A DNA stretch of 64,000 nucleotides. It comes from Marinobacter persicus (lineage in GTDB: Bacteria; Pseudomonadota; Gammaproteobacteria; Pseudomonadales; Oleiphilaceae). A model generated the notes under the pieces. It saw only the letters and a list, made by a program, of their open reading frames with translations. It did no database searches and was not told where the DNA came from. Both the position numbers and the translations under genes were made by a program. The stretch covers positions 1 through 64,000 of the forward strand of contig NZ_PTIV01000018.1 in NCBI RefSeq assembly GCF_002934325.1. Direction: 5' to 3'. This document shows positions 1 through 64,000 of this stretch, one piece after another (position 1 is the stretch's first letter; each line of letters starts with the position of its first letter).

Positions 1-182
1 AGTGCTTGAAGCGAGGCATCTGACAGCTCCTTGTCTGTTTGCCTGATCCTACCAAACTGACCCTCGGATTCGGAGTTTTTCTACAGCCTCAACGCCCCGT
101 GCAGGGTGATCGTGTTGCCGGCTCTGGAGAAAACCGATGAGCCGGCCGAGAACGCCGACAGCGCTGACTGCAATAGCGAACA
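1..182. other. Left edge, no confident gene
   Basis: A 41-codon open stretch on the + strand (61-186, ending in TAG) has no start codon and matches nothing I recognise. It could be the decayed tail of a gene, or chance. The stop codon of the sco gene lies at 183-185 on the other strand. Confidence 0.3.
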
Positions 183-767
183 CTAGTTCTGGTCAGCCAG
201 TCGAGCCAGGTCCTCACTGATTTGCTGTGGCGAGAGGTCTGGGCGCAGGAGTAATCGGGCCTGGCCTTTGTGGTCGAACACATAGACGGCACTGCTGTGA
301 GAAACGTTGTAGTTGCCGTTTTCATCCGGTTCGTCGTAGCCGAAGGTCGTGCGATAGCGTTTGCTGAGAGCGCGCAGTTGAGGTTCGGTGCCAGTCAGGC
401 CGGTTATTCGTTCCCCAAAGAAATCCACGTAGCTGGCCAGTCGCTCGGGGGTGTCCCGTCCGGGGTCCACACTGACAAAGAGTACATCTACCTGTTGGCG
501 TTGGGGTTCGGGAAGTTCGTTGATGGCCATGCGCAATCTGGCCAGGGTATCCGGGCATACGTCCGGGCACGAAGTGAAGCCAAAATAGAGCATTCTCAGG
601 TGGCCAGCAGAGTCTCCGGCGTGCACGGGCTCGCCGTTGGTGCCAGTGAGCTCGAAGGCCAGTTCTGGCATCAGCCCGCTGATATCCTTGCCGTGCCAGT
701 CAGCGTCATTGCTGCAGCCGGCCAGCAAAGTTCCTAGAGCCAGCAGTGCAGTTAGCAAATACCTCAC
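183..767 (-). CDS. SCO1/SenC/PrrC-type copper chaperone lipoprotein
   Basis: A thioredoxin-fold, membrane-anchored protein of 194 residues. SCO proteins deliver copper to, or reduce thiols of, the CuA site of haem-copper oxidases on the periplasmic side. The N-terminus has a lipoprotein signal ending in LLAGC. The copper ligands are visible: the CxxxC motif in FTSCPDVCPDTL and a distal His in SHSSAVYVFD. A longer ORF reaches 950, but I chose the GTG at 767: it has a GGAGGT ribosome site, starts right at the signal peptide, and overlaps the upstream ctaG stop codon as GTGA, which implies translational coupling. The neighbouring ctaG supports a role in oxidase assembly. No oxidase subunit genes are in the window. 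Confidence 0.9.
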   Translation of the reverse strand: MRYLLTALLALGTLLAGCSNDADWHGKDISGLMPELAFELTGTNGEPVHAGDSAGHLRMLYFGFTSCPDVCPDTLARLRMAINELPEPQRQQVDVLFVSVDPGRDTPERLASYVDFFGERITGLTGTEPQLRALSKRYRTTFGYDEPDENGNYNVSHSSAVYVFDHKGQARLLLRPDLSPQQISEDLARLADQN

Positions 768-1615
768 GACACACCTCCATTGGCCAGGGATTGAGACCGG
801 GATTGATGCGGTCGCGGTGTATCCCCGTGCATGGCCCGGCGCAGCAGAATCAGTATGCCCAGGATGCTCATCATCGCCGGGGGAATCCAGGTCAGCAGGC
901 CGCCCAGCAGTTGGTCGGTCTCCGGGGCCATGGGCCAGGCGCGACCACACACCTCGTATACGTCGTAAACCATTTCCCGGGAAAACACGATCCAGGCGCC
1001 CAGCACCATCTGGGGCAGGGCCGCCAAGGCCAGCATCAGCATGCGCTTTCCATAGCCCAGGGCGGCGCTGGTCGCCGGTGAACGCGGGTCAAGGATGAGC
1101 CACCAGAACAGCAGGCCATCCAGCAGCATGCTCCAGTTCATCAGCCAGTACAGATCCCGGGAAAGCATGGCGTCGAAGTGCACGGTCGGCCACAGCCAGA
1201 AATAGATCAGGCCAACGAACAGGACCGTGGCAATGACCGGTTGTTGCAGCACCCGATACAGCCAGGCGAGGGGCCGAAGCCAGGGTTTGCTGGCCAGCCC
1301 CAGCGTCCGGTGCCAGAAGCGAAGCACCGGCAGGGGATTGGACAGGGCAATCAGGAACGGCCCCAGGTGGTGGAGGATCAGATGCTGGCCCCGATGCACG
1401 AAGAACATGTACTGGGAGTAGTAATCAAAGCGCGTCTGCATGACCCCGTAACACAGCAGCACGCCGATCACGAAGGTCACCACTTTGCCGGGTCCCGGGC
1501 GCTCATGCGCCGGCATACGCAGCAGCGCCACGCCATACAGCCCGAGCGCCAGCAGGGAGCCGGCAACGGTCAGGGGCGAAAAATCATAGGGCAACAAGTA
1601 ATCAACGCCGGACAT
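764..1615 (-). CDS. ctaG: Cytochrome c oxidase assembly protein, CtaG (caa3) family
   Basis: A 283-residue polytopic membrane protein of the Caa3_CtaG type, with about seven hydrophobic segments (for example LLALGLYGVALL and VVTFVIGVLLCYGV) and conserved His-containing motifs (RGQHLILHHLGP and TVHFDAML). The family helps insert copper into, or assemble, caa3-type and related oxidases. It is the first gene of a two-gene unit with the SCO lipoprotein, overlapping it by 4 nt. The name rests on fold and neighbourhood. It belongs to the Bacillus-type CtaG family, not to the Cox11 proteins that share the name. Confidence 0.8.
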   Translation of the reverse strand: MSGVDYLLPYDFSPLTVAGSLLALGLYGVALLRMPAHERPGPGKVVTFVIGVLLCYGVMQTRFDYYSQYMFFVHRGQHLILHHLGPFLIALSNPLPVLRFWHRTLGLASKPWLRPLAWLYRVLQQPVIATVLFVGLIYFWLWPTVHFDAMLSRDLYWLMNWSMLLDGLLFWWLILDPRSPATSAALGYGKRMLMLALAALPQMVLGAWIVFSREMVYDVYEVCGRAWPMAPETDQLLGGLLTWIPPAMMSILGILILLRRAMHGDTPRPHQSRSQSLANGGVS

Positions 1616-1655
1616 GGGGCCACTTTATCTTTCTTATTGGACTGCCTTGAGTTTT

Positions 1656-1701
1656 GCTGGCATCCCCGGCTATTTCAAGCTGGCATGCCCGGCTACTTCG
1701 A
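1656..1701. repeat. Imperfect 23-bp tandem duplication
   Basis: Two adjacent 23-bp copies (1656-1678 and 1679-1701) beginning GCTGGCAT and differing at a few positions lie in the divergent intergenic region between ctaG and the GST gene. No function is evident. Confidence 0.6.
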
Positions 1702-1798
1702 GAAAGGAGAGTGATACCGGCGTTTGACACATCAGGCATGGGGTGTAGCGTGGAAGTAAGGCGACAGTCTTCAACACACTGGAGAGGAGGACGTAGCC

Positions 1799-2515
1799 AT
1801 GATGCTTGATCTTTATACCTGGAGTACGCCGAACGGGCAGAAAGCCTCGATCATGCTGGAGGAATCCGGGTTGCCGTACCGGGTGACGGCGGTCGATATC
1901 TCCAAGGGTGAACAGCATGACCCTGAGTATCGAAGAATCAGCCCGAACGGCAAGATTCCCGCCCTGGTGGACCACGATGCCGAAGGCGCGGCCGGCCAGC
2001 CCCGCCGTATTTTTGAGTCAGGCAATATTCTGATTTACCTGGCCGAGAAAACCGGGCAGTTGTTGCCCCAGGCCGGCGAAGCCCGCACCGAGGTTCTGGG
2101 CTGGCTATTTTTCCAGCAGGCCCATCTCGGCCCCATGGTAGGGCAGTGGCACTGGTTCAAGAACGCCGCGCCGGTTGAGAGTGACATTGGAATCAAACGT
2201 TATCGCGAAGAGAGCCTGCGCCTGCTGGAGGTCATGAACGGTCGCCTGGGTGAGGCTTCCTACCTTGGCGGGTCGGACTACAGCATTGCCGATGTGGCCA
2301 GCTACGCCTGGACCAAGACAGCCATTGACGAACTGGCCCGGGAAGATGCCGAAGCGGTGGCGGGCTTGCGGCCGTTGCTCGACTGGCTGAAACGGGTCGG
2401 TGAGCGGCCCGCCGTGGAGCAGGGCATGGCCATTCCTAATGATGAGCAGAAACAGGACACCGCCGACCGGGCGCCGTTTAAAGGCCCGGCTGGCGGTGGC
2501 AGCGTGTTGCCCTGA
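1799..2515 (+). CDS. yfcG: Glutathione S-transferase, YfcG/YghU (nu-class) type
   Basis: A 238-residue soluble GST with an N-terminal thioredoxin-like domain (about 1-85) and an all-helical C-terminal domain. The opening LYTWSTPNGQKASIMLEESG matches the TPNGxK signature of the YfcG/YghU disulfide-bond reductases, where Thr and Asn near the glutathione replace the usual Tyr/Ser/Cys. ISPNGKIPALVDH and ESGNILIYLAEKTG are the glutathione-binding loops, and GGSDYSIADVASY is the usual N-capping region of the second domain. The C-terminus has about 20 extra residues beyond E. coli YfcG. Two consecutive ATGs (1799 and 1802) follow a GGAGAGGAGG ribosome site, so either may be used. It appears monocistronic. 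Confidence 0.88.
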   Translation: MMLDLYTWSTPNGQKASIMLEESGLPYRVTAVDISKGEQHDPEYRRISPNGKIPALVDHDAEGAAGQPRRIFESGNILIYLAEKTGQLLPQAGEARTEVLGWLFFQQAHLGPMVGQWHWFKNAAPVESDIGIKRYREESLRLLEVMNGRLGEASYLGGSDYSIADVASYAWTKTAIDELAREDAEAVAGLRPLLDWLKRVGERPAVEQGMAIPNDEQKQDTADRAPFKGPAGGGSVLP

Positions 2516-2599
2516 CAAGGCCCCGGGCTGGGTCGAAGATCGTTGACGGTGGGTTTTGTACTCAGGGCTGTTTCATTTTTTGACCAGTAAGGAGCTTTA

Positions 2600-4594
2600 A
2601 TGCGAGTCAGGGCTTACCGTTCTGAACAATCGCCCAAACAGTCGCAGCATGACGATGAGGGACCGCGGAAACCGTCAGATCCCATGGTGGAGCCGGGCCA
2701 GAAGAACCAGCCTCCGCAGTGGCTTCGGGTGGTGAACTTTCTGCTGCTAACCTTCTTGATCTTCTATGCCGTGGAAATGTTGACCCAATCCAATGCCCAG
2801 GAACTAACGTTCACCGAGTTCCGGGAGCGGGTGACCTCCGGCCAGGTTTCCGAGGTCACCATCGAGGGTCACCAGGTACGGGGTATGCTGAAAGCCACCG
2901 AGGGTTCCAGTGACGCATCCGGGGAGCAGCCGTTCCAGAGCTATGTGCCCGAAGTGGGCGAAACCCGCATCGTGGAATTACTCGAACAGAACAATGTGCC
3001 CATTACGGCGAAAGAGTCCGGACCGGACCTGTTGTCGCGGTTGTTGGTCAACTTCCTGCCCTGGCTGATCATTTTCGGCATCTTCCTTTACATCTGGCAA
3101 CGGGTTGCCCGCCAGATGACCAGCCAGCAGGGGGGTGGCGGTCTGTTCAGCATGGGCAAGAACAAGGCCAAGCGCTTCCGGGAGGACGACCCCCAGAAAA
3201 CCTTTGCCGACATCGCCGGTTCGGACAACGCTAAGAAAGACCTGACCGAGATCGTCGATTACCTGAAAAATCCGTCCTACTACCAGCGCCTGGGCGCCAA
3301 GCTGCCGCGCGGCGTGCTGATGGTGGGGCCGCCGGGCACGGGCAAGACCCTCATGGCCCGGGCCGTGGCTGGGGAAGCCGGCGTGCCGTTCTATTCCATT
3401 TCCGGCTCGGAATTCATTGAAATGTTTGTCGGCGTCGGCGCCTCCCGCGTTCGCAACATGTTCGAGGAGGCCCGCAAGGAATCCCCGGCGATCATTTTCA
3501 TTGATGAACTGGACGCCATCGGCCGCTCCCGGGGCGCCGGTGTGGGCGGCGGCCATGACGAACGGGAGCAGACCCTGAATCAGATCCTGTCGGAAATGGA
3601 CGGCTTCTCGCCCCACGAAACCGTGGTGGTCATGGCCGCCACCAACCGTCCGGACGTGCTGGACCCGGCCCTGCTGCGCCCTGGCCGGTTTGACCGGAAG
3701 GTGACCCTGGACCGGCCGCACCGGGAGGCCCGGGAACGCATTCTGGGCATACACACCAAGTCCAAGCCCCTGAGTGATGATGTGGATCTGGCGGCGGTTG
3801 CCCGCCGGACGGTGGGCTTCTCCGGGGCGGATCTGGAGAACCTGGCCAATGAGGCGGCCTTGTTTGCCGGCCGTGAGGAAAGCCAGTTGATTGAACCACG
3901 CCACTTCGACCTGGCCCGGGACAAGATCCTGATGGGCGCCGAGCGTGAACAGGTGCTGAGTGACGATGAGAAACGGGTGATCGCGTTCCACGAATCCGGC
4001 CATGCCCTGACGGCCCTGCTGTTCCCCAAGGCCGATCCGCTGGAGAAGGTCACCATCATTCCCCGGGGGCAGGCGCTGGGGCTGACCGAGCAGGCACCGG
4101 ACGAGGATCGCCTGAACATGAGCGCCAGCTACGCCCGGGACCGGATTGCCGTCATGCTTGGTGGTCGGGCCTCGGAGCAGCTCATTTTCAATGAAGTGAG
4201 CAGTGGCGCGGAGAACGACATCGAGCAGGCCACCAAGTTGGCCCGTCGCATGGTGTCGCGCTGGGGGATGAGCGATGTCATTGGCCCCGTGTCGGTGAGT
4301 TCCAGCCAGGAAGAGGTGTTCCTGGGGCACGAGATTTCGAGGGAGCGGGACTTCAGTGAAGCCACGGCCGAAAAAATTGATGATGAAGTCCGCAAACTGA
4401 TCATGGGCATCGAAAAGGACGTGGCCCAGCGGCTGGCGGATAACCGCAAGCGCCTGGAGCGCCTGGCCACCACCCTGCTGGAGGAGGAGACCCTGGAAGC
4501 GAAGGAAATCCAATCCCTTTTGGACATCGACGATCAGGCGGGTCAGTCAGAAAAACAGGGCTCGGTGGACGGCAAGCAGGAAAACCAGGATTGA
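2600..4594 (+). CDS. ftsH: ATP-dependent zinc metalloprotease FtsH family
   Basis: A 664-residue membrane AAA+ protease that degrades membrane and short-lived soluble proteins. Two transmembrane segments (about 46-63 and 148-166) flank a periplasmic domain. The AAA module has Walker A GPPGTGKT, Walker B IIFIDELD and the second region of homology [20 protein letters not shown]. The peptidase domain has zinc motif HESGH, with Ser where HEAGH is commoner, and a downstream acidic ligand in ENDIEQATK. The start at 2600 follows AAGGAG. The roughly 35-residue charged extension before the first membrane segment is longer than in housekeeping FtsH, and the gene stands alone without rrmJ/folP, so this may be a second FtsH paralogue. 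That is inference. Confidence 0.93.
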
Positions 4595-4600
4595 GGCAGC

Positions 4601-4620
4601 GGCGCGGTTGTTACCGCGCC
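4601..4620. terminator. Hairpin between convergent ftsH and photolyase genes
   Basis: GGCGCGGT-TGTT-ACCGCGCC forms a perfect 8-bp stem six bases after the ftsH stop. There is no U-tract on either side, so it may act as a bidirectional pause or termination structure, not a classical terminator. Confidence 0.55.
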
Positions 4621-4626
4621 TCACCC

Positions 4627-6159
4627 TCACAGCGTCTCAATCTGTTCGAGTAGCTGTTCGGCACGCCGGAGCAGGGCGGCGCGCCTTTCCGGTGCCTGCT
4701 TGTCCCAGTTGCGGTACATCATGCCCATGCGCGGGTTACTGGCGAAATCGTCTCGGTGCCGGTCGATAAAATGCCAGTACAGGGCGTTGAACGGGCAGGC
4801 CCGCTCGCCGGTGGCGTCCTGTACCTTGTAGTGGCAATGCTTGCAGTGATCCGACATGCGCTGGATGTATTTGCCGCTGGCGGCGTAGGGCTTGGAGCCC
4901 AGGTAGCCTCCATCCGCATGCATCACCATGCCCAGCACGTTGGGCAGTTCCACCCAGTCGTAAGCGTCGGCGTAAACCGCCAGGTACCAGTCGCAGATCT
5001 CCTCGGGTTTTATTCCGGCCAGCAATGCAAAATTGCCGGTGACCATGAGCCTCTGGATGTGATGGGCGTAGGCGTTGCGTCGGGTGGCGTCGATGGCCTT
5101 GTGCATGCAGCGCATTTTTGTGTCCCCGGTCCAGTAGAACCAGGGCAGGGCGCGGGTGTTGCACAGGCGGTTTTCCCGGGCATAGCCGGGCATGTTCAGC
5201 CAGTAGATGCCCCGGACGAACTCTCGCCAGCCCAGGATCTGGCGAATAAACCCTTCCACCGCGTTCAGGGGCGCGCGCCCGGAATACCAGGCCTGGGCGG
5301 CCGCCTCACACGCGGTTAACGGATCCAGCAGGCCGCAGTTGATGTACGGCGAGAGAATGGAGTGAAACAGCCAGTCCTCGCTGTCGGACATGGCATCCTG
5401 GTAATCCCCGAAACAGGGGAGGGCGAAGTCGAGAAAATGATCCAGGGCGGCCCGGGCGTCTTCAGCCGTGACGGCAAAGTGGAAGTCGTCGGTGGTGCCG
5501 AAGTGGTCGGCGAAGTGGGTGTCCACCAGCTCGATCACCTCTTGGGTGATGGTATCCGGCTCCACCCGAAATGGCGCTGGCGCCGGCGGTTTGCCAGTCC
5601 ACTTTTTCCGGTTGTCGGCATCGAAGTTCCACTGCCCGCCCTCGGGCTCGCCGTCCGGCGTCATTAGCAGGCCGGTTTTTCGGCGCATCTCCCGGTAGAA
5701 AAATTCCATGCGCAGCTGTTTTCGGCCCTTGGCCCAGCTGGCAAATTCGCCCTTGCCGGCGATGAAACGGGTGTCCGGGCGAATCTCCACCGGCACGCCC
5801 AGGCGCTCGGGCCACTGCTGGATCTGTTCGTGCAGGCGCCACTCGCCGCACTCGGTGGTGACGATCCGGTCGAAGGCGCCGCTGCCCAACTGGTCGGCGA
5901 TCACGGCTTCGAGACTCTGGTGAGGATTGTCCGGGTGAAAGCGCTGGTAATGCACCTGCCAGCCGTGGTCACGTAACTGGTCAGCAAAGTGGCGCATGGC
6001 ACTGAACAGCAGCACGAGTTTTTTCTTGTGGTGGTTGGTATAGCTGGCTTCCTCGGCCACTTCCGCCATGACTATTCGGTCTCGGGTTTTGTCGGCGTGT
6101 TCGAGGGCAGAAAGCTCGGGTGACAGCTGGTCGCCCAAGACAAGAATCAGGTTGGCCAT
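4627..6159 (-). CDS. phrB: Iron-sulfur bacterial cryptochrome / (6-4) photolyase (PhrB type)
   Basis: A 510-residue flavoprotein of the FeS-BCP group of cryptochrome/photolyases, which repair (6-4) photoproducts with light or act as light sensors. The N-terminal DPRP-type domain (ANLILVLGDQLSPELSAL) is followed by the helical FAD domain. Four likely [4Fe-4S] ligands are present: one Cys in RENRLCNTR, then CKHC, then a Cys 13 residues later in RACPFNALYWHF. This spacing matches Agrobacterium PhrB. The ATG at 6159 (GGAGC ribosome site; protein begins MANLILVLGD) is preferred over the in-frame start at 6222. It is divergent from hemN. Confidence 0.9.
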   Translation of the reverse strand: MANLILVLGDQLSPELSALEHADKTRDRIVMAEVAEEASYTNHHKKKLVLLFSAMRHFADQLRDHGWQVHYQRFHPDNPHQSLEAVIADQLGSGAFDRIVTTECGEWRLHEQIQQWPERLGVPVEIRPDTRFIAGKGEFASWAKGRKQLRMEFFYREMRRKTGLLMTPDGEPEGGQWNFDADNRKKWTGKPPAPAPFRVEPDTITQEVIELVDTHFADHFGTTDDFHFAVTAEDARAALDHFLDFALPCFGDYQDAMSDSEDWLFHSILSPYINCGLLDPLTACEAAAQAWYSGRAPLNAVEGFIRQILGWREFVRGIYWLNMPGYARENRLCNTRALPWFYWTGDTKMRCMHKAIDATRRNAYAHHIQRLMVTGNFALLAGIKPEEICDWYLAVYADAYDWVELPNVLGMVMHADGGYLGSKPYAASGKYIQRMSDHCKHCHYKVQDATGERACPFNALYWHFIDRHRDDFASNPRMGMMYRNWDKQAPERRAALLRRAEQLLEQIETL

Positions 6160-6262
6160 GGCCGGCTCCGTTTCAGTTTTATCCTTTGGGATTATCCACA
6201 AGAGGTAGGCACAATACGCCATGGGCGCAAGGGTGGTTCAGTGCGCAAACTGGTACACTGCC

Positions 6263-6276
6263 GTGATTCGAATCAA
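6263..6276. promoter_or_regulatory. FNR/ANR-type box upstream of hemN
   Basis: GTGAT-TCGA-ATCAA matches the TTGAT-N4-ATCAA consensus at 9 of 10 positions. It lies 75 bp before the hemN ATG, consistent with activation under oxygen limitation, as known for hemN in pseudomonads and enterobacteria. Confidence 0.7.
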
Positions 6277-6351
6277 TCGATCAAGCGTGCCGGTCAGGCA
6301 TAATGCCCGCCTTCCCGCACGCCGATATTATTTACGTTCAGAGTGTTAACT

Positions 6352-7770
6352 ATGGCCTCCGATACCGCTGCATCCGCACAGACCGTTGAACTGCCCGAAT
6401 TCATCTGGGATGAAAACCTGATCCGCCGCTATGATCTGAGCGGCCCGCGTTATACCTCCTATCCCACGGCGGTGGAGTTCGATCGGAACTATTCCGTGGA
6501 AGATATGGTGAAAGCCGCCGGGCGCAGCAAGCAGGCCGGTGGTCCGATTTCCCTGTATACCCACCTGCCGTTCTGTGCGCACCTTTGCTACTACTGCGCC
6601 TGCAACAAGGTGATCACCAAGAAGCGCGACAAGGCGATGCCTTACGTGGAGCGGTTGCTGAAAGAAGCCGCCATCCAGGCCAAGCTTTTTGGCGCTGACC
6701 GGCCGGTTAAGCAGCTGCACTGGGGCGGTGGTACGCCTACTTTCCTGCCGAAAGACGTGATGCAGCATCTGATGGCCGGCTATGGCGAACTGTTCAACCT
6801 GCAATCCGGCGATGATCACGACTACAGCGTGGAGATTGACCCGCGGGAAGTGGATCAGGATACCCTGCCCACGCTATGGGATCTGGGCTTCAACCGGATC
6901 AGCCTGGGTGTTCAGGACGTGAACCCGCAGGTACAGAAGGCCGTTAACCGCATACAGCCCCAGGACATGACCCAGGGTGTGCTGGACGAAGCCCGGCGCA
7001 TTGGTTTCCAGTCCATCAACCTGGACCTGATTTACGGCCTGCCGTACCAGACCCCGGAGAGCTTTGCCGAAACGCTGGAAGAAGTCATCAAGATGTCTCC
7101 GGATCGTCTCTCGGTGTTCAGCTATGCACACCTGCCGGATCGCTTTTACCCGCAAACCCGGATTCAGGCGGATACGCTGCCAAGCCCGCAGCAGAAGCTG
7201 ACCATCCTGCACAACACGATCAATCGCCTGCTGGAAGCCGGTTACGAATACATCGGCATGGATCACTTCGCCAAGCCCGATGACAGCCTGGCCGTGGCCC
7301 AGCGCCAAGGCCGGCTGCACCGGAATTTCCAGGGCTATACCACGCATTCGGATTGCGATCTGGTGTCACTGGGCGTATCGGCCATTGGCCAGACCGACGA
7401 TGCCTATTTCCAGAACAACCACGACCTGGAAGCCTGGGAGAAGTCAATCGATGCAGGACAACTGGCTATTATTCGTGGCGTAAACCTGAGCCGCGATGAC
7501 CGGGTTCGCCGGTGGGTGATCGGCCAGTTGATCTGCCAGTTCCGGCTGGACCGTCAGCAGTTTGCCAATGAGTGGAACGAGGATTTTGACCGGTATTTCG
7601 CCGACGAGCTGAAGCGCCTGAAGCCGATGATCGAAGATGAACTGATTGGCGATGATGGGCGGGTGCTGCAGGTACAACCGGCAGGGCGCTTGCTGATTCG
7701 CGCCATTTGTCAGATCTTTGATCTGTATCGCAAAGAGGGCGCCAGCCAGCGTTTCTCCCGGATTATCTGA
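6352..7770 (+). CDS. hemN: Oxygen-independent coproporphyrinogen III dehydrogenase HemN
   Basis: A radical-SAM enzyme that oxidatively decarboxylates coproporphyrinogen III to protoporphyrinogen IX without oxygen, sustaining haem synthesis during anaerobic growth. The cluster motif FCAHLCYYCAC (CX3CX2CXC) is at about residues 66-76, followed by the SAM-binding glycine run WGGGTPTF and the typical YIGMDHFAKPDD segment. The 472-residue length fits HemN and not the shorter HemW. The ATG at 6352 is chosen; an in-frame GTG at 6343 is possible. An FNR-type box precedes it, linking it functionally to the nitrate-respiration genes further along. Confidence 0.95.
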   Translation: MASDTAASAQTVELPEFIWDENLIRRYDLSGPRYTSYPTAVEFDRNYSVEDMVKAAGRSKQAGGPISLYTHLPFCAHLCYYCACNKVITKKRDKAMPYVERLLKEAAIQAKLFGADRPVKQLHWGGGTPTFLPKDVMQHLMAGYGELFNLQSGDDHDYSVEIDPREVDQDTLPTLWDLGFNRISLGVQDVNPQVQKAVNRIQPQDMTQGVLDEARRIGFQSINLDLIYGLPYQTPESFAETLEEVIKMSPDRLSVFSYAHLPDRFYPQTRIQADTLPSPQQKLTILHNTINRLLEAGYEYIGMDHFAKPDDSLAVAQRQGRLHRNFQGYTTHSDCDLVSLGVSAIGQTDDAYFQNNHDLEAWEKSIDAGQLAIIRGVNLSRDDRVRRWVIGQLICQFRLDRQQFANEWNEDFDRYFADELKRLKPMIEDELIGDDGRVLQVQPAGRLLIRAICQIFDLYRKEGASQRFSRII

Positions 7771-7779
7771 ACAAACCCG

Positions 7780-7799
7780 GGCCGGCTGTCAGCCGGCCT
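7780..7799 (+). terminator. Intrinsic terminator of hemN
   Basis: GGCCGGCT-GTC-AGCCGGCC followed by TTTCTC forms a strong stem. It overlaps the last codons of the convergent GGDEF-EAL gene, whose stop codon lies in the loop. Confidence 0.7.
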
Positions 7800-10530
7800 T
7801 TCTCTGGCGCCAGGCTGCGGGTGGTTTCCAGGTCTGGCGCCAGGAGTCAAACTCGTGCGCCGGCATGGGCCGGGCGATACCAAAGCCCTGCGCATTGAGG
7901 CAACCGAGTTCGATCAGGGTGCAGCCCTGTTCTGTGGTTTCCACGCCTTCGGCAATCACATCGAAATTGAAGGCTCTGGCCAGTCCGATGATGCCCTTGA
8001 TGATTGCCCTGTTGCCTTTGTCGTCTTCCATGTCACGGACGAATGACTGATCAATCTTCAGCGTGTCAGCTGGTAGTCGCTTGAGGTAATCCAGTGCAGC
8101 GAAACCGGTACCGAAGTCATCCAGCGAGACGTGCACGCCCAGTTTCCGGCATTCGGTCAGTACTTTGCCGGCCAGCTCGATATCATTGATGGCCGTACTT
8201 TCCAGAATTTCCAGTTCCAGACTGGCGGGATTAAAGCCGGGATAACGACGGATGTGGCCGCGTAACGTTGATATAAAGTCCGGGTCCAGCAAGTGCACGG
8301 CATTGATGTTCACGCTGACGCTGACGTCGATGCCCCGGGCTTTCCATTTTTCAACCTGGGAGATAGCGGTATCGAGAACCCAGTTGCCGATGTCGATGGA
8401 AATCGGGTGCTGTTCCACCTGAGGCAGGAATGCGCCCGGCGGTATCATGCCACGCTCCGGATCCTGCCAGCGTAACAAAGACTCAACACCCAGCAGTTCT
8501 CCGGTGGCCATATCCACCTTCGGTTGATAGTGCAGACAGAGTTCGTTTTCGACAATGGCCTTTTCCAGCCGATGGAGCAGTTGTGAAAACGCGCTCTGGT
8601 CACGTCCCTGTTCCGGATCAAACCAGCTGAGGCGGGCCCTGCCATTGTGTTTGGCCTGGTGCAGAGCTTCGGTGGCGTGGCGAATCAGGGTGTCGGCGTC
8701 ACCGTCATCTTCCGGGAAGGCGGTGGCGCCGATGCTGGCAGTCAGAGTCGTCGTGAAGCCATCGAATTCGATGGGTTGCGCCAGCTCCTGTTGCAGGCGT
8801 TCCAGCAAACGACGACCCTTTGCCGGGTTCTCAAGTTGTTCAATGACAACCAGCAGTTCGTCGCCGCCTGTGCGGGCAATGGTGTCGCAATCGCGCATGA
8901 TGGATTGCAGGCGCCGTGCAATGCGTTCAATCAGTACGTCGCCGGCGGCATGGCCGTATTTCTCGTTGATCTGGCTGAAGTGGTCGAGGTCAAACGCAGC
9001 CACAACGATCTGGTCATTTGAGTGTTTTGCCAGCATGAGCGCGTGTTCCAGCCGGTCTCTGAGCAGGATCTGGTTGGGCAGGCCTGTAAGCGGGTCGTGG
9101 TAAGCCCGGTACTCCAGCTCGCGCTCGTGTTGAGCCGCTCTGTCAGTAATGTCGGAGGATACTGAGACATAGTTTTCAATATTGCCATGGCGGTTGGTGA
9201 TGGCGTTGATGGTGGTCAGCTCGGCAAAAAACTCGCCATTCTTGCGCCGGTTCCAGATTTCTCCCTGCCACTTGCCGGTGGTTTTCAGTTCCTGCCAGAG
9301 CTGCTTGTAGAACTCCGGGCCCTGCCGGCCGGACTGAAGCATGTTCGGATTGTGGCCCAGAACCTCCTGGCGGGAGTAACCGGTGTTTCGGGTGAAGGCG
9401 TCGTTCACTTCGATAATGTTGGCCCGGCTGTCGGTTACGGTAATCCGGTCATGGGTGTGCTCGAACACGGCTTTGGTCAGCAGGAACCTAAACTGTGTTT
9501 GCTGGAAAATCAGTACCGCAAAGGTAAGGCAGGCCAGCAGCGTCAGTGGTGAAATGAGTAGATAGCGCCAGAGCTCTTCCCGGGCCGAGGCCAGAAGCTG
9601 GTCCGTTTCACCGCGAATGGTCTCGGCGAGTCCGGTCTCCAGGCGGGTAAGTAGCCTGGCTCTGTCAGACTGCTGAACAAACCATTCTTCGGGGCGCGTT
9701 TCCTGCAAAAGCGTTGAGGGCTCGGAACTGTTGATCAGCCGGTTGCGTAATGCCGTTATCGGCGATTCGAGCGTCAGGTCTGCATAGCTGGCACTGTTAT
9801 CGATCTGGCTGCGATAGCCCGTTAACACGGTCTGTTGTTTGGCTGCCAGGGCCACCAGCTGTTGCTGCTGCGGGTCTGTCAGTTCATGGGAGATAATGGC
9901 CCGGGCAATGATCAGGCGCTCCTGGCCGAGTAACTCCTTGAGACGGTTGAGAATAAAATAGGCATTGAGCTTGCGCCCGATCTGGTTGTGCTCTGTCATT
10001 GCTGACAGGCGGCCGATCAGGTTGTTGAGCTGTTCGATCCGACTGGTGAAGTATTGATCTGTTTTGTCAGAAGTGGTTGTTTCCTGATCAATCCCGGACC
10101 GAATGTCTGCCAGCTCGTATAATGAGTGGCTGAGCGTTCTCAGATCACTTAAATAGGAGGAGCTGGCACTCCGGGGCATGGGCTGATCGAGTTGCACCCG
10201 GAGCGAGGTAAGGTGATTGTCGGTGGCGGTCCGGGCTTCGCGTAGATATTCCCGGAGCTTGGCCGGGTTGTCGCTCTCAAGGAGCGTGATGCTGGTGCTG
10301 CGTTCGCGCTGTAACTGGCCAACCAGGTTCCCGGCCTCTACAGCCAGCGATGTGTGTCTTTCCAGCCGTTCGAGATCGCGGGTGACCTGATAGCGATCTG
10401 CCGCACTGAAGAATGTCATCCACACCACGGCAACCACCAGTGGTGTGAATGCGAGCAGAAAGCGGACTGACAGGGGAAATCGGTCAAACTTTCTGAGAGC
10501 TTTGGTTAGCCAGGGAGTCGAGTCGTTCAA
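7789..10530 (-). CDS. NIT-PAS-GGDEF-EAL cyclic-di-GMP signalling protein
   Basis: A 913-residue inner-membrane sensor. A membrane segment (about 22-42) leads into a periplasmic NIT (nitrate/nitrite-sensing) domain, recognisable by LVGQLQRERSTSITLLES. A second membrane segment follows at about 325-347, then a PAS domain (VFEHTHDRITVTDSRANI), a GGDEF domain with motif RTGGDELL, and an EAL domain. The signature glutamate is in GVESLLRW, so ESL replaces EAL, while ELEILEST and DDFGTGF look intact. Phosphodiesterase activity is therefore plausible but not assured. The only usable start is a TTG at 10530, because an in-frame stop lies just upstream. It follows the NIT-MCP gene by 16 nt, in one operon. 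Confidence 0.85.
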   Translation of the reverse strand: MNDSTPWLTKALRKFDRFPLSVRFLLAFTPLVVAVVWMTFFSAADRYQVTRDLERLERHTSLAVEAGNLVGQLQRERSTSITLLESDNPAKLREYLREARTATDNHLTSLRVQLDQPMPRSASSSYLSDLRTLSHSLYELADIRSGIDQETTTSDKTDQYFTSRIEQLNNLIGRLSAMTEHNQIGRKLNAYFILNRLKELLGQERLIIARAIISHELTDPQQQQLVALAAKQQTVLTGYRSQIDNSASYADLTLESPITALRNRLINSSEPSTLLQETRPEEWFVQQSDRARLLTRLETGLAETIRGETDQLLASAREELWRYLLISPLTLLACLTFAVLIFQQTQFRFLLTKAVFEHTHDRITVTDSRANIIEVNDAFTRNTGYSRQEVLGHNPNMLQSGRQGPEFYKQLWQELKTTGKWQGEIWNRRKNGEFFAELTTINAITNRHGNIENYVSVSSDITDRAAQHERELEYRAYHDPLTGLPNQILLRDRLEHALMLAKHSNDQIVVAAFDLDHFSQINEKYGHAAGDVLIERIARRLQSIMRDCDTIARTGGDELLVVIEQLENPAKGRRLLERLQQELAQPIEFDGFTTTLTASIGATAFPEDDGDADTLIRHATEALHQAKHNGRARLSWFDPEQGRDQSAFSQLLHRLEKAIVENELCLHYQPKVDMATGELLGVESLLRWQDPERGMIPPGAFLPQVEQHPISIDIGNWVLDTAISQVEKWKARGIDVSVSVNINAVHLLDPDFISTLRGHIRRYPGFNPASLELEILESTAINDIELAGKVLTECRKLGVHVSLDDFGTGFAALDYLKRLPADTLKIDQSFVRDMEDDKGNRAIIKGIIGLARAFNFDVIAEGVETTEQGCTLIELGCLNAQGFGIARPMPAHEFDSWRQTWKPPAAWRQRKAG

Positions 10531-10546
10531 GCTTGGTTATCCGGCC

Positions 10547-12577
10547 TCATGCATTATGGTCATTAACCTTGAATTCGTTAGCCAGATCCTGTAGCTCTCG
10601 AGCAAGCCGTGCCTGCTCTTGGGTTACTTCCGTGATCTCCTGCGACCCAGTCAGGGACAGCATAGCAACTTCACTGACAGATTCCATGCTGGTGGCCAGT
10701 TCCCGGGTCACCGCTACCTGCTCTTCCGAGGCAGTGGCAATCTGGGTGGCCATGTCTGAAATCCCGTTTACGTCAGTCAGGATTTCAGCAAAGGTTTTCT
10801 CCATCTCTGAAGCCTGTTCACTGGTTTCGTTAGCCAGTGTGTGGCTTGAGACAACGGAGCGGCTGGCGCTGCCAGTGATGTCCTTGAAGCCGTTGATGAT
10901 TTCTTCTATCTGGGTAGTGGACTCATGAGTCTGTTGAGCGAGGGTACGAACCTCATCTGCCACTACTGCAAATCCTCGCCCGTGTTCACCGGCACGGGCT
11001 GCCTCAATCGCTGCGTTCAGCGCCAACAGGTTGGTCTGGTCCGCAACCTTGCGGATGACATCCACTACATCACTGATAGAGCCGCTGCGTTTTTCAAGCT
11101 CTTCAATGACTTGATTGACCTCCTGAACTGATTCGGCCAGAGAGCGAATCTGAGACACGCTTGAGTGTAACACACGCTCGCCGGTCTGGCTTTTTTCCAT
11201 GGCGCGGCTGGCGGCATCGGCGACTTCCTGGGTGTTCTGGGAAATTTCCTCTGAGGTGGACGACATTTCCTCAGTAGCGGCAGCCACCTGTTCGATCTGT
11301 TGCTGCTGTTTTTTAAGCTGGCTGGCGTTCTGGGTAGCGGTACTGCTGGTTTCCTCAGTCGCCGTGGCCAGTTGGACGCTGGAACGGTCAATCTGCAGCA
11401 GTGCGACGCTGAAGTGTGAGAACAGCTGGTTGATAGCCTCGGCAATGGTGCCGATTTCATCCTTGCTGGTCACCGGAATCTCGAGGCTCAGATCTTTGTT
11501 GTCCATGGCCTCATGCAGTTTGCTGCGCAGGGTATGTACCTGACAATGAATGGCATGGATGATCACGAGCATCAGGATGATTACCAGAGCTGTAGCGGCA
11601 GCCGCTATGGTCGAGACGGTAATCAGACTGTTGCGCGCGCGGGAAACCGCCTGTTCGGCCATGCTGTCTACCTGCTCCAGCATCTGACCTCCGATGCTGT
11701 TCATGGCCTCAATCCGTGTGGTTGATGCTGAAAACCACTCGGCTGCTTCCAGTGCGTACATGCCCGCAGCGCTGCTGAGCAGTGTTTCTCTCTGCTCCAG
11801 CAGTGCCCGGTTTTCCGGAGTGCTCAGGAAGGCTTCAAGCTTTTCGCGGACGCTGCCTTCGGCTGACAGCAGGGTCAGGGCTGAATGGAGGTAAGCATCC
11901 TGACGACCGGCCAACGACGTAATCTGGCCCAGGCGGGGCAGATTAAAGTTTCCACTTCGAATCAGGCTGGCGCCGGCAGCTCGCTCACGCCCTGACATTT
12001 CGCCCGCTTCTGCAAGCGCAAAGTAGGCATTGAGCTGACGGGTAAGTTCGGGGTCGGTGGCCCGGCGTATAAGCAGCGGGACCCGGTTTACAATCTCCAT
12101 GATAACTTCGGTATATCGACCGCCGGATTCCGGTGCCGCGATATTGCGGTTGTCGATCTGCTGTCGCAGAGCAGGCAGGCTCTTGGTGTGTTGCTCAAAG
12201 CGTTCGATGCTGCTCTGAACCACACCGTCAAAGGTAGAGTCCGCAAGCAGGTTTTCGAGCTCAGAGCGGTAGCTGGACACAGCACGGTCGGTGGCCTCTC
12301 GTTGGGACTGCAACGCCTGAGCTGCCTGGCGGGCCGCATCAGAACCGGCACCGCTGGCCAGCAAAACAGCAGAACGACCCCGTTCTTTTTGCAGTTGCTC
12401 GACCACGGGGTCGCCAACTTCTGCAAGCCGGACCATGTCTTGCAGTTGCTGCATGCTTTTCAGTTCACCGGCCGTGTCGGTGATGTTTTGCGCCGCAAAC
12501 AGAATGAGAGCGATAAGCGGGGGAAGCACCAGTGTGATCAGTTTTCCGCGCATCGACAGATTGTTGATGAGATTCAT
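10547..12577 (-). CDS. Methyl-accepting chemotaxis protein with NIT nitrate/nitrite-sensing domain
   Basis: A 676-residue chemoreceptor. Membrane segment 1 is at about 12-30. The periplasmic helical NIT domain (about 40-310) shows the signature [19 protein letters not shown]. Membrane segment 2 is at about 328-350. HAMP ([18 protein letters not shown]) and the signalling domain follow, with hairpin-tip motif [22 protein letters not shown] domains are proposed to bind nitrate or nitrite, so this is a candidate receptor for taxis toward the electron acceptor. It is the promoter-proximal gene of a two-gene unit with the NIT-GGDEF-EAL protein, which is unusual: two outputs, swimming and c-di-GMP, downstream of the same sensor type. 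Confidence 0.9.
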
Positions 12578-12864
12578 GCCTGAGCCTCTTGGGTAGATAG
12601 GCTGGCGATTATGACCAAGTGCAGATGAGTGGGGTATCGGCGGATTGGGGTAAGTGTTTAGGTAGAGGATTTTTCGTAACGCATTGTAAGTAAAATGTTA
12701 ATCGGCTGATTCCGTGAGGTTTTCAGGGTGGGTCAGGGGTAGTACGTAGAGTACCTCTTTGTAGTTGTAGGTATTACCAGCTTTCGATGGCTGTGCTGAT
12801 AAAGGTCAAGGTGTGTGGGGCGGCCTCTGGTTATGGTGCCGATATGCTTCCTCTGGAGAGTGCC
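12578..12864. other. Divergent intergenic region between NIT-MCP and ubiU
   Basis: No gene is supported. The region holds the promoter of the MCP operon (minus strand) and that of ubiUV (plus strand). A possible FNR-like box is at 12796. Confidence 0.6.
12796..12809. promoter_or_regulatory. Possible FNR/ANR-type box upstream of ubiU
   Basis: CTGAT-AAAG-GTCAA matches TTGAT-N4-ATCAA at 8 of 10 positions and sits 55 bp before the ubiU ATG. Anaerobic induction of ubiUV would fit their oxygen-independent role. It is a weak match. Confidence 0.4.
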
Positions 12865-13860
12865 ATGGAACTTGTGTGCCCCGCCGGCAGTCTGCCGGCT
12901 CTGAAAAAAGCAGTGGATAACGGTGCCGATGCCGTTTACATCGGCTTCCGCGACAGCACCAATGCCCGCCAGTTTGCCGGCCTGAACTTCAACGACAAAC
13001 GCGCCCGCGAAGGCATCGAATACGCCCATGCCAGAGGCAGTCGGGTATTCTGCGCCATTAACACCTACCCGCAACCAGACGGCTGGGAGCAGTGGAAGGG
13101 GGCGGTTGACCATGCCGCGAGCCTGGGTGTGGACGCCATCATCCTGGCTGACATGGGCCTGCTGGATTACGCCGCCAACAAATACCCGGATACACCCCGG
13201 CACCTGTCCGTTCAGGGCTCGGCCACCAGTTACGAAGCCCTGGCGTTCTACAAGGACAACTTCGATATCCGCCGGGCGGTTCTTCCCCGTGTGCTGTCAT
13301 TGGACCAGGTACGGGGCGTGGCCAGACACAGCCCGGTGGAGCTGGAAGTTTTTGCGTTCGGCAGTCTTTGCATCATGGCCGAAGGGCGCTGTTACCTGTC
13401 CTCCTACCTGACCGATGAATCTCCCAACACCCGGGGTGCCTGCTCGCCGGCCAAGGCCGTGCGTTGGCAGGAAACACCGCAGGGGCTGGAATCGCGCCTG
13501 AACGATGTATTGATTGATCGGTATGGTCAGGGCGAGTCGGCCGGTTATCCCACCTTGTGCAAAGGCCGCTTCGACGTTGAAGGCAGTGTGTATCACGCCA
13601 TTGAAGAGCCGGTCAGCCTGAACACCATGGACTTGCTGCCAGAATTGCAGGAACTGGGCATCAGCGCCGTAAAAATTGAAGGCCGCCAACGCAGCCCCGC
13701 CTACATTGCCGATGTTGCCCGTACCTGGCGCCAGGCGCTGGACAGAGTGCAGGCTGATGCTGAGCACTTTGCCGTGGACAGCGCGTGGCATCACACGCTG
13801 TCGGGACTTTCCGAAGGTGGATTGACCACCATCGGCGCTTATCATCGCAAGTGGAAATAA
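12865..13860 (+). CDS. ubiU: Ubiquinone biosynthesis protein UbiU (peptidase U32 family)
   Basis: A 331-residue [4Fe-4S] protein that with UbiV carries out oxygen-independent hydroxylations in ubiquinone synthesis. The chosen ATG at 12865 (GGAGAG ribosome site) gives MELVCPAGSLPALKKAV and exactly the E. coli UbiU length; the ORF is open back to 12787. The four cluster cysteines are visible: GSLC, GRC seven residues later, RGAC 17 residues after that, and LCKGRF near residue 232. ubiV starts 12 nt downstream. The partner ubiT is about 45 kb away beside narXL. The context of hemN and nitrate genes supports anaerobic quinone supply. Confidence 0.92.
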   Translation: MELVCPAGSLPALKKAVDNGADAVYIGFRDSTNARQFAGLNFNDKRAREGIEYAHARGSRVFCAINTYPQPDGWEQWKGAVDHAASLGVDAIILADMGLLDYAANKYPDTPRHLSVQGSATSYEALAFYKDNFDIRRAVLPRVLSLDQVRGVARHSPVELEVFAFGSLCIMAEGRCYLSSYLTDESPNTRGACSPAKAVRWQETPQGLESRLNDVLIDRYGQGESAGYPTLCKGRFDVEGSVYHAIEEPVSLNTMDLLPELQELGISAVKIEGRQRSPAYIADVARTWRQALDRVQADAEHFAVDSAWHHTLSGLSEGGLTTIGAYHRKWK

Positions 13861-13872
13861 GGTGTACCGTTT

Positions 13873-14772
13873 ATGATGAAGCTCTCTCTTGGCCCGATCC
13901 TGTGGTTCTGGAGCAGGCAGTCCGTTTTCGACTTCTATGGCGAGGCTGCGGAATGGCCAGTGGACACCATTTATCTGGGTGAGGTGGTGTGCTCCCGTCG
14001 TCGGGAACTGAAACCGGACGACTGGCTGGATCTGGCGCGGGATCTGAAGGCCTGTGGCAAGAACGTGGTGCTGTCCACGCTCACGCTGATCGAGTCGGAA
14101 GCGGACCTGCGCCGCCTGCGCAAGTTCTGCGAGCAGGACGAGTTTCTGGTGGAAGCGAATGACCAGAGCGCTCTGCAGGTGGCCATTCGCAACCGCATCC
14201 CGTTCATTACCGGCCCCTCAATGAATATCTACAACACCGCTACCCTGAAAATTCTTGCGAAACAGGGATTGCAGGGCTGGAACCTTCCGGTGGAACTGGG
14301 CAAGGAAACACTCGAGCAGCTGATTGCTGAACTGAAACACGAAGATCTGGACTTGCCGGCGGAAGTGTTCTCCTGGGGTTTCCTGCCCCTGGCCTGGTCG
14401 TCCCGCTGTTTTACCGCCCGCCATTACAACCTGCCCAAGGACAACTGTCAGTTCCGCTGCCTGGAGCATCCGGACGGGATGGAGCTGCGTTCCCGGGAAA
14501 ACCAGGAACTGTTCCGCCTGAATGGCATTTCGACGCTATCTGGCTCGCGCTACGATCTTATGCGGGAACTGCCGGATATGGAGCAGATGGGGGTTTCCAC
14601 CGTGCGCCTGAGCCCGGAGCATCAAGGGATGGGCGAAGTGGTCAAACGTTTTGACCAGGTTCGGCGAGGGGAAGCTCCCGATACTGACCCGCTACAACTG
14701 GTAGAAGCGCCTCCTTGCAACGGTTACTGGTATGGCAGGCCGGGGATGGATCTGCAAAAAGGGAGTTCCTGA
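13873..14772 (+). CDS. ubiV: Ubiquinone biosynthesis protein UbiV (peptidase U32 family)
   Basis: A 299-residue partner of UbiU in the anaerobic hydroxylation complex. Cluster cysteines occur in GEVVCSRRR (about residue 40), SSRCFTAR (about 181) and DNCQFRC (about 194 and 198), matching the E. coli UbiV pattern within one residue. The family motif [12 protein letters not shown] is present. Two ATGs (13873 and 13876) follow an AAGGTG site next to the ubiU stop, so translation is probably coupled. A 16-bp tandem repeat begins directly after its stop codon. Confidence 0.92.
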
Positions 14773-14812
14773 ATAGATAGGATTCATAATAGATACGATT
14801 CATAATAGATCC
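14773..14812 (+). repeat. 16-bp tandem repeat after ubiV
   Basis: ATAGATAGGATTCATA (14773-14788) is followed directly by ATAGATACGATTCATA (14789-14804) and a partial third unit (14805-14812). It fills the gap between ubiV and the MASE1-GGDEF gene. Confidence 0.75.
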
Positions 14813-14848
14813 TGGTTGTCGCTGTAATATCACAGCTTAGGAGAATCG

Positions 14849-16696
14849 ATGAGTAAGGACGTGCCGTGCATGCAACGTTGGTACGCACATTTTCCCGGCG
14901 TGATCCGGGTGTGGTTGTGCATTTATGTGACGGTAACGTCGTTCCAGTATCTGATTTCGGGTGAGCACTTCAGTCTGTTGACGTTTTTTTTCAATGGAGG
15001 GCTGTTACTGGTTGCCCTGCTGGATATAGCGCGGCGCCTGGAATCTACTCGATTGCTGGTTATCTTCACCATCCTGGTTTTCGGTTCTGACTGGTTGCTA
15101 AAGACGGTGCTGGCCGGGCAACCGATCATCGCCTCCCTGACGATGACATCGACTCTTATTCTACAAGGATGGCTTGGATACCTCTTCCTGTGTTTTGCCG
15201 GCTTGAATCGTGATCTGCCAGACACACAGAAGAAAGTGATCTGGTTTTCCTGGGCTGCCGCACTGTTTCCGGCCTTGATTTCTTCATTCCTTGTGGTCTT
15301 GCTGTCTCTTTATCTGAACGGCCCGGCAGACTGGAAAACCTTCGGAAATGATTTTCTCTGGTGGTCCGTCTCACGTTTTACCTCCATTGCACTAGTCGCC
15401 CCGGCCATACTGTTTCTTATCGAGCAATACGAATCAGATAGCGGCTTCAGTGATGAATTTTTTGATGGTCACTTCCCTTTATTTGCTTTTGGTGCTGTTA
15501 TTGCCGCGCTGGTGTTCTTCTCTGTGGCCAACCCGCCAGGGCCAGAGTTACCCAGTTACAGTTACTTTTTGCTGCCGGTTCTCTTGGTAGCGTCTGTGCG
15601 CTACCCGCTTTACCAGAGCCTTTTTGTGTTGTTGCTTGTTGGGCTCGCGAGCTATACGGCTGATGCGATTGCCTCTTCCAGTCCGGATGAACTGCGGGAA
15701 AGCGGGCTCGCGTTAGCGGTCTTTCTTTGTATAAGTAGTGCTGTTGTATGGCACATGGGTGTGCTGGACAGAGAGCGAAGCCATTCCCTGGCGTATTTGA
15801 AGCAAGTGGCTGAAGTGTTTCAGCACAGCCAGGAGTCGATCATCATCGCGGACTCAAAAGGCACGATTCTGAACGTTAACCCGGCGTTTACCCGCATTAC
15901 AGGCTACGCCCGCGGTGAGGCCGTGGGTAACAACCCTCGAATCCTGAATTCCGGCAAGCAGAACCGGCATTTCTACGAAGATCTGTTCAAGCAACTACGA
16001 GCCAAAGGCTTTTGGTCTGGCCAATTCTGGAACAAGCGGAAAAACGGCGAATATTACCTGCAGCGAGGGACAATCTCCGCCGTGTTTGCGGACAACGGTA
16101 AGCCAGAACACTACATATCCATTATGGAAGACGCTTCGATTTACAACGAAGCTGAAGAAAGGATCCAGACTCTGGCCAACTATGACCCGCTGACCGGACT
16201 GCCCAACAGAGTATTGCTGAAGGAGCGTTTTTCTGAAGCTTTTGTCCATGCCCGGGAGACGAGGGGCGTCTGGTCACTTCTGTTTATTGATCTGGATGAT
16301 TTTAAACAGGTAAATGATGCGCTGGGCCATTACTATGGCGATGAATTGCTCAAAGCCGTATGTGAAAGACTGAAGCTCCACGTGAGAAAAGCAGACACTC
16401 TGTGTCGATTTGGTGGGGATGAATTCATTCTTCTGATGCAGGGCGGCGCGAAAGAAGCTGGCCAGCTGGCTCGGCAGCTGATAGATGCAATAAAACCGGT
16501 GTTTGATATTGAGGGTGCTCAGCTGCATGTGGGGGCGAGTGTGGGTGTCGCGGTGCTTTTTCTGGATGGAGATACGTTAGGTGAGCTGATACAGGCGGCC
16601 GACACAGCCATGTATCACGCAAAAAATGAGGGGCGTGGCCGGGTCAGTTTTTTGCTAAATCCATGCAAGATAAGGTGCAGTTCCGGGTTGCTCTGA
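14849..16696 (+). CDS. MASE1-like/PAS/GGDEF diguanylate cyclase, 5' part of a frameshifted gene
   Basis: A 615-residue ORF. An integral membrane sensor region with about eight hydrophobic segments (residues 15-310, MASE1-like) is followed by PAS (VAEVFQHSQESIIIADSKG) and a GGDEF domain with an intact active site in CRFGGDEFILL. The reading frame then leaves the expected path at a run of six Ts (16648-16653). With seven Ts the protein would continue into the EAL domain encoded at 16663-17469. As read, the ORF ends in about 15 unrelated residues. The start at 14849 has an AGGAG ribosome site. This may be a true frameshift giving a free diguanylate cyclase, a phase-variable or slippery site, or a sequencing error. 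Confidence 0.85.
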   Translation: MSKDVPCMQRWYAHFPGVIRVWLCIYVTVTSFQYLISGEHFSLLTFFFNGGLLLVALLDIARRLESTRLLVIFTILVFGSDWLLKTVLAGQPIIASLTMTSTLILQGWLGYLFLCFAGLNRDLPDTQKKVIWFSWAAALFPALISSFLVVLLSLYLNGPADWKTFGNDFLWWSVSRFTSIALVAPAILFLIEQYESDSGFSDEFFDGHFPLFAFGAVIAALVFFSVANPPGPELPSYSYFLLPVLLVASVRYPLYQSLFVLLLVGLASYTADAIASSSPDELRESGLALAVFLCISSAVVWHMGVLDRERSHSLAYLKQVAEVFQHSQESIIIADSKGTILNVNPAFTRITGYARGEAVGNNPRILNSGKQNRHFYEDLFKQLRAKGFWSGQFWNKRKNGEYYLQRGTISAVFADNGKPEHYISIMEDASIYNEAEERIQTLANYDPLTGLPNRVLLKERFSEAFVHARETRGVWSLLFIDLDDFKQVNDALGHYYGDELLKAVCERLKLHVRKADTLCRFGGDEFILLMQGGAKEAGQLARQLIDAIKPVFDIEGAQLHVGASVGVAVLFLDGDTLGELIQAADTAMYHAKNEGRGRVSFLLNPCKIRCSSGLL

Positions 16697-17469
16697 AACC
16701 AGCATTGCAAAAAGCCATTACTGAAGATGAACTGTTCCTGTTGTACCAACCGAAAGTTGAGCGTTCTGCGGATGGTCGCTTTCGGGCGGTTGGATACGAA
16801 GCCTTGGTCCGGTGGAATAATCCGGAGACCGGAATGGTGTCTCCTGGCGAGTTCATTCCGGCAGCGGAAGACAGCGGGCAAATTGTTGAGGTTGATCGTT
16901 GGGTAATGAAGGCAGCTGTCGCCCAGTTGGCCCAATGGTTAAAAGAGCCACAGACACAGGTTTTACCCGTTGCGATCAACGTTTCAGCGGCGCTTTTCTC
17001 CCGGTCGGAATTTGTTGACGATCTGCGAGCTATTGTTGAGTCCTCCGGGGTGCCTTCCAGCCTGATAGAATTGGAGATAACCGAGCATGCCGCAATCGTT
17101 GATATGGAAAATACCCTGAAGACGCTCCGAGAACTGAGAGCTATGGGGTTTCGGCTGGCTATTGATGATTTTGGTACCGGGTATTCAAGCCTGGCCTATC
17201 TGAGAGAATTCCCGATCGATCATTTGAAAATTGACCTGAGCTTCGTGCGAGACGTCCATATCGACCCCCAAAAACAGGGCCTTGTAAAGGCGATTATTGC
17301 AATGGCGCATTCGCTGGGTTTGAAAACAATCGCAGAGGGAGTGGAAGGCAGAGAAGAGCTTGAACTTCTCCTTACCAACGACTGTGATGCCTTTCAGGGC
17401 TACTACTTCAGCAAGCCGATTCCCGCCTCTGAGTGTGGCAGGATAAAACTGCCCTCTGTGACCGCCTGA
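16663..17469 (+). CDS. EAL phosphodiesterase domain, 3' part of the frameshifted gene
   Basis: A 268-residue EAL domain with all the expected motifs: GYEALVRW, LEITEHAA, IDDFGTGYSSL, LKIDLSFVR and IAEGVE. It would hydrolyse c-di-GMP to pGpG. The ATG at 16663 is an internal methionine of the linker in the ancestral fused protein, and no convincing ribosome site precedes it. Separate translation is therefore doubtful unless coupled to, or reached by slippage from, the upstream frame. It overlaps the upstream ORF by 34 nt. Confidence 0.8.
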   Translation: MQDKVQFRVALKPALQKAITEDELFLLYQPKVERSADGRFRAVGYEALVRWNNPETGMVSPGEFIPAAEDSGQIVEVDRWVMKAAVAQLAQWLKEPQTQVLPVAINVSAALFSRSEFVDDLRAIVESSGVPSSLIELEITEHAAIVDMENTLKTLRELRAMGFRLAIDDFGTGYSSLAYLREFPIDHLKIDLSFVRDVHIDPQKQGLVKAIIAMAHSLGLKTIAEGVEGREELELLLTNDCDAFQGYYFSKPIPASECGRIKLPSVTA

Positions 17470-17486
17470 TGAAGGTATCAGGCGGT
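17461..17486. terminator. Hairpin between convergent genes
   Basis: ACCGCCTGAT-GAAGGT-ATCAGGCGGT is a 10-bp perfect stem lying over the EAL stop codon and just beyond the stop of the convergent cytochrome gene. A poly-U tail is lacking on both strands. Confidence 0.5.
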
Positions 17487-17493
17487 CTCGCGG

Positions 17494-17964
17494 TCACTTC
17501 CCGAGGGTGTTGACGCCGGGAAAACGATCAGAAACATACTGACTATGGCACTGGATGCAGTTGCCGGTCATTTTATCAAAGATTTCTCGTTGCTCGGCGG
17601 TATTTTGATTTTTACCGGCTTCCGCCAGAGAAGCAGCAAGCTTGTGAAATTCCTTATCCAGCTTGATAAACCCCTTCGGAACGGCTGACATCAGGTCTTT
17701 TCTATCCTGGTCGGTCAGCTTTTGTTGCAGGATGAAGCTGTCATGGATTTTTTGGGCGTTTGTTGCCACAGCTTCGTGCTGCCCCATGACCATCCCGGAA
17801 TGAATGGTACCCATGGCGGTTTGTACCGAGCGCATTTCTTCCTGCAGCAGCCTGCTCAGCTTGTCCGTCAGTTTTGGAGTGACAGGTTCGGCCGCCAGCG
17901 AGCTGGTAGATACCGCTAGCCCGAGTAAAAACGTAGCCATGTATTTGCCTGTTGTAGAAGCCAT
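17494..17964 (-). CDS. Periplasmic c-type cytochrome, cytochrome c'/c-556-like
   Basis: A 156-residue protein with a Sec signal peptide (LLGLAVSTSSLAA) and one haem-binding motif, CIQCH, close to the C-terminus. A single C-terminal CXXCH in an otherwise helical protein is typical of the cytochrome c' / c-556 four-helix fold, whose members bind NO or carry electrons. It starts 25 nt upstream-strand of the RND permease and is transcribed away from the EAL gene; it is the last gene on the minus strand after the RND operon. The role is unknown. Confidence 0.75.
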   Translation of the reverse strand: MASTTGKYMATFLLGLAVSTSSLAAEPVTPKLTDKLSRLLQEEMRSVQTAMGTIHSGMVMGQHEAVATNAQKIHDSFILQQKLTDQDRKDLMSAVPKGFIKLDKEFHKLAASLAEAGKNQNTAEQREIFDKMTGNCIQCHSQYVSDRFPGVNTLGK

Positions 17965-17989
17965 AAAATGATTCCTTTTGCTTGTATGT

Positions 17990-20900
17990 TTACCTGACCA
18001 TAGCAGTATCGCCAGGCTTTTTCAGGGCCGGGTTTTTTGTCCAGCCCAGATCTTCGAGAATGGCGTAGAGTGCCGGTAGTGCCAGCAGTATCAGTACTAT
18101 AGAGACCAGCAAGCCGAACACCACAGAAATCACCAGTGGAATCACCGCCATGGCCTGGGTGCTGGTTTCGGCCAATAGAGGCAGCAGGCCTGCGACCGTT
18201 GTGCTGGTGGTAATCAGGATCGCCCGGAAGCGGGCCCGGCTGGCGGCACCGGCAGCTTCCCGGGCGCTCATGCCCTGTTGCCGGTAGCTCTTGATGAACT
18301 GCACCAGCAGGATGGCATTGTTCACCACAATGCCGGCCAGTGAGGCGGCACCGATCAGTGAAGGCATCGACAGGTTGTAGCCCATGATCAGGTGGCCCCA
18401 CACCGCACCCATAAGCGCCACCGGGATCGTCAGCATTACGATAATCGGCTCCAGGTAACTGCGGAACTGGAACGACAGGATCAGGAAGATTCCCAGCAGG
18501 CCGATCAGCAGCCCCCGGGCAATGGACTGGCCGGTTTCCCGGGAACGGGCGGTCTGGCCTTCCACTTGCAGGCTGATTTCAGGCCATTGTTCCTGAAGTT
18601 TTGGAAACACCTGGCTCTGCAAATCCGTCACGATGGCATCGGCGTTGGTTGTCTGGCCGTTTACATCGGCAGACACGGTAACCGTGCGCAGGCCGTCAAC
18701 CCGCGTAACCTGCGCCCATTGGCGTTCCTCGGTAATATCCGCAACCTCCCGCAGCGGCACCATCCTGCCTTTGCCAGTGGTGATCACGGTATCTTCCAGA
18801 AACTGTCGAGTGTTGCGCTCGGCACTGGTCTGGCGCACCAGAATTTCGATGTGCTGGTCACCAATCTGCACCGTATCGACAATATCCCCGAGCAGTCCGG
18901 ATCGGATCTGGCTGGCCACTTCGGATGCCGTCAAACCGAGGGACAGGGCGCGGTCGTTCAGGCTTAGGGTGCGCTGTGGCTTGCCCGGACGAAGATCATC
19001 CAGCACGTTGAAAGTGCCGTTATAACTGGCAACTTCATCACCCAGATACCGGGCCGCAGCTTTCAACTCATCCAGGTTGCTACCCTGCAGGCGCACTTCA
19101 ATGGGAATACCGGCGGGCCCGAATCCGGGCTCCTGTATATTGAGGGCAATCACCCCCGGAATCTCACCGATTTCCTGATACCAGCGATCGGTGAGGGTGG
19201 CGAGATCCACCGTACGCAGCTCCGCCGTCAGCAAATCAGCCATCACGGTGGCCACATGGGCGCCTTTTTCGCCCGCTCCAGCGTGCTGGTTGAACCTGGT
19301 CTGGATGTTTTGCACCAAGGGTTGCTGGTCGGGCTGGTCTGGTGTGTATTTGTCATTAAGCTGCAGCATGGCGGAAGTGATGTGTTGGGTAATGGCCTGG
19401 GTCTGGTGCAGTGGCGTCCCCTGTGGCATCAGTACCCGGGCTTCAAGCACGTCGCCTTCGATTTCCGGCATGGCCTCCATGCGTACATGGCCGCCGGCCA
19501 TCAGCCCCACCGAACCCAGCAGTATCAGCAGCATGGCGGCCAGCACGCCATATCGGAAACGGATGGCACCGTCTGCCAGACGCCCGACTTGCTCCCGGGC
19601 TTTTTCAAAGCCGTTGTCGAAGGCAGTGCGAAAGTGGGAAGGGGCTTTCTCGCGCTTTTCGTCCAGTCCGATTTTAAGGTGATGGGGCAGTATCCAGAAG
19701 GCCTCAATCAGCGAGGCGGCCAGTGCGGCAATCAGCACAACCGGCAGCACCTCCAGCACCGCCCCCAGCTCCCCGGCCAGAAACGCCAGCGGGATAAACA
19801 CGGAAACGGTGGTCAGGAAGGACGACAGCACGCCCGGCAGGATCTCCTGCGCGCCCTTGGTGGCAGCTTCCAGCGGCGAGTTGCCGTGGGCCTGCCACCG
19901 GGCAATGTTATCGGTGATCACCACGGAGTCGTCCATCACAATGCCGATTGCCATCAACAGGGCTACCAGGGTAATCATGTTCAGAGACAGACCGGTGATG
20001 GCCATCACTACAAAGGCACCGGCAAAGGCGGCCGGCAGGCCGAACAGCGCCCAGAAGGCAAGGCGGGGGCGGAAGAACAGGGCCATCACCAAACCTACCA
20101 GCAGCAAACCGGTAATACCGTTGCCGACCAGCATCTTTAGGCGATCTTCGACGATGGAGGTCATGTTCTGGGTGATTTCCAGCTCTACATTGCCGCCACG
20201 GCGGGCTTTTTCCTCGTTGATAAAGGCTTCCAGGGAATCCATCACCCGCAGGGCATCGTCGTGTCGGTTTTTGTGGATCTCCAGAACGATGGCGCGCTGG
20301 CCGTTGAAGTCCACCCGTTCCTCCTCCCGTTCGTGGGCCTCGGTGATGGTGGCAATATCGCCCAGCGTCAGTACAGCACCGGCTTCGCCGCCGATAACGG
20401 GCAGCTCGGCCAGAGCCTGCAGGGAACGGCGTTCATCCACAAACCGCAGCTGGATGTCCTGGCTGTCGGTTTCAATGGTGCCCAGGGGCATGTCCAGGTT
20501 CTGGCTGTTGATGGCCTTGGCGATGTCGCGCACGACCAGGCCATACTGGCGCAGCAGATCTCGGGACACTTCGATGTGCCACTGACGCTGGGACAGGCCC
20601 ACTGGAATCACATCAGCCACTCCGTCCATGGCGAACAGACGGTCTTCCAGCTGGCTGGTGTAGGCCTCCAGGTGAGAGAAGCTCATGGGCCCATAGACTG
20701 CGATGGCCGCTACCAGACTGGTACGGTACAGCTCGCGAATGATCGGATCTTCGGCTTCTTCCGGCAAGTCGGTCAGGGCTTCGATCTCGGTGCGGATGTC
20801 GTCCAGAAAGCGCCCCATGTCGCCTCTGGGCTCCATGCTGGCAATGGTCTGAGCCTGATTGTCCCGTGCCGTGCAGCTGATTTCCTGCATGTAGTCTACC

Positions 20901-21112
20901 CGTTGCAGGGCTTCACTCAGGCGCTGACAGATGGCTTCTTCCACATCCGCTGCCGTGGCGCCGCGATATTCCATAGTTATGCTGACTTCCGGCGGCAGGT
21001 AGTCCGGAAAGGTCTCCCGGGTCAGATTGGGGGCGGCAAAAAGCCCGACCGCCAGAATCAGAATCAGCAGCAGGTTGCCTGCCGTGGGGTGCCCGGCGAA
21101 CCAGCGGATCAT
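17990..21112 (-). CDS. RND-family efflux permease (AcrB/HAE-like)
   Basis: A 1040-residue inner-membrane proton-driven exporter. The two-fold RND layout is visible: a first membrane helix (LLLILILAVGLFAAP), a large periplasmic loop, and a helix block that includes IGIVMDDSVVITDNIARW with the paired Asp residues used for proton relay, then the repeat with LMGAVWGHLIMG and GIVVNNAILLVQFIKSYR. It overlaps the adaptor gene by 4 nt (ATGA). No outer-membrane factor gene is next to it, so it probably borrows a TolC-like partner. The substrate is unknown. Confidence 0.92.
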   Translation of the reverse strand: MIRWFAGHPTAGNLLLILILAVGLFAAPNLTRETFPDYLPPEVSITMEYRGATAADVEEAICQRLSEALQRVDYMQEISCTARDNQAQTIASMEPRGDMGRFLDDIRTEIEALTDLPEEAEDPIIRELYRTSLVAAIAVYGPMSFSHLEAYTSQLEDRLFAMDGVADVIPVGLSQRQWHIEVSRDLLRQYGLVVRDIAKAINSQNLDMPLGTIETDSQDIQLRFVDERRSLQALAELPVIGGEAGAVLTLGDIATITEAHEREEERVDFNGQRAIVLEIHKNRHDDALRVMDSLEAFINEEKARRGGNVELEITQNMTSIVEDRLKMLVGNGITGLLLVGLVMALFFRPRLAFWALFGLPAAFAGAFVVMAITGLSLNMITLVALLMAIGIVMDDSVVITDNIARWQAHGNSPLEAATKGAQEILPGVLSSFLTTVSVFIPLAFLAGELGAVLEVLPVVLIAALAASLIEAFWILPHHLKIGLDEKREKAPSHFRTAFDNGFEKAREQVGRLADGAIRFRYGVLAAMLLILLGSVGLMAGGHVRMEAMPEIEGDVLEARVLMPQGTPLHQTQAITQHITSAMLQLNDKYTPDQPDQQPLVQNIQTRFNQHAGAGEKGAHVATVMADLLTAELRTVDLATLTDRWYQEIGEIPGVIALNIQEPGFGPAGIPIEVRLQGSNLDELKAAARYLGDEVASYNGTFNVLDDLRPGKPQRTLSLNDRALSLGLTASEVASQIRSGLLGDIVDTVQIGDQHIEILVRQTSAERNTRQFLEDTVITTGKGRMVPLREVADITEERQWAQVTRVDGLRTVTVSADVNGQTTNADAIVTDLQSQVFPKLQEQWPEISLQVEGQTARSRETGQSIARGLLIGLLGIFLILSFQFRSYLEPIIVMLTIPVALMGAVWGHLIMGYNLSMPSLIGAASLAGIVVNNAILLVQFIKSYRQQGMSAREAAGAASRARFRAILITTSTTVAGLLPLLAETSTQAMAVIPLVISVVFGLLVSIVLILLALPALYAILEDLGWTKNPALKKPGDTAMVR

Positions 21113-22470
21113 GACTGATCTCCCGGGGCAGGTTGTTGTTCACTGTCTCCGGTGGCTTCCTCGGTTTGCGGAGCCAGCAGAGTGCCGGTGATGGCTGGCA
21201 CCAGGTCATGCAGAACCAGTCGATCCCCGGGCTTCAGGCCTTCGGCGATCACGGTCAGGTCGCCTTGTTGCCAGTCAACGGCGACCTCCTGGCGCTGCAG
21301 GCGATTGTTGTCATCGGCGAGATACACCACGCCCTGGTGTACAGCACTGGCCGGAATCACGATAACCGGCTCAGGCGTCGTCGCGGCAATGCTGGCTTGA
21401 ACGAACATGTTGCGCACCAGCGGCGGGCGGGTCGGTGGATTGGCGTTGCGATAAGGTTCTTCCACGGAGATTACTGCCTGAACCGTGCGCGTGGCCGGGT
21501 CAAGGCTGCTGGTCACGCGGGTAAGCTTGCCGGGCCAGTGGGCATCCGGCACATTGGTGGGCGTTATCCGGATGTGGAGATCGCCAAGGGGTAATTGTTC
21601 ATGAAAGTCGGTAAAGCTGGAGGATGTGCCTGGCAGGCTGTCGCCCGACAGTTGCGACAACACCCGGCGTAACTCCGATACTTCCAGCTGTATCTTGGCC
21701 TCGGCTCGGGTGATATCGTCGGCTATGAACAGGCTCTGGCCCGGGCTGATGTGCTGGCCGGTGTCGATGTCGGCCTGATGCACCCGCATATCCCAGGGCG
21801 CATCAAAACGGGTGTCTTCCAGATCTTCCCGGGCACTGGCCAGCGCCGATTCTGTTCTGGCCATGCGAGCTTCCAGTGTCTCCCGCCTGGCCGGAATCAG
21901 GTTTTGTTGGTTTCTCAGGCTCTGGACCGCCTGTTCCTGTTGCAGCGTAACCCGCTGTTGCTCGTCGTATCGGGTCTGGGACAGGGCGCCCCGTTCGCTC
22001 AGGGTCTTGGCCCGTTCCAGCTCCCGCCTTGCCAGATCCAGCCGGCGTTTTTCCAGCTTCAATAATTCTCTGGTATTGCGCTCTTCTTGCGCCAATTGGC
22101 GCAGTTCGGCTTCAATGCCTGCCAAGTCCGCCCTGGCAGAGGCTTCGGCCAGTTCATAGCGGGTGGGGTCGATCTCAAGCAGCCGAGTGCCCTCGGCGAT
22201 CATGTTGCCGCTCTCCAGCTTCGGGTGTTTCCAGATAACCCGTCCACCCACATTGGCCACGGCATTCCAGCTTTGGGCAGGGAGCACCTGGCCATAACCC
22301 CGGGCCTCGGTGCTGAATGGCCTTGGTATGATCTCCATTGTCTGCACGGGTGTCGCCGCTGTTTGCGACTCGGCCCGCTCCGGTGGCTGTTTCAGCTTGA
22401 CCATGATGACAACAAAGGCAATGCCGGCGATCAGGGCCAGAACAAGCGTCAGTTTATTTTTCCGGCTCAT
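21109..22470 (-). CDS. RND efflux periplasmic adaptor (membrane fusion protein)
   Basis: A 453-residue protein with an N-terminal anchor (LTLVLALIAGIAFVVIMV), a lipoyl half-motif around WNAVANVGGRVIWKH, a long coiled-coil hairpin (about 110-210), a second lipoyl half (RFDAPWDMRVHQADIDTGQ) and beta-barrel domains. It bridges the RND permease to the outer-membrane channel. I start it at the ATG at 22470 (MSRKNKL), which overlaps the TetR gene end by 17 nt. The ORF is open to 22548. A truncated paralogue lies at 46300-46845 and has the same overlap with its own TetR gene. Confidence 0.9.
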   Translation of the reverse strand: MSRKNKLTLVLALIAGIAFVVIMVKLKQPPERAESQTAATPVQTMEIIPRPFSTEARGYGQVLPAQSWNAVANVGGRVIWKHPKLESGNMIAEGTRLLEIDPTRYELAEASARADLAGIEAELRQLAQEERNTRELLKLEKRRLDLARRELERAKTLSERGALSQTRYDEQQRVTLQQEQAVQSLRNQQNLIPARRETLEARMARTESALASAREDLEDTRFDAPWDMRVHQADIDTGQHISPGQSLFIADDITRAEAKIQLEVSELRRVLSQLSGDSLPGTSSSFTDFHEQLPLGDLHIRITPTNVPDAHWPGKLTRVTSSLDPATRTVQAVISVEEPYRNANPPTRPPLVRNMFVQASIAATTPEPVIVIPASAVHQGVVYLADDNNRLQRQEVAVDWQQGDLTVIAEGLKPGDRLVLHDLVPAITGTLLAPQTEEATGDSEQQPAPGDQS

Positions 22471-23083
22471 CGGGTATCTCCTGAAGGCTGGCGTTGTAAA
22501 GTCTGAAGATCCGGGGTGCGGTTTGCTGGAGGGCATTGATCTCGCCACTGATCATCCCCTGAACTACCAACCCCTGAATGGCTCCGAGATACAACACCGC
22601 TGCCGCTTCAGTATCGATGCCGGAAGCGATGTGTCGCTGTTGGATGCCCTGGTTCAGCAGTTCGACCACCTTCTTTCGGTAGCGTGCGAGAGTCTGGCGG
22701 ATAATGGATTTGGCTGGGCCGTTACCCGGCTTTTGCAACTCTCCGAGCATGAGACGCGGAATGCCCGGGTGCCGGACGATAAAATCCACGTGTGCGAGGA
22801 ACATAGCTTCCAGTGCCTGGTCTGCCTGCTGATGCTCGTCGGCAGCACTGAAGACTTGCCTGGTGAGCTGTTCTGAGACCCAGCAGGCTACTGACTCCCA
22901 AAGTCTGTTCTTGTTGGGGAAGTGTTTGAACAGGGCGCCTTGTGACAGCCCAACTTCGTCCGCAATCCGCGCGGTGGTGAGAGTGGCCGGATCTTGTTCC
23001 GCACACAGCTGGACGACCGCCTCGATGGTGGTGGACTGGCGGAGCTCTGTGCTTTGGTAGGTGCGTTTGGCGCTAACAGGCAT
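22454..23083 (-). CDS. TetR-family repressor of the RND operon
   Basis: A 209-residue regulator. An N-terminal helix-turn-helix (LTTARIADEVGLSQGALFKHFPNK, about 35-58) is followed by a ligand-binding domain typical of TetR_C. It is the first gene of the TetR-adaptor-permease operon. A long perfect palindrome 13 bp upstream of its start is the likely operator, implying autorepression released by a pump substrate. A paralogue at 46829-47467 is highly similar throughout. Confidence 0.9.
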   Translation of the reverse strand: MPVSAKRTYQSTELRQSTTIEAVVQLCAEQDPATLTTARIADEVGLSQGALFKHFPNKNRLWESVACWVSEQLTRQVFSAADEHQQADQALEAMFLAHVDFIVRHPGIPRLMLGELQKPGNGPAKSIIRQTLARYRKKVVELLNQGIQQRHIASGIDTEAAAVLYLGAIQGLVVQGMISGEINALQQTAPRIFRLYNASLQEIPDEPEK

Positions 23084-23096
23084 GGCGTTCCCAAAG

Positions 23097-23118
23097 AAAG
23101 TAATTAATTAATTACTTT
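23097..23118. promoter_or_regulatory. Palindromic TetR operator
   Basis: A perfect 22-bp palindrome with half-sites AAAGTAAT and ATTACTTT separated by 6 bp lies immediately upstream of the TetR gene. The same half-sites with a 2-bp spacer precede the second TetR gene at 47484. Confidence 0.75.
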
Positions 23119-23317
23119 TATTCTGGTCAAGCTTTAGCCTGTTTGCAAGAGTTCTCTGTCACCCCCTCTGTCAACATAACGCTGTTGCTTTGCTCATGCC
23201 TCGGAGCGCCAGCAACCTGCGGTTAAAACTGATCAAGGTCGGCGTGAGCAGCAAACAAGAAAATTCCTGCGCGCAACGGATTGAGTTGAATCAAAGAAAA
23301 ACCCATATATGAAATTA

Positions 23318-23400
23318 TACCCACAACGGGGGAGCGATTTTTCCGGTTCGTCCTTTTAGCATAATATAACAAATACTGCTAATGCATGAATGTGCCGGGT
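23318..23400 (+). repeat. Conserved promoter block, copy 1
   Basis: Starts with TACCCACAACGGGGGAGC followed by GATTTTTCCGG, then an AT-rich part (AGCATAATATAAC, AAATACTGCTAATGCATG). Copies 2 (46157) and 3 (63888) share the GGGGGAGCGATTTTTCCG core and the AAATAnT...AATGnATG segment at nearly the same spacing, and in each an ATG follows within about 110 bp. It is probably a regulated promoter: an inverted TACC/GGG motif next to a -10-like region. Confidence 0.65.
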
Positions 23401-23409
23401 GATATATCC

Positions 23410-23484
23410 ATGGGGAGGACTCAAGCCGCTGGGAGCAGGAAGTCAAATTGCCGTTACCCAAGTGTCAGGTGGCTTCACGTCTAG
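23410..23484 (+). pseudogene. Decayed 5' end of an unknown gene
   Basis: A 24-codon reading frame (ATG to TAG) begins just after promoter block 1, with reading MGRTQAAGS. Its first codons align with the start of the gene at the right edge of the window (MAMTQAV, 63979), which also follows a promoter-block copy. I infer a truncated or decayed paralogue. Confidence 0.4.
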
Positions 23485-23721
23485 CTACAAAGCAGTTGAT
23501 TGAGATTTGCAATTAAGCTATCTGCCAATGCAAGGTTTTTACTCAAGTTGCTCAAAAGCTGGAATGGGTGCAACTTTGCCATGGTGGTGCTGATGGTGGC
23601 GAGACCTTCCCGCTTACCTAACCTCCTGTCGGAAATTTTCTGAATTCGTTTAGTGCCCGTGTGCATTGTCCGCGCCGGGCGATTAAGTTATCTGGTGATT
23701 CGACCATGATGGAGATATTGC

Positions 23722-24942
23722 ATGAATAAACCGGTACTCAAGCCCTTTACAGATGCCCAGGAAAACATGCTGGAGCAGGTTCAGCCCATTGGTCGGATTG
23801 AGTCTATTCCTCTGGATCAGGCCCTGGGGCGGGTGCTGGCCGAGGACATGGTCTCCGGCCTGAATGTCCCTGCCCATACCAACTCGGCAATGGATGGCTA
23901 TGCCGTGAGCAGCGCTGGCCTGAAAGAGGGGCAGTTATTGCCGCTGCAGGGGCAATCGCTGGCGGGCCATCCGTTCGACGGGGAACTGGTGCCGGACAGC
24001 TGCATCCGCATCATGACCGGTGCAGTGCTGCCAGCCGGCGCCGATGCCGTAGTTATGCAGGAAAACATGGCCATTGAAGAGCAGGGCGTGCGTCTGCTGA
24101 AATGCCCTGGGGCTGGCGAGAACGTGCGTCTGGCCGGTGAAGACATTGCCGAGGGTGCTTGTGTACTGAATGCCGGCAGCCGCCTGAAAAGCGTGGATAT
24201 CGGCTTGCTGGCTTCGCTGGGCATTGCCGAGGTGCCGGTGTATGAACGGCTTCGGGTCGCAGTGCTTTCTTGCGGTGATGAGCTGGCGCTGCCGGGGCAG
24301 CCGCTGGCCGCCGGGCAGATCTACGACAGCAACCGCTATGTGCTCAGAGCAATGCTGAGCCGACTGGGTGTAGAGATTGTTGACCTGGGGCTGTTGCCGG
24401 ACAAACCCGAGGAGATTGAAGCAGCGTTCCAGCGGGCCATGAAGACGGCCGATCTGCTGCTGACCAGCGCCGGTGTGTCCGTGGGTGATACCGACTACAC
24501 CCGTCAGGTGTTGAACCGGCTGGGGGAGGTAAACTTCTGGAAAGTGGCTATGAAGCCCGGCAAACCCTTTGCCTTTGGCAAGCTTGGAGACGGTTGGTTC
24601 TTTGGCCTGCCGGGCAATCCCGTGGCGGCAGTGGTCACCCTGGACCAGCTGGTGCAGCCAGTGCTGCGCCGGATGGCGGGTGAAGCGCCGGCCGAGCCCG
24701 AGACTTTCACTGCCGAGTTGGCTGAGCCGGTGCGCAAGCAGCCGGGGCGGATGGATTTTCAGCGCGGTGTGTTCTGGCAGGAAGCCGGTGTGCTGAAAGT
24801 GAAGCCTTCCGGCCCGCAAAGTTCGGGCATGCTGACCTCGGTGTCCCGCGCTAATTGTTTTATATTACTACCCCAGGAAGCGGAGAGTCAGTCGGTTGGT
24901 GCGAGAATTCAGATCCGTCCCTTTGATGCGCTGTTAGGCTGA
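23722..24942 (+). CDS. moeA: Molybdopterin molybdenumtransferase MoeA
   Basis: A 406-residue cytosolic enzyme that inserts molybdate into adenylylated molybdopterin, the last common step of Mo-cofactor synthesis. The N-terminal MoeA domain contains PAHTNSAMDGYAV and MTGAVLPAGADAVVMQE. The central MoaB-like domain has SCGDELALPGQPL, and TSAGVSVGDTDY with the conserved Asp. KPGKPFAFGKL and GLPGNPVAAVVT follow, then the C-terminal beta domain. It is convergent with modC, 17 bp apart, and stands outside the mob-moa-mod operon. Its promoter is probably in the 240 bp upstream. Confidence 0.95.
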   Translation: MNKPVLKPFTDAQENMLEQVQPIGRIESIPLDQALGRVLAEDMVSGLNVPAHTNSAMDGYAVSSAGLKEGQLLPLQGQSLAGHPFDGELVPDSCIRIMTGAVLPAGADAVVMQENMAIEEQGVRLLKCPGAGENVRLAGEDIAEGACVLNAGSRLKSVDIGLLASLGIAEVPVYERLRVAVLSCGDELALPGQPLAAGQIYDSNRYVLRAMLSRLGVEIVDLGLLPDKPEEIEAAFQRAMKTADLLLTSAGVSVGDTDYTRQVLNRLGEVNFWKVAMKPGKPFAFGKLGDGWFFGLPGNPVAAVVTLDQLVQPVLRRMAGEAPAEPETFTAELAEPVRKQPGRMDFQRGVFWQEAGVLKVKPSGPQSSGMLTSVSRANCFILLPQEAESQSVGARIQIRPFDALLG

Positions 24943-24959
24943 GAAGCCGGGTGGTGGTT

Positions 24960-26009
24960 TCAGTGGATCGCCACCGCTTTGATCTGGGCAAACACCCGCA
25001 TACCTTCCTCTAATTGAAGCCGCTGTTGCGAATTTCGGGTAATCAGTGCCTGCAGCGGCTGTCCTTCCACGTTTAGCCGTATCAGTACTTCCGCCTCATG
25101 GGGCGCGGGACTGATCGCCTCAATCCGGCTTTCCAGCTGGTTGCTGATGCTACTGTCCTGCAGTCGGTTCAGGCTCAGGCTGACATCCCGGGCCTGCACG
25201 CGCAGGCGACATTCGGTTCCGTTCAACGGCAGCGCGGGTACCTTCATGCGCTGCTGGCCCAGGGCCAGTTCCAGCATCGCACCCTCGTTGTGACAGATGC
25301 GGCACGCCAGCACTGACAGGGCACCAAAGCGGGCGAACTCCGGGCGGCTCAACTGTGACTGCAATGGCCCGGCACTGACAATCTGTCCCTGCTCCATCAG
25401 GATCAGCTGATCGGCAAACTGCACCACTTCGTCCAGATGATGGCTGACAAAGAGGACCGGGATGCGGCTATGGCGGATCATCCTCAGCAGGTAGGGCAGG
25501 ATTTCGGCTTTACCAGCGTGGTCCAGCGCCGCCAGGGGTTCGTCCAGCAACAACAGCTCGGGGCTGCGCAACAGCGCTCGCCCCAGTGCCACCCGTTGTG
25601 CCTGGCCGCCGGATAGCTGGCTGGTTCGCAGCGTGAGCAGCGCCGACAGATCCAGCATCTTGATAACGTCATCCGGGTCCATGTGGCGCCGGGCCGGTGG
25701 CGTACGTTTATAGCCGAACAGCAGGTTGTCACGAACGCCAAGATGGGGTAGTAGGCCCGGTTGCTGGAATACCATCGCCAGCCGCCGGTGTTCGGGCGGC
25801 AGACTTTTTTTGCCGTTCAGCCAGTGGTGGTCATTAAAGCTGATTTGACCCTGGCAGTCCGGCTCGAGTCCGGCAATGGCCCGTAACAGACTGGTTTTGC
25901 CACATCCGGAGCGGCCGAACAGCGCATGCACGCCCCGGGACTGGAGACTCACGTTCGCGTTCAGGGTGAACTGCTCCCGTGGCAGCCTGAAATCCAGGGT
26001 CAGGCTCAT
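24960..26009 (-). CDS. modC: Molybdate ABC transporter ATPase ModC
   Basis: A 349-residue ATPase. Walker A is GRSGCGKTSL (about 33), signature LSGGQAQRVALGRALL, Walker B LLLLDEPLAALD, H-loop FVSHHLDEV. A C-terminal MOP/TOBE molybdate-binding domain begins at about residue 285 (SNQLESRIEAISPAPHEAEV), which identifies it as ModC rather than a generic ATPase. It overlaps modB by 4 nt and is the last gene of the riboswitch-led operon. Confidence 0.93.
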   Translation of the reverse strand: MSLTLDFRLPREQFTLNANVSLQSRGVHALFGRSGCGKTSLLRAIAGLEPDCQGQISFNDHHWLNGKKSLPPEHRRLAMVFQQPGLLPHLGVRDNLLFGYKRTPPARRHMDPDDVIKMLDLSALLTLRTSQLSGGQAQRVALGRALLRSPELLLLDEPLAALDHAGKAEILPYLLRMIRHSRIPVLFVSHHLDEVVQFADQLILMEQGQIVSAGPLQSQLSRPEFARFGALSVLACRICHNEGAMLELALGQQRMKVPALPLNGTECRLRVQARDVSLSLNRLQDSSISNQLESRIEAISPAPHEAEVLIRLNVEGQPLQALITRNSQQRLQLEEGMRVFAQIKAVAIH

Positions 26010-26695
26010 GGCTTCACCTGATCAAAACGCTTCTGGGCACCATAAACAATAAATAAAACCACAAAGGCCGCCACCAGCATGCCCAGCGACAGGCTGTGGG
26101 CGGCGGCATAATTCATTGCTTCGGCATGATCGTAGATCAGCACCGAGAGTACCCGGGTTTCACCGGGAATGCTGCCGCCGAGCATCAGAATAACGCCGAA
26201 TTCTCCCAGCGTATGAGCGAAGCTGAGTGTCGCAGCCACGATAAAACCGCCACGGCACAGAGGCAGGGTGACATGAACGAAGCGGTCGCGGGCCGAGGCG
26301 CCCAGGGTGGCGGCGACTTCCAGTGGCTGTTTGCCCAGGGTGACAAACGCCTGCTGTAGAGGCTGTACGGCAAAGGGCATGGAGTAGAGCACGGAGCCTA
26401 CAAGAATGCCTTCAAAGCTGAAGGCCAGGTGGGGCAGGCCGAACTGATTCAGGGTTCCGCCGACCGCGCCCTGTGGCCCCAACAGCATCAGCAGGTAAAA
26501 TCCCAGAACCGTGGGCGGCAGTACCAGGGGGAGAGCGACAATCGCCTGAACCGCAGTGCGCAGGCGGCTGCGCCCCCAGGCCAGCCACCACGCCAGCGGC
26601 GTGCCAATGATCAGCAGGATCAGGGTGGTCAGGCTGCACAGTTTCAGGGTCAGCAGTATGGCCTGCCAGTCCGCCGGCGATAGGGTGAAGCTCAA
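26006..26695 (-). CDS. modB: Molybdate ABC transporter permease ModB
   Basis: A 229-residue integral membrane permease with about five helices (LCSLTTLILLIIGTPLAWWLA, LVLPPTVLGFYLLML and others) and the EAA-type cytoplasmic loop EVAATLGASARDRFVHVTLP that contacts ModC. It lies 5 nt after modA and overlaps modC by 4 nt. It moves molybdate handed over by ModA. Confidence 0.93.
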   Translation of the reverse strand: MSFTLSPADWQAILLTLKLCSLTTLILLIIGTPLAWWLAWGRSRLRTAVQAIVALPLVLPPTVLGFYLLMLLGPQGAVGGTLNQFGLPHLAFSFEGILVGSVLYSMPFAVQPLQQAFVTLGKQPLEVAATLGASARDRFVHVTLPLCRGGFIVAATLSFAHTLGEFGVILMLGGSIPGETRVLSVLIYDHAEAMNYAAAHSLSLGMLVAAFVVLFIVYGAQKRFDQVKP

Positions 26696-26700
26696 GACGG

Positions 26701-27444
26701 TTACTCCAGGGTGAAGCCGTATTTGTCCAGAATGCCGTGGGCGGCTTGCGTCTGCAGATAGCGACGAAACCGGTCAGCCAGTGGCTTGTCGACGGCCTTC
26801 TGTGTGGTGACATAGCCCTGGATCAGCGGCTGATGGCCCTCTTCGGGAATTAGGTAGTGGCCGTCAGTGGCCAGCTCCGGAAACAGCGCGAGAGACAGCG
26901 CAATAATACCGATATCAGCCGCGCCGGATTGCACCATCTGTGCGGTGTGGGCGATATTCTCGCCATAAACGAGCTTGGGTTTAACGGCGTCCCACACGCC
27001 AGCTGAGATCAGTGCTTCTTTGGCACGAGCACCGTAGGGTGCATGACTGGGCTGGGCGATGGCGATGCGTTGCAGGTCAAGTTCGGGCAAGTCTTCCAGG
27101 GTGAGTTCGGCAGCATCCAGACGGGTGCTCCAGAGCACAATTCGGCCACGGGCATAAGGCACCGGTTCAGAGGTGGTCAACCCGGCTTCAAACAGCTGTT
27201 GCGGGTAGCGGATGTCTGCCGAGAAAAACAGATCGTAGGGTGCACCGTGGGTGATCTGGCTGGTCATCTTGCCGGAAGAGCCGTACACCACATCAATGCG
27301 GGCGTCTGGTTCCTGCTGGCGGTATTCAGCCACGATGTCGTCCAGGGCGTAGCGCAGGTCCGAGGCGGCGGCGATGGTCAAGCGTTCGCCGGCGAAAACC
27401 TGGGTATAACCGAGCAGGCACAGGCCCAGCAGCAAAAATCGCAT
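26701..27444 (-). CDS. modA: Molybdate-binding periplasmic protein ModA
   Basis: A 247-residue binding protein with a signal peptide (LLLGLCLLGYTQVFA) and the type II fold of ModA: LTIAAASDLRYALDDI at the N-terminus of the mature protein provides oxyanion-binding Ser/Ala residues, followed by VVYGSSGKMTSQI and the hinge segment with IAIAQPSHAPYGARAKEAL. It captures molybdate for ModBC. Its start codon overlaps the moaE stop (TAATG), tying import and cofactor synthesis in one transcript. Confidence 0.93.
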   Translation of the reverse strand: MRFLLLGLCLLGYTQVFAGERLTIAAASDLRYALDDIVAEYRQQEPDARIDVVYGSSGKMTSQITHGAPYDLFFSADIRYPQQLFEAGLTTSEPVPYARGRIVLWSTRLDAAELTLEDLPELDLQRIAIAQPSHAPYGARAKEALISAGVWDAVKPKLVYGENIAHTAQMVQSGAADIGIIALSLALFPELATDGHYLIPEEGHQPLIQGYVTTQKAVDKPLADRFRRYLQTQAAHGILDKYGFTLE

Positions 27445-27914
27445 TAGTGATCGGTCTCGTTGATCGGTCGCCAGCGGGAGGCAGCCTGGTCGTCGCTGCC
27501 TCGTGCCTCTACCCAGTGATCGCCATTGACAGTGTGTTCTTTCTTCCAGAAAGGCGCCCGGGTTTTCAGGTAATCCATGACAAACTCGGCGGCCGCAAAG
27601 GCATCTCCCCGGTGCGAGGAGCTGACGGCCACCAGCACGATCTGCTCATTCGGGCCGAGGCGACCGACCCGGTGAACAATCTCCAGTTCACCGATTGGCC
27701 AGCGGGTGCAGGCGTCCTCGGCAATTTGGTGCAGGGCCTTTTCGGTCATGCCGGGGTAGTGTTCCAGTGTCAGACCTTTCAGGCCGCCTTCGGCCAGATC
27801 ACGCACCAGACCGGTGAAGGTCACCAGCGCCCCGCAGCGGGGATTGTCACGCAGACGGGCGTGTACCTTGCCAAGGTCAAAATCTTCGGTCTGGAGAGCA
27901 ATGCGAATCGCCAC
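27444..27914 (-). CDS. moaE: Molybdopterin synthase catalytic subunit MoaE
   Basis: A 156-residue large subunit that, with thiocarboxylated MoaD, converts cyclic pyranopterin monophosphate to molybdopterin. Landmarks are CGALVTFTGLVRD, LTLEHYPGM, HRVGRLGPNEQIVLV, SSHRGDAFAA and the catalytic Lys pair in KTRAPFWKKEH. It begins with GTG (27914) one base after the moaD stop. Confidence 0.95.
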   Translation of the reverse strand: MAIRIALQTEDFDLGKVHARLRDNPRCGALVTFTGLVRDLAEGGLKGLTLEHYPGMTEKALHQIAEDACTRWPIGELEIVHRVGRLGPNEQIVLVAVSSSHRGDAFAAAEFVMDYLKTRAPFWKKEHTVNGDHWVEARGSDDQAASRWRPINETDH

Positions 27915-27915
27915 A

Positions 27916-28161
27916 TCAGCCCCCGGTTACTGGTGGAAAAAGCGCCAGTTCATCTCCGGGACAAACCTGGGCGTTAAAGTTAGCAACTTCCTGATTCACA
28001 GCACAGAGCATTCGGCGATTGACGAGGGGCTGCCATTGCTCTGACTGTGCCAGGAGCGTGTCAATCACGGCCTGGACTGTCATTGGTTGATCAATTTCGA
28101 ACTGTATCCGGTCACAGCCTACCCGTTCGCGCAGTGAGCCAAAAAATATCACATCAAGCAT
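27916..28161 (-). CDS. moaD: Molybdopterin synthase sulfur carrier subunit MoaD
   Basis: An 81-residue beta-grasp ubiquitin-like protein whose C-terminal Gly-Gly (PPVTGG) is adenylylated and thiocarboxylated to donate sulfur to MoaE. The ATG at 28161 (MLDVIFFGSL) is preceded by a GAGGAT ribosome site and overlaps the moaC stop by 8 nt. A GTG at 28176 would add five residues. Confidence 0.92.
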   Translation of the reverse strand: MLDVIFFGSLRERVGCDRIQFEIDQPMTVQAVIDTLLAQSEQWQPLVNRRMLCAVNQEVANFNAQVCPGDELALFPPVTGG

Positions 28162-28645
28162 CGGTTGGATCCTCACGTTGCCAGTGTCCTCGCTTGCCGC
28201 CTTGTTTTTCCAGCAGGCGGATATCGCTGATCTTCATGGCGGGGTCGACCGCTTTGCACATGTCGTACACCGTGAGTGCCCCAACGGATGCCGCCGTGAG
28301 GGCCTCCATCTCCACGCCGGTCTGGCTGGTGACAACGCACAGTGTCTCAACTTCGATTCGGCCATTGTCGGCATAAAGGCGGAAATCAACGGCGACCTTG
28401 CTTAAGGGCAGAGGATGGCAAAGAGGAATCAGGTCACTGGTTTTTTTCGCGGCCATGATGCCGGCGATGCGTGCGGTAGCCACCACATCACCTTTCTTGA
28501 TCAGGGCCTGCTCGATCAGCTCGATCACATCTGGTCGGGTCTGGATCACCGCACCGGCACGGGCTTCTCGTCGGGTGGCGGTTTTGCCGGAAACATCAAC
28601 CATGGCTGCTGCGCCGCCAGAGTCGAGATGAGTTAGTTCTTGCAT
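28154..28645 (-). CDS. moaC: Cyclic pyranopterin monophosphate synthase MoaC
   Basis: A 163-residue enzyme acting after MoaA to form cyclic pyranopterin monophosphate. Conserved sequences: LTHLDSGGAAAMVDVSGK, IAGIMAAKKTSDLIPLCHPL, EVETLCVVTSQTGVEMEALT and VYDMCKAVDP. moaA itself is not in this operon but about 11 kb away beside narGHJI. Confidence 0.95.
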   Translation of the reverse strand: MQELTHLDSGGAAAMVDVSGKTATRREARAGAVIQTRPDVIELIEQALIKKGDVVATARIAGIMAAKKTSDLIPLCHPLPLSKVAVDFRLYADNGRIEVETLCVVTSQTGVEMEALTAASVGALTVYDMCKAVDPAMKISDIRLLEKQGGKRGHWQREDPTDA

Positions 28646-29184
28646 AAGTTGGTTTCCCTTTGCGCCTCTACGGGCTTGAGATGGGAGTAAAAGCTGCAGG
28701 GCCGGGTGCGACTGTCGAGCTGTGGTTGGATGAGCTCGTGCCAGGCCAGTTCGCAGGCGTTGCCTGAGCCTGGTACGGCGATCACCAGCGTCTGATTGGC
28801 CAGTCCGCCAATGGCGCCAGACTGCAGGGCCGACGAACCCAGTTGTTGATACGAGAGCTGACGGAACAGTTCGCCAAATCCAGGCACCTCGCGGTCAAAC
28901 AGTGGCTGAAGCGCCTCTACGGTGCTGTTGCCTTCTGAAAAACCGGTGCCGCCATTGATCAGCACCACCTGAACCTCATTGCCGGCGATCCACTGGCTGA
29001 CACAAGCGCGCAGCTGGTACCGATTGTTTGGCAGTAGTTTGCGTTCAACAACCTGATGGCCCGCTTCCGTGGCCAGGTTTTTCAGCAGATCACCACTGGT
29101 GTCGTCTTCGTGAGTGCGCCTGTCGGAAACCGTCAGAATCGCCAGTGTCAAAGGATGAAAAATACTTGTGTCGGATTTACCCAT
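28633..29184 (-). CDS. moaB: Molybdenum cofactor biosynthesis protein MoaB
   Basis: A 183-residue MoaB/Mog-fold protein, proposed to adenylylate molybdopterin. LTLAILTVSDRRTHEDDTSGD, INGGTGFSEGNSTVEAL and VPGFGELFRQLSY are the domain's signatures. A separate, clearly different Mog protein lies at 30041-30574, so both paralogues are kept. It overlaps moaC by 13 nt and mobA by 8 nt. Confidence 0.9.
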   Translation of the reverse strand: MGKSDTSIFHPLTLAILTVSDRRTHEDDTSGDLLKNLATEAGHQVVERKLLPNNRYQLRACVSQWIAGNEVQVVLINGGTGFSEGNSTVEALQPLFDREVPGFGELFRQLSYQQLGSSALQSGAIGGLANQTLVIAVPGSGNACELAWHELIQPQLDSRTRPCSFYSHLKPVEAQRETNLCKN

Positions 29185-29731
29185 GTTGATTCCTGATCTG
29201 TAGTTGTTGCCGGCAATGCTGCCAGTCAGTCGGGGTGTTGGCGTTAAAGAGTTCGTTCTGTTTCAGTTCGATGGCGCGGGCATTAGCAAAGTCCAGCACC
29301 CGATGCATGGCAGCTTTCTGGTTCGGGTCCATGAGTAGAGACCGCACATAATCAGACACCAGCTTATTGCTGTGCAAAACGCAGGGCAGGGGGCTGTTGT
29401 TGCCGAAAACGGGGTGTGACTCAGCGGCGGACACGAGTTTTTGTAACGTCGAGGTACTCAGGAGGGGCGTGTCGACCGCCAGAACCAGAACCCGCAGGTG
29501 GCGGCAGTGGGGCAGGCAGGCTTCAAGTCCCGCCAGAGGCCCGCCTCCGGAAAAGTTGTCAGGAATAAAGCCTGGGGCATTCCGACTAACTAGAATGTCG
29601 TCACTGTCAGCGGAGCGTGCCAGTGCTTGCATGTGATGGAGCAAAGATAGGGATCCGGTGGTCAACAACGCCTTGTCCTGCCCCATGCGCGATGACAGGC
29701 CACCGGCCAAAATAATGGTGCTAAATGTCAT
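29177..29731 (-). CDS. mobA: Molybdenum cofactor guanylyltransferase MobA
   Basis: A 184-residue nucleotidyltransferase that adds GMP to Mo-molybdopterin, giving the bis-MGD cofactor NarG needs. The N-terminal IILAGGLSSRMGQDKALL is the GTP-binding signature (LAGGxSxRMGxDKA), and VLAVDTPLL contains the metal-binding Asp. It is the first gene of the eight-gene operon. A GAAGGAAG ribosome site precedes the ATG. Confidence 0.93.
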   Translation of the reverse strand: MTFSTIILAGGLSSRMGQDKALLTTGSLSLLHHMQALARSADSDDILVSRNAPGFIPDNFSGGGPLAGLEACLPHCRHLRVLVLAVDTPLLSTSTLQKLVSAAESHPVFGNNSPLPCVLHSNKLVSDYVRSLLMDPNQKAAMHRVLDFANARAIELKQNELFNANTPTDWQHCRQQLQIRNQHG

Positions 29732-29771
29732 GCGTCACTTCCTTCACCCCAGGCTCATGGCCAGGTGCCGG

Positions 29772-29794
29772 GTTGGGTATGCGCAACACCCAAC
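29772..29794 (-). promoter_or_regulatory. Leader hairpin between Moco-type RNA and mobA
   Basis: GTTGGGT-N9-ACCCAAC forms a 7-bp stem in the mobA leader, about 40 nt before the start codon. No U-run follows. It may be part of the expression platform of the upstream RNA element. Confidence 0.4.
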
Positions 29795-29824
29795 GCCGCA
29801 GATAACCAAACCGACGCGAACAGA

Positions 29825-29940
29825 CGCCTATCAGCATGACACACCTTTCCAAGTTCGGGAGGTCAGGCCGTTTCCAGGCTGACCCGGTGGCTGGAGCCAC
29901 GGCTAACGGTCCATGTACCCAAAGGGTGTTTAGGCTCAGC
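29825..29940 (-). ncRNA. Moco-type riboswitch leader of the mobA-modC operon
   Basis: Read on the minus strand, the leader contains the hairpin GTGGCT-CC-AGCCAC, a second hairpin GGTCAG...CTGACC closed by GGAAACGG, then ACCTCCCG, and a conserved-looking TTGGAAAGGTGTGTC. From memory these resemble the Moco RNA motif found upstream of molybdopterin biosynthesis and molybdate transport genes. Its position between a promoter and mobA supports the call. A covariance search was not possible here. Confidence 0.7.
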
Positions 29941-29965
29941 AGCTCGGCGTTAATTTCGGTAGATT

Positions 29966-29995
29966 GGTATAGTTTAAAGACTCATGTCAAGTCAA
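29966..29995 (-). promoter_or_regulatory. Sigma70-like promoter of the mob-moa-mod operon
   Basis: On the minus strand TTGACT (29990-29995) and TATACC (29966-29971) are 18 bp apart, which places the RNA start just before the Moco-type leader. Confidence 0.55.
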
Positions 29996-30040
29996 TGAAT
30001 TCGTATCGACAGGCATGTCCACATGCTATGGGCGAAAAGA

Positions 30041-30574
30041 TCAAGTTTTAGGGCGAAACGGTTTAATAACGGCTTCATCACATTCCAGATAGGGGCCGTT
30101 CATAAGATCAATGCAGTAAGGCACTGCGGGAAATACAGCGTCCAGACACTGTCGGATGGCCTTGGGCTTGCCCGGTAAGTTTATGATAAGCGTATCACCC
30201 CTCAGACCGGCAGTCTGGCGGGACAGAATTGCTGTTGGCACGTATTTGAGAGATTCCAATCGCATCAGTTCACCGAACCCGGGCATCATTCGATCACAGA
30301 CTGCTTCTGTTGCCTCTGGGGTTACGTCACGGGTGGCTGGGCCTGTGCCGCCGGTCGTCACAATCAGGCAACACCCCTTTTCATCGGCCAGCTCTTTCAA
30401 AGTAGCCTCGATCACCGGTCGCTCATCAGGAATTACCCGGTACTCTGACTGCCACTCGGAAGTTAAATAGGCGTCAAGTGTTTCGATAATCGCAGGGCCT
30501 GACAGGTCGTCATAAACCGCCGAGCTGGCCCGGTCACTAATAGTCATGATACCGATTGTGGCTTTGATACTCAT
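30041..30574 (-). CDS. mog: Molybdopterin adenylyltransferase Mog
   Basis: A 177-residue enzyme that activates molybdopterin by adenylylation for MoeA. IGIMTISDRASSAVYDDLSGP, TTGGTGPATRDVTPEAT and MMPGFGELMRLESL are MogA signatures, distinguishing it from the GGTGFSxGN-type MoaB in the next operon. It lies upstream of the mobA promoter on the same strand and probably has its own promoter in the region shared with narG. Confidence 0.93.
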   Translation of the reverse strand: MSIKATIGIMTISDRASSAVYDDLSGPAIIETLDAYLTSEWQSEYRVIPDERPVIEATLKELADEKGCCLIVTTGGTGPATRDVTPEATEAVCDRMMPGFGELMRLESLKYVPTAILSRQTAGLRGDTLIINLPGKPKAIRQCLDAVFPAVPYCIDLMNGPYLECDEAVIKPFRPKT

Positions 30575-30924
30575 GGTTAGTCTGCCTCTGATATTTCGGG
30601 TTTTGATGAGTTAAGTCAGCGCAGAATACTCTCTTGATCGGATCGGCGGCAATTCCGTACTTGGAAAAAAGGAGCTTGTACCGACTGTTGCTCTCGTCTG
30701 CGTCGCACTATCTCCCTTCCGATTTAAAGTTCTGCACTTGGCGGTTGGCAGGGAGTTCGTTATACGGGGATATAAAGTCCTACCACCTCAGTGGTAGGAG
30801 TGAGTTATATAGTAGTAACCACGCTGATTTTATTGCTCTCGTGGCAGAAAATGAGTCGAATTCGGAGCTAATTAGAACAGCATCAAAAGAGCGATCCGGC
30901 AGACTGCAAGAGCGGAGAGAGACC
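30575..30924. other. Divergent regulatory region mog / narG
   Basis: About 350 bp without a supported gene, although the narG frame is open back to 30634. It must hold the nar operon promoter. A NarL-like inverted repeat is at 30781; I found no good FNR box here. Confidence 0.55.
30781..30796. promoter_or_regulatory. NarL-type 7-2-7 inverted repeat upstream of narG
   Basis: TACCACC-TC-AGTGGTA has the 7-2-7 geometry preferred by NarL dimers and near-perfect symmetry. It resembles, but does not fully match, the TACYYMT heptamer. It lies about 130 bp before the narG ATG. Confidence 0.5.
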
Positions 30925-33900
30925 ATGAGTCATTTGATCGACAAACTGAACTACTTCAGGAAAAAGCGCGAGCCGTTTGCGGACGGCCACGGTGAAACCC
31001 ACGATGTCGGCCGCGAGTGGGAAAACAGCTACCGCCAGCGCTGGCAGCATGACAAGATCGTGCGTTCCACCCACGGCGTAAACTGCACCGGCTCCTGCAG
31101 CTGGAAAATTTACGTAAAGAACGGCCTGGTCACCTGGGAAACCCAGCAGACCGACTATCCCCGTACCCGTCCTGATCTGCCCAACCACGAGCCCCGAGGC
31201 TGCCCCCGTGGTGCCAGCTACTCCTGGTATATGTACAGTGCGAATCGCCTGAAATACCCACTGATGCGCAGGCACCTGATGCAGCTCTGGCGCGCCGCGA
31301 AGGTTGAGCATAAAGATCCGGTGAATGCCTGGGCATCCATCGTGGAAGACCCGAAGAAAACCGCTGAGTACAAACCCCGACGCGGCATGGGCGGATTTGT
31401 GCGTTCCGGCTGGGACGAAGTCAACGAGCTGATTGCTGCCGCCAACGTTTACACTGCCAAAAAGCACGGCCCGGACCGCATCCTTGGTTTCTCGCCGATT
31501 CCGGCCATGTCCATGGTGTCCTACGCGGCTGGCAGCCGCTACCTGTCGATGATTGGCGGCGTCTGTATGAGCTTCTACGACTGGTACTGCGACCTGCCGC
31601 CGGCTTCCCCGCAGACCTGGGGTGAGCAGACCGACGTGCCCGAGTCCGCCGACTGGTACAACTCCGGTTACATCATTGCCTGGGGTTCTAACGTACCCCA
31701 GACCCGTACCCCGGATGCCCACTTTTTTACCGAGGTGCGTTACAAGGGTACCAAGACCGTTGCTATCACCCCGGACTACGCCGAAGTCTCCAAGCTGTCT
31801 GACGAATGGATGAACCCGAAACAGGGCACTGACGCTGCGCTGGGTATGGCCATGGGCCATGTGATTCTGAAGGAATTCCACGTTGACAACCCAAGCGAGT
31901 ACTTCACTGATTACGTACGCCGTTACACGGACATGCCGTACCTGGTCATGCTGGAGCAGCGTGAGGATGGCCGCTATGTGCCGGGCCGCTTCCTGCGAGC
32001 CAGCGACCTGGTGGATGGCCTGGGGGAAGAGAACAACCCCGAGTGGAAAACCATCGCCATTGATCAGAAAACCAACGAGCTGACAGCGCCTAACGGTTCT
32101 ATCGGTTACCGCTGGGGTCAGAAGGGCAAGTGGAACCTGAAGCAGACTGCTAACAAGTCCGATGTGGAACTGCAGCTGTCGATGGTTGAGAAGCACGATG
32201 AAGTCGTTGATGTTGCCTTCCCGTACTTCGGTGGCATTGAGCACGATCACTTCCAGCACGTTGAAATCAGCGACACCCTGACCCACAAGCTGGGCAGCCG
32301 CAAAGTTCAGCTGGCTGATGGCGCGGAAGGTCGCGTGGTGACCGTCTATGACCTGATGGTGGCCAACTACGGCATCAGCCGTGGCCTGGGCGATGACGAT
32401 GGCGCTACTTCCTACGACGAAGTGAAGCCCTATACCCCCGCCTGGCAGGAAAAGATCACTGGCGTACCCGCAGACAAAGTAATCCGCATTGCCCGTGAGT
32501 TTGCCGACAACGCTGACAAGACCAAGGGCCGCTCCATGGTCATCGTTGGTGCCGGTATGAACCACTGGTACCACATGGATATGAACTACCGTGGCCTGAT
32601 CAACATGCTGATCATGTGTGGCTGTATCGGCCAGAGCGGTGGCGGCTGGGCCCACTATGTCGGTCAGGAAAAACTGCGCCCGCAGACCGGCTGGCAGCCG
32701 CTGGCCTTTGGCCTGGACTGGCAGCGCCCGCCGCGCCACATGAACTCTACGTCTTTCTTCTACGCCCATTCCGGCCAGTGGCGCTACGAGAAGCTGGGAG
32801 TGGACGAAATTCTGTCACCGCTAGCGGACAAATCCAGGTTCGGTGGCAGCCTGATCGATTATAACGTCCGTGCCGAGCGCATGGGCTGGTTGCCGTCTGC
32901 GCCGCAGTTGAACCGCAACCCGCTGGGTATTGCTGCAGAAGCTGAAAAAGCTGGAATGGAAGTGTCGGACTACGTGGCCCAGTCCATGAAAGACGGCTCC
33001 CTGGCCTTCGCCTGCGAAGATCCCGAAGCGCCCCAGAACCATCCGCGCAATATGTTCATCTGGCGCTCCAACCTGCTGGGTTCTTCCGGCAAGGGCCATG
33101 AATATATGCTCAAGTACCTGCTGGGTACCAAGAACGGTCTGCAGGGCAAAGACCTTGGTGAAGAAGGCGGTGCCAAGCCGAAAGAAGTGAAATGGCACGA
33201 CGAGGCGCCGGAAGGCAAGCTCGACCTGCTGATCACTCTGGACTTCCGCATGTCCACGACGTGTCTTTATTCCGACATAGTTCTGCCGACCGCAACCTGG
33301 TATGAAAAGAACGACCTGAATACGTCTGACATGCACCCATTCATTCACCCGCTGACTGCCGCCACCGATCCGGCCTGGGAAGCGCGTAGTGACTGGGACA
33401 TCTACAAGGGCATTGCCAAGGCTTTCTCAAAGGCGACCGAGGGTCACCTGGGTGTCGAGAAAGACGTGGTCACCCTGCCGCTGCTGCACGACGCACCGGC
33501 AGAGCTGGGTCAGCCTTTCGATGTCAAGGACTGGAAGCGGGACGAGTGCGAGCTGATCCCGGGCAAGACCGCGCCCAACTTCGTTACCGTTGAGCGGGAC
33601 TACCCCAACACCTACGCACGCTTTACCTCGCTTGGGCCAGCGCTGGACAAGCTGGGTAACGGTGGCAAGGGCATCAACTGGAACACTGAGAAGGAAGTAA
33701 GCTTCCTTGGTGACCTGAACCACAAGCATATCGAGGGTGCGAACGCCGGTCGTCCGAAGATTGAAAGCGCCATTGATGCGGCGGAAGTCATCCTGAGCCT
33801 GGCGCCGGAAACCAATGGCCAGGTAGCGGTGAAAGCCTGGGCGGCGTTATCCGAGTTCACCGGTCTGGATCATTCCCATCTGGCCCTTAACAAGGAAGAC

Positions 33901-34668
33901 GAAAAGATCCGCTTCCGGGACATAGTGGCGCAGCCGCGCAAGATCATCTCCAGCCCGACCTGGTCTGGCCTGGAAGACGAGCACGTGTCCTACAACGCCG
34001 GTTACACCAACGTCCACGAGCTGATCCCCTGGCGCACCCTGACCGGTCGTCAGCAGTTCTATCAGGACCACGAGTGGATGCGGGCCTTCGGTGAGAGCCT
34101 GTTGGTATACCGTCCGCCCATCAACACCAAGACGGTCAGCAGCATGCTGAACCAGCGTAGCAACGGTAACCCGGAGAAGGCGCTGAACTGGATCACCCCG
34201 CACCAGAAGTGGGGCATCCACAGCACCTATAGCGACAACCTGCTGATGCTGACTCTGTCCCGCGGTGGCCCGATTGTATGGCTGAGTGAGGACGATGCCA
34301 AAGAGATGCAGATTGAGGATAACGACTGGATTGAACTGTTCAACGCCAACGGTGCCATCGCGGCCCGGGCGGTGGTCAGCCAGCGGGTCATGCCGGGCAT
34401 GGTGATGATGTACCACGCCCAGGAGCGGATAGTGAATATTCCCGGTTCCGAGATCACCGGTACCCGTGGCGGCATCCACAACTCGGTTACCCGGGTCTGC
34501 CCGAAACCGACCCATATGATCGGTGGTTACGCCCAGTATTCCTACGGCTTCAACTACTACGGCACCGTAGGCTCTAACCGCGATGAGTTCGTGGTGGTGC
34601 GCAAGATGCACAACGTCGACTGGCTCGACGGCGAAGGCAATGACACTGTTCAGGAGGCTGTAAAATGA
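30925..34668 (+). CDS. narG: Respiratory nitrate reductase alpha subunit NarG
   Basis: The 1247-residue catalytic subunit of membrane-bound nitrate reductase, facing the cytoplasm. It holds the Mo-bisMGD cofactor and the FS0 [4Fe-4S] cluster. The N-terminal region HGVNCTGSCSWK with upstream His carries the FS0 ligands. WGSNVPQTRTPDAHF and the C-terminal molybdopterin-dinucleotide-binding region are visible. The ATG at 30925 follows a GGAGAGAG site and gives exactly the E. coli NarG length; an upstream open frame to 30634 looks non-coding. It overlaps narH by 4 nt. Confidence 0.97.
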   Translation: MSHLIDKLNYFRKKREPFADGHGETHDVGREWENSYRQRWQHDKIVRSTHGVNCTGSCSWKIYVKNGLVTWETQQTDYPRTRPDLPNHEPRGCPRGASYSWYMYSANRLKYPLMRRHLMQLWRAAKVEHKDPVNAWASIVEDPKKTAEYKPRRGMGGFVRSGWDEVNELIAAANVYTAKKHGPDRILGFSPIPAMSMVSYAAGSRYLSMIGGVCMSFYDWYCDLPPASPQTWGEQTDVPESADWYNSGYIIAWGSNVPQTRTPDAHFFTEVRYKGTKTVAITPDYAEVSKLSDEWMNPKQGTDAALGMAMGHVILKEFHVDNPSEYFTDYVRRYTDMPYLVMLEQREDGRYVPGRFLRASDLVDGLGEENNPEWKTIAIDQKTNELTAPNGSIGYRWGQKGKWNLKQTANKSDVELQLSMVEKHDEVVDVAFPYFGGIEHDHFQHVEISDTLTHKLGSRKVQLADGAEGRVVTVYDLMVANYGISRGLGDDDGATSYDEVKPYTPAWQEKITGVPADKVIRIAREFADNADKTKGRSMVIVGAGMNHWYHMDMNYRGLINMLIMCGCIGQSGGGWAHYVGQEKLRPQTGWQPLAFGLDWQRPPRHMNSTSFFYAHSGQWRYEKLGVDEILSPLADKSRFGGSLIDYNVRAERMGWLPSAPQLNRNPLGIAAEAEKAGMEVSDYVAQSMKDGSLAFACEDPEAPQNHPRNMFIWRSNLLGSSGKGHEYMLKYLLGTKNGLQGKDLGEEGGAKPKEVKWHDEAPEGKLDLLITLDFRMSTTCLYSDIVLPTATWYEKNDLNTSDMHPFIHPLTAATDPAWEARSDWDIYKGIAKAFSKATEGHLGVEKDVVTLPLLHDAPAELGQPFDVKDWKRDECELIPGKTAPNFVTVERDYPNTYARFTSLGPALDKLGNGGKGINWNTEKEVSFLGDLNHKHIEGANAGRPKIESAIDAAEVILSLAPETNGQVAVKAWAALSEFTGLDHSHLALNKEDEKIRFRDIVAQPRKIISSPTWSGLEDEHVSYNAGYTNVHELIPWRTLTGRQQFYQDHEWMRAFGESLLVYRPPINTKTVSSMLNQRSNGNPEKALNWITPHQKWGIHSTYSDNLLMLTLSRGGPIVWLSEDDAKEMQIEDNDWIELFNANGAIAARAVVSQRVMPGMVMMYHAQERIVNIPGSEITGTRGGIHNSVTRVCPKPTHMIGGYAQYSYGFNYYGTVGSNRDEFVVVRKMHNVDWLDGEGNDTVQEAVK

Positions 34669-36233
34669 AAATCCGTTCCCAAGTTGGCATGGTACTGAAC
34701 CTGGACAAGTGCATTGGCTGTCATACCTGTTCAGTGACCTGCAAAAACGTCTGGACCAGCCGGGAAGGCATGGAATACGCCTGGTTCAACAACGTCGAAA
34801 CCAAACCTGGTATCGGCTACCCGAAAGAGTGGGAGAACCAGGACAAGTGGAAGGGCGGCTGGATGCGCAGTAGCTCCGGCAAGATCCGTCCGAAGATCGG
34901 TGGCCGTTTCCGGATTCTGGCGAACATTTTCGCCAACCCGGACCTGCCGCAGATCGACGACTACTACGAGCCGTTCGATTTTGACTATCAGCATCTGCAC
35001 ACCGCAGGTGACAGCAAGCACCAGCCGGTCGCCCGGCCACGCTCGCTGATCTCGGGCCAGCGGATGCAGAAAATTGAATGGGGCCCCAACTGGGAAGAAA
35101 TCCTGGGTACCGAGTTCGCCAAGCGTCGCAAGGACAAGAACTTTGACCAGGTGCAGGCGGATATCTACGGCGAGTTCGAAAACACCTTCATGATGTACCT
35201 GCCGCGCCTGTGCGAGCACTGCCTGAACCCCACCTGCGTGGCCAGCTGCCCCAGCGGCGCCATCTACAAGCGGGAAGAAGACGGCATCGTGCTGATCGAC
35301 CAGGACAAGTGCCGTGGTTGGCGGATGTGTGTTTCCGGCTGCCCGTACAAGAAGATCTACTTCAACTGGAAAACTGGCAAGTCCGAGAAGTGCATCTTCT
35401 GCTACCCGCGGATTGAAGCGGGTATGCCGACAGTGTGTTCCGAGACCTGTGTCGGTCGTATCCGCTACCTGGGTGTTCTGCTGTATGACGCAGACCGCAT
35501 TGAGGAGGTGGCTAGCACCCCGGGTGAGCACGAGCTGTATGAAAAACAACTGGAAATCTTTCTGGACCCTGACGACCCCGCAGTGATCGAACAGGCGAAG
35601 AAGGACGGCATCCCCATGAACGTGATCGAAGCCGCCCAGCGCAGCCCGGTCTACAAGATGGCGGTGGATTGGAAACTGGCCCTGCCGCTGCACCCGGAAT
35701 ATCGGACCCTGCCCATGGTCTGGTACGTGCCGCCCCTGAGCCCGATCCAGTCCGCAGCGGAAGCCGGCAAGGTCGAGTTTGACGGTGTACTGCCGAAGAT
35801 TGAAAGCCTGCGGATTCCGGTCAAATATCTGGCTAACCTGCTCACTGCCGGTGACGAAAAGCCGATTGTGCGGGCACTCAAGCGCATCATGGCCATGCGC
35901 CTGTACAAGCGCGCTGAAACTGTAGAGGGCAGGGAAGATCTGAGTGCACTGCAGGAAGCAGGTCTGACCAAGGCCCAGGCTGACGAAATGTACCGTTACC
36001 TGGCGATTGCCAATTACGAGGACCGCTTCGTGATCCCTACAAGTCATCGCGAATTGGCTAAGGAGGCGTTTCCGGACGCCCACGGCGAGCGCGGTGGTTG
36101 TGGCTTCAGCTTCGGCGACGGCTGCAACGGTGACAGCGAATTCAACATGTTTGGCAGCCGCAAGCAGACCACCAGCATGGTGCAGAAGCTGACCACCGTG
36201 AAACAGGTTGACCCGAAACAGCTGCAGGAATAA
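34665..36233 (+). CDS. narH: Respiratory nitrate reductase beta subunit NarH
   Basis: A 522-residue electron-transfer subunit carrying three [4Fe-4S] clusters and one [3Fe-4S] cluster between NarI haems and NarG. Cluster motifs are CIGCHTCSVTC, CEHCLNPTCVASCP, CRGWRMCVSGCP (the Trp replacing one Cys, which makes the [3Fe-4S] centre) and CIFCYPRIEAG with later Cys residues. It overlaps narG (ATGA). Confidence 0.97.
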   Translation: MKIRSQVGMVLNLDKCIGCHTCSVTCKNVWTSREGMEYAWFNNVETKPGIGYPKEWENQDKWKGGWMRSSSGKIRPKIGGRFRILANIFANPDLPQIDDYYEPFDFDYQHLHTAGDSKHQPVARPRSLISGQRMQKIEWGPNWEEILGTEFAKRRKDKNFDQVQADIYGEFENTFMMYLPRLCEHCLNPTCVASCPSGAIYKREEDGIVLIDQDKCRGWRMCVSGCPYKKIYFNWKTGKSEKCIFCYPRIEAGMPTVCSETCVGRIRYLGVLLYDADRIEEVASTPGEHELYEKQLEIFLDPDDPAVIEQAKKDGIPMNVIEAAQRSPVYKMAVDWKLALPLHPEYRTLPMVWYVPPLSPIQSAAEAGKVEFDGVLPKIESLRIPVKYLANLLTAGDEKPIVRALKRIMAMRLYKRAETVEGREDLSALQEAGLTKAQADEMYRYLAIANYEDRFVIPTSHRELAKEAFPDAHGERGGCGFSFGDGCNGDSEFNMFGSRKQTTSMVQKLTTVKQVDPKQLQE

Positions 36234-36243
36234 GGAAGCCGAG

Positions 36244-36984
36244 ATGCAACTTCTAAAAGTAATGGCGCGGGTGCTTGAGTACCCCAACGAAGAACTCCAG
36301 GCTTCCAAAGATGCGTTGGTAGCCGTCGTCCTTGAGGACAGCCGGTTGCCCCGGCAAAATAAAGAGCAGCTGCTGACGTTCATCGACCGCCTGTGTGACG
36401 AAGACCTGATGGACGGTCAGGAATCCTATGTGGGTACCTTCGATCGGGGCCGGGCAACCTCTTTGCTACTGTTCGAACACGTTCATGGTGAGTCCCGTGA
36501 TCGCGGCCAAGCCATGGTTGACCTGATGGAACAATACCGGGCCAACGGCCTGGAGATTGACGCCCGGGAACTACCGGACTACCTGCCGTTGTTCCTCGAA
36601 TACCTGTCTACCCGGCCATGGAGTGAAATCCGGAACTGGCTTGAAGACATCCACCATATTCTCGGCCTGCTCGGCGAGCGGTTGTACCAGCGCAAAAGCG
36701 CCTACCACGTTGTGATGGATTCCCTGCTGGTCCTGTCTGGCCGCAAGACGGATCGCCAGGAACTGGCGCAGATCGTTGCCTCGGAAGAGCGCGACGACAC
36801 GCCTGAAGCATTGGACAAAGTTTGGGAGGAAGAAATGGTGAAATTTGTGGACGACCAGGGGAGTTCCTGCAGCACCGGTGGAGTGGTTGGTCAACGCCGC
36901 CGCGAGCTCGAGCAGAGTCAGACCATTCACCTTAGTGACCAGTTGATGACGGACGCTACATCCAGTCCGGTGGGGCGCGCCTGA
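36244..36984 (+). CDS. narJ: Nitrate reductase chaperone NarJ
   Basis: A 246-residue redox-enzyme maturation protein of the TorD/NarJ type. It holds apo-NarGH until the cofactor is inserted and the complex docks on NarI. LLKVMARVLEYPNEELQ and YLPLFLEYLSTRP are typical. The ATG at 36244, not the earlier in-frame start at 36208, follows AAGGAAG and lies 10 nt after the narH stop. The C-terminal tail is Ser/Thr-rich. Confidence 0.93.
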   Translation: MQLLKVMARVLEYPNEELQASKDALVAVVLEDSRLPRQNKEQLLTFIDRLCDEDLMDGQESYVGTFDRGRATSLLLFEHVHGESRDRGQAMVDLMEQYRANGLEIDARELPDYLPLFLEYLSTRPWSEIRNWLEDIHHILGLLGERLYQRKSAYHVVMDSLLVLSGRKTDRQELAQIVASEERDDTPEALDKVWEEEMVKFVDDQGSSCSTGGVVGQRRRELEQSQTIHLSDQLMTDATSSPVGRA

Positions 36985-37003
36985 AGCGCAGGAGGAAAAG
37001 ACA

Positions 37004-37681
37004 ATGTCCTATATTAATACGCTCTTGTTTGGAATCTATCCCTATATCGCCTTGGTCGTGTTGTTTATTGGTACCTGGGCCCGTTACGACCATGGCCAGT
37101 TTACCTGGAAAGCTCATTCCAGCCAGCTGCTTCGCAAGAAGAACATGGTGCTGGCATCTGTGCTATTCCACGTAGGGGTGCTGGTGGTTTTCTTTGGTCA
37201 TCTGGTAGGTCTGCTGACACCTCACTGGGCCTATGAATGGTTGGTGTCGCCCGGCCAGAAGCAGGTGATGGCGATTGTTGTTGGTGGTATTGCTGGCGTG
37301 ATGGCCATCATCGGTGGAGGTATGCTTGCTTACCGTCGGATGACCGACCCACGGGTTCAGGCCAGCAGCAGTTTTGCTGACAATATGATCATCACCATCC
37401 TGGTAATTCAGTTGGCTCTCGGGCTGCTCACCATCTTGCCCACGATGGGACACCTGGATGGTGGCACTATGCTCAAGTTCACAGCCTGGGCTCAGGGAAT
37501 CTTTACTCTTCAAGGCGGTGTCGCTGACCACATTGCTGACGTGCACTGGGTCTATAAGACCCATATTTTCCTGGGCCTGACCATCTTTGTACTGTTCCCG
37601 TTTACTCGCCTAGTACACATGCTCAGCGTACCGGTGGAGTATTTTGGACGAAAGTACCAAGTGGTTCGCAAGCGCGCTTGA
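37004..37681 (+). CDS. narI: Respiratory nitrate reductase gamma subunit NarI
   Basis: A 225-residue di-haem cytochrome b that oxidises quinol at the periplasmic face and anchors NarGH. It has five hydrophobic helices, starting with INTLLFGIYPYIALVVLFIGT. Haem-ligand histidines lie in FHVGVLVVFFGHLVG and VYKTHIFLGL...TRLVHMLS. An AGGAGGAAA ribosome site is 19 nt after narJ. Confidence 0.95.
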   Translation: MSYINTLLFGIYPYIALVVLFIGTWARYDHGQFTWKAHSSQLLRKKNMVLASVLFHVGVLVVFFGHLVGLLTPHWAYEWLVSPGQKQVMAIVVGGIAGVMAIIGGGMLAYRRMTDPRVQASSSFADNMIITILVIQLALGLLTILPTMGHLDGGTMLKFTAWAQGIFTLQGGVADHIADVHWVYKTHIFLGLTIFVLFPFTRLVHMLSVPVEYFGRKYQVVRKRA

Positions 37682-37797
37682 ATGTGAAATAGCCAAGGAC
37701 GGCACAGACAATCACGGATGGCGAGTTTAATGCGCAGATCTTTTTTGTAAGTGCCAATCCTTGTCGTCCGTGTCCAAGAGTCTTTTGGAGAAGCAAT

Positions 37798-38604
37798 ATG
37801 CAGATCATCCCTGTTGGCGAAGCCGGTAAGCCCAGAAACCAATTCCCCCCGGTGTACGTCGGGGATACGCTCATCCACGAAGACGACATCGCTCGTGAAA
37901 TGCAGCACCATCCGGCTGAAGAATTGGCTGAAGCCTGGCATGAAGCTGCCAGAAGCCTTGTCATTCGCGAGCTGCTCCTGCATCAGGCCAGAGGGCTGCA
38001 CCTGGACAAGATCGAAGACGAAGAAGACCGCATTGCTCGGGTACTGGAACTCGAACTTAATGTTCCAGATCCCAGCGAACAAGATTGTGAACGTTTCTAC
38101 GCGGCTAATCCCAGCCGGTTCCGTAGTCCTACCATCATGGCCGTCAGCCACATTTTACTTGCTGCGGCACCAGATGACGTCCAGGAACGCATGAGCCAGG
38201 AAGAAGTGGCTCGCCAACTGCTGTCATCACTACTTGATGGTCGCGCCCAGTTCTCCACGCTAGCAAAAGACTATTCTGCCTGCGAGTCCCGGCATCAAGG
38301 CGGTAGTCTGGGCCAAATATCGAAAGGCCAGACCGTCGAAGAATTCGAACGCCCGGTATTGAGTCTGAACGAAGGCCTCAATCCAGAACTGATCGAAACT
38401 CGTTACGGCTGGCACATTGTCCGGGTTGATCAACGAATCGACGGCGAACAACTTCCATACGAACATGTCAAACCACAGATTCGCCAATACCTGAGCGAAA
38501 GCGTTACCCGGAGAGCTTTCCGCCAGTACCTGCAAGTTCTTGCGGCGGAAACTGGCGTAGAAGGAGTAGACCTTGAATTACCTGACTCCCCCCTGATGCA
38601 GTAG
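37798..38604 (+). CDS. PpiC-type (parvulin) peptidyl-prolyl isomerase in the nar operon
   Basis: A 268-residue protein with an N-terminal helical region and a rotamase domain (about 110-215: AVSHILLAAAPDD...FSTLAKDYSACES...GGSLGQISKGQTVEEFE...YGWHIVRVD). No signal peptide is evident, so it is probably cytoplasmic. Similar genes follow narI in pseudomonads, which suggests a role in folding or maturation of the nitrate reductase. That role is inferred. It is 116 bp after narI. Confidence 0.85.
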   Translation: MQIIPVGEAGKPRNQFPPVYVGDTLIHEDDIAREMQHHPAEELAEAWHEAARSLVIRELLLHQARGLHLDKIEDEEDRIARVLELELNVPDPSEQDCERFYAANPSRFRSPTIMAVSHILLAAAPDDVQERMSQEEVARQLLSSLLDGRAQFSTLAKDYSACESRHQGGSLGQISKGQTVEEFERPVLSLNEGLNPELIETRYGWHIVRVDQRIDGEQLPYEHVKPQIRQYLSESVTRRAFRQYLQVLAAETGVEGVDLELPDSPLMQ

Positions 38605-38727
38605 TGGACCACTCCGATAGTGATGATAACTAACTGGTGGAGGGGCTCCTTCCAAGCCTGTGATGAATGTAGCAGCCAAGTCTGCGAAGAGATTCGCGGT
38701 CGCCAGATACCAGCAAGGACTTTATAA

Positions 38728-39129
38728 ATGATCAGTAATTACAGCGACCTTATAGAAGCTACCCGCAGCCAGGAAGAGCCCCAGCGCTTGCTCTTCGTCT
38801 TCTGTAGGGCCGAACTTCCCGATGATGCCTCCGCCGAAGATAAAGCCGCTTTCGAGCGTGGTGAAGGCGGGGCTCTGACTCCGGTCATTTGCGTAGATAA
38901 GACTCCAGAAGAAGCACCGGAATTCGAAGCCCTTAAGGAGGAATCTCGGGCGACGGGTCAGTCGTGGGATGTTGTATTTGTTGCGGCAATGTCAGGCCGT
39001 GGAGGAACCACGCCTTCGACCGACGAAGTACAGCAGCCGTTAACTATGATGGTGGAATCGATCCGGCTCGGTCACTTGGGGAACTATCTGCCCTTAGACA
39101 GCAACGGCGAAGCGATTGATTTAAGTTAG
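38728..39129 (+). CDS. Small conserved protein often mis-labelled ribonucleotide reductase alpha
   Basis: A 133-residue soluble protein without recognisable catalytic motifs (ISNYSDLIEATRSQEEPQRLL at the start; GEGGALTPVICVDKTPEEA; DVVFVAAMSGRGG). I recall short proteins of this pattern carrying the automatic label ribonucleotide reductase subunit alpha, but nothing in the sequence supports that enzymatic function. It follows the PpiC gene by 123 bp and precedes a shared terminator, so it is the last gene of the nar transcript. Function unknown. Confidence 0.7.
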   Translation: MISNYSDLIEATRSQEEPQRLLFVFCRAELPDDASAEDKAAFERGEGGALTPVICVDKTPEEAPEFEALKEESRATGQSWDVVFVAAMSGRGGTTPSTDEVQQPLTMMVESIRLGHLGNYLPLDSNGEAIDLS

Positions 39130-39153
39130 CGCACCGAGTGCCCGACGCGTAAA

Positions 39154-39170
39154 GGGGGCTTTCAGCCCCC
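39154..39170. terminator. Bidirectional hairpin between nar operon and moaA
   Basis: GGGGGCT-TTC-AGCCCCC between convergent genes; it overlaps the last codons of moaA. Confidence 0.6.
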
Positions 39171-40157
39171 TGTCATATTCATAAATCGTAAAATCTGCAC
39201 CTCGCCATTAGTGGAGAACTCGTGTCGTTCAGGCTTTAGATCCATGGCATTGATAATCGTTTCACGCAGTTTGTCATTAGTCACTGGGTAGCCTCGCAGT
39301 ACACGGCGTAGATCTACAGAATGCTCATTGCCAAGACAGAGCAAAAGGCGGCCCTCCGCCGTCACCCTCACGCGATTGCATGTGGAGCAAAAGTTGTGAG
39401 AATGAGGCGATATAAAACCGATTCGAGTTTCACTACCTGGCATGCGGTAGTAACGGGCAGGACCACCGGAGTCCTCGGGCGTGGGTACTAGCTCGTGATG
39501 TTGAGTGATGATTTTACGGACTTCGTCACTTGTGCAAAGCACTTGCCCGCGGTCGTGGTCACTGATTTCACCGAGAGGCATTTCTTCGATAAAGGTTATG
39601 TCCACTTTCTTCTTTCGGGCAAATTCCACTAATTCTGGGACTTCATGATCGTTGCCCCCCTTCATCACCACCGCATTGAGTTTTATGCCTTCAAAACCCG
39701 CCTCCCTGGCCGCGTCGATGCCATCAAGCACCTGTTGTAGTTGGCCAGTGCGGGTAATGCGGTGAAATTTTTCAGCATCAAGAGAGTCTAGGCTGATGTT
39801 AAGTCGCTTCAGACCAGCCTTGCGAAGGGGTTCGGCCATGATTGGCAGCTGGCTACCGTTAGTGGTCATGGCAAAATCACGCAGGCCGTAGCTACCGATC
39901 TCCTTTACCAGCTCCAGAATGTCCTTGCGCACTAGAGGTTCGCCGCCAGTCAACCGGATTTTCTCTGTACCTAAAGAGACGAAAGTTCTCGCTACCCGGG
40001 CAATTTCTTCCAAAGTCAGCACCTGCTGGCGGGGGAGGAAAGTCATGTCCTCTGCCATGCAGTAAACACAGCGGAAGTCACAGCGGTCAGTTATCGACAG
40101 GCGCACATAATCGATGGTACGTCCGAAACGGTCTGACAGCTTGGCGTGATGGGGCAT
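39162..40157 (-). CDS. moaA: GTP 3',8-cyclase MoaA
   Basis: A 331-residue radical-SAM enzyme that converts GTP to 3',8-cyclo-GTP, the first step of molybdopterin synthesis. The N-terminal cluster motif is CDFRCVYC (CX3CX2C). The second cluster is [19 protein letters not shown] near the C-terminus, and the protein ends in the functional Gly-Gly tail (NMTGG). The ATG at 40157 (AGGAAC ribosome site) is preferred over 40235. It sits alone beside the nar operon, separated from moaBCDE. Confidence 0.95.
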
Positions 40158-40269
40158 GGGAGTCGTTCCTGTACTGTGCTGTTGTGCTCTCCCATCGACG
40201 ACGATAGCGAGAGCCAGTGAATTGTGGCAGATCATCCTTGCGAATCCGATACCCCCGCAGGAGTATCCC

Positions 40270-40431
40270 TACCTGCGTGGTACCGATCCAGTTCCCGCAA
40301 TGCATCTGATTACCATTGGAGTCCTGAGCACCGTAATGCTCAGGCTGGTCTGGCAGCGTGCGAGGCGGACCCCGACACCTTCCTTGCAGCTTGCTGTCCT
40401 GTTCCGGCATGACCAGAATCGCCGGAAATGA
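40270..40431 (+). pseudogene. Remnant of an nnrS gene, C-terminal part
   Basis: The frame reads DPVPAMHLITIGVLSTVMLRL then VWQRARRTP and ends LAVLFRHDQNRRK followed by a stop. The intact NnrS at 57834-58979 has DPLPALHVITIGALGT, VMLRLAWQRA and ends LGVLFRHSQKRRK. About 45 intervening residues are missing, as is everything upstream. It is a clear fragment of a second nnrS copy. Confidence 0.8.
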
Positions 40432-40533
40432 ATGGCTATCTCTACTGCGATCACGCCCTTGCCATTCGGATTGTCTTCTCCTCAGTCAGAGTGACTCAGC
40501 CTTTTTGCACTCGGACGGGCTTTCGCCCGGCCA

Positions 40534-40559
40534 ACAAAAAGCCGGCCACAGGGGCCGGC
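40534..40559 (-). terminator. Intrinsic terminator of the narK operon
   Basis: On the minus strand GCCGGCC-CCTGT-GGCCGGC followed by TTTTTG, 35 nt after the narK2 stop: a classical rho-independent terminator. Confidence 0.85.
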
Positions 40560-40592
40560 GTCAGGTCACAATCCAAGCTAGTGCATCAAGGA

Positions 40593-42197
40593 CTATGGGT
40601 TCTTGAACTCGGCTTTGGGGCCAAGGTAATACCACCAGTTCAATACCAGGCAGACTGCATAGAAAATGGCAAAGCCATAAAGTGCAGCTTCCGGCGTGGC
40701 CAATTTAATTTGCTCACCAAATACTTTCGGAATGATGAAGGCGCCGTAGGCGGCTACTGCAGAGGTCCACCCCAGTACCGGGCCCGCCTGTTCTTTCGGG
40801 AAGATCTGGGCAATGGTACGGAAGGTGGAACCGTTACCAATGCCGGTCGCCGCGAACAGCACCAGGAAGAGCAGCAGGAACGGCACGAAGAAGTCCTGCG
40901 GCGTAGCCGAGGCATAGGCCTGTTGCATGTAGTAGGCCACGCCCAGAGAGCTGGCGATCATGACGCCGGCCACGACCCCGGTAACCAGCGCGCCACCGAT
41001 CTTGTCGGCCATCCAGCCGCCGACAGGGCGAATCAGCGCACCGATGAACGGACCCATCCAGGCGTACATGAGAGCCGAAGGGCCAGCCGGGTTGGCGGTG
41101 TCGTGGGTCATGACACCGTCCACCATCAGGTGCTGGTAACCGAAGATCACTTTGATCGCCAGGGCAAAGCCTGCTGAGAAGCCGATGAAGCTGCCGAAGG
41201 TCATGGTGTAGATGATGCTCATGACCCAAGTGTGCTTGTTATTGAAGATCTTGAACTGACGTTGCAGATTCGGTTTGATTTCACCCGGGATCATCTTCAG
41301 CAACACGACCGTGGTAAAGAGAATACCCGCAATAACCGGCCACTTGGACCAATCCGGCGCACCCATACCCACCGGTTGCGGCAGGATGATGTAGAGACCG
41401 ACCGCAGCAGTGAAGAAGCCTACCAGCAGCATGCCGGTAATCTTGGAGAAAGCCCCTACCGGGGAACCGATGTTGGGAGAAACTTCCTCGGTGCGGATGT
41501 TGTTCATGCCAAACCAGCCGGCAACGGCCAGCGGGATGAGGAAAAGCAGCCAGAGATAGCCGGCGTTCTGGATCCAGGTTTCGCTACCAGCGGGGATCTT
41601 GCCGATCAGAGTGCCGGAACCATTCTCCAGAATCATCGGTTCGCCACCGAAGATACCGAAGGTCATGAATAGCGGTACCAGGATCTGCATGGTGGTTACA
41701 CCCGCATTACCCAGGCCCGCGTTCAAGCCCAACGCCAATCCCTGCTGCTTTTTGGGGAAGAAGAAGCTGATGTTGGACATGGAAGAGGCGAAGTTACCGC
41801 CACCAATGCCGGAGAGGAACGCCAGTACCTGGAAGATCCAGAGCGGCGTTTCCCGACTCTGCAGCGCAATGCCGGTACCGATGGCCGGTAACATCAACAA
41901 GGCGGTGGTGAAAAAGATCGTATTACGTCCGCCGGCGATGCGAACGAAGAAGCTACTGGGAATCCGTAGCGTGGCACCGGTCAAACCGGCAATCGCTGTC
42001 AGCGTAAAGAGCTCCGCCTTGGGAATCGGGAACCCCAGGTTAAGCATCTGTACTGTAATAATGCCCCAGTAGAGCCAGACGGCGAACCCGCATAGCAAGC
42101 TGGGAATCGAGATCCAAAGGTTTCGGTTAGCAACCTTCTTCCCTTCGTTTTCCCAGAATTTGGGATCTTCTACATCCCACTTCTGAATATCACTCAT
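40593..42197 (-). CDS. narK2: Nitrate/nitrite antiporter, NarK2 type (MFS)
   Basis: A 534-residue major-facilitator transporter with 12 or more helices. The two nitrate-signature regions are present: SGIGGGNFASSMSNISFFFP and GNGSTFRTIAQIFP, and the substrate-binding Arg occurs in LRIPSSFFVRIAGGRN. NarK2-type proteins exchange nitrate for nitrite, feeding cytoplasmic NarG and expelling its product. It is second in the narK1-narK2 operon, 65 bp after narK1, and is followed by a strong terminator. The ATG has GAGAGAG upstream. Confidence 0.92.
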   Translation of the reverse strand: MSDIQKWDVEDPKFWENEGKKVANRNLWISIPSLLCGFAVWLYWGIITVQMLNLGFPIPKAELFTLTAIAGLTGATLRIPSSFFVRIAGGRNTIFFTTALLMLPAIGTGIALQSRETPLWIFQVLAFLSGIGGGNFASSMSNISFFFPKKQQGLALGLNAGLGNAGVTTMQILVPLFMTFGIFGGEPMILENGSGTLIGKIPAGSETWIQNAGYLWLLFLIPLAVAGWFGMNNIRTEEVSPNIGSPVGAFSKITGMLLVGFFTAAVGLYIILPQPVGMGAPDWSKWPVIAGILFTTVVLLKMIPGEIKPNLQRQFKIFNNKHTWVMSIIYTMTFGSFIGFSAGFALAIKVIFGYQHLMVDGVMTHDTANPAGPSALMYAWMGPFIGALIRPVGGWMADKIGGALVTGVVAGVMIASSLGVAYYMQQAYASATPQDFFVPFLLLFLVLFAATGIGNGSTFRTIAQIFPKEQAGPVLGWTSAVAAYGAFIIPKVFGEQIKLATPEAALYGFAIFYAVCLVLNWWYYLGPKAEFKNP

Positions 42198-42262
42198 AGT
42201 TTTTCTCTCTCACTTACTCGTTGATAAAGCTGATTGAGACCCCCACGCTTTTACACGGGCCC

Positions 42263-43615
42263 TTATGTCTGTTTATTACCAGTTTGATCACCACGCTCCT
42301 GGCCATAATCCAGCTGGATCTCGGGTAGATAGCGGGAAGTTTCTTCTTCGGTCAGTTCCGGATAGCGGCGGCGCTCCATGCGGATGATGGACACGTGCAT
42401 CCAGATAAAGGAGACCAATACGATCAGGAACAGGAACATGAAGCAGCTTGTCCAGACCCCGGTAAGGTCATTCAGGGCGCCGAAGGTGATCGGTAGGACG
42501 AACCCGCCGAGACCGCCGATCATACCTACCAGGCCGCCGACTGAGCCGACATGACCAGGGTAGTAAACCGGGATGTGTTTATAGACTGCTGCTTTACCGA
42601 GCGACATGAAGAAGCCCAGGGCAACGGTCATGAAGACGAACAGGGCGACCGGAACCCCGAAGGAAAATGCGATCGGACCCTTGATGCCAGATACGACATA
42701 TTGAGTCTCCGGGTAGCTGAGGATGAACAGACACAGCAGTGAAACACCGTAAGTCCAGTACATCACGGCACGAGCGCCAAACCGGTCAGACATCCAACCA
42801 CCCAGGGCGCGGAAAATCGAAGCCGGCAGGGCGTAGAGGGCAGCCAACATACCCGCCTGCCCCAGGCTCATGTCGTAGGCGCCGACATAATAGCGGGGTA
42901 GCCAGGACGCGAGGGCCACGAAGGCACCGAACACGAAGAAATAGTAGAGCGAAAAGCGCCAGACTTGCAGCTTGGCCAGCGGTGCCAGTTGTTCCTTAAG
43001 GGGCATGGTTTCGCCACCCTCAGAAGCACGTTTGGTCAGCCGTGGATCATTTTCGGTGAGAAACCAGAACACGACGGCCATGCCAGCCAGCACTGCTGAG
43101 TAAACCACCGCGGTTTGTTGCCAGCCCAGAGCGACCACCAGAAAAGGCGCGCCGAAGTTGGTCACGGCAGCACCGACGTTACCGGCTCCGAAGATGCCCA
43201 GAGCTGTACCTTGGTGCTTCTTGTCATACCATTCTGAGGTGTAGGCGATACCCACAATAAAGGAACCGCCTGCTAGGCCGATACCGAGAGCGGCGACCAG
43301 GAACATGGCGTAGGTTTCAACGGACGAGAGAAGGTACACAGCGACCGAAGTAGTCAGCATCAGAATAGTGAATACCAGACGACCACCGAAGCGTTCCGTC
43401 CAGATCCCTAGAAAGATACGGCTGATCGAGCCAGTCAATACAGGTGTTGCAACCAAAAGGCCAAACTCGGTCTCGGACAGACCCAGCTCCTGCTTGATCT
43501 TGACCCCGATGATAGAAAAGATGGTCCACACTGCAAAACACACAGTGAAGGCTAATGTCGACATCCCCAAGGCTTTATGGGCCTTTGGCGGGTTGTAATC
43601 CTGTTCGCTTAGCAT
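42263..43615 (-). CDS. narK1: Nitrate/proton symporter, NarK1 type (MFS)
   Basis: A 450-residue major-facilitator transporter. LGMSTLAFTVCFAVWTIFSI opens helix 1, and AGGSFIVGIAYTSEWYDKK is the first nitrate-signature region. NarK1-type proteins are thought to import nitrate with protons to start respiration before nitrite accumulates. I take the ATG at 43615 (MLSEQDYNPP); an in-frame ATG at 43651 would add 12 residues, and neither has a strong ribosome site. A perfect FNR box and NarL-like heptamers lie just upstream. Confidence 0.9.
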   Translation of the reverse strand: MLSEQDYNPPKAHKALGMSTLAFTVCFAVWTIFSIIGVKIKQELGLSETEFGLLVATPVLTGSISRIFLGIWTERFGGRLVFTILMLTTSVAVYLLSSVETYAMFLVAALGIGLAGGSFIVGIAYTSEWYDKKHQGTALGIFGAGNVGAAVTNFGAPFLVVALGWQQTAVVYSAVLAGMAVVFWFLTENDPRLTKRASEGGETMPLKEQLAPLAKLQVWRFSLYYFFVFGAFVALASWLPRYYVGAYDMSLGQAGMLAALYALPASIFRALGGWMSDRFGARAVMYWTYGVSLLCLFILSYPETQYVVSGIKGPIAFSFGVPVALFVFMTVALGFFMSLGKAAVYKHIPVYYPGHVGSVGGLVGMIGGLGGFVLPITFGALNDLTGVWTSCFMFLFLIVLVSFIWMHVSIIRMERRRYPELTEEETSRYLPEIQLDYGQERGDQTGNKQT

Positions 43616-43678
43616 GGTGTTATTCCCGTTGTAGCTGTCATGTATCACCATTACTTCACAGAGCAGAATTCATAAACC

Positions 43679-43692
43679 TTGATGAATATCAA
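43679..43692. promoter_or_regulatory. Perfect FNR/ANR box upstream of narK1K2
   Basis: TTGAT-GAAT-ATCAA is an exact match to the FNR/ANR consensus, 63 bp from the narK1 ATG, consistent with strong anaerobic induction. Confidence 0.88.
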
Positions 43693-43694
43693 AA

Positions 43695-43723
43695 TACCTC
43701 GTCACTCCGGAGTGCCTACCTCT
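43695..43723. promoter_or_regulatory. NarL-like heptamers upstream of narK1
   Basis: TACCTCG (43695-43701) and TACCTCT (43717-43723, an exact TACYYMT match) lie just distal to the FNR box. With FNR this would give nitrate-dependent activation through NarXL. Confidence 0.5.
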
Positions 43724-43778
43724 TATGGATTAAAGGCACTACTCCCAACGCCCAGATCGAAAACATTCTGTTTTTGGT

Positions 43779-43988
43779 AAGGTTTCAAAGGAAACACTCA
43801 ATTCGGGCGGCGCATCCGGCAGTGACGATTTGCATCAGGTGGTGCGCACGGCCGTGATCAACAAGCGCGCCGGCGGCATGGGACTGATTACGGGGCGTAA
43901 GGCCCTTCAGAAGCCTATGGCGGAAGGGGTGCAGTTGCTGCACGCGATTCAGAACGTCTATCTCAACGAAGCCGTGACTGTAGCCTGA
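43779..43988 (+). pseudogene. C-terminal remnant of class I fructose-bisphosphate aldolase
   Basis: The frame reads [54 protein letters not shown] and ends in TVA-stop. These are the C-terminal sequences of bacterial (FbaB/DhnA-type) class I aldolase. The catalytic barrel is absent. The remnant keeps its own terminator and abuts the narK1 promoter region, so it is a rearrangement breakpoint. Confidence 0.8.
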
Positions 43989-44017
43989 CCCACAACGACT
44001 TTTCGAGAACCCACACG

Positions 44018-44057
44018 CAAAAAAGGCAGATCAGTGAGTTACTGATCTGCTTTTTTT
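44018..44057 (+). terminator. Intrinsic terminator of the aldolase remnant
   Basis: GCAGATCAGT-GAGTT-ACTGATCTGC followed by seven Ts, and preceded by an A-run, so it could work in both directions. Confidence 0.9.
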
Positions 44058-44512
44058 AATATGGTAGCGGGGGCTGGATTCGTTGCTGACCCGCAGCCAC
44101 GGCAAGTGGCGATTAGGCTTTAAAAGCTATTCTGATAAAAGAAGGCCTAAAATAATCGTGATCAATGTCAAGGATAATCAGCGTTGGATGTGGAGAGATT
44201 TACGGGCACTTAAATCTGCTTTGGCTTGTTTTTTAAAATAAGTTAAAACAATGGGTTGCGCAGTAAATACATCTAATGGGGTGGCCTTATAGGTCAATAA
44301 GAGCAATGGAGGTAGCCAATCATTTCCGGCGTTGTTGGGTCCGCCTCAAATGTTTCCAGTTTTTCGGGAAGTGACATCTTTTTTGGTAAAACAAGCAAAA
44401 GCTTTAAAGCTTCTGGTCGATAACCTCTTAGCTAACTGATTCTGATTGGGTACGGCTGTTAGAAGTTATGTTCGTACGTAATACCTGAAACATTCTTTCT
44501 AGGGGAAGCCAC
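44058..44512. other. Intergenic region before the PilJ-type chemoreceptor
   Basis: About 450 bp of AT-richer sequence with no supported gene. A weak FNR-like site (GTGAT-CAAT-GTCAA, 44158-44171, 8 of 10 matches) is present, more than 300 bp from the next start. Confidence 0.5.
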
Positions 44513-46117
44513 ATGCGTCCACGGGCACTTATATCCCATACTATTCAAATCATTCTGCGCTCCATCGGAGTGCGCAAACTCGACCACCAGTTTCTGCTCT
44601 CCTACGTACTGATCTTTCTTTGCGCCCTGGGTTCAGCTTCCTTCCTTTATTTCAGCACCGATCCGGGCGAAGCGAAATCCCTGAACGTGGCGGGGGCACA
44701 ACGCATGCTCAGCCAACGGGTCGCCAAGGAAGTCCAGATGGTGGCCGCAGGTGTGGAAGAGAGTTCCCAGGCTCAACAAACCATTGATCAATGGGAGCGC
44801 GCCCACGGCTGGCTGCTGAATGGCAGTGAAGAGGCTGGCGTCCCTGCCGTGACGGATACGGCCATTCGTGCCCAACTGGAACATGTACTGACTCTCTGGC
44901 AGGACTACCGACCGGCATTGGTCGAATACATGGAGGCCCCCGACACACAAACCCTTGAACAGCTGCATGAGATGTCGCCACGGGTTCTGGCGGAGATGAA
45001 TGAAGCGGTCGGCATGATGTCCACCCTTGCCGACCGCAACACTCAGTTCAACCAGATCATGTCCATCTCCATGGTCCTGGCAATTCTGGTACTGGTCATC
45101 CTCGGGCGCATGTTCGGTCTCACCTATCTGATGGACCAGATCCATATGTTGCGGGAGCGCCTCCTTGACCTTGCCAAAGGTGATTTTCGTCAGACAATGT
45201 CGCATGAGTTCAAGGATAACGAGATCGCGGAGATCGTCGAGGCCTATAACACCATGCGGAATCAGGTCGGAGAGCTGGTCGGAGGTGTTCGCGATGCCGC
45301 AAAGCAGATTGATGACAGCACGATCCATGCTGCTGATATCATTGAACAGGCGCGACAGGGCGTAGAACACCAGCGGTCTGATACGGATCAGGTGGCTACG
45401 GCTGTCAACGAGATGAGCGCCACGGTTCAGGAAGTGGCCCGAAACACCAGCGAAACAGCAGAAGCTACGGTCCGGGCCGACGAGCAGGTAGATGTCGGAC
45501 AGAAAACGGTCTCTGAGGCCGCTCGTGTGGTGCAGGCTCTATCTGGCCGCATGGGCGAACTGAAAGATCTCACCACCCGCTTGCAGGAGGAAAGTAAGGA
45601 AGTAGGGACGGTGCTCTCCGTGATCACCGATATTGCTGATCAGACCAATTTGCTGGCGCTGAATGCCGCTATCGAGGCGGCCAGGGCAGGCGAGGCAGGA
45701 CGAGGTTTTGCCGTGGTCGCCGATGAAGTCCGCGGACTTGCACGACGAACCCAGGAATCCATAGGAAAGATTGATGACATCGTTGGGCGCTTCCAGGCTG
45801 GAGCCGGCGAAGTTGCAGAAGCGATGCACGGCGGCCGTGAAGAGGCCCATCGTGGTGCTGATGCGATGAGTGAAGCCGAAGCCGTCCTGCGGGAGATTGC
45901 GGAAACAGTCACCACCATTCGCTCCATGGCCGACCAGATTGCCACGGCTACCGAGGAACAGGGCCAGGTGGCCGGAGAAATCGATCAACGCGTGGTCAAG
46001 ATTGCCGAGGTGGCCGACCGCAATACCGAGGGAATGGCAGAAACGGTAACCGCCACCGGCGATATACAGAAACAGGTCCGGCGTCTCACTGGCCTGGTCG
46101 AGAACTTGCAGGTTTAG
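44513..46117 (+). CDS. Chemoreceptor with PilJ/NarX-type sensor (McpN-like, probably nitrate)
   Basis: A 534-residue methyl-accepting protein. Membrane segment 1 is at about 27-45. The periplasmic four-helix PilJ-type domain contains [18 protein letters not shown], which mirrors the nitrate-binding P-box helix of NarX and of the P. aeruginosa nitrate receptor McpN. Membrane segment 2 is at about 185-203, then HAMP and the signalling domain ([20 protein letters not shown]). Location beside narK supports nitrate taxis. Nitrate as ligand is inference. A GGGGA ribosome site precedes the ATG. Confidence 0.88.
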
Positions 46118-46156
46118 ACCGGAGTTCCATCAATTCTTTGTCGGTTACCCCGATTC

Positions 46157-46240
46157 TACCACCAATCGGGGGAGCGATTTTTCCGACGCGTGGCTTTAGT
46201 GTTTTCAAGAAATATTATCAATGAATGATTTGGTGGGGCG
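46157..46240 (+). repeat. Conserved promoter block, copy 2
   Basis: TACCACCAAT-CGGGGGAGC followed by GATTTTTCCG, then GAAATATTATCAATGAATG. It shares the core with the copies at 23318 and 63888, with one extra base in the first arm. A GGAGGAGAACC ribosome site and ATG follow at 46265. Confidence 0.65.
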
Positions 46241-46264
46241 TAGCGGAACGTCCGGAGGAGAACC

Positions 46265-46300
46265 ATGAAACCGAGGAAGCAGCAACCACTGACACTGATC
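46265..46300 (+). pseudogene. Truncated 5' end of an unknown gene after promoter block 2
   Basis: A strong ribosome site (GGAGGAG) and ATG at 46265 read MKPRKQQPLTLIYA, then the frame runs into the antisense strand of the truncated adaptor gene near 46300. The two genes meet at what looks like a deletion junction. Confidence 0.45.
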
Positions 46301-46845
46301 TACGCCTGCTTCTGTTGCAGGGTAGCCTGCTGTTGTTCATCCAGCCGGGTTTCGGACATGGCGTCGCGGGCCGCCAGGGTTTTCGCGCGCTCCAGTTCCT
46401 TTTGCGTCAGTGCCAGTCGCCGGTTTTCCAGATCCAGCAGTTCCCGGGTATTCCGTTCTTCCTGATCCAGTTGCCGTAATTCCGCCTGAATGCCGGCGAT
46501 ATCGGCTTTGGCCGAAGCCTCGGCCAGTTCGTAACGGGTCGGGTCTATCTGCAGCAGGCGGGTACCCCCGGGGATCAGGTTGCCGCTCTCCAGGTCCGGG
46601 TGTTTCCAGACAATCCGGCCACCCACGTTGGCTACGGCTTTCCAGCTCTGGGCCGGCAGCACCTGGCCAAAGCCGCGGGCTTCCGTGCGGAAGGTTATGG
46701 GCCTGGCCTCGATGATTCTTGCCGGTGTTGGCGTGGCCTGCTTTTCGGTTCGTTCCGGAGGCTGTTTCAGCGTTACCATCACCACCACAAAGACAATCCC
46801 CGCGAGCAGTGCCAGGACTGGAATGAGTTTATTCTTTCGGGTCAT
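46300..46845 (-). pseudogene. Truncated RND periplasmic adaptor
   Basis: A 181-residue remnant matching the first 40 percent of the adaptor at 21109-22470 (same MxRKNKL start, SWKAVANVGGRIVWKHPDLE, coiled-coil region ending QQATLQQKQA). A stop codon falls where the intact gene continues with AVQSLRNQQ, and the remaining domains and the RND permease are absent. It overlaps the end of its TetR gene by 17 nt, exactly as in the intact module. Confidence 0.85.
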
Positions 46846-47467
46846 GGGCGCTCTCCCGGAAACTGGCGCTGAAAAGTTTGAAGATGCGGGGGGCGGTCTG
46901 TTCGATGGAGGCAATGTCGCCACCCACCATGGCCTGAACCACCAGACCCTGAATGGCTCCAATGTAAAGCACCGCAGCGGCTTCCGTGTCGATGGTCGGG
47001 GTTATGCATTTCTGCTCAATGCCCAGGTTCAGCAGGGCAACGATTTTTTGCCGGTAGAGGGCCAGGGTCTGGCGGACAATACGCTTGGCGGGCTGGTTGC
47101 CTGGTTTCTGGAGCTCACCGAGCATCAGCCGTGGAATGCCCGGGTGGCGGGCAATAAAGCCGATATGTGCGAGAAACATGGCTTCCAGGGCCTGGTCTGC
47201 CTGTTCGTGCCTGTCGGCTATACCGAATACCTGGTCCGTCAGTTGCCCGGCTACCCAGCCGGCGACGGATTCCCACAGGCTGCTCTTGTTGGGGAAGTGC
47301 TTGAACAGTGCGCCCTGGGACATGCCAACTTCGTCTGCGATGCGGGTCGTGGTGAGCGTGGAAGGATCCTGCTTGCTGCACAGGTGCACCACTGCCTCAA
47401 TGGTAGCGGACTGGCGTTGTTCGGTGCTTTGGTAGGCCCGTTTTGTCGGTTCCGATGGAGGTGTCAT
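46829..47467 (-). CDS. TetR-family regulator, paralogue of the RND repressor
   Basis: A 212-residue regulator with helix-turn-helix LTTTRIADEVGMSQGALFKHF and a C-terminal domain highly similar to the TetR at 22454. The gene is intact although its adaptor partner is truncated and the pump is missing, so it may now act only on itself or in trans. The ATG at 47467 is a guess among three in-frame ATGs (47494, 47473, 47467); the first lies within the operator and is less likely. Confidence 0.85.
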   Translation of the reverse strand: MTPPSEPTKRAYQSTEQRQSATIEAVVHLCSKQDPSTLTTTRIADEVGMSQGALFKHFPNKSSLWESVAGWVAGQLTDQVFGIADRHEQADQALEAMFLAHIGFIARHPGIPRLMLGELQKPGNQPAKRIVRQTLALYRQKIVALLNLGIEQKCITPTIDTEAAAVLYIGAIQGLVVQAMVGGDIASIEQTAPRIFKLFSASFRESAHDPKE

Positions 47468-47483
47468 ATGCATGCCATAAAAG

Positions 47484-47501
47484 AAAGTAATCAATTACTT
47501 T
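47484..47501. promoter_or_regulatory. Palindromic TetR operator, second module
   Basis: AAAGTAAT-CA-ATTACTTT: the same 8-bp half-sites as at 23097 but with a 2-bp spacer instead of 6 bp. Confidence 0.7.
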
Positions 47502-47588
47502 ATTCTGGTGAGGCTTCCGGAATTATGCAAGGTTGTTTTGAGCGGGGCGGAACAGGACTTGATAGCGCTGGCCGGAGTCAGTCGTAAT

Positions 47589-47607
47589 ATTGATAAGAAT
47601 CATTATT
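47589..47607. promoter_or_regulatory. Fur box upstream of the iron uptake cluster
   Basis: ATTGATAAGAATCATTATT matches the 19-bp Fur consensus at 13 positions, with the right-hand half nearly perfect. It lies about 50 bp before the polyferredoxin start. Confidence 0.75.
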
Positions 47608-47657
47608 GTTAGTGTTGTCTTGGGGTAAAGTGCTAGTGGTTCGTCAAGAGGCACCTT

Positions 47658-49091
47658 ATGCGCCCGATTCCTGTCATAGATATTACCGAAAACGCCCGGC
47701 CTGGCCGTTTTGTTGATGCTGCCGGATCATTCGCTGGGCATCCGGTGATTGAACGCCTTCTCTCCCGCCTGGGGCCCTGGCTACCTTGGGTGCATGTCGC
47801 CATGTTCCTGGTTTTTGTGGCAGTTCTGGTTGTGCCGGTTTACCTCCCTGAGTCTTCCGAACAGGCTACCTTTCTGGATGATGGCCGGGTACTGGCCAAC
47901 TATCTGCTGTGGGGCGTCTGGTTTCCGCTGGTGTTCTTTTCGGTGGTGATTACCGGTAGAAGCTGGTGTGGCTTCCTGTGTCCCATGGGCGCGGCGTCAG
48001 AACTGGCCAACCGCCATGGGCTGAAAAGGCAGACGCCCGCGTGGATTCGATGGCCAGGCACGCCCATCTTCAGCTTTATCATTATCACCCTGCTGGGCCA
48101 GACCACCGGCGTACGCGACCACCCGGAGGCGGCTCTGGAGATCTTTGGTGGCACCTTCGTAATGGCGGTCATCGTGGGGTGGCTCTGGGGCCGGAACAAG
48201 CGTGTGTGGTGTCGCCACCTGTGCCCCATCGGTTTGCTATTGGGCGTATTCGCCCGCCTGGGTGCGGTGCAGCTTTCTCCACGAAAGAGGAAGTCCGGCC
48301 CGGATCAACTCACCGACAAAACCATTTGCCCCACCTACATCGATTTGCCCCGCAAGCAGGCCGCCCGCCACTGCATTGAATGCCTGCGCTGCATCCTGCC
48401 CGGGCATACCGCCGGCCTGGCAGTGTCCTTCCGCCGCCCGGGTCAGGAACTGGAGGCCATTCGGCATCATGCCCCGGATGTCTGGGAAACCCTGTTTATC
48501 TTCCTGGGCGCCGGTGTGGCTCTGGGGGGATTCGTTTGGCTGGTGCTGCCATTTTACAACGACTGGCGGCAGGCGCTGGGCACGTGGTTTATCGAGCAGG
48601 GCCAGTACTGGATTGGCGAGCCAGGGCCGGCCTGGTTGATGAGTGTGCACCCGGAGCGCCGGGAGGTCTTTCGCTGGCTCGACTTCTTCATGATCACCGG
48701 CACCATGGTGACGGTGATGGCGTTGTCCGCCCTGGTGCTGAGTATGGCATCCCTGGCTAGCGCCGGGCTTGCCAGGTGGCGGGGCAGTGGGGAAAGCCTG
48801 TTCCAGGCCTTCGTCCAGATTGGCTATAGCCAGGCCCCTGTGGCGCTCATGGCACTGATGATTGGCCTTGCGACTGAACTGTTTACCCCCTTTGTGCGTC
48901 TGGGCATGACCACCGCACAGGTGAATGACGTGAAAGCCGCGATGATTCTTTTCGGGTTGTTCTGGAGCGTTTGGCTGGCCTGGCGAATTCTGCAGGGGTT
49001 GGGGGTTGACCGTGGCCGCTGGCTGGCGCTGTTACCGAGTGCGGCCGGCAGCAGCGCCATGGCCGCTGCCTGGTGGCTGGCGGTGCTTTGA
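47658..49091 (+). CDS. Membrane polyferredoxin of ferrous-iron uptake (FtrD-like)
   Basis: A 477-residue membrane protein with several helices and NapH/CcoG-like cysteine motifs: WCGFLCPMG (about 113), WCRHLCPIG (about 189) and CIECLRC (about 240). These resemble FtrD, proposed to exchange electrons with the FtrABC iron system. It is the first gene behind a Fur box and is followed by an FTR1-type permease, its small partner and a P19-type protein. The C-terminal half has four or more helices without cysteines. The iron role comes from context. Confidence 0.78.
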   Translation: MRPIPVIDITENARPGRFVDAAGSFAGHPVIERLLSRLGPWLPWVHVAMFLVFVAVLVVPVYLPESSEQATFLDDGRVLANYLLWGVWFPLVFFSVVITGRSWCGFLCPMGAASELANRHGLKRQTPAWIRWPGTPIFSFIIITLLGQTTGVRDHPEAALEIFGGTFVMAVIVGWLWGRNKRVWCRHLCPIGLLLGVFARLGAVQLSPRKRKSGPDQLTDKTICPTYIDLPRKQAARHCIECLRCILPGHTAGLAVSFRRPGQELEAIRHHAPDVWETLFIFLGAGVALGGFVWLVLPFYNDWRQALGTWFIEQGQYWIGEPGPAWLMSVHPERREVFRWLDFFMITGTMVTVMALSALVLSMASLASAGLARWRGSGESLFQAFVQIGYSQAPVALMALMIGLATELFTPFVRLGMTTAQVNDVKAAMILFGLFWSVWLAWRILQGLGVDRGRWLALLPSAAGSSAMAAAWWLAVL

Positions 49092-49129
49092 GCCTTTTTA
49101 CTCATATCTGAACCGATACGGAGAGTCTG

Positions 49130-49543
49130 ATGTTGGTAGCGCGTGCGTTGTTTCTGTTATTGGCGATGTCGGCAGCCTGGGTGGCGCAGGCAGCGGATGA
49201 AGACTGGATGTCGGTGGCCGATCAGGTCATCGAACAGTTGGATACCGCCCTGACCAGTTATCAGGCAGGGGATGCCAAAACCGCCCGGCGGGAGGTCATC
49301 CAGGCTTACTTCGGTCCGTTTGAAGGAGAAAAGATGGAAGCAGCCATCCGCAGTCATCTGGGCATTGAGCCGGCTTTTCTGCTTGAGCGCCAGTTCGGTG
49401 CTATTCGCAAGGACATCAAGAGCGGGGCGCCGGAAAAGGAGGTGGCATCGGCGGTCAATAAGCTTAAACAGGCCCTGAAAGATCACGCAGAACAGCTCAA
49501 TGAGGCAGGTGTTCCCCTTTCGGTGTACGAGGTAAACCAATGA
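49130..49543 (+). CDS. Small periplasmic protein related to the FTR1 N-terminal domain
   Basis: A 137-residue protein with signal peptide (LFLLLAMSAAWVAQA). The mature part is helical and aligns with the periplasmic N-terminal domain of the next gene: both contain YF-x2-FEG, a later F-GxI/V segment, KxGAP-x2-EV and LKxAL. It appears to be a free-standing copy of the FTR1 accessory domain. It overlaps the FTR1 gene by 4 nt. Function is probably iron handling in the periplasm; unproven. Confidence 0.75.
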   Translation: MLVARALFLLLAMSAAWVAQAADEDWMSVADQVIEQLDTALTSYQAGDAKTARREVIQAYFGPFEGEKMEAAIRSHLGIEPAFLLERQFGAIRKDIKSGAPEKEVASAVNKLKQALKDHAEQLNEAGVPLSVYEVNQ

Positions 49544-50727
49544 TTGCCCGGTGTCTGCTGTTTCTGCTGATGGCTCTCGGGGCGGGCACTAATGCTAATG
49601 CCGCCGCACAGAAAGTGGATGCCGATGCTGTCATCGGTGAACTGGTGACTAGCGGTGATGCTGCCCTGCAGGCCTACGAGCCGGAAAATGGCATGGATAC
49701 CATGGACCGGTTTTCGGCCCTGTATTTCGATGTCTTCGAGGGCAAGGGCCTGGAAACCGTCGTTGGCATGAAAGATCCGCACCTGAAAACCCGGGTGGAA
49801 TCCCGGTTCGGTGAGGTGATTGGCCTGTCCGCCAAGGGAGCTCCGAAAGGCGAGGTGTCCGGGGCCTGGTTGAAACTCAAGGGAGCTCTGACTACCGATG
49901 TCGCCAACCTGTTTACCGATGAGGACCTGAGTTTTACCGGACTGGTTCTGCAGTCTTTCCTGATCCTGTTACGCGAGGGCTTCGAAGCCATGCTGGTGGT
50001 CATGGCCCTGGCCGCCTACTTACGCCGTTCCGCCGGCGGCCGTGGTATGTCGTCGCTGTATGCCGGGGTAGGTCTGGCCCTGGTGGCCAGCTTGCTGACG
50101 GCTTACGGCATGAAAATTCTGTTTGATATCTCCGGTACGGCCCGTGAAGCGCTGGAAGGTATCACCATGCTCTTTGCCGCGGCTGTGCTTCTGTACGTCA
50201 GCCACTGGTTGCTGGCCAAGCAACAGTCCGACAAATGGCAGGCCTATATCCGCCGGAAGGTGGACCGCGCTCTTTCCAACGGTCAGCTGTGGGCGCTGGG
50301 GCTGGCGGTGTTCCTGGCGGTTTACCGGGAAGGGGCGGAGACCATCCTGTTCTATTACGCGTTGGCGGGGCAGGCGGAGAACGCCGCCTTACCCATGCTG
50401 CTGGGTTCAGCGGGAGCCGCCGGTGCGCTGGTGGTGACTTTCCTGATAATGCGCACCGCGTCTTTGCGACTGCCGTTACCCCTGTTCTTCAGTGCCACGG
50501 CAGCGCTGCTGTTCTATCTCGCCTTCAGTTTTGCCGGTACCGGCATCCTTGAACTTCAGGAAGCCGGCTGGGTGGACATTACCCCGCTGCCGGGCATTCC
50601 CCGGCTGGCCTGGCTGGGTGTCTATCCAACCCTCGAAACCCTGCTGGCCCAGGCTGTGGTGCTCTTGCCATTGATCCTGTCCGGTGGCTGGTTATGGTTG
50701 CGTCGCCGGGCGGCGGCGCAGGCCTGA
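49540..50727 (+). CDS. FTR1-family high-affinity iron permease with periplasmic domain
   Basis: A 395-residue protein. It has a signal sequence (FLLMALGAGTNANA), a periplasmic helical domain (about 20-130), then a seven-helix FTR1 permease. The two iron-translocation REXXE motifs are visible: REGFEAML (about 147) and YREGAETILFYYAL (about 262). It imports iron oxidised by or delivered from its partners, and corresponds to FtrC/EfeU. It overlaps the preceding gene (ATGA). Confidence 0.9.
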   Translation: MIARCLLFLLMALGAGTNANAAAQKVDADAVIGELVTSGDAALQAYEPENGMDTMDRFSALYFDVFEGKGLETVVGMKDPHLKTRVESRFGEVIGLSAKGAPKGEVSGAWLKLKGALTTDVANLFTDEDLSFTGLVLQSFLILLREGFEAMLVVMALAAYLRRSAGGRGMSSLYAGVGLALVASLLTAYGMKILFDISGTAREALEGITMLFAAAVLLYVSHWLLAKQQSDKWQAYIRRKVDRALSNGQLWALGLAVFLAVYREGAETILFYYALAGQAENAALPMLLGSAGAAGALVVTFLIMRTASLRLPLPLFFSATAALLFYLAFSFAGTGILELQEAGWVDITPLPGIPRLAWLGVYPTLETLLAQAVVLLPLILSGGWLWLRRRAAAQA

Positions 50728-50769
50728 GGCACGTCATACAAGTTTACCCATGAAAGAAGGAGCAATGCG

Positions 50770-51309
50770 ATGAAAGCAATTACCCGAACCCTGGTCTCGG
50801 CCACCTTGCTGGCTGGCAGCCTGAGTGTGGCCGGTTCTGCCCTGGCCGGTGAGGTGATGATCGGCGAGCCGGTGGAAAAGCACGGCATGGAAATCGGCGC
50901 CGTATATCTGCAACCGGTGATGATGACTCCGGAACTGCCCGGCATGGGCGACAAGGATATCCATCTTGAAGCCGATGTGGTGGCCCTGCCCGGCAACAAC
51001 AACGGGTTTGGCGCTGGCGCCTGGGTGCCCTATCTGGGCGTCACCTATACCCTGACCAAGGAAGGCTCGGACTGGTCAACGACCGGTGCCTTTATGCCGA
51101 TGGTTGCCTCTGACGGCCCCCATTACGGAGCCAATATCAAGCTGGATGGTCCCGGCAAGTACCAGGTGACCTACCACATCGATCCGCCTCCGTATCAGGG
51201 CTTCTACCGCCACAAGGATAAGGAAACCGGCGTTGGCAAATGGTGGTCACCGTTTGATGTCGAGTGGGAATTTGCGTTTGTCGGTACCGGTAAGAAGGGC
51301 GGTTACTGA
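50770..51309 (+). CDS. P19/Tpd-type periplasmic iron-binding protein (FtrA-like)
   Basis: A 179-residue secreted protein (signal VSATLLAGSLSVAGSALA) of the iron transport P19 family, which bind Fe2+ and Cu2+. Candidate metal ligands are KHGMEIGAVYLQPVMM, DKDIHLEADV and the His in the HIDPP segment. It ends the iron cluster and would present iron to the FTR1 permease. Ribosome site AAAGAAGGAG. Confidence 0.9.
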   Translation: MKAITRTLVSATLLAGSLSVAGSALAGEVMIGEPVEKHGMEIGAVYLQPVMMTPELPGMGDKDIHLEADVVALPGNNNGFGAGAWVPYLGVTYTLTKEGSDWSTTGAFMPMVASDGPHYGANIKLDGPGKYQVTYHIDPPPYQGFYRHKDKETGVGKWWSPFDVEWEFAFVGTGKKGGY

Positions 51310-51356
51310 TTGATTTCTGCCGCCTGTTGTTCAAGCAAAATAAATATTTGTTTTCC

Positions 51357-51385
51357 TTGAATCTGATTTTGTCAGCGTATATAGT
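51357..51385 (+). promoter_or_regulatory. Sigma70-like promoter of the riboswitch-nrdD transcript
   Basis: TTGAAT and TATAGT separated by 17 bp, just upstream of the cobalamin riboswitch. Confidence 0.55.
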
Positions 51386-51399
51386 AATTTTGTCTTGGT

Positions 51400-51575
51400 A
51401 AGCCACAACATGTTGTGTTTGTGGCAAGGAATCCGGTGAGAATCCGGAACTGACGCGCAGCGGTATTGGGGAACGACCGTGGCATGATGACACTGGCGCA
51501 AGCTGGGAAGTCGCCACGCAAGGCAGAGCCGAAAGGCTCACGCCCCTGAGTCCGAAGACCTGCCAGGATCACAAG
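51400..51575 (+). ncRNA. Cobalamin (adenosylcobalamin) riboswitch
   Basis: Conserved core segments are present in order: AAGGAATCCGGTGAGAATC, then CCGGAACTGACGCGCAGCGGT, and the B12 box GAGTCCGAAGACCTGCC with the distal GATC. About 130 nt separate it from nrdD. Binding of coenzyme B12 normally shuts expression off, so nrdDG would be expressed when B12 is scarce. Confidence 0.92.
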
Positions 51576-51704
51576 CACTGCACCTTCGCGATTCAGGGTG
51601 AACAGTTGATCATGTCTCGGGCACTCGCCCGTGGCTGGCCTCCTGTATTCGCGAACGTTGCTGCAAATATTGCGACAACCTGACGCGCTTCCAGGAGGAA
51701 CCTG

Positions 51705-53483
51705 ATGTCTGCCCACACCACCTCGCACCCTGTTGATCCGGCCTTGCTGGATATCTCCGCTACTGTTGGTGAATACCTGCACCGCAGCGACTGGCGGGTG
51801 AACGCCAATGCCAACCAGGGCTATTCCCTCGGTGGCCTGATTCTGAACACCGCCGGCAAGGTTATTGCCAACTACTGGCTGAACGAGGTGTATACCCCGG
51901 AAATCGGCCAGGCCCACCGGCAAGCAGACCTTCACATCCACGATCTGGACATGCTCAGTGGTTACTGTGCCGGCTGGTCTTTGCGCACCCTGCTGCACGA
52001 AGGCCTGAACGGTGTGCCGGGCAAGGTAGAAGCGGGCCCGCCAAAGCACCTCTCAAGCGCCATCGGTCAGATGGTCAACTTTCTCGGTACTCTGCAGAAT
52101 GAATGGGCTGGGGCCCAGGCCTTCAGCTCCTTCGACACCTACCTGGCCCCGTTTATTCGCAAGGACAACCTGGATTACGCCACCGTGCGCCAGTGCATCC
52201 AGGAATTTGTCTACAACCTGAACGTGCCATCCCGCTGGGGCACCCAGACTCCGTTCACCAACATCACCTTCGACTGGGTATGCCCGGACGACGTGCGCGA
52301 ACAGATACCGGTTATCGCCGGGGAGGAAATGCCGTTCAGCTACGGCAACCTGCAGGCCGAGATGGACATGATCAACCAGGCCTACATTGAGGTGATGACG
52401 GCGGGCGACAGCAAGGGCCGGGTGTTCACCTTCCCGATTCCTACCTACAACATCACCCGGGATTTCAACTGGGAATCCGACAATGCCCTGCGGCTGTTTG
52501 AGATGACTGCCCGCTACGGCCTGCCGTATTTCCAGAACTTCCTCAATTCCGACCTGGAACCCAACATGGTGCGCTCCATGTGCTGCCGCCTGCAGCTGGA
52601 CCTGAGGGAACTGCTCAAGCGGGGCAATGGCCTGTTCGGCTCAGCGGAACAGACTGGCTCCCTTGGAGTGGTCACCGTTAACTGTGCCCGGCTGGGTTAC
52701 CTTAATAAAGGTGATAAGCCGGCGCTCTTTGCCCGCCTGGATCAACTCATGGGCCTGGCCCGGGACAGTCTGGAAACCAAGCGCCAGGAGATTGGCCGGC
52801 TGATGGTGGAAGGCCTGTTCCCCTATACCAAACGCTATCTGGGGACCCTGAGAAACCACTTCTCCACCATTGGAGTGAATGGCCTGAATGAAATGGTCCG
52901 CAACTTCACCGGTGACCAGGAAGATATCAGCAGTGAGCAGGGCCGGGCCTTTGCGCTGGAACTGCTGGATCATGTGCGGGAGCGGATGAAGCAATACCAG
53001 GAAGAAACCGGCCATCTTTACAATCTGGAAGCCACCCCGGCCGAAGGCACCACCTACCGGTTCGCGAAGGAAGACCAGAAGCGGTTTGCCGACATCCTGC
53101 AGGCAGGCTCACCGGATGCCCCTTACTACACTAACTCCAGCCAGCTTCCGGTGGGCTACACCGACGATCCGTTTGAAGCCCTGGATCTTCAGGATGAGCT
53201 GCAAACCCGCTACACCGGCGGCACGGTGCTGCACCTGTATATGCGCGAACGCATCAGCGATGCCGCCACCTGCGGCCGGTTTGTGAAAACGGTGCTGGCG
53301 AATTACCGGCTGCCATACATTACGGTAACGCCCACTTTCTCCATTTGCCCGGTGCACGGGTACCTGCACGGAGAGCACGAATTCTGCCCGAAATGCGACG
53401 AGCTGTTGCTCGCCGGGCAGCTATCACAGCTGGCAACGGCCGGCACTTCCCCAAAAAGCAAAGAAGGAGTTCAGCATGGATAA
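51705..53483 (+). CDS. nrdD: Anaerobic (class III) ribonucleotide reductase NrdD, lacking its glycyl-radical tail
   Basis: A 592-residue catalytic subunit that reduces ribonucleoside triphosphates without oxygen. The barrel is recognisable (YSLGGLILNTAGKVIANYWL, DLHIHDLDMLSGYCAGW, NLNVPSRWGTQTPFTNITFD). Near the C-terminus are zinc-binding pairs, SICPVHG and FCPKCDE. No N-terminal ATP-cone is apparent. The sequence ends at KEGVQHG without the RVxGY glycyl-radical motif, which is found instead in the next, overlapping small ORF. It is controlled by the upstream B12 riboswitch. Confidence 0.93.
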   Translation: MSAHTTSHPVDPALLDISATVGEYLHRSDWRVNANANQGYSLGGLILNTAGKVIANYWLNEVYTPEIGQAHRQADLHIHDLDMLSGYCAGWSLRTLLHEGLNGVPGKVEAGPPKHLSSAIGQMVNFLGTLQNEWAGAQAFSSFDTYLAPFIRKDNLDYATVRQCIQEFVYNLNVPSRWGTQTPFTNITFDWVCPDDVREQIPVIAGEEMPFSYGNLQAEMDMINQAYIEVMTAGDSKGRVFTFPIPTYNITRDFNWESDNALRLFEMTARYGLPYFQNFLNSDLEPNMVRSMCCRLQLDLRELLKRGNGLFGSAEQTGSLGVVTVNCARLGYLNKGDKPALFARLDQLMGLARDSLETKRQEIGRLMVEGLFPYTKRYLGTLRNHFSTIGVNGLNEMVRNFTGDQEDISSEQGRAFALELLDHVRERMKQYQEETGHLYNLEATPAEGTTYRFAKEDQKRFADILQAGSPDAPYYTNSSQLPVGYTDDPFEALDLQDELQTRYTGGTVLHLYMRERISDAATCGRFVKTVLANYRLPYITVTPTFSICPVHGYLHGEHEFCPKCDELLLAGQLSQLATAGTSPKSKEGVQHG

Positions 53484-53622
53484 CCAGAAACTGCCCGATG
53501 ACAGTCAGCGCCAGCGCTGCGAAGTGTGGACCCGGGTAATGGGCTACCATCGCCCGGTCTCGGCCTTTAATAAAGGCAAGCAGTCCGAGCATCGCGAACG
53601 CACCCACTTCCGGGAGCGTTGA
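53476..53622 (+). CDS. Separate glycyl-radical domain of anaerobic ribonucleotide reductase
   Basis: A 48-residue ORF with core CEVWTRVMGYHRPVSAFNKG. RVMGY is the glycyl-radical signature of class III reductases, with Gly23 as the expected radical site, and the FNKGKxxEH tail matches the usual NrdD C-terminus. It has its own AAGGAG site seven bases before the ATG, and its ATG overlaps the nrdD stop (ATGGATAA), so it is translated separately, in a different frame. The domain would have to associate with the NrdD core in trans and be activated by NrdG, one base downstream. Confidence 0.85.
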   Translation: MDNQKLPDDSQRQRCEVWTRVMGYHRPVSAFNKGKQSEHRERTHFRER

Positions 53623-53623
53623 A

Positions 53624-54328
53624 ATGACTGCGGATAACCTGGTGATAGGGGGCATGGCCGCCTTCTCCACCGTCGATTATCCGCAACACCTGGCGGCAAC
53701 CCTGTTCCTGCAGGGTTGTCCCTGGCGTTGCCATTACTGCCATAACCCTCATCTCATACCACTGGAAGCCGGTGATGAAAACATAACCTGGCAAAAAGCT
53801 CACCGGCACCTGAAAAGCCGGCAGGGATTGCTGGACGCGGTGGTATTCAGTGGCGGCGAACCCACTATCCAGAAAGCCCTGCTACCAGCCCTGCAACAAA
53901 CCCGGGCCATGGGTTTTCGCAACGGCCTGCACACCGGTGCTCCGCACCTGAAACTGCTGGAGCCGTTGTTGCGCTGGCTGGACTGGGTGGGGCTGGATAT
54001 CAAAGCATTGCCCGCCGATTATGAAATCATCACTACCAGTCGTTACGCAGGTTCTGAGAGCTGGGCCGCCATTGAAGCGCTGCAAAATGCCGGTGTGGAT
54101 TTCGAGTGCCGGATGACCTGGCATGGAGCTCTGCAGTCACCGGAACAGGTAACCACCGTTGGGGAGCGGCTGGCGGATCAGGGCGTACGCCGGTTTGCCG
54201 TCCAGATTGCACGAAGCGACCAGATGCTGAATGGCGCCATAGGCGCAGGGCACCTGAGTGCGGAAGACAAACAGCGGGTACGGAATACACTCTCGCCATT
54301 CTTTGAAACCCTGGATGTCCGGGCGTAG
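53624..54328 (+). CDS. nrdG: Anaerobic ribonucleotide reductase activating enzyme NrdG
   Basis: A 234-residue radical-SAM activase that generates the glycyl radical. QGCPWRCHYCHNP carries the CX3CX2C motif, and VVFSGGEPTIQ the SAM-binding region. It starts one base after the stop of the glycyl-radical ORF, so the three genes form one unit. It is longer than E. coli NrdG and resembles the ~230-residue subgroup. Confidence 0.93.
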   Translation: MTADNLVIGGMAAFSTVDYPQHLAATLFLQGCPWRCHYCHNPHLIPLEAGDENITWQKAHRHLKSRQGLLDAVVFSGGEPTIQKALLPALQQTRAMGFRNGLHTGAPHLKLLEPLLRWLDWVGLDIKALPADYEIITTSRYAGSESWAAIEALQNAGVDFECRMTWHGALQSPEQVTTVGERLADQGVRRFAVQIARSDQMLNGAIGAGHLSAEDKQRVRNTLSPFFETLDVRA

Positions 54329-54364
54329 GCTGGCAAGTCTACACAGACATCAGGAGGCGTGCCT

Positions 54365-54727
54365 ATGGACATTCGCCTGAAGCGAGCCTACGACACCGCC
54401 GCCCGCTCAGACGGCCCACGTATATTGGTTGATCGCATCTGGCCCCGGGGTGTGGCCAGGGAGGATGCTGACGTTGTCCACTGGTTGAAAAGGCTGGCGC
54501 CGTCTACCGAATTGCGCAAATGGTTTAACCATGATCCGGACAAGTGGTCGGAGTTCTGCGAGCGCTATCTGGAAGAGCTCCAGTCCGACGATGCCGCGGA
54601 GGATCTGAGCACGCTCCGGCAACTGCTTGATAAACATGAGCGCATAACGCTGGTGTTTGCTGCAAAGGATACCGAGCACAATAATGCCGTAGCGCTTCGG
54701 GACTATATCCTGAGCGACCATCTCTAA
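54365..54727 (+). CDS. DUF488 family protein
   Basis: A 120-residue cytosolic protein with the family signatures KRAYDTAARSDGPRILVDRI, WPRGV, LRKWFNHDPDKW and FAAKDTEHNNA. The biochemical role of the family is not established. The ATG at 54365 follows AGGAGG with 7-nt spacing; the upstream GTG (54359) is too close. It follows nrdG by 36 nt and may be cotranscribed. Confidence 0.85.
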   Translation: MDIRLKRAYDTAARSDGPRILVDRIWPRGVAREDADVVHWLKRLAPSTELRKWFNHDPDKWSEFCERYLEELQSDDAAEDLSTLRQLLDKHERITLVFAAKDTEHNNAVALRDYILSDHL

Positions 54728-54835
54728 AGGCTTTCCGCAGCCCGCTTATCGACAGCCTTGTTGTAACAAACAGTTACTGTTTCGCCTGTTAACATGTATA
54801 TAATATGAATCAAATAGAGGGCTTGGAGTATCGTT

Positions 54836-55927
54836 ATGGGTTTGTGGCCGTTCATGAAACGTTCGGAAGCACTGGAATCGGAACTGTCGACACTAAACCG
54901 GGCATTTCTCGAAGTCAGCGAACAGAGCAGCATGCTGGAAGCAAAGCTGGAAGAAGAACGCCGCGCGCTGGCGCATAGCCAGGCCGAACTTCAGATCAAC
55001 CGTAGACTGATGGCCGGTCTCGGCCAGTTCGGTTCCTCACTGACGGAACTCAAGGGGTCTTTCAGCGACTTGTCGGATCTGCTCGGCTCGCGCCGCAGTG
55101 AAGCCTTAAGAACCCGTGATGAATCCGGTCAGGTGCGGGACGGCATGGCAACGCTGGTTCAGCGTCTGGATGGTGCCCGTGAGAGGGTGGTGAGTTCGGC
55201 CGGGCAGATGGAAGCGCTGGAGACAGAAACCGGAAGCATAACGTCACTGGTTGATGTCATTGATGGTGTGTCTGACCAAACCTCATTGCTTGCCCTGAAC
55301 GCCAGTATCGAAGCGGCCCGGGCTGGTGAGCATGGCAGGGGGTTCAGTGTGGTGGCAACGGAAGTTCGCAACCTCGCATTCAGGGCCGGCGAGGCCACCC
55401 GGGAAATCGACGAAGCCATCAACCGGATCCGCAGCCAGACGACTGCCGTCTCCGGTGCCAGCAAAGCAAGCAGTGAAGAAATGCAGACGCTTGCTGAAGA
55501 AGCTGAAACTGCCCGGGACCGTTTAATGTCGCTGATCGGTCTTGCAGACAACTCGTCCACGGCCCTGGGCAACGCCGCCCTTCTGGCGGAAATTGAACTG
55601 GCCAATCTGGAAGAGCTGGAAATCAAACTCACCGTTTATCAGATTCTGGCCGGCCTGTCAGACCGCAGCGCAGACACTCTGCCAGCGGAAACCGAGTGCC
55701 GGCTTGGCCAGTGGTATTACCAGGGCGACGGCAATGAACAATATTCAGGGCGAATGGACTTCAAGGCGATTGAAGAACCACACCGGCTGGTGCATGTGTA
55801 CGCCGTCGAAGCAGTACAGGCACACGAGAACAACCGGCCCGAAGATGCCCTGAAAGCATTAGAAGCTATGGAAACCAATAATCTGGATGTGATGAGCCGA
55901 TTGAGAAAGCTGGTTTCTGTTGATTAA
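54836..55927 (+). CDS. Soluble chemoreceptor with CZB zinc-binding domain
   Basis: A 363-residue protein without membrane segments. An N-terminal coiled coil (about 8-60) is followed by a short methyl-accepting signalling domain ([20 protein letters not shown], about 149-168) and a C-terminal CZB domain (about 255-355). CZB ligands [15 protein letters not shown] and VQAHENN are present, but the first His of the domain appears replaced ([12 protein letters not shown]). CZB receptors sense zinc or oxidants, for example hypochlorite. The output may be cytoplasmic chemotaxis arrays or another MCP-like pathway. Confidence 0.85.
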
Positions 55928-56092
55928 TCGCTGAAAAATGCTGGTCAGTCTGAAGTGGCTCGTAGGCAGGCTACTTCCTGAGGAGTATGTTTTTACTATA
56001 AAAGAGTCATTGAAAATATATCTATATTGGTTCATTACTGAAAGAGCCTCACTGAAGAGGTCTATAAATTGATGAGAGCCAAGGAGATAAAA

Positions 56093-56407
56093 ATGATGAA
56101 ACCAAGAAATAATATTCTGGCAGTTTGTGCGGCTTTGATATTGAGTCTGCCTCTTTCGGTACAAGCAGAGGAGGATGGGAAGGCGAATGTGTGGCTGCCG
56201 AGTCTGATTACTGAAACGCCACAAGAAGGTTTTGAGCTGGCGATTAAGCTGGCCCGGATGGGAGTAAAAAGTACGCAATCTGATAAAGAGACGCTGTTTC
56301 GTGAGCGGGAAAAATACTCACAGGATGGTGAGGCGCTTATCCATGCGTCCGAGGTGATTGCGGTTCATTTTCAGACAGTGGCTGCTGCCAATAACCACTG
56401 GAAATGA
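56093..56407 (+). CDS. Small secreted protein, unknown
   Basis: A 104-residue product with a clear signal peptide (ILAVCAALILSLPLSVQAEE) and a short helical mature part rich in charged residues, no cysteines. The ATG at 56093 follows AAGGAG. I do not recognise the family. It stands alone between the CZB receptor and sdhB. Confidence 0.65.
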   Translation: MMKPRNNILAVCAALILSLPLSVQAEEDGKANVWLPSLITETPQEGFELAIKLARMGVKSTQSDKETLFREREKYSQDGEALIHASEVIAVHFQTVAAANNHWK

Positions 56408-56417
56408 TGCTGGTGAT

Positions 56418-56436
56418 GGCGGCCAACAAGGCCGCC
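56418..56436 (+). terminator. Hairpin after the small secreted protein
   Basis: GGCGGCC-AACAA-GGCCGCC, 11 nt after the stop, without a strong U-tract. Confidence 0.45.
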
Positions 56437-56531
56437 ACTTCGAGACAAGAGCTGACCTTTATCGCTTTCCGATAACCATTGGCAGGTAACTGAAACCAGT
56501 TGTCGGGAAGACTGCCCGCTCGGGCTTAGCC

Positions 56532-56573
56532 TCAGGCGATGGCTCCAATTGGACGCTCGGGTTTGTTGGCCAT
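56532..56573 (-). CDS. Possible 13-residue micro-ORF
   Basis: ATG at 56573 follows GAGGA at 7-nt spacing and encodes MANKPERPIGAIA, then TGA and a small GC-rich hairpin. It lies in the roughly 290-bp gap between the small secreted protein and sdhB. No homologue is known to me, and chance is quite possible. Confidence 0.2.
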   Translation of the reverse strand: MANKPERPIGAIA

Positions 56574-56693
56574 GGCAAATCCTCGGCAAGAAAACAGGTT
56601 CTGCCAGATTATCAGGGAGCCACATTATCTTCTTGAGGATAAGTCAATTGGTGCCTGGTGAAATGATTCGGGTCAGTAAGTCGCCATGGATAG

Positions 56694-57407
56694 TCAGACT
56701 CTTTCCCGTAACAGCATGATTTTGATATGACCGATAGCTTTCATGGGGTTCAGCCCCTTCGGGCAGTACGCTGTGCAGTTGCCTATCCCACGGCAGCGGA
56801 ACACGCTGAACGGGTCTTCCAGTTTCGCCAGGCGCTCGCGAGTAGCAGTATCTCGCGAATCTACCAAAAACCGGTAAGCCTGCAACAGTCCTGCTGGCCC
56901 GATGTATTTTTCCGGGTTCCACCACCAGGAGGGGCAGGCGGAAGTGCAGCAGGCGCAGAGAATACACTCGTATAATCCATCCAGCTTTGCGCGGTCCTCA
57001 GGACTCTGCAGTCTCTCGATTGCCGGATCCGGAGTATCATTGACCAGCCAAGGGGTAACACGTTCGTACTGTTTAAAGAACAGTGACTGGTCAACCACCA
57101 GATCACGGATCACTGGCATGCCCGGGAGTGGCCGAATTTCAAGAACCTCTTTCTTGTCCAGGGCATCCTCCACGTTGGCAATGCAGCCCAGGCCATTGCG
57201 GCCATTGATATTGAGTCCGTCTGAGCCGCATACGCCCTCGCGGCAGGAACGACGGAAAACCAGCGTGGTATCCCGGGTTTTCAAGTGCTCGAGTACATCC
57301 AGCACCATGCGATTTCTGAACTCGTCGCCAACCTTGATCTCCTGGCTGTAGGGTATTTCATCTTGTTCGGGGTTGTAGCGATACAACCTGACGATAAACC
57401 CACTCAT
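56694..57407 (-). CDS. sdhB: Succinate dehydrogenase/fumarate reductase iron-sulfur subunit, orphan
   Basis: A 237-residue Fe-S protein closely resembling SdhB. [2Fe-2S] ligands are in SCREGVCGSDGLNINGRNG and LGC. The [4Fe-4S] motif is CILCACCTSACP. The [3Fe-4S]/[4Fe-4S] motif is CRGIGNCTAYCP. The ATG at 57407 (GGGAGAA site) gives the normal SdhB length; the frame is open to 57611. sdhC, sdhD and sdhA are not adjacent, so this is a stand-alone copy: either a spare subunit, an anaerobically used variant, or a relocated gene. Confidence 0.9.
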   Translation of the reverse strand: MSGFIVRLYRYNPEQDEIPYSQEIKVGDEFRNRMVLDVLEHLKTRDTTLVFRRSCREGVCGSDGLNINGRNGLGCIANVEDALDKKEVLEIRPLPGMPVIRDLVVDQSLFFKQYERVTPWLVNDTPDPAIERLQSPEDRAKLDGLYECILCACCTSACPSWWWNPEKYIGPAGLLQAYRFLVDSRDTATRERLAKLEDPFSVFRCRGIGNCTAYCPKGLNPMKAIGHIKIMLLRERV

Positions 57408-57691
57408 GACGTTGTTCTCCCTCACATTGATTTGATACATCCGGAAAGGTGTATTCATGATGGAGGTTAGCAGATGATTCGTACAATTAAATCGAAAATA
57501 CGGAACCAGGAGTCTATCCCACAAGCTTGTAGCTAGTGTCCCGGTTATAAGACCCTCCGAAAAAGTTCGGGGCAAGTAGGTTGGTGCTTTCCTCCGTCCA
57601 AATCGCTTCAAGGTAATTTGAAGTTTGTCTTATTATAATGTATTCGTTATACATGTTAAGTAAGTTTGTTCACTCAGTGCATGAAGAGGTA

Positions 57692-57823
57692 ATGATGGGT
57701 AGCAAGAAATCAGAACAAACCAAAGACCCGATCTGGGATCAGCATGTGAGATGGCTGGACCTTATAAGTAATGAATGCAAATCCAACCAGGTTAAGCGGG
57801 AGCGTGAAAAACGAAGAAAATGA
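57692..57823 (+). CDS. Possible small charged protein
   Basis: A 43-residue ORF beginning with two ATGs (57692, 57695) after an AGAGG site; highly charged Lys/Arg-rich C-terminus (VKREREKRRK). Unrecognised and of low confidence. It ends 10 bp before the nnrS stop. Confidence 0.3.
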   Translation: MMGSKKSEQTKDPIWDQHVRWLDLISNECKSNQVKREREKRRK

Positions 57824-57833
57824 AGCTCGCCAA

Positions 57834-58979
57834 CTATTTCCGTCTCTTCTGGCTATGGCGAAATAGCACGCCAAGCTGCACCGCACACAGGCCGTAAGCA
57901 GCAGACCAGCAAGCGGCGGAGAGCCAGAGTGCTTCTGGATGCGTGAAAGGGGCAGCGCCTGCCTGTAGCCGGGCTAACACTGCCACCAGGATCAGGCCGG
58001 CAACGCCGAGTACCTGCCACGTGGGAGGAAAACTCCCTACGGCCCTTTGCCAGGCCAGGCGCAGCATGACGCTGATTGACAGGGTGCCAAGAGCGCCAAT
58101 GGTGATCACGTGCAGCGCGGGTAGTGGGTCGGCTCCCTGCCACAGGTGAATGCCGGTCAGGGCTGCCCCGATGGCTAGCCAGAGATAGCCGGTTGCCAGT
58201 ATCAGTAAATCCGCCCGACTTCTGCAATGCCAAAGCTTCCAGCGCACGATCCGGACCAGAATCAGAATGGCCGACAGGACCAGAAGAAGGCCGGTCAGGC
58301 GATTCGCAAACGGTACCAAGGCCAATATCATCGCCACTGGCAGGATCACTAAAAGCGCGCCTTCAATGCGTGGCTGCACTCTTGCGGCCAGAGCAACGCC
58401 ATTCTTCTCCAGTGTCCCCGCCACCGCCGGGGCAATGATTCTTCCACCCATAAACGTCATGAGCAATAAGAGGCCGATAATGGCGGCCACCATAATCCGG
58501 CGTGTATCCGGTAACGCAACCGCGAGGTTGCCCGGGGCATAAGCGACCAACCCGAAGGCGACAGACAACACGCACAGTGTGAGGATCAGCGGACCGGCGA
58601 TCTTGTTGCGCCACTTCTTTGCGGCCTGGAATCTGGGCACGACATAACGTGCCAGCAACAAGGCGAAGGCAGGGCTCAATAGCTGGGAGACCGGATTGTC
58701 TGGCGCCAGCACCCAGCAAAGCCGCGCCACCAGCCAAAGCAGAAACAGAGGCGCAAGAATTCGCCAGGGCTGAGGCCCGAGGGTGTACCCGGCGATAAGA
58801 GCCAGGGCGAAGCCGAATATCAGCTCATGACCATGACCGGCACCCAGAAGCCCGGGAGGCCACCCGGAACCCGACAATACCGCATGAATGGAAAGTGGTA
58901 CTGTCAGGGCCGCCCACAGTGCCGCTGCCGGGAAAAACAACCAGAATGCGTGAAACGGTTTTGCCTTGCTTGAGATCAT
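57834..58979 (-). CDS. nnrS: NnrS family haem-copper membrane protein
   Basis: A 381-residue polytopic protein with about twelve helices. Family landmarks are PFHAFWLFFPAAALWA, AGHGHELIFGFALALIAGYTL, and HVITIGALGT close to the C-terminus, with conserved histidines. NnrS proteins occur with denitrification genes and protect against nitrosative stress. The start at 58979 is chosen over 59024 from the protein pattern; the ribosome site is weak. A second, broken copy lies at 40270-40431. Confidence 0.88.
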   Translation of the reverse strand: MISSKAKPFHAFWLFFPAAALWAALTVPLSIHAVLSGSGWPPGLLGAGHGHELIFGFALALIAGYTLGPQPWRILAPLFLLWLVARLCWVLAPDNPVSQLLSPAFALLLARYVVPRFQAAKKWRNKIAGPLILTLCVLSVAFGLVAYAPGNLAVALPDTRRIMVAAIIGLLLLMTFMGGRIIAPAVAGTLEKNGVALAARVQPRIEGALLVILPVAMILALVPFANRLTGLLLVLSAILILVRIVRWKLWHCRSRADLLILATGYLWLAIGAALTGIHLWQGADPLPALHVITIGALGTLSISVMLRLAWQRAVGSFPPTWQVLGVAGLILVAVLARLQAGAAPFTHPEALWLSAACWSAAYGLCAVQLGVLFRHSQKRRK

Positions 58980-59036
58980 TGCATGCCCAGGTAAATAAGA
59001 TAATGATATAAAGATATTTCCCAAGGGAGGTGTGTT

Positions 59037-59240
59037 ATGACGGTCAACGAAGGTCTTCGCCTGATGGCAGGCGTGTTTACTCTGATTTCAATTTTGCTGG
59101 CGCATTATGTGAGCCCCTACTGGCTTTTATTCACCGGCTTTATTGCCCTGAACCTGATTCAGTCTGCGTTCACCAAGTGGTGTCCGGCCATGGTGATTCT
59201 CAAAAAGCTGGGGCTGAAAGAGGAAAAGCCGGTTAGCTGA
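59037..59240 (+). CDS. DUF2892 (YgaP-transmembrane-like) protein
   Basis: A 67-residue protein with two hydrophobic helices (RLMAGVFTLISILLAHYVSP and LLFTGFIALNLIQSAF) followed by KWCPAMVILKKLGL. This is the typical DUF2892 layout often found alone or fused to rhodanese. AAGGGAGG precedes the ATG. Its end overlaps the convergent ubiT by 8 nt. It is divergent from nnrS. Confidence 0.85.
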   Translation: MTVNEGLRLMAGVFTLISILLAHYVSPYWLLFTGFIALNLIQSAFTKWCPAMVILKKLGLKEEKPVS

Positions 59241-59757
59241 CAGCGCCAGACCGCCCGGAGCGCAGAAGCTGGCGCAGGTTGATTTGCCACTCCAGGCTGT
59301 CCAGCAGGTTTTTCAGGGCCAGGCCCAGCTCGGTGTCGCCTTCAATGACCAGGCGGCGCTGGAAAAACAGCTGATCCGGGTCCTGTTTGCGTTCCGCCAG
59401 GGTTTTGAAGGCGGCCAGTGAGCCCCGGATGGTGGCTTCGCCGGGGCCTGCAAACACGCGCAATCTGTTGTTCTGAAAACCCAGTGTCAGGCCGGGATGA
59501 CCACCCGTGACTTCCAGGCGTATGCGCCGGCCTTCGAAATCGTCGAATTCGCCCTCGGCCATGGCTTCTGCGAATACCCGGTTCAGCGGGGCTTCCACGG
59601 CCAGTTGTTTCAATGGCAGTGGGATACTCCGGTCAATGGTGCCCAGCAATGGCGCGGGGGAGGGCAGGAATTCCCGCAATACGGCCAGCGACTGATCGAA
59701 CAGGTCTCCCGACTGGCGGGGTGGCAGAACAGGTAACCGGGGCATAGAGAGTTGCAT
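59233..59757 (-). CDS. ubiT: Ubiquinone biosynthesis accessory factor UbiT (SCP2 domain)
   Basis: A 174-residue SCP2-domain protein (about 60-155: PLKQLAVEAPLNRVFAEAM, DFEGRRIRLEV, RGSLAAFKTLAERKQDPDQL, LVIEGDTELGLALKNLLDSL) that matches UbiT, the lipid-binding partner of UbiU and UbiV in oxygen-independent ubiquinone synthesis. The ATG at 59757 (CGGAGAT site) gives the family length; the frame is open to 59892. Here it stands beside narXL rather than with ubiUV, and its transcription from the narXL side is possible. Confidence 0.9.
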   Translation of the reverse strand: MQLSMPRLPVLPPRQSGDLFDQSLAVLREFLPSPAPLLGTIDRSIPLPLKQLAVEAPLNRVFAEAMAEGEFDDFEGRRIRLEVTGGHPGLTLGFQNNRLRVFAGPGEATIRGSLAAFKTLAERKQDPDQLFFQRRLVIEGDTELGLALKNLLDSLEWQINLRQLLRSGRSGAVS

Positions 59758-59858
59758 GGCGATCTCCGGGCAGTATGGAATTTGCCCAGAGTATCGCAAA
59801 CCGGCAGCTATCGGGTTGATATAACTCAGTGTTTCCCCACTAGGCCGCCTGGCCACTT

Positions 59859-60530
59859 TCAGGCCCGGTGAAAGCCTTCTTCGACCGCCCATACCGCTAC
59901 TTCAACCCGCGATCGCAGGCTCAGTTTTTTCAGCAGATGTTTGACATGCACTTTGACGGTGCCGTCGCTGATATCCAGCTTGCGGCCGATCATCTTGTTG
60001 GACAGGCCTTCGGCAATCAGTCGCAGAATGTCTTTTTCTCTGGGAGTCAGGCTGTCGAAATCCGGGCGTGAGGCCTGATGAGGCTTGTTGGAGCGCAAGG
60101 CTTCGGCCAGCAGGGTGGTCAGGCGCTCACTGATGACCAGCTTACCGGTTGCCGCCTGGTGCAGTTGCCGGATCATGTCTTCCGGTTCCATGTCTTTGAG
60201 CAGGTAGCCATCAGCTCCGGCACGCAGGGCTGCCACCACGTCGTCTTCCAGGTCAGACACGGTAAACATCACGATCCGCGAGCTGACACTCTGTTCCCGA
60301 AGCTTTTTCAGGGCTTCGATGCCGTTCATTTCCGGCATGTTCAGGTCCATCAGGATCAGATCCGGCTCCAGTTCAGAGGCCAGGCGGATACCATCAGCGG
60401 CATTGCTGGCTTCACCGGCGACGATCATGTCGTCCTCCATGCCGATCAGCTGCTTGATGCCCTGGCGCAGCAGGGGGTGGTCGTCTATCAGCAGAATGCT
60501 TGCAGGTGTTTCTGACATCATCTCTCTCAT
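59859..60530 (-). CDS. narL: Nitrate/nitrite response regulator NarL
   Basis: A 223-residue regulator. The receiver domain has acidic residues IDDHPLL, phospho-acceptor Asp in [13 protein letters not shown], and the Lys in [10 protein letters not shown]. The LuxR/NarL-type helix-turn-helix is at about 155-215 ([35 protein letters not shown]). Three in-frame ATGs (60530, 60521, 60518) are possible; the shorter forms match E. coli NarL better. It follows narX by 16 bp. Target heptamers are proposed near narK1, narG and narX. Confidence 0.93.
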
Positions 60531-60546
60531 TGAAGTGACTGGTCGG

Positions 60547-62400
60547 TTACGCCGACGAGGTTTCGGTGGAAATCATGTTCCGGCTTTTTGGAATAAAGGT
60601 TAATGCGACTTCCACGCCACCTTCATCCCGGTTGTGTACACGAAGCTGGCCGCCCAGGGTTGTGGCCCGGTCTTCCATAATGATCAGGCCGTAGTGATTC
60701 ACCGGCTGGGACTCACCGGGCAGACCTTTGCCATTGTCCAGGACACGAGCGCAGACCTGGGGTGATTCGAACAATATTTCTACCCGGATGTCGGTGGCGT
60801 CTGCATGCTTAACAGCGTTGGCCAGGCCTTCACGGACAATCTGAAGTGTGTGAATTTCTTCGTTGGGAGACAGTGTCTGGGGTGGCAGGTTGTACTCGAA
60901 CTCCACCGGCTTGCCCAGACGTACGGAGAATTCGTCAATGGTTTTGGTCAGGGCAGTGGCCAGATCCGGCGTATCGAGTTTCAGGCGGAAGGTGGCCAGT
61001 AACTCCCGCAACTGGCGGTAGGCACTGTTCAGGCCGGTACTGAGTTCGTTCAGGATGTCTTCGTGTACTGCTTTCTGTTCGCCCTCTATGTTCAGGCGCC
61101 GCAGGCGCGCGACCTGCATCTTCAGGTAGGAGAGGGACTGCGCCAGCGAATCGTGCAGTTCGCGGGCAATAACCGTGCGCTCTTCGGCCAGTGTCATCTG
61201 CTGCTCTTCAGTGATCTGGTTCTCCAGATAAATGGCAGTGGCAAGCTGGTCTGTCAGAGTTTCCAGCAGTCTGCGGGAGGTCGCCGACAAAGCTTTACTG
61301 GCCGGATACCAGACCTCAAGAGTGCCCAGCAGTTGGCCGGGAATGCGAATGGGCAGGAGCAGGCGGCGGCCATCGTTGCTGGCGACGGGCAGCTCATCAA
61401 GCGCCTCTGGGGTGACCAGGCAGGCATTGCAGTGATGATCCCGGCAATAGAAGGGGCGCTGGTCGGTGGCGGTGGTGACCGCTTCTACCGGCTCATCGGA
61501 GTGTTTGTCGTGCAGGTATAGCCGGATGGGGCCGATGCCCAGCAGTCGCTCCAGTTCCTGCAGCATCGGGATAGCGCCACTGCACAGGTCGTGATTGGCA
61601 AACAGGCCTCGGCTCGCTGAGTGCATGGCCTGCAGGGCAGCGTGACTGGTTTCCAGTTCTTCGGTTTTTTGCCGGGCCTTGCTTTCCAGCTCATGGTAGG
61701 TCATGGCCAGTTCATCGGTCATCTGATCAAAAGCCGAGCCGAGCCTGGCCAGCTCGTCGGAGCCCCTGAGGCTGGCTTTGCGGGAGAAGTCTTTGTCGCC
61801 TACGGCAACGGCGATATCTATCAGCTTGCGCAGTGGCCGGATAACCCGGTTTTTGAGGTCAACGAACAGTGCCACGATGATCAGTATCGAGAACACCATG
61901 CTGATGATCTGGATCATGTGAAGCAGGTCGATTCGGGCTTCGGTTCGCTCTTCCAGCATTTTTACCAGCTGGTTCACCTCAATGATGTAGTCTTCCACCG
62001 TTGCCAGCATGCCCGAGGTCACCGGTACTCCAGGTCGATGCCTTTCAATAGCCGGTTTCAACTGGGTCTGCCATATATTGCTGACATTCTGATGCTGGCG
62101 TACCAGTGGGTGGTCGTCGGTACGGGGAATGGCTTGCATGATTGCTGAACCTTGCAACTGCCGCTGGTAGTTGGCCAGTTGCTCTTGGACAGGTGGTCTG
62201 GCCTGTGAGGCCTCGGCGGCGGAGACTGCGACCAGCTCATAGGCGCCCATGCGCAGTGCGCCGGCCTGATTGATGGCCGTCGCATTCCCTTCGATGCTGT
62301 TGGATACCGCAAGGGTGCTGGCCATACTGACAATGGCTGTCAGCACAATGGCTCCAATAACAATGGCAACCCGGTTAACCAAAGGGTGTTTTGATGTCAT
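60547..62400 (-). CDS. narX: Nitrate/nitrite sensor histidine kinase NarX
   Basis: A 617-residue kinase. Membrane segments lie at about 10-32 and 162-180. The periplasmic sensor begins with a P-box-like [16 protein letters not shown] (about 41-56). HAMP, a GAF-like region (about 265-395) containing cysteines C319, C324 and C327, and the HisKA_3 dimerisation domain with phospho-acceptor His416 in [15 protein letters not shown] follow. The ATPase domain has [14 protein letters not shown] and LDNGKGLPG. It controls nar genes via NarL. Confidence 0.95.
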
Positions 62401-62476
62401 GCAACGCCTTTTGTCTGGAGAAGGAGTGCGGATCTGTTCGGCATCTTTTATTCTGACGAAGAATCAACTTGCCGGG

Positions 62477-62505
62477 TACCTCTTTCAGGATAGCGAATTA
62501 CCCCG
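62477..62505. promoter_or_regulatory. NarL-like heptamers between narX and the third narK
   Basis: TACCTCT (62477-62483, exact TACYYMT match) and TACCCCG (62499-62505) lie in the 190-bp divergent region, where NarL could regulate narXL and the transporter. Confidence 0.45.
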
Positions 62506-62587
62506 ATAGTTGATAACCCATCATAGCTTTTGACCCTTGTCTCCACAAAACCTGACAATAAAAAGTTGGTTTCAAAGGGTAAGCAAC

Positions 62588-63859
62588 GTGCAGGCACCGC
62601 TCGCAGACGACGACAGGCTGGCCTCGCTGGCGGTTATTTTACCGTTGGCGGTGACGGGTTTTGTCGTAGCTTCGGCTTGCTGGACACTGTTTGCTGTCGT
62701 GGGCGTGCATATTCGGGAAGATCTGGCCCTGAACAGTTTTCAGTTTGGTGCGTTGCTGGCTATGCCAATGGCTTCTGGTGCCGCGCTGGCCATTCCGGCC
62801 GGGCTGGCGGCACAACGCCATGGCGCCCGGTTTATCATGCTCTGGTGTCTCGCCGGGCTGGCACTGTGCATGGCCCTGTTGCCGGGAGTGGAAAGCTATT
62901 ATGGCTACCTCGCGGTTGCCAGTGGTCTGGGATTTGCCGGTGGCTTCTACAGTGCCGGGCTGCAATTTGTGATCAGCCACTGCCCGGTCAGGCGCCTGGG
63001 GCTGGTTCTGGGTATATTCGGTGCCGGCGTGACCGGTGCCGGCCTCAGCTACCATCTGGTTCCGCTCTTTCATGAGGCGTTTTCCTGGCAGGGGGCGCCT
63101 GTCGCCTACCTGATCGTTCTTTCGTTGCTGATTGCCCTGCTATTAATGCTGACCGCCCCGGATATTCCAGGGCTGGCCGACCAGCGTCGGACCTCCCTGG
63201 CGAGCTTCTGTTATCTGTTGCAACGCCGGCAAACACTGCCAATGAGCATTCACTTCGGCATGGTGGCTGGCAGCTTTTTCGCGCTGGCGTTGTGGTTGCC
63301 GGATTTCTTGTCCGCCCAGTTCAGTCTGCAACTGGATGCCGGTGCCGGTATGGCGCAATGGTTCGTGATTCCCGGCGCACTGGCGCAGATTACCGGCGGC
63401 TGGCTTTCTGACCACTTCGGCAGCATCCGCGTCACCACCCGTGCCCTGGCTGTATGCCTGTGTGCGCTTTTTGTTCTTTCTTACCCGCCCATGACCCTCT
63501 TCATCCGGGGAATAGACGCCGTCATTGTGATCAAGTTTGCCCTGCCATTGATGGTTGAAGGCGGCCTTGTGGTGATGCTGGGTGTTGCCATGGGTTGTGC
63601 CATGGGTAGTGCGCAACGAGTGGTCATTCTGATGAACCGGTCAGAGGCGGCTTTGTTTGCCGGCTTTTTGTTGGTGACTGCCTGTTCAGTGGCCTTTTTG
63701 CTGTCGCTGTTATTTGGTGCGATCAATCAGTGGCTGGGTGTGCGCACCGCGGTGTTCATGGTCCTGTTCGGGGTGTTCGGCGCCAGTCTTCTGATGTTTG
63801 CCTGGTGGACGAAGCGGCCAGAAAGCAAGGTGCTTGTGCCTCCGCAGAGTTTGAGTTGA
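62588..63859 (+). CDS. NarK-like MFS transporter, divergent from narXL
   Basis: A 423-residue transporter with about twelve helices. Start region LAVILPLAVTGFVVASACWT, and AGGFYSAGLQFVISHCP in the place of the first nitrate-signature region, relate it to the NarK family, but it is clearly more divergent than narK1 and narK2. It could move nitrate, nitrite or another anion. The GTG at 62588 (AAGGGTAAG) is preferred to the TTG at 62537. Confidence 0.75.
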   Translation: MQAPLADDDRLASLAVILPLAVTGFVVASACWTLFAVVGVHIREDLALNSFQFGALLAMPMASGAALAIPAGLAAQRHGARFIMLWCLAGLALCMALLPGVESYYGYLAVASGLGFAGGFYSAGLQFVISHCPVRRLGLVLGIFGAGVTGAGLSYHLVPLFHEAFSWQGAPVAYLIVLSLLIALLLMLTAPDIPGLADQRRTSLASFCYLLQRRQTLPMSIHFGMVAGSFFALALWLPDFLSAQFSLQLDAGAGMAQWFVIPGALAQITGGWLSDHFGSIRVTTRALAVCLCALFVLSYPPMTLFIRGIDAVIVIKFALPLMVEGGLVVMLGVAMGCAMGSAQRVVILMNRSEAALFAGFLLVTACSVAFLLSLLFGAINQWLGVRTAVFMVLFGVFGASLLMFAWWTKRPESKVLVPPQSLS

Positions 63860-63887
63860 GTCAATTAATTTTCAGGAACCGACATTC

Positions 63888-63965
63888 TACCCCCAACGGG
63901 GGAGCGATTTTTCCGGATCTCGCTTCTAACATAGATGACAAATATTAATAATGCATGTTTATGCA
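63888..63965 (+). repeat. Conserved promoter block, copy 3
   Basis: TACCCCCAACGGGGGAGC followed by GATTTTTCCGG, then TAACATAGATGAC and AAATATTAATAATGCATG. The core is identical to copy 1 over about 18 nt, and the downstream AT-rich segment aligns at the same distance. Confidence 0.65.
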
Positions 63966-63978
63966 GGGAGACCTACTC

Positions 63979-64000
63979 ATGGCGATGACCCAAGCTGTCG
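63979..64000 (+). CDS. Start of an unidentified gene, cut by the window edge
   Basis: ATG at 63979 after AGGGAG reads MAMTQAV before the window ends. The first codons align with the decayed frame at 23410. The product is unknown. Confidence 0.4.

What the first reader, a model, noticed from the sequence alone, without database searches (positions are those of the whole stretch)
53476..53622. Glycyl-radical domain of anaerobic ribonucleotide reductase is a separate 48-residue protein
nrdD stops without the RVxGY motif. The motif is in an overlapping ORF in another frame with its own AAGGAG site and natural start, followed one base later by nrdG. The ATGGATAA overlap, dedicated ribosome site and intact ends argue against a sequencing error. 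A stand-alone radical domain would let the radical part be replaced after oxygen damage, in analogy with YfiD repairing pyruvate formate-lyase. Related splits may already be annotated elsewhere as tiny NrdD proteins.
Basis: partly seen in the sequence, partly recalled or inferred. Interest (0 to 1): 0.7.

Follow-up and report, generated by a model that had tools for sequence, protein, structure and literature searches.

The report
Detachable radical part of DNA-precursor enzyme
The radical-carrying tip of the enzyme that makes DNA building blocks without oxygen is encoded here by its own 48-codon gene, an arrangement found in many bacteria, and some phage sequences carry the tip gene without the rest of the enzyme; the tip is predicted to work as a separate subunit that is likely replaced when oxygen destroys it.

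Summary
nrdD (51705-53483) ends after its zinc ribbon, without the glycyl-radical loop; the loop is a separate 48-codon ORF (53476-53622) in the +1 frame, AAGGAG six bases before its ATG, with nrdG one base later. It is no sequencing error: 30 of 39 class-level genomes with a PF13597 match have body and tail apart. In 109 distinct loci the tail lies in all three frames relative to nrdD, gap -38 to +258 nt, and 107 have a strong ribosome site (best-of-three control ATGs: 58%). A 50-row tree needs six split/fused changes, at least four forced. In one genome tail and nrdG lie 8-9 kb from nrdD. Cupriavidus necator H16, whose NrdDG is reported essential for complete denitrification, has the split form.

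Beyond the finding, 47 of 50 virus records searched whole carry the tail and no nrdD. A 103-residue stand-alone relative (61 homologues) occurs in three genomes with fused NrdD, one of which has lost its own radical glycine. Ten searches of an open-access library showed no paper describing this. Replacement after oxygen damage, as YfiD does for pyruvate formate-lyase, is the likely purpose but untested.

The parts
51705..53483 (+). nrdD body: 592 aa, class III RNR barrel plus zinc ribbon (C548, H551, C561, C564 of the protein), no ATP-cone, no glycyl-radical loop; MCCR motif at 292-295
   Evidence: (PF13597 2-528, 588 bits; NF006126 1044.7 bits from model position 93), invariant residues
53476..53622 (+). 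glycyl-radical domain as a separate 48-aa ORF; radical Gly23 codon GGC 53542-53544; conserved Cys15 codon 53518-53520
   Evidence: (PF13597 531-562, E 2e-9)
53464..53469 (+). AAGGAG ribosome site of the small ORF, six bases before its ATG
   Evidence: duplex energy -8.3 kcal/mol; same feature in relatives
53476..53483 (+). ATGGATAA: start of the small ORF overlapping the stop of nrdD
53624..54328 (+). nrdG: radical-SAM activase, NrdG2 type, 234 aa
   Evidence: TIGR02495, 167.1 bits, cut-off 131.15
51379..51581 (+). cobalamin riboswitch upstream of nrdD
   Evidence: RF00174, 88.7 bits, E 1.4e-21

Best explanation
The radical-bearing domain of this class III ribonucleotide reductase is encoded by its own gene, and its 48-residue product is predicted to dock without a covalent link into the NrdD barrel, to receive the glycyl radical from NrdG, and likely to be replaced by a fresh copy when oxygen cuts it. 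Shown by sequence: the body ends after a complete zinc ribbon; the radical loop is a separate ORF with its own start and ribosome site; the split is widespread, recurrent and under purifying selection; the tail gene can sit away from the body and can exist alone in phage contigs and some genomes. Inferred: separate translation (no peptide seen), docking, radical transfer, exchange. In this genome the class III enzyme likely serves anoxic growth without B12, because a cobalamin riboswitch precedes nrdD and the genome also has B12-dependent NrdJ.
Against: No peptide, complex, radical or exchange was measured. The structure model is one chain, so it cannot test docking in trans; tail pLDDT is only 57-85 by ten-residue block and the linker 51. 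In nearly all split loci fetched the tail stays beside nrdD and nrdG, which fits an obligatory subunit as well as a spare part. Fused forms occur in the same clade (L074, L158, L159), so the split is not required. Most genomes with a match in the phylum sample (47 of 66, hand count) and in the sample around G815 have no separated pair. Selection on the virus copies is weaker (median dN/dS 0.24).
Confidence: 0.72

Rival explanations
1. Neutral gene fission: the small protein is a separate but permanent subunit that folds onto NrdD once and is never exchanged; the split brings no benefit.
For: Tail stays next to nrdD and nrdG in nearly all split loci fetched; fused relatives persist in the same clade (L074, L158, L159).
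Against: At least four changes at the same boundary; stand-alone copies without nrdD in 47 of 50 virus records and in bacterial genomes suggest a part that is useful alone in trans.
Confidence: 0.21
2. Programmed frameshift: ribosomes shift +1 at the overlap and make one fused NrdD; the small ORF is not translated alone.
For: In the window the two frames overlap by eight bases with a ribosome-site-like sequence upstream.
Against: In 109 distinct loci the tail is in all three frames with gaps up to +258 nt; in 21 it is in frame 0 behind a stop; in G659 tail and body are 8-9 kb apart; the ribosome site is spaced for initiation at the ATG.
Confidence: 0.03
3. Regulatory subunit: limiting supply of the small protein sets how much NrdD is active, in place of the missing ATP-cone.
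For: The window NrdD lacks the ATP-cone (match starts at model position 93), and the radical domain is the part that dATP makes mobile in P. copri NrdD (PMC11226230 passage).
Against: Other split bodies keep the N-terminal region (L020, L153, L157); the tail's ribosome site is no weaker than that of nrdG.
Confidence: 0.03
4. Sequencing error or decaying gene.
For: None found.
Against: Separate body and tail also in two other genomes of the genus (G018, G020) and in Marinobacter oulmenensis (L003); purifying selection on the tail.
Confidence: 0.01

Closest known systems
Single-chain class III ribonucleotide reductase, NrdDh group (Thermotoga maritima 4coi, Neisseria bacilliformis 4u3e)
   Same: Barrel, zinc ribbon, radical loop sequence; the two best sequence matches of the body in the PDB, and the only NrdD chains matched by the tail, at E 0.7; MCCR motif that PMC4493059 gives for NrdDh4. 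That 4u3e is from N. bacilliformis is recalled.
   Different: The radical glycine is on a second polypeptide here.
YfiD/GrcA and Y06I (of phage T4, recalled), spare parts of pyruvate formate-lyase
   Same: A small protein carrying the glycyl-radical loop, coded apart from the enzyme, also carried by phages; the 2021 paper says that only these two were validated and that spare parts for other enzymes may exist (PMC8683613 passages).
   Different: Other family (PF13597, not PF01228); in the window the enzyme has no loop of its own, so the small protein is needed from the start; the paper gives 14 kDa for the spare part, against 48 residues here.
Split class II ribonucleotide reductase NrdJab of Pseudomonas aeruginosa
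   Same: An RNR catalytic chain cut into two genes, the second with the zinc-finger part (PMC9669993 passage).
   Different: Class II with B12; the cut does not free the radical carrier.
nrdD genes of phages interrupted by introns or inteins
   Same: nrdD in pieces in a phage genome (PMC3653736 passages).
   Different: Those are insertions in one gene or fragments of it; here the radical domain alone is kept, with start, stop and selection.

Membership tests
Class III anaerobic RNR (NrdD, PF13597) | NrdD barrel | tested here: met
   PF13597 588 bits, TIGR02487 459.7 over its 326.35 cut-off
Class III anaerobic RNR (NrdD, PF13597) | Zinc ribbon at the end of the barrel | tested here: met
   C548, H551, C561, C564 invariant in 23 rows; metal itself not testable
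Class III anaerobic RNR (NrdD, PF13597) | Radical glycine on the same chain | tested here: not met
   Body ends at TAA 53481-53483; glycine in the separate ORF. It is filed as a split variant, not as the single-chain form
Class III anaerobic RNR (NrdD, PF13597) | NrdG activase partner | tested here: met
   TIGR02495 167.1 bits, one base downstream
NrdDh group | (S/M)CCR motif, said in PMC4493059 to occur only in NrdDh | tested here: met
   M292-C293-C294-R295, invariant in 23 rows (paper section)
NrdDh group | Leu, Ile or Phe in place of the radical Cys of the finger loop (Phe in NrdDh4) | tested here: inconclusive
   Phe311 lies at a likely place, but the position was set by eye
GrcA/YfiD | PF01228 Gly_radical domain | tested here: not met
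   Tail matches only PF13597; no PF01228 match in the genome
GrcA/YfiD | Partner enzyme has its own radical loop | tested here: not met
   The only other PF13597 match in the genome is the body without loop
GrcA/YfiD | Restores an oxygen-cleaved enzyme | not testable with these tools
   Needs purified proteins and EPR

The most novel reading that the evidence does not exclude
Anaerobic DNA-precursor synthesis in much of the Proteobacteria runs on a two-part enzyme with a disposable radical cartridge. Having been freed from the enzyme several times in evolution, the cartridge has become a mobile part: phages carry it alone to keep the host's ribonucleotide reductase supplied during infection, and a second family of 103-residue cartridges serves organisms whose NrdD still has, or has lost, its own radical loop.
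Probability: 0.45. Interest if true: 0.88.

Novelty: new variant of a known kind. Interest (0 to 1): 0.77.

Why it matters
Oxygen cuts class III RNR at its radical glycine. A separate 48-residue carrier would turn the loss of a 640-residue enzyme into the loss of a small peptide, which would suit bacteria that live at the edge of anoxia. If exchange is shown, it would answer the question left open in 2021 whether spare parts exist for glycyl-radical enzymes other than pyruvate formate-lyase. It would also give a function to very small phage genes of unknown role, and it offers a natural two-piece system in which radical transfer between NrdG, carrier and enzyme can be taken apart in the test tube. 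Work that clones only the annotated large nrdD of a species such as Cupriavidus necator would leave out the radical.

Full report
What is there. The window holds nrdD (51705-53483), a 48-codon ORF (53476-53622) and nrdG (53624-54328) in one direction. The NrdD body matches PF13597 positions 2-528; the 48-residue ORF alone matches positions 531-562 with E 2e-9 and passes the family's cut-off. Together they make one complete class III ribonucleotide reductase cut just after the zinc ribbon. The activase is of the NrdG2 type (TIGR02495). A cobalamin riboswitch (51379-51581, 88.7 bits) lies upstream. The genome has no other PF13597 match; it has a 925-residue frame and a 717-residue frame that match the large chain of other RNR classes, the second being NrdJ (TIGR02504), and no PF01228 glycyl-radical domain.

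The start of the small ORF is plausible by position: AAGGAG six bases before ATG, -8.3 kcal/mol with the anti-SD, between nrdD (-10.3) and nrdG (-7.7).

How general it is. A search of proteins of similar length found 1757 relatives at E <= 1, 120 listed (only lengths of about 27-84 aa can be candidates there). In samples not chosen by the tail: 8 of 58 relatives have a PF13597 match, six split and two fused, and within the genus 3 of 37 (own genome included), all split (hand count); in the class sample 39 of 370, of which 30 split, 7 fused, 2 partial (hand count); in the phylum sample 66 of 397, 19 of them split (hand count); around G815 96 of 148, most of them with one full-length match.

Separate translation rather than a frameshift. 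Among the 218 loci fetched by then, 208 body segments gave 136 split, 67 fused and 5 without a tail nearby. The 120 distinct split loci fall into three groups by best-matching query: 109 like the window, 6 like L198, 5 like L115 (the L142/L192 kind). In the 109, the window among them, the tail is in frame 0, 1, 2 relative to the body in 21, 41 and 47, the gap runs from -38 to +258 nt, and 108 start with ATG. Of the 120, 97% have a ribosome site of -5 kcal/mol or better; because the start was chosen with the help of that energy, the fair control is the best of three internal ATGs, 58% of 136, while single internal ATGs give 26% of 2098. In genome G659 the tail sits with nrdG, and the body lies 8-9 kb downstream on the same strand.

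Origin. A tree of 50 bodies (22 split, 27 fused, one unassigned), with the radical loop cut off, needs six changes between split and fused; well-supported branches force at least four, and none of 200 bootstrap trees gives one origin. A quicker tree with one long-branch row more gave seven and three. Separations appear in the window's clade, in the L164/L193/L199 rows from around G815, and in the L142/L192 rows near another NrdD subfamily. Within the window's clade three fused members (L074, L158, L159) look like re-fusions, or like retained ancestors; the tree leaves both open.

Selection. The radical motif with its glycine is present in 109 of 109 distinct cellular tails. Median dN/dS of the 34-codon core is 0.11 over 2528 pairs with dS 0.2-1.5, none at or above 1; for virus contigs 0.24 over 318 pairs, none at or above 1.

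Function in vivo. The plasmid pHG1 of Cupriavidus necator H16 carries the split form: body 676 aa, tail 66 aa, nrdG. [quoted passage not shown] This is the best evidence that a split enzyme works. A 48-aa member is also filed under Pseudomonas aeruginosa (P0038); papers on that species speak of nrdDG without naming a third gene in the passages seen.

Stand-alone copies. Allochromatium vinosum plasmid pALVIN01 has a 69-codon tail with no nrdD or nrdG among the annotated neighbours. G293 has a second tail on another contig, and an Oxalobacter MAG has two more on other contigs; mis-binned contigs cannot be excluded there. In the virus collection 76 loci carry a window-type tail, against 16 loci that carry a relative of the body (the body's search patterns are less conserved, so the ratio is only indicative). 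With three further loci from another query, 77 of 80 tail frames, one of them spurious, had no body within the fetched stretch. Of the 79 virus loci, 50 were searched over the whole record: 47 have tail matches only, G973 is fused, G994 and G1020 have a body as well; a record may be a fragment of its virus. Neighbours include terminase and Mu-type portal (L250), major head protein (L237), tape measure (L248), DNA polymerase (L271), and endolysin or lysozyme (L255, L285) (only a few loci were looked at). PHROG 4132, of unknown function, matches the window's tail (E 9.8e-9).

A second kind of stand-alone domain. In the sample around G815, four tails were found in three genomes with a fused NrdD (G894, G927, G956). 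They are proteins of 103-123 residues (one frame can start earlier) with an extra N-terminal domain; one of them has 61 homologues, with T74, R75, T77, G78 and Y79 invariant in 44 rows. One copy lies on a phage-like contig, and two more are in virus contigs. In G956 the only NrdD found reads RVTSHGTH where its relative reads RITGYFTK, in frame, so its radical glycine is gone while the genome carries two stand-alone domains. It is an unnamed draft genome, so this needs a check.

Mechanism. Shown: separate gene, own start, conserved radical loop, recurrent split at one boundary, copies away from any nrdD. Inferred: translation as a free protein, docking, radical from NrdG, and exchange after oxygen cleavage. 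The last step is taken from YfiD, the validated spare part of pyruvate formate-lyase; its authors wrote that only two spare parts were validated and that others may exist (PMC8683613 passages). Neutral fission remains the main rival.

Novelty. Ten text searches of an open-access library showed no description of a split NrdD with a separate radical domain or of a stand-alone NrdD radical domain in phages; most of the listed papers were seen only in the listing, and subscription papers are mostly missing there. Databases already list the small proteins under the name of the whole enzyme.

Noticed in passing
window 51379-51581: Cobalamin riboswitch before nrdD while the genome also has B12-dependent NrdJ: class III is likely shut off when B12 allows class II.
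   Followed up: partly
L216 (G956:C116), L201, L202: A fused NrdD has lost its radical glycine (RVTSHGTH for RITGYFTK) in a draft genome with two stand-alone 103-123 aa radical-domain proteins.
   Followed up: partly
L221-L299: Virus contigs with a lone NrdD radical domain (ORFs of roughly 47-144 aa), in the loci looked at beside phage structural, lysis or replication genes; PHROG 4132 (unknown function) matches the window's tail.
   Followed up: yes
L214 (Kistimonas asteriae, G803:C6): A fused and a split NrdD lie a few kilobases apart in one genome.
   Followed up: no
L151 (G174), G420, L209 (G888), G923, G951: Long in-frame insertions inside the NrdD body, likely inteins.
   Followed up: no
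window 51705-53483: NrdD lacks the ATP-cone, and a Phe (F311) seems to stand where other NrdDs have the radical Cys, as reported for NrdDh4; the MCCR motif is present.
   Followed up: partly
tail residue Cys15 (53518-53520): A cysteine eight residues before the radical glycine is kept in 108 of 109 distinct tails, role unknown.
   Followed up: no
L202:2382-3431: A radical-SAM protein (phrog_9298) sits next to the stand-alone radical domain on the phage-like contig.
   Followed up: no
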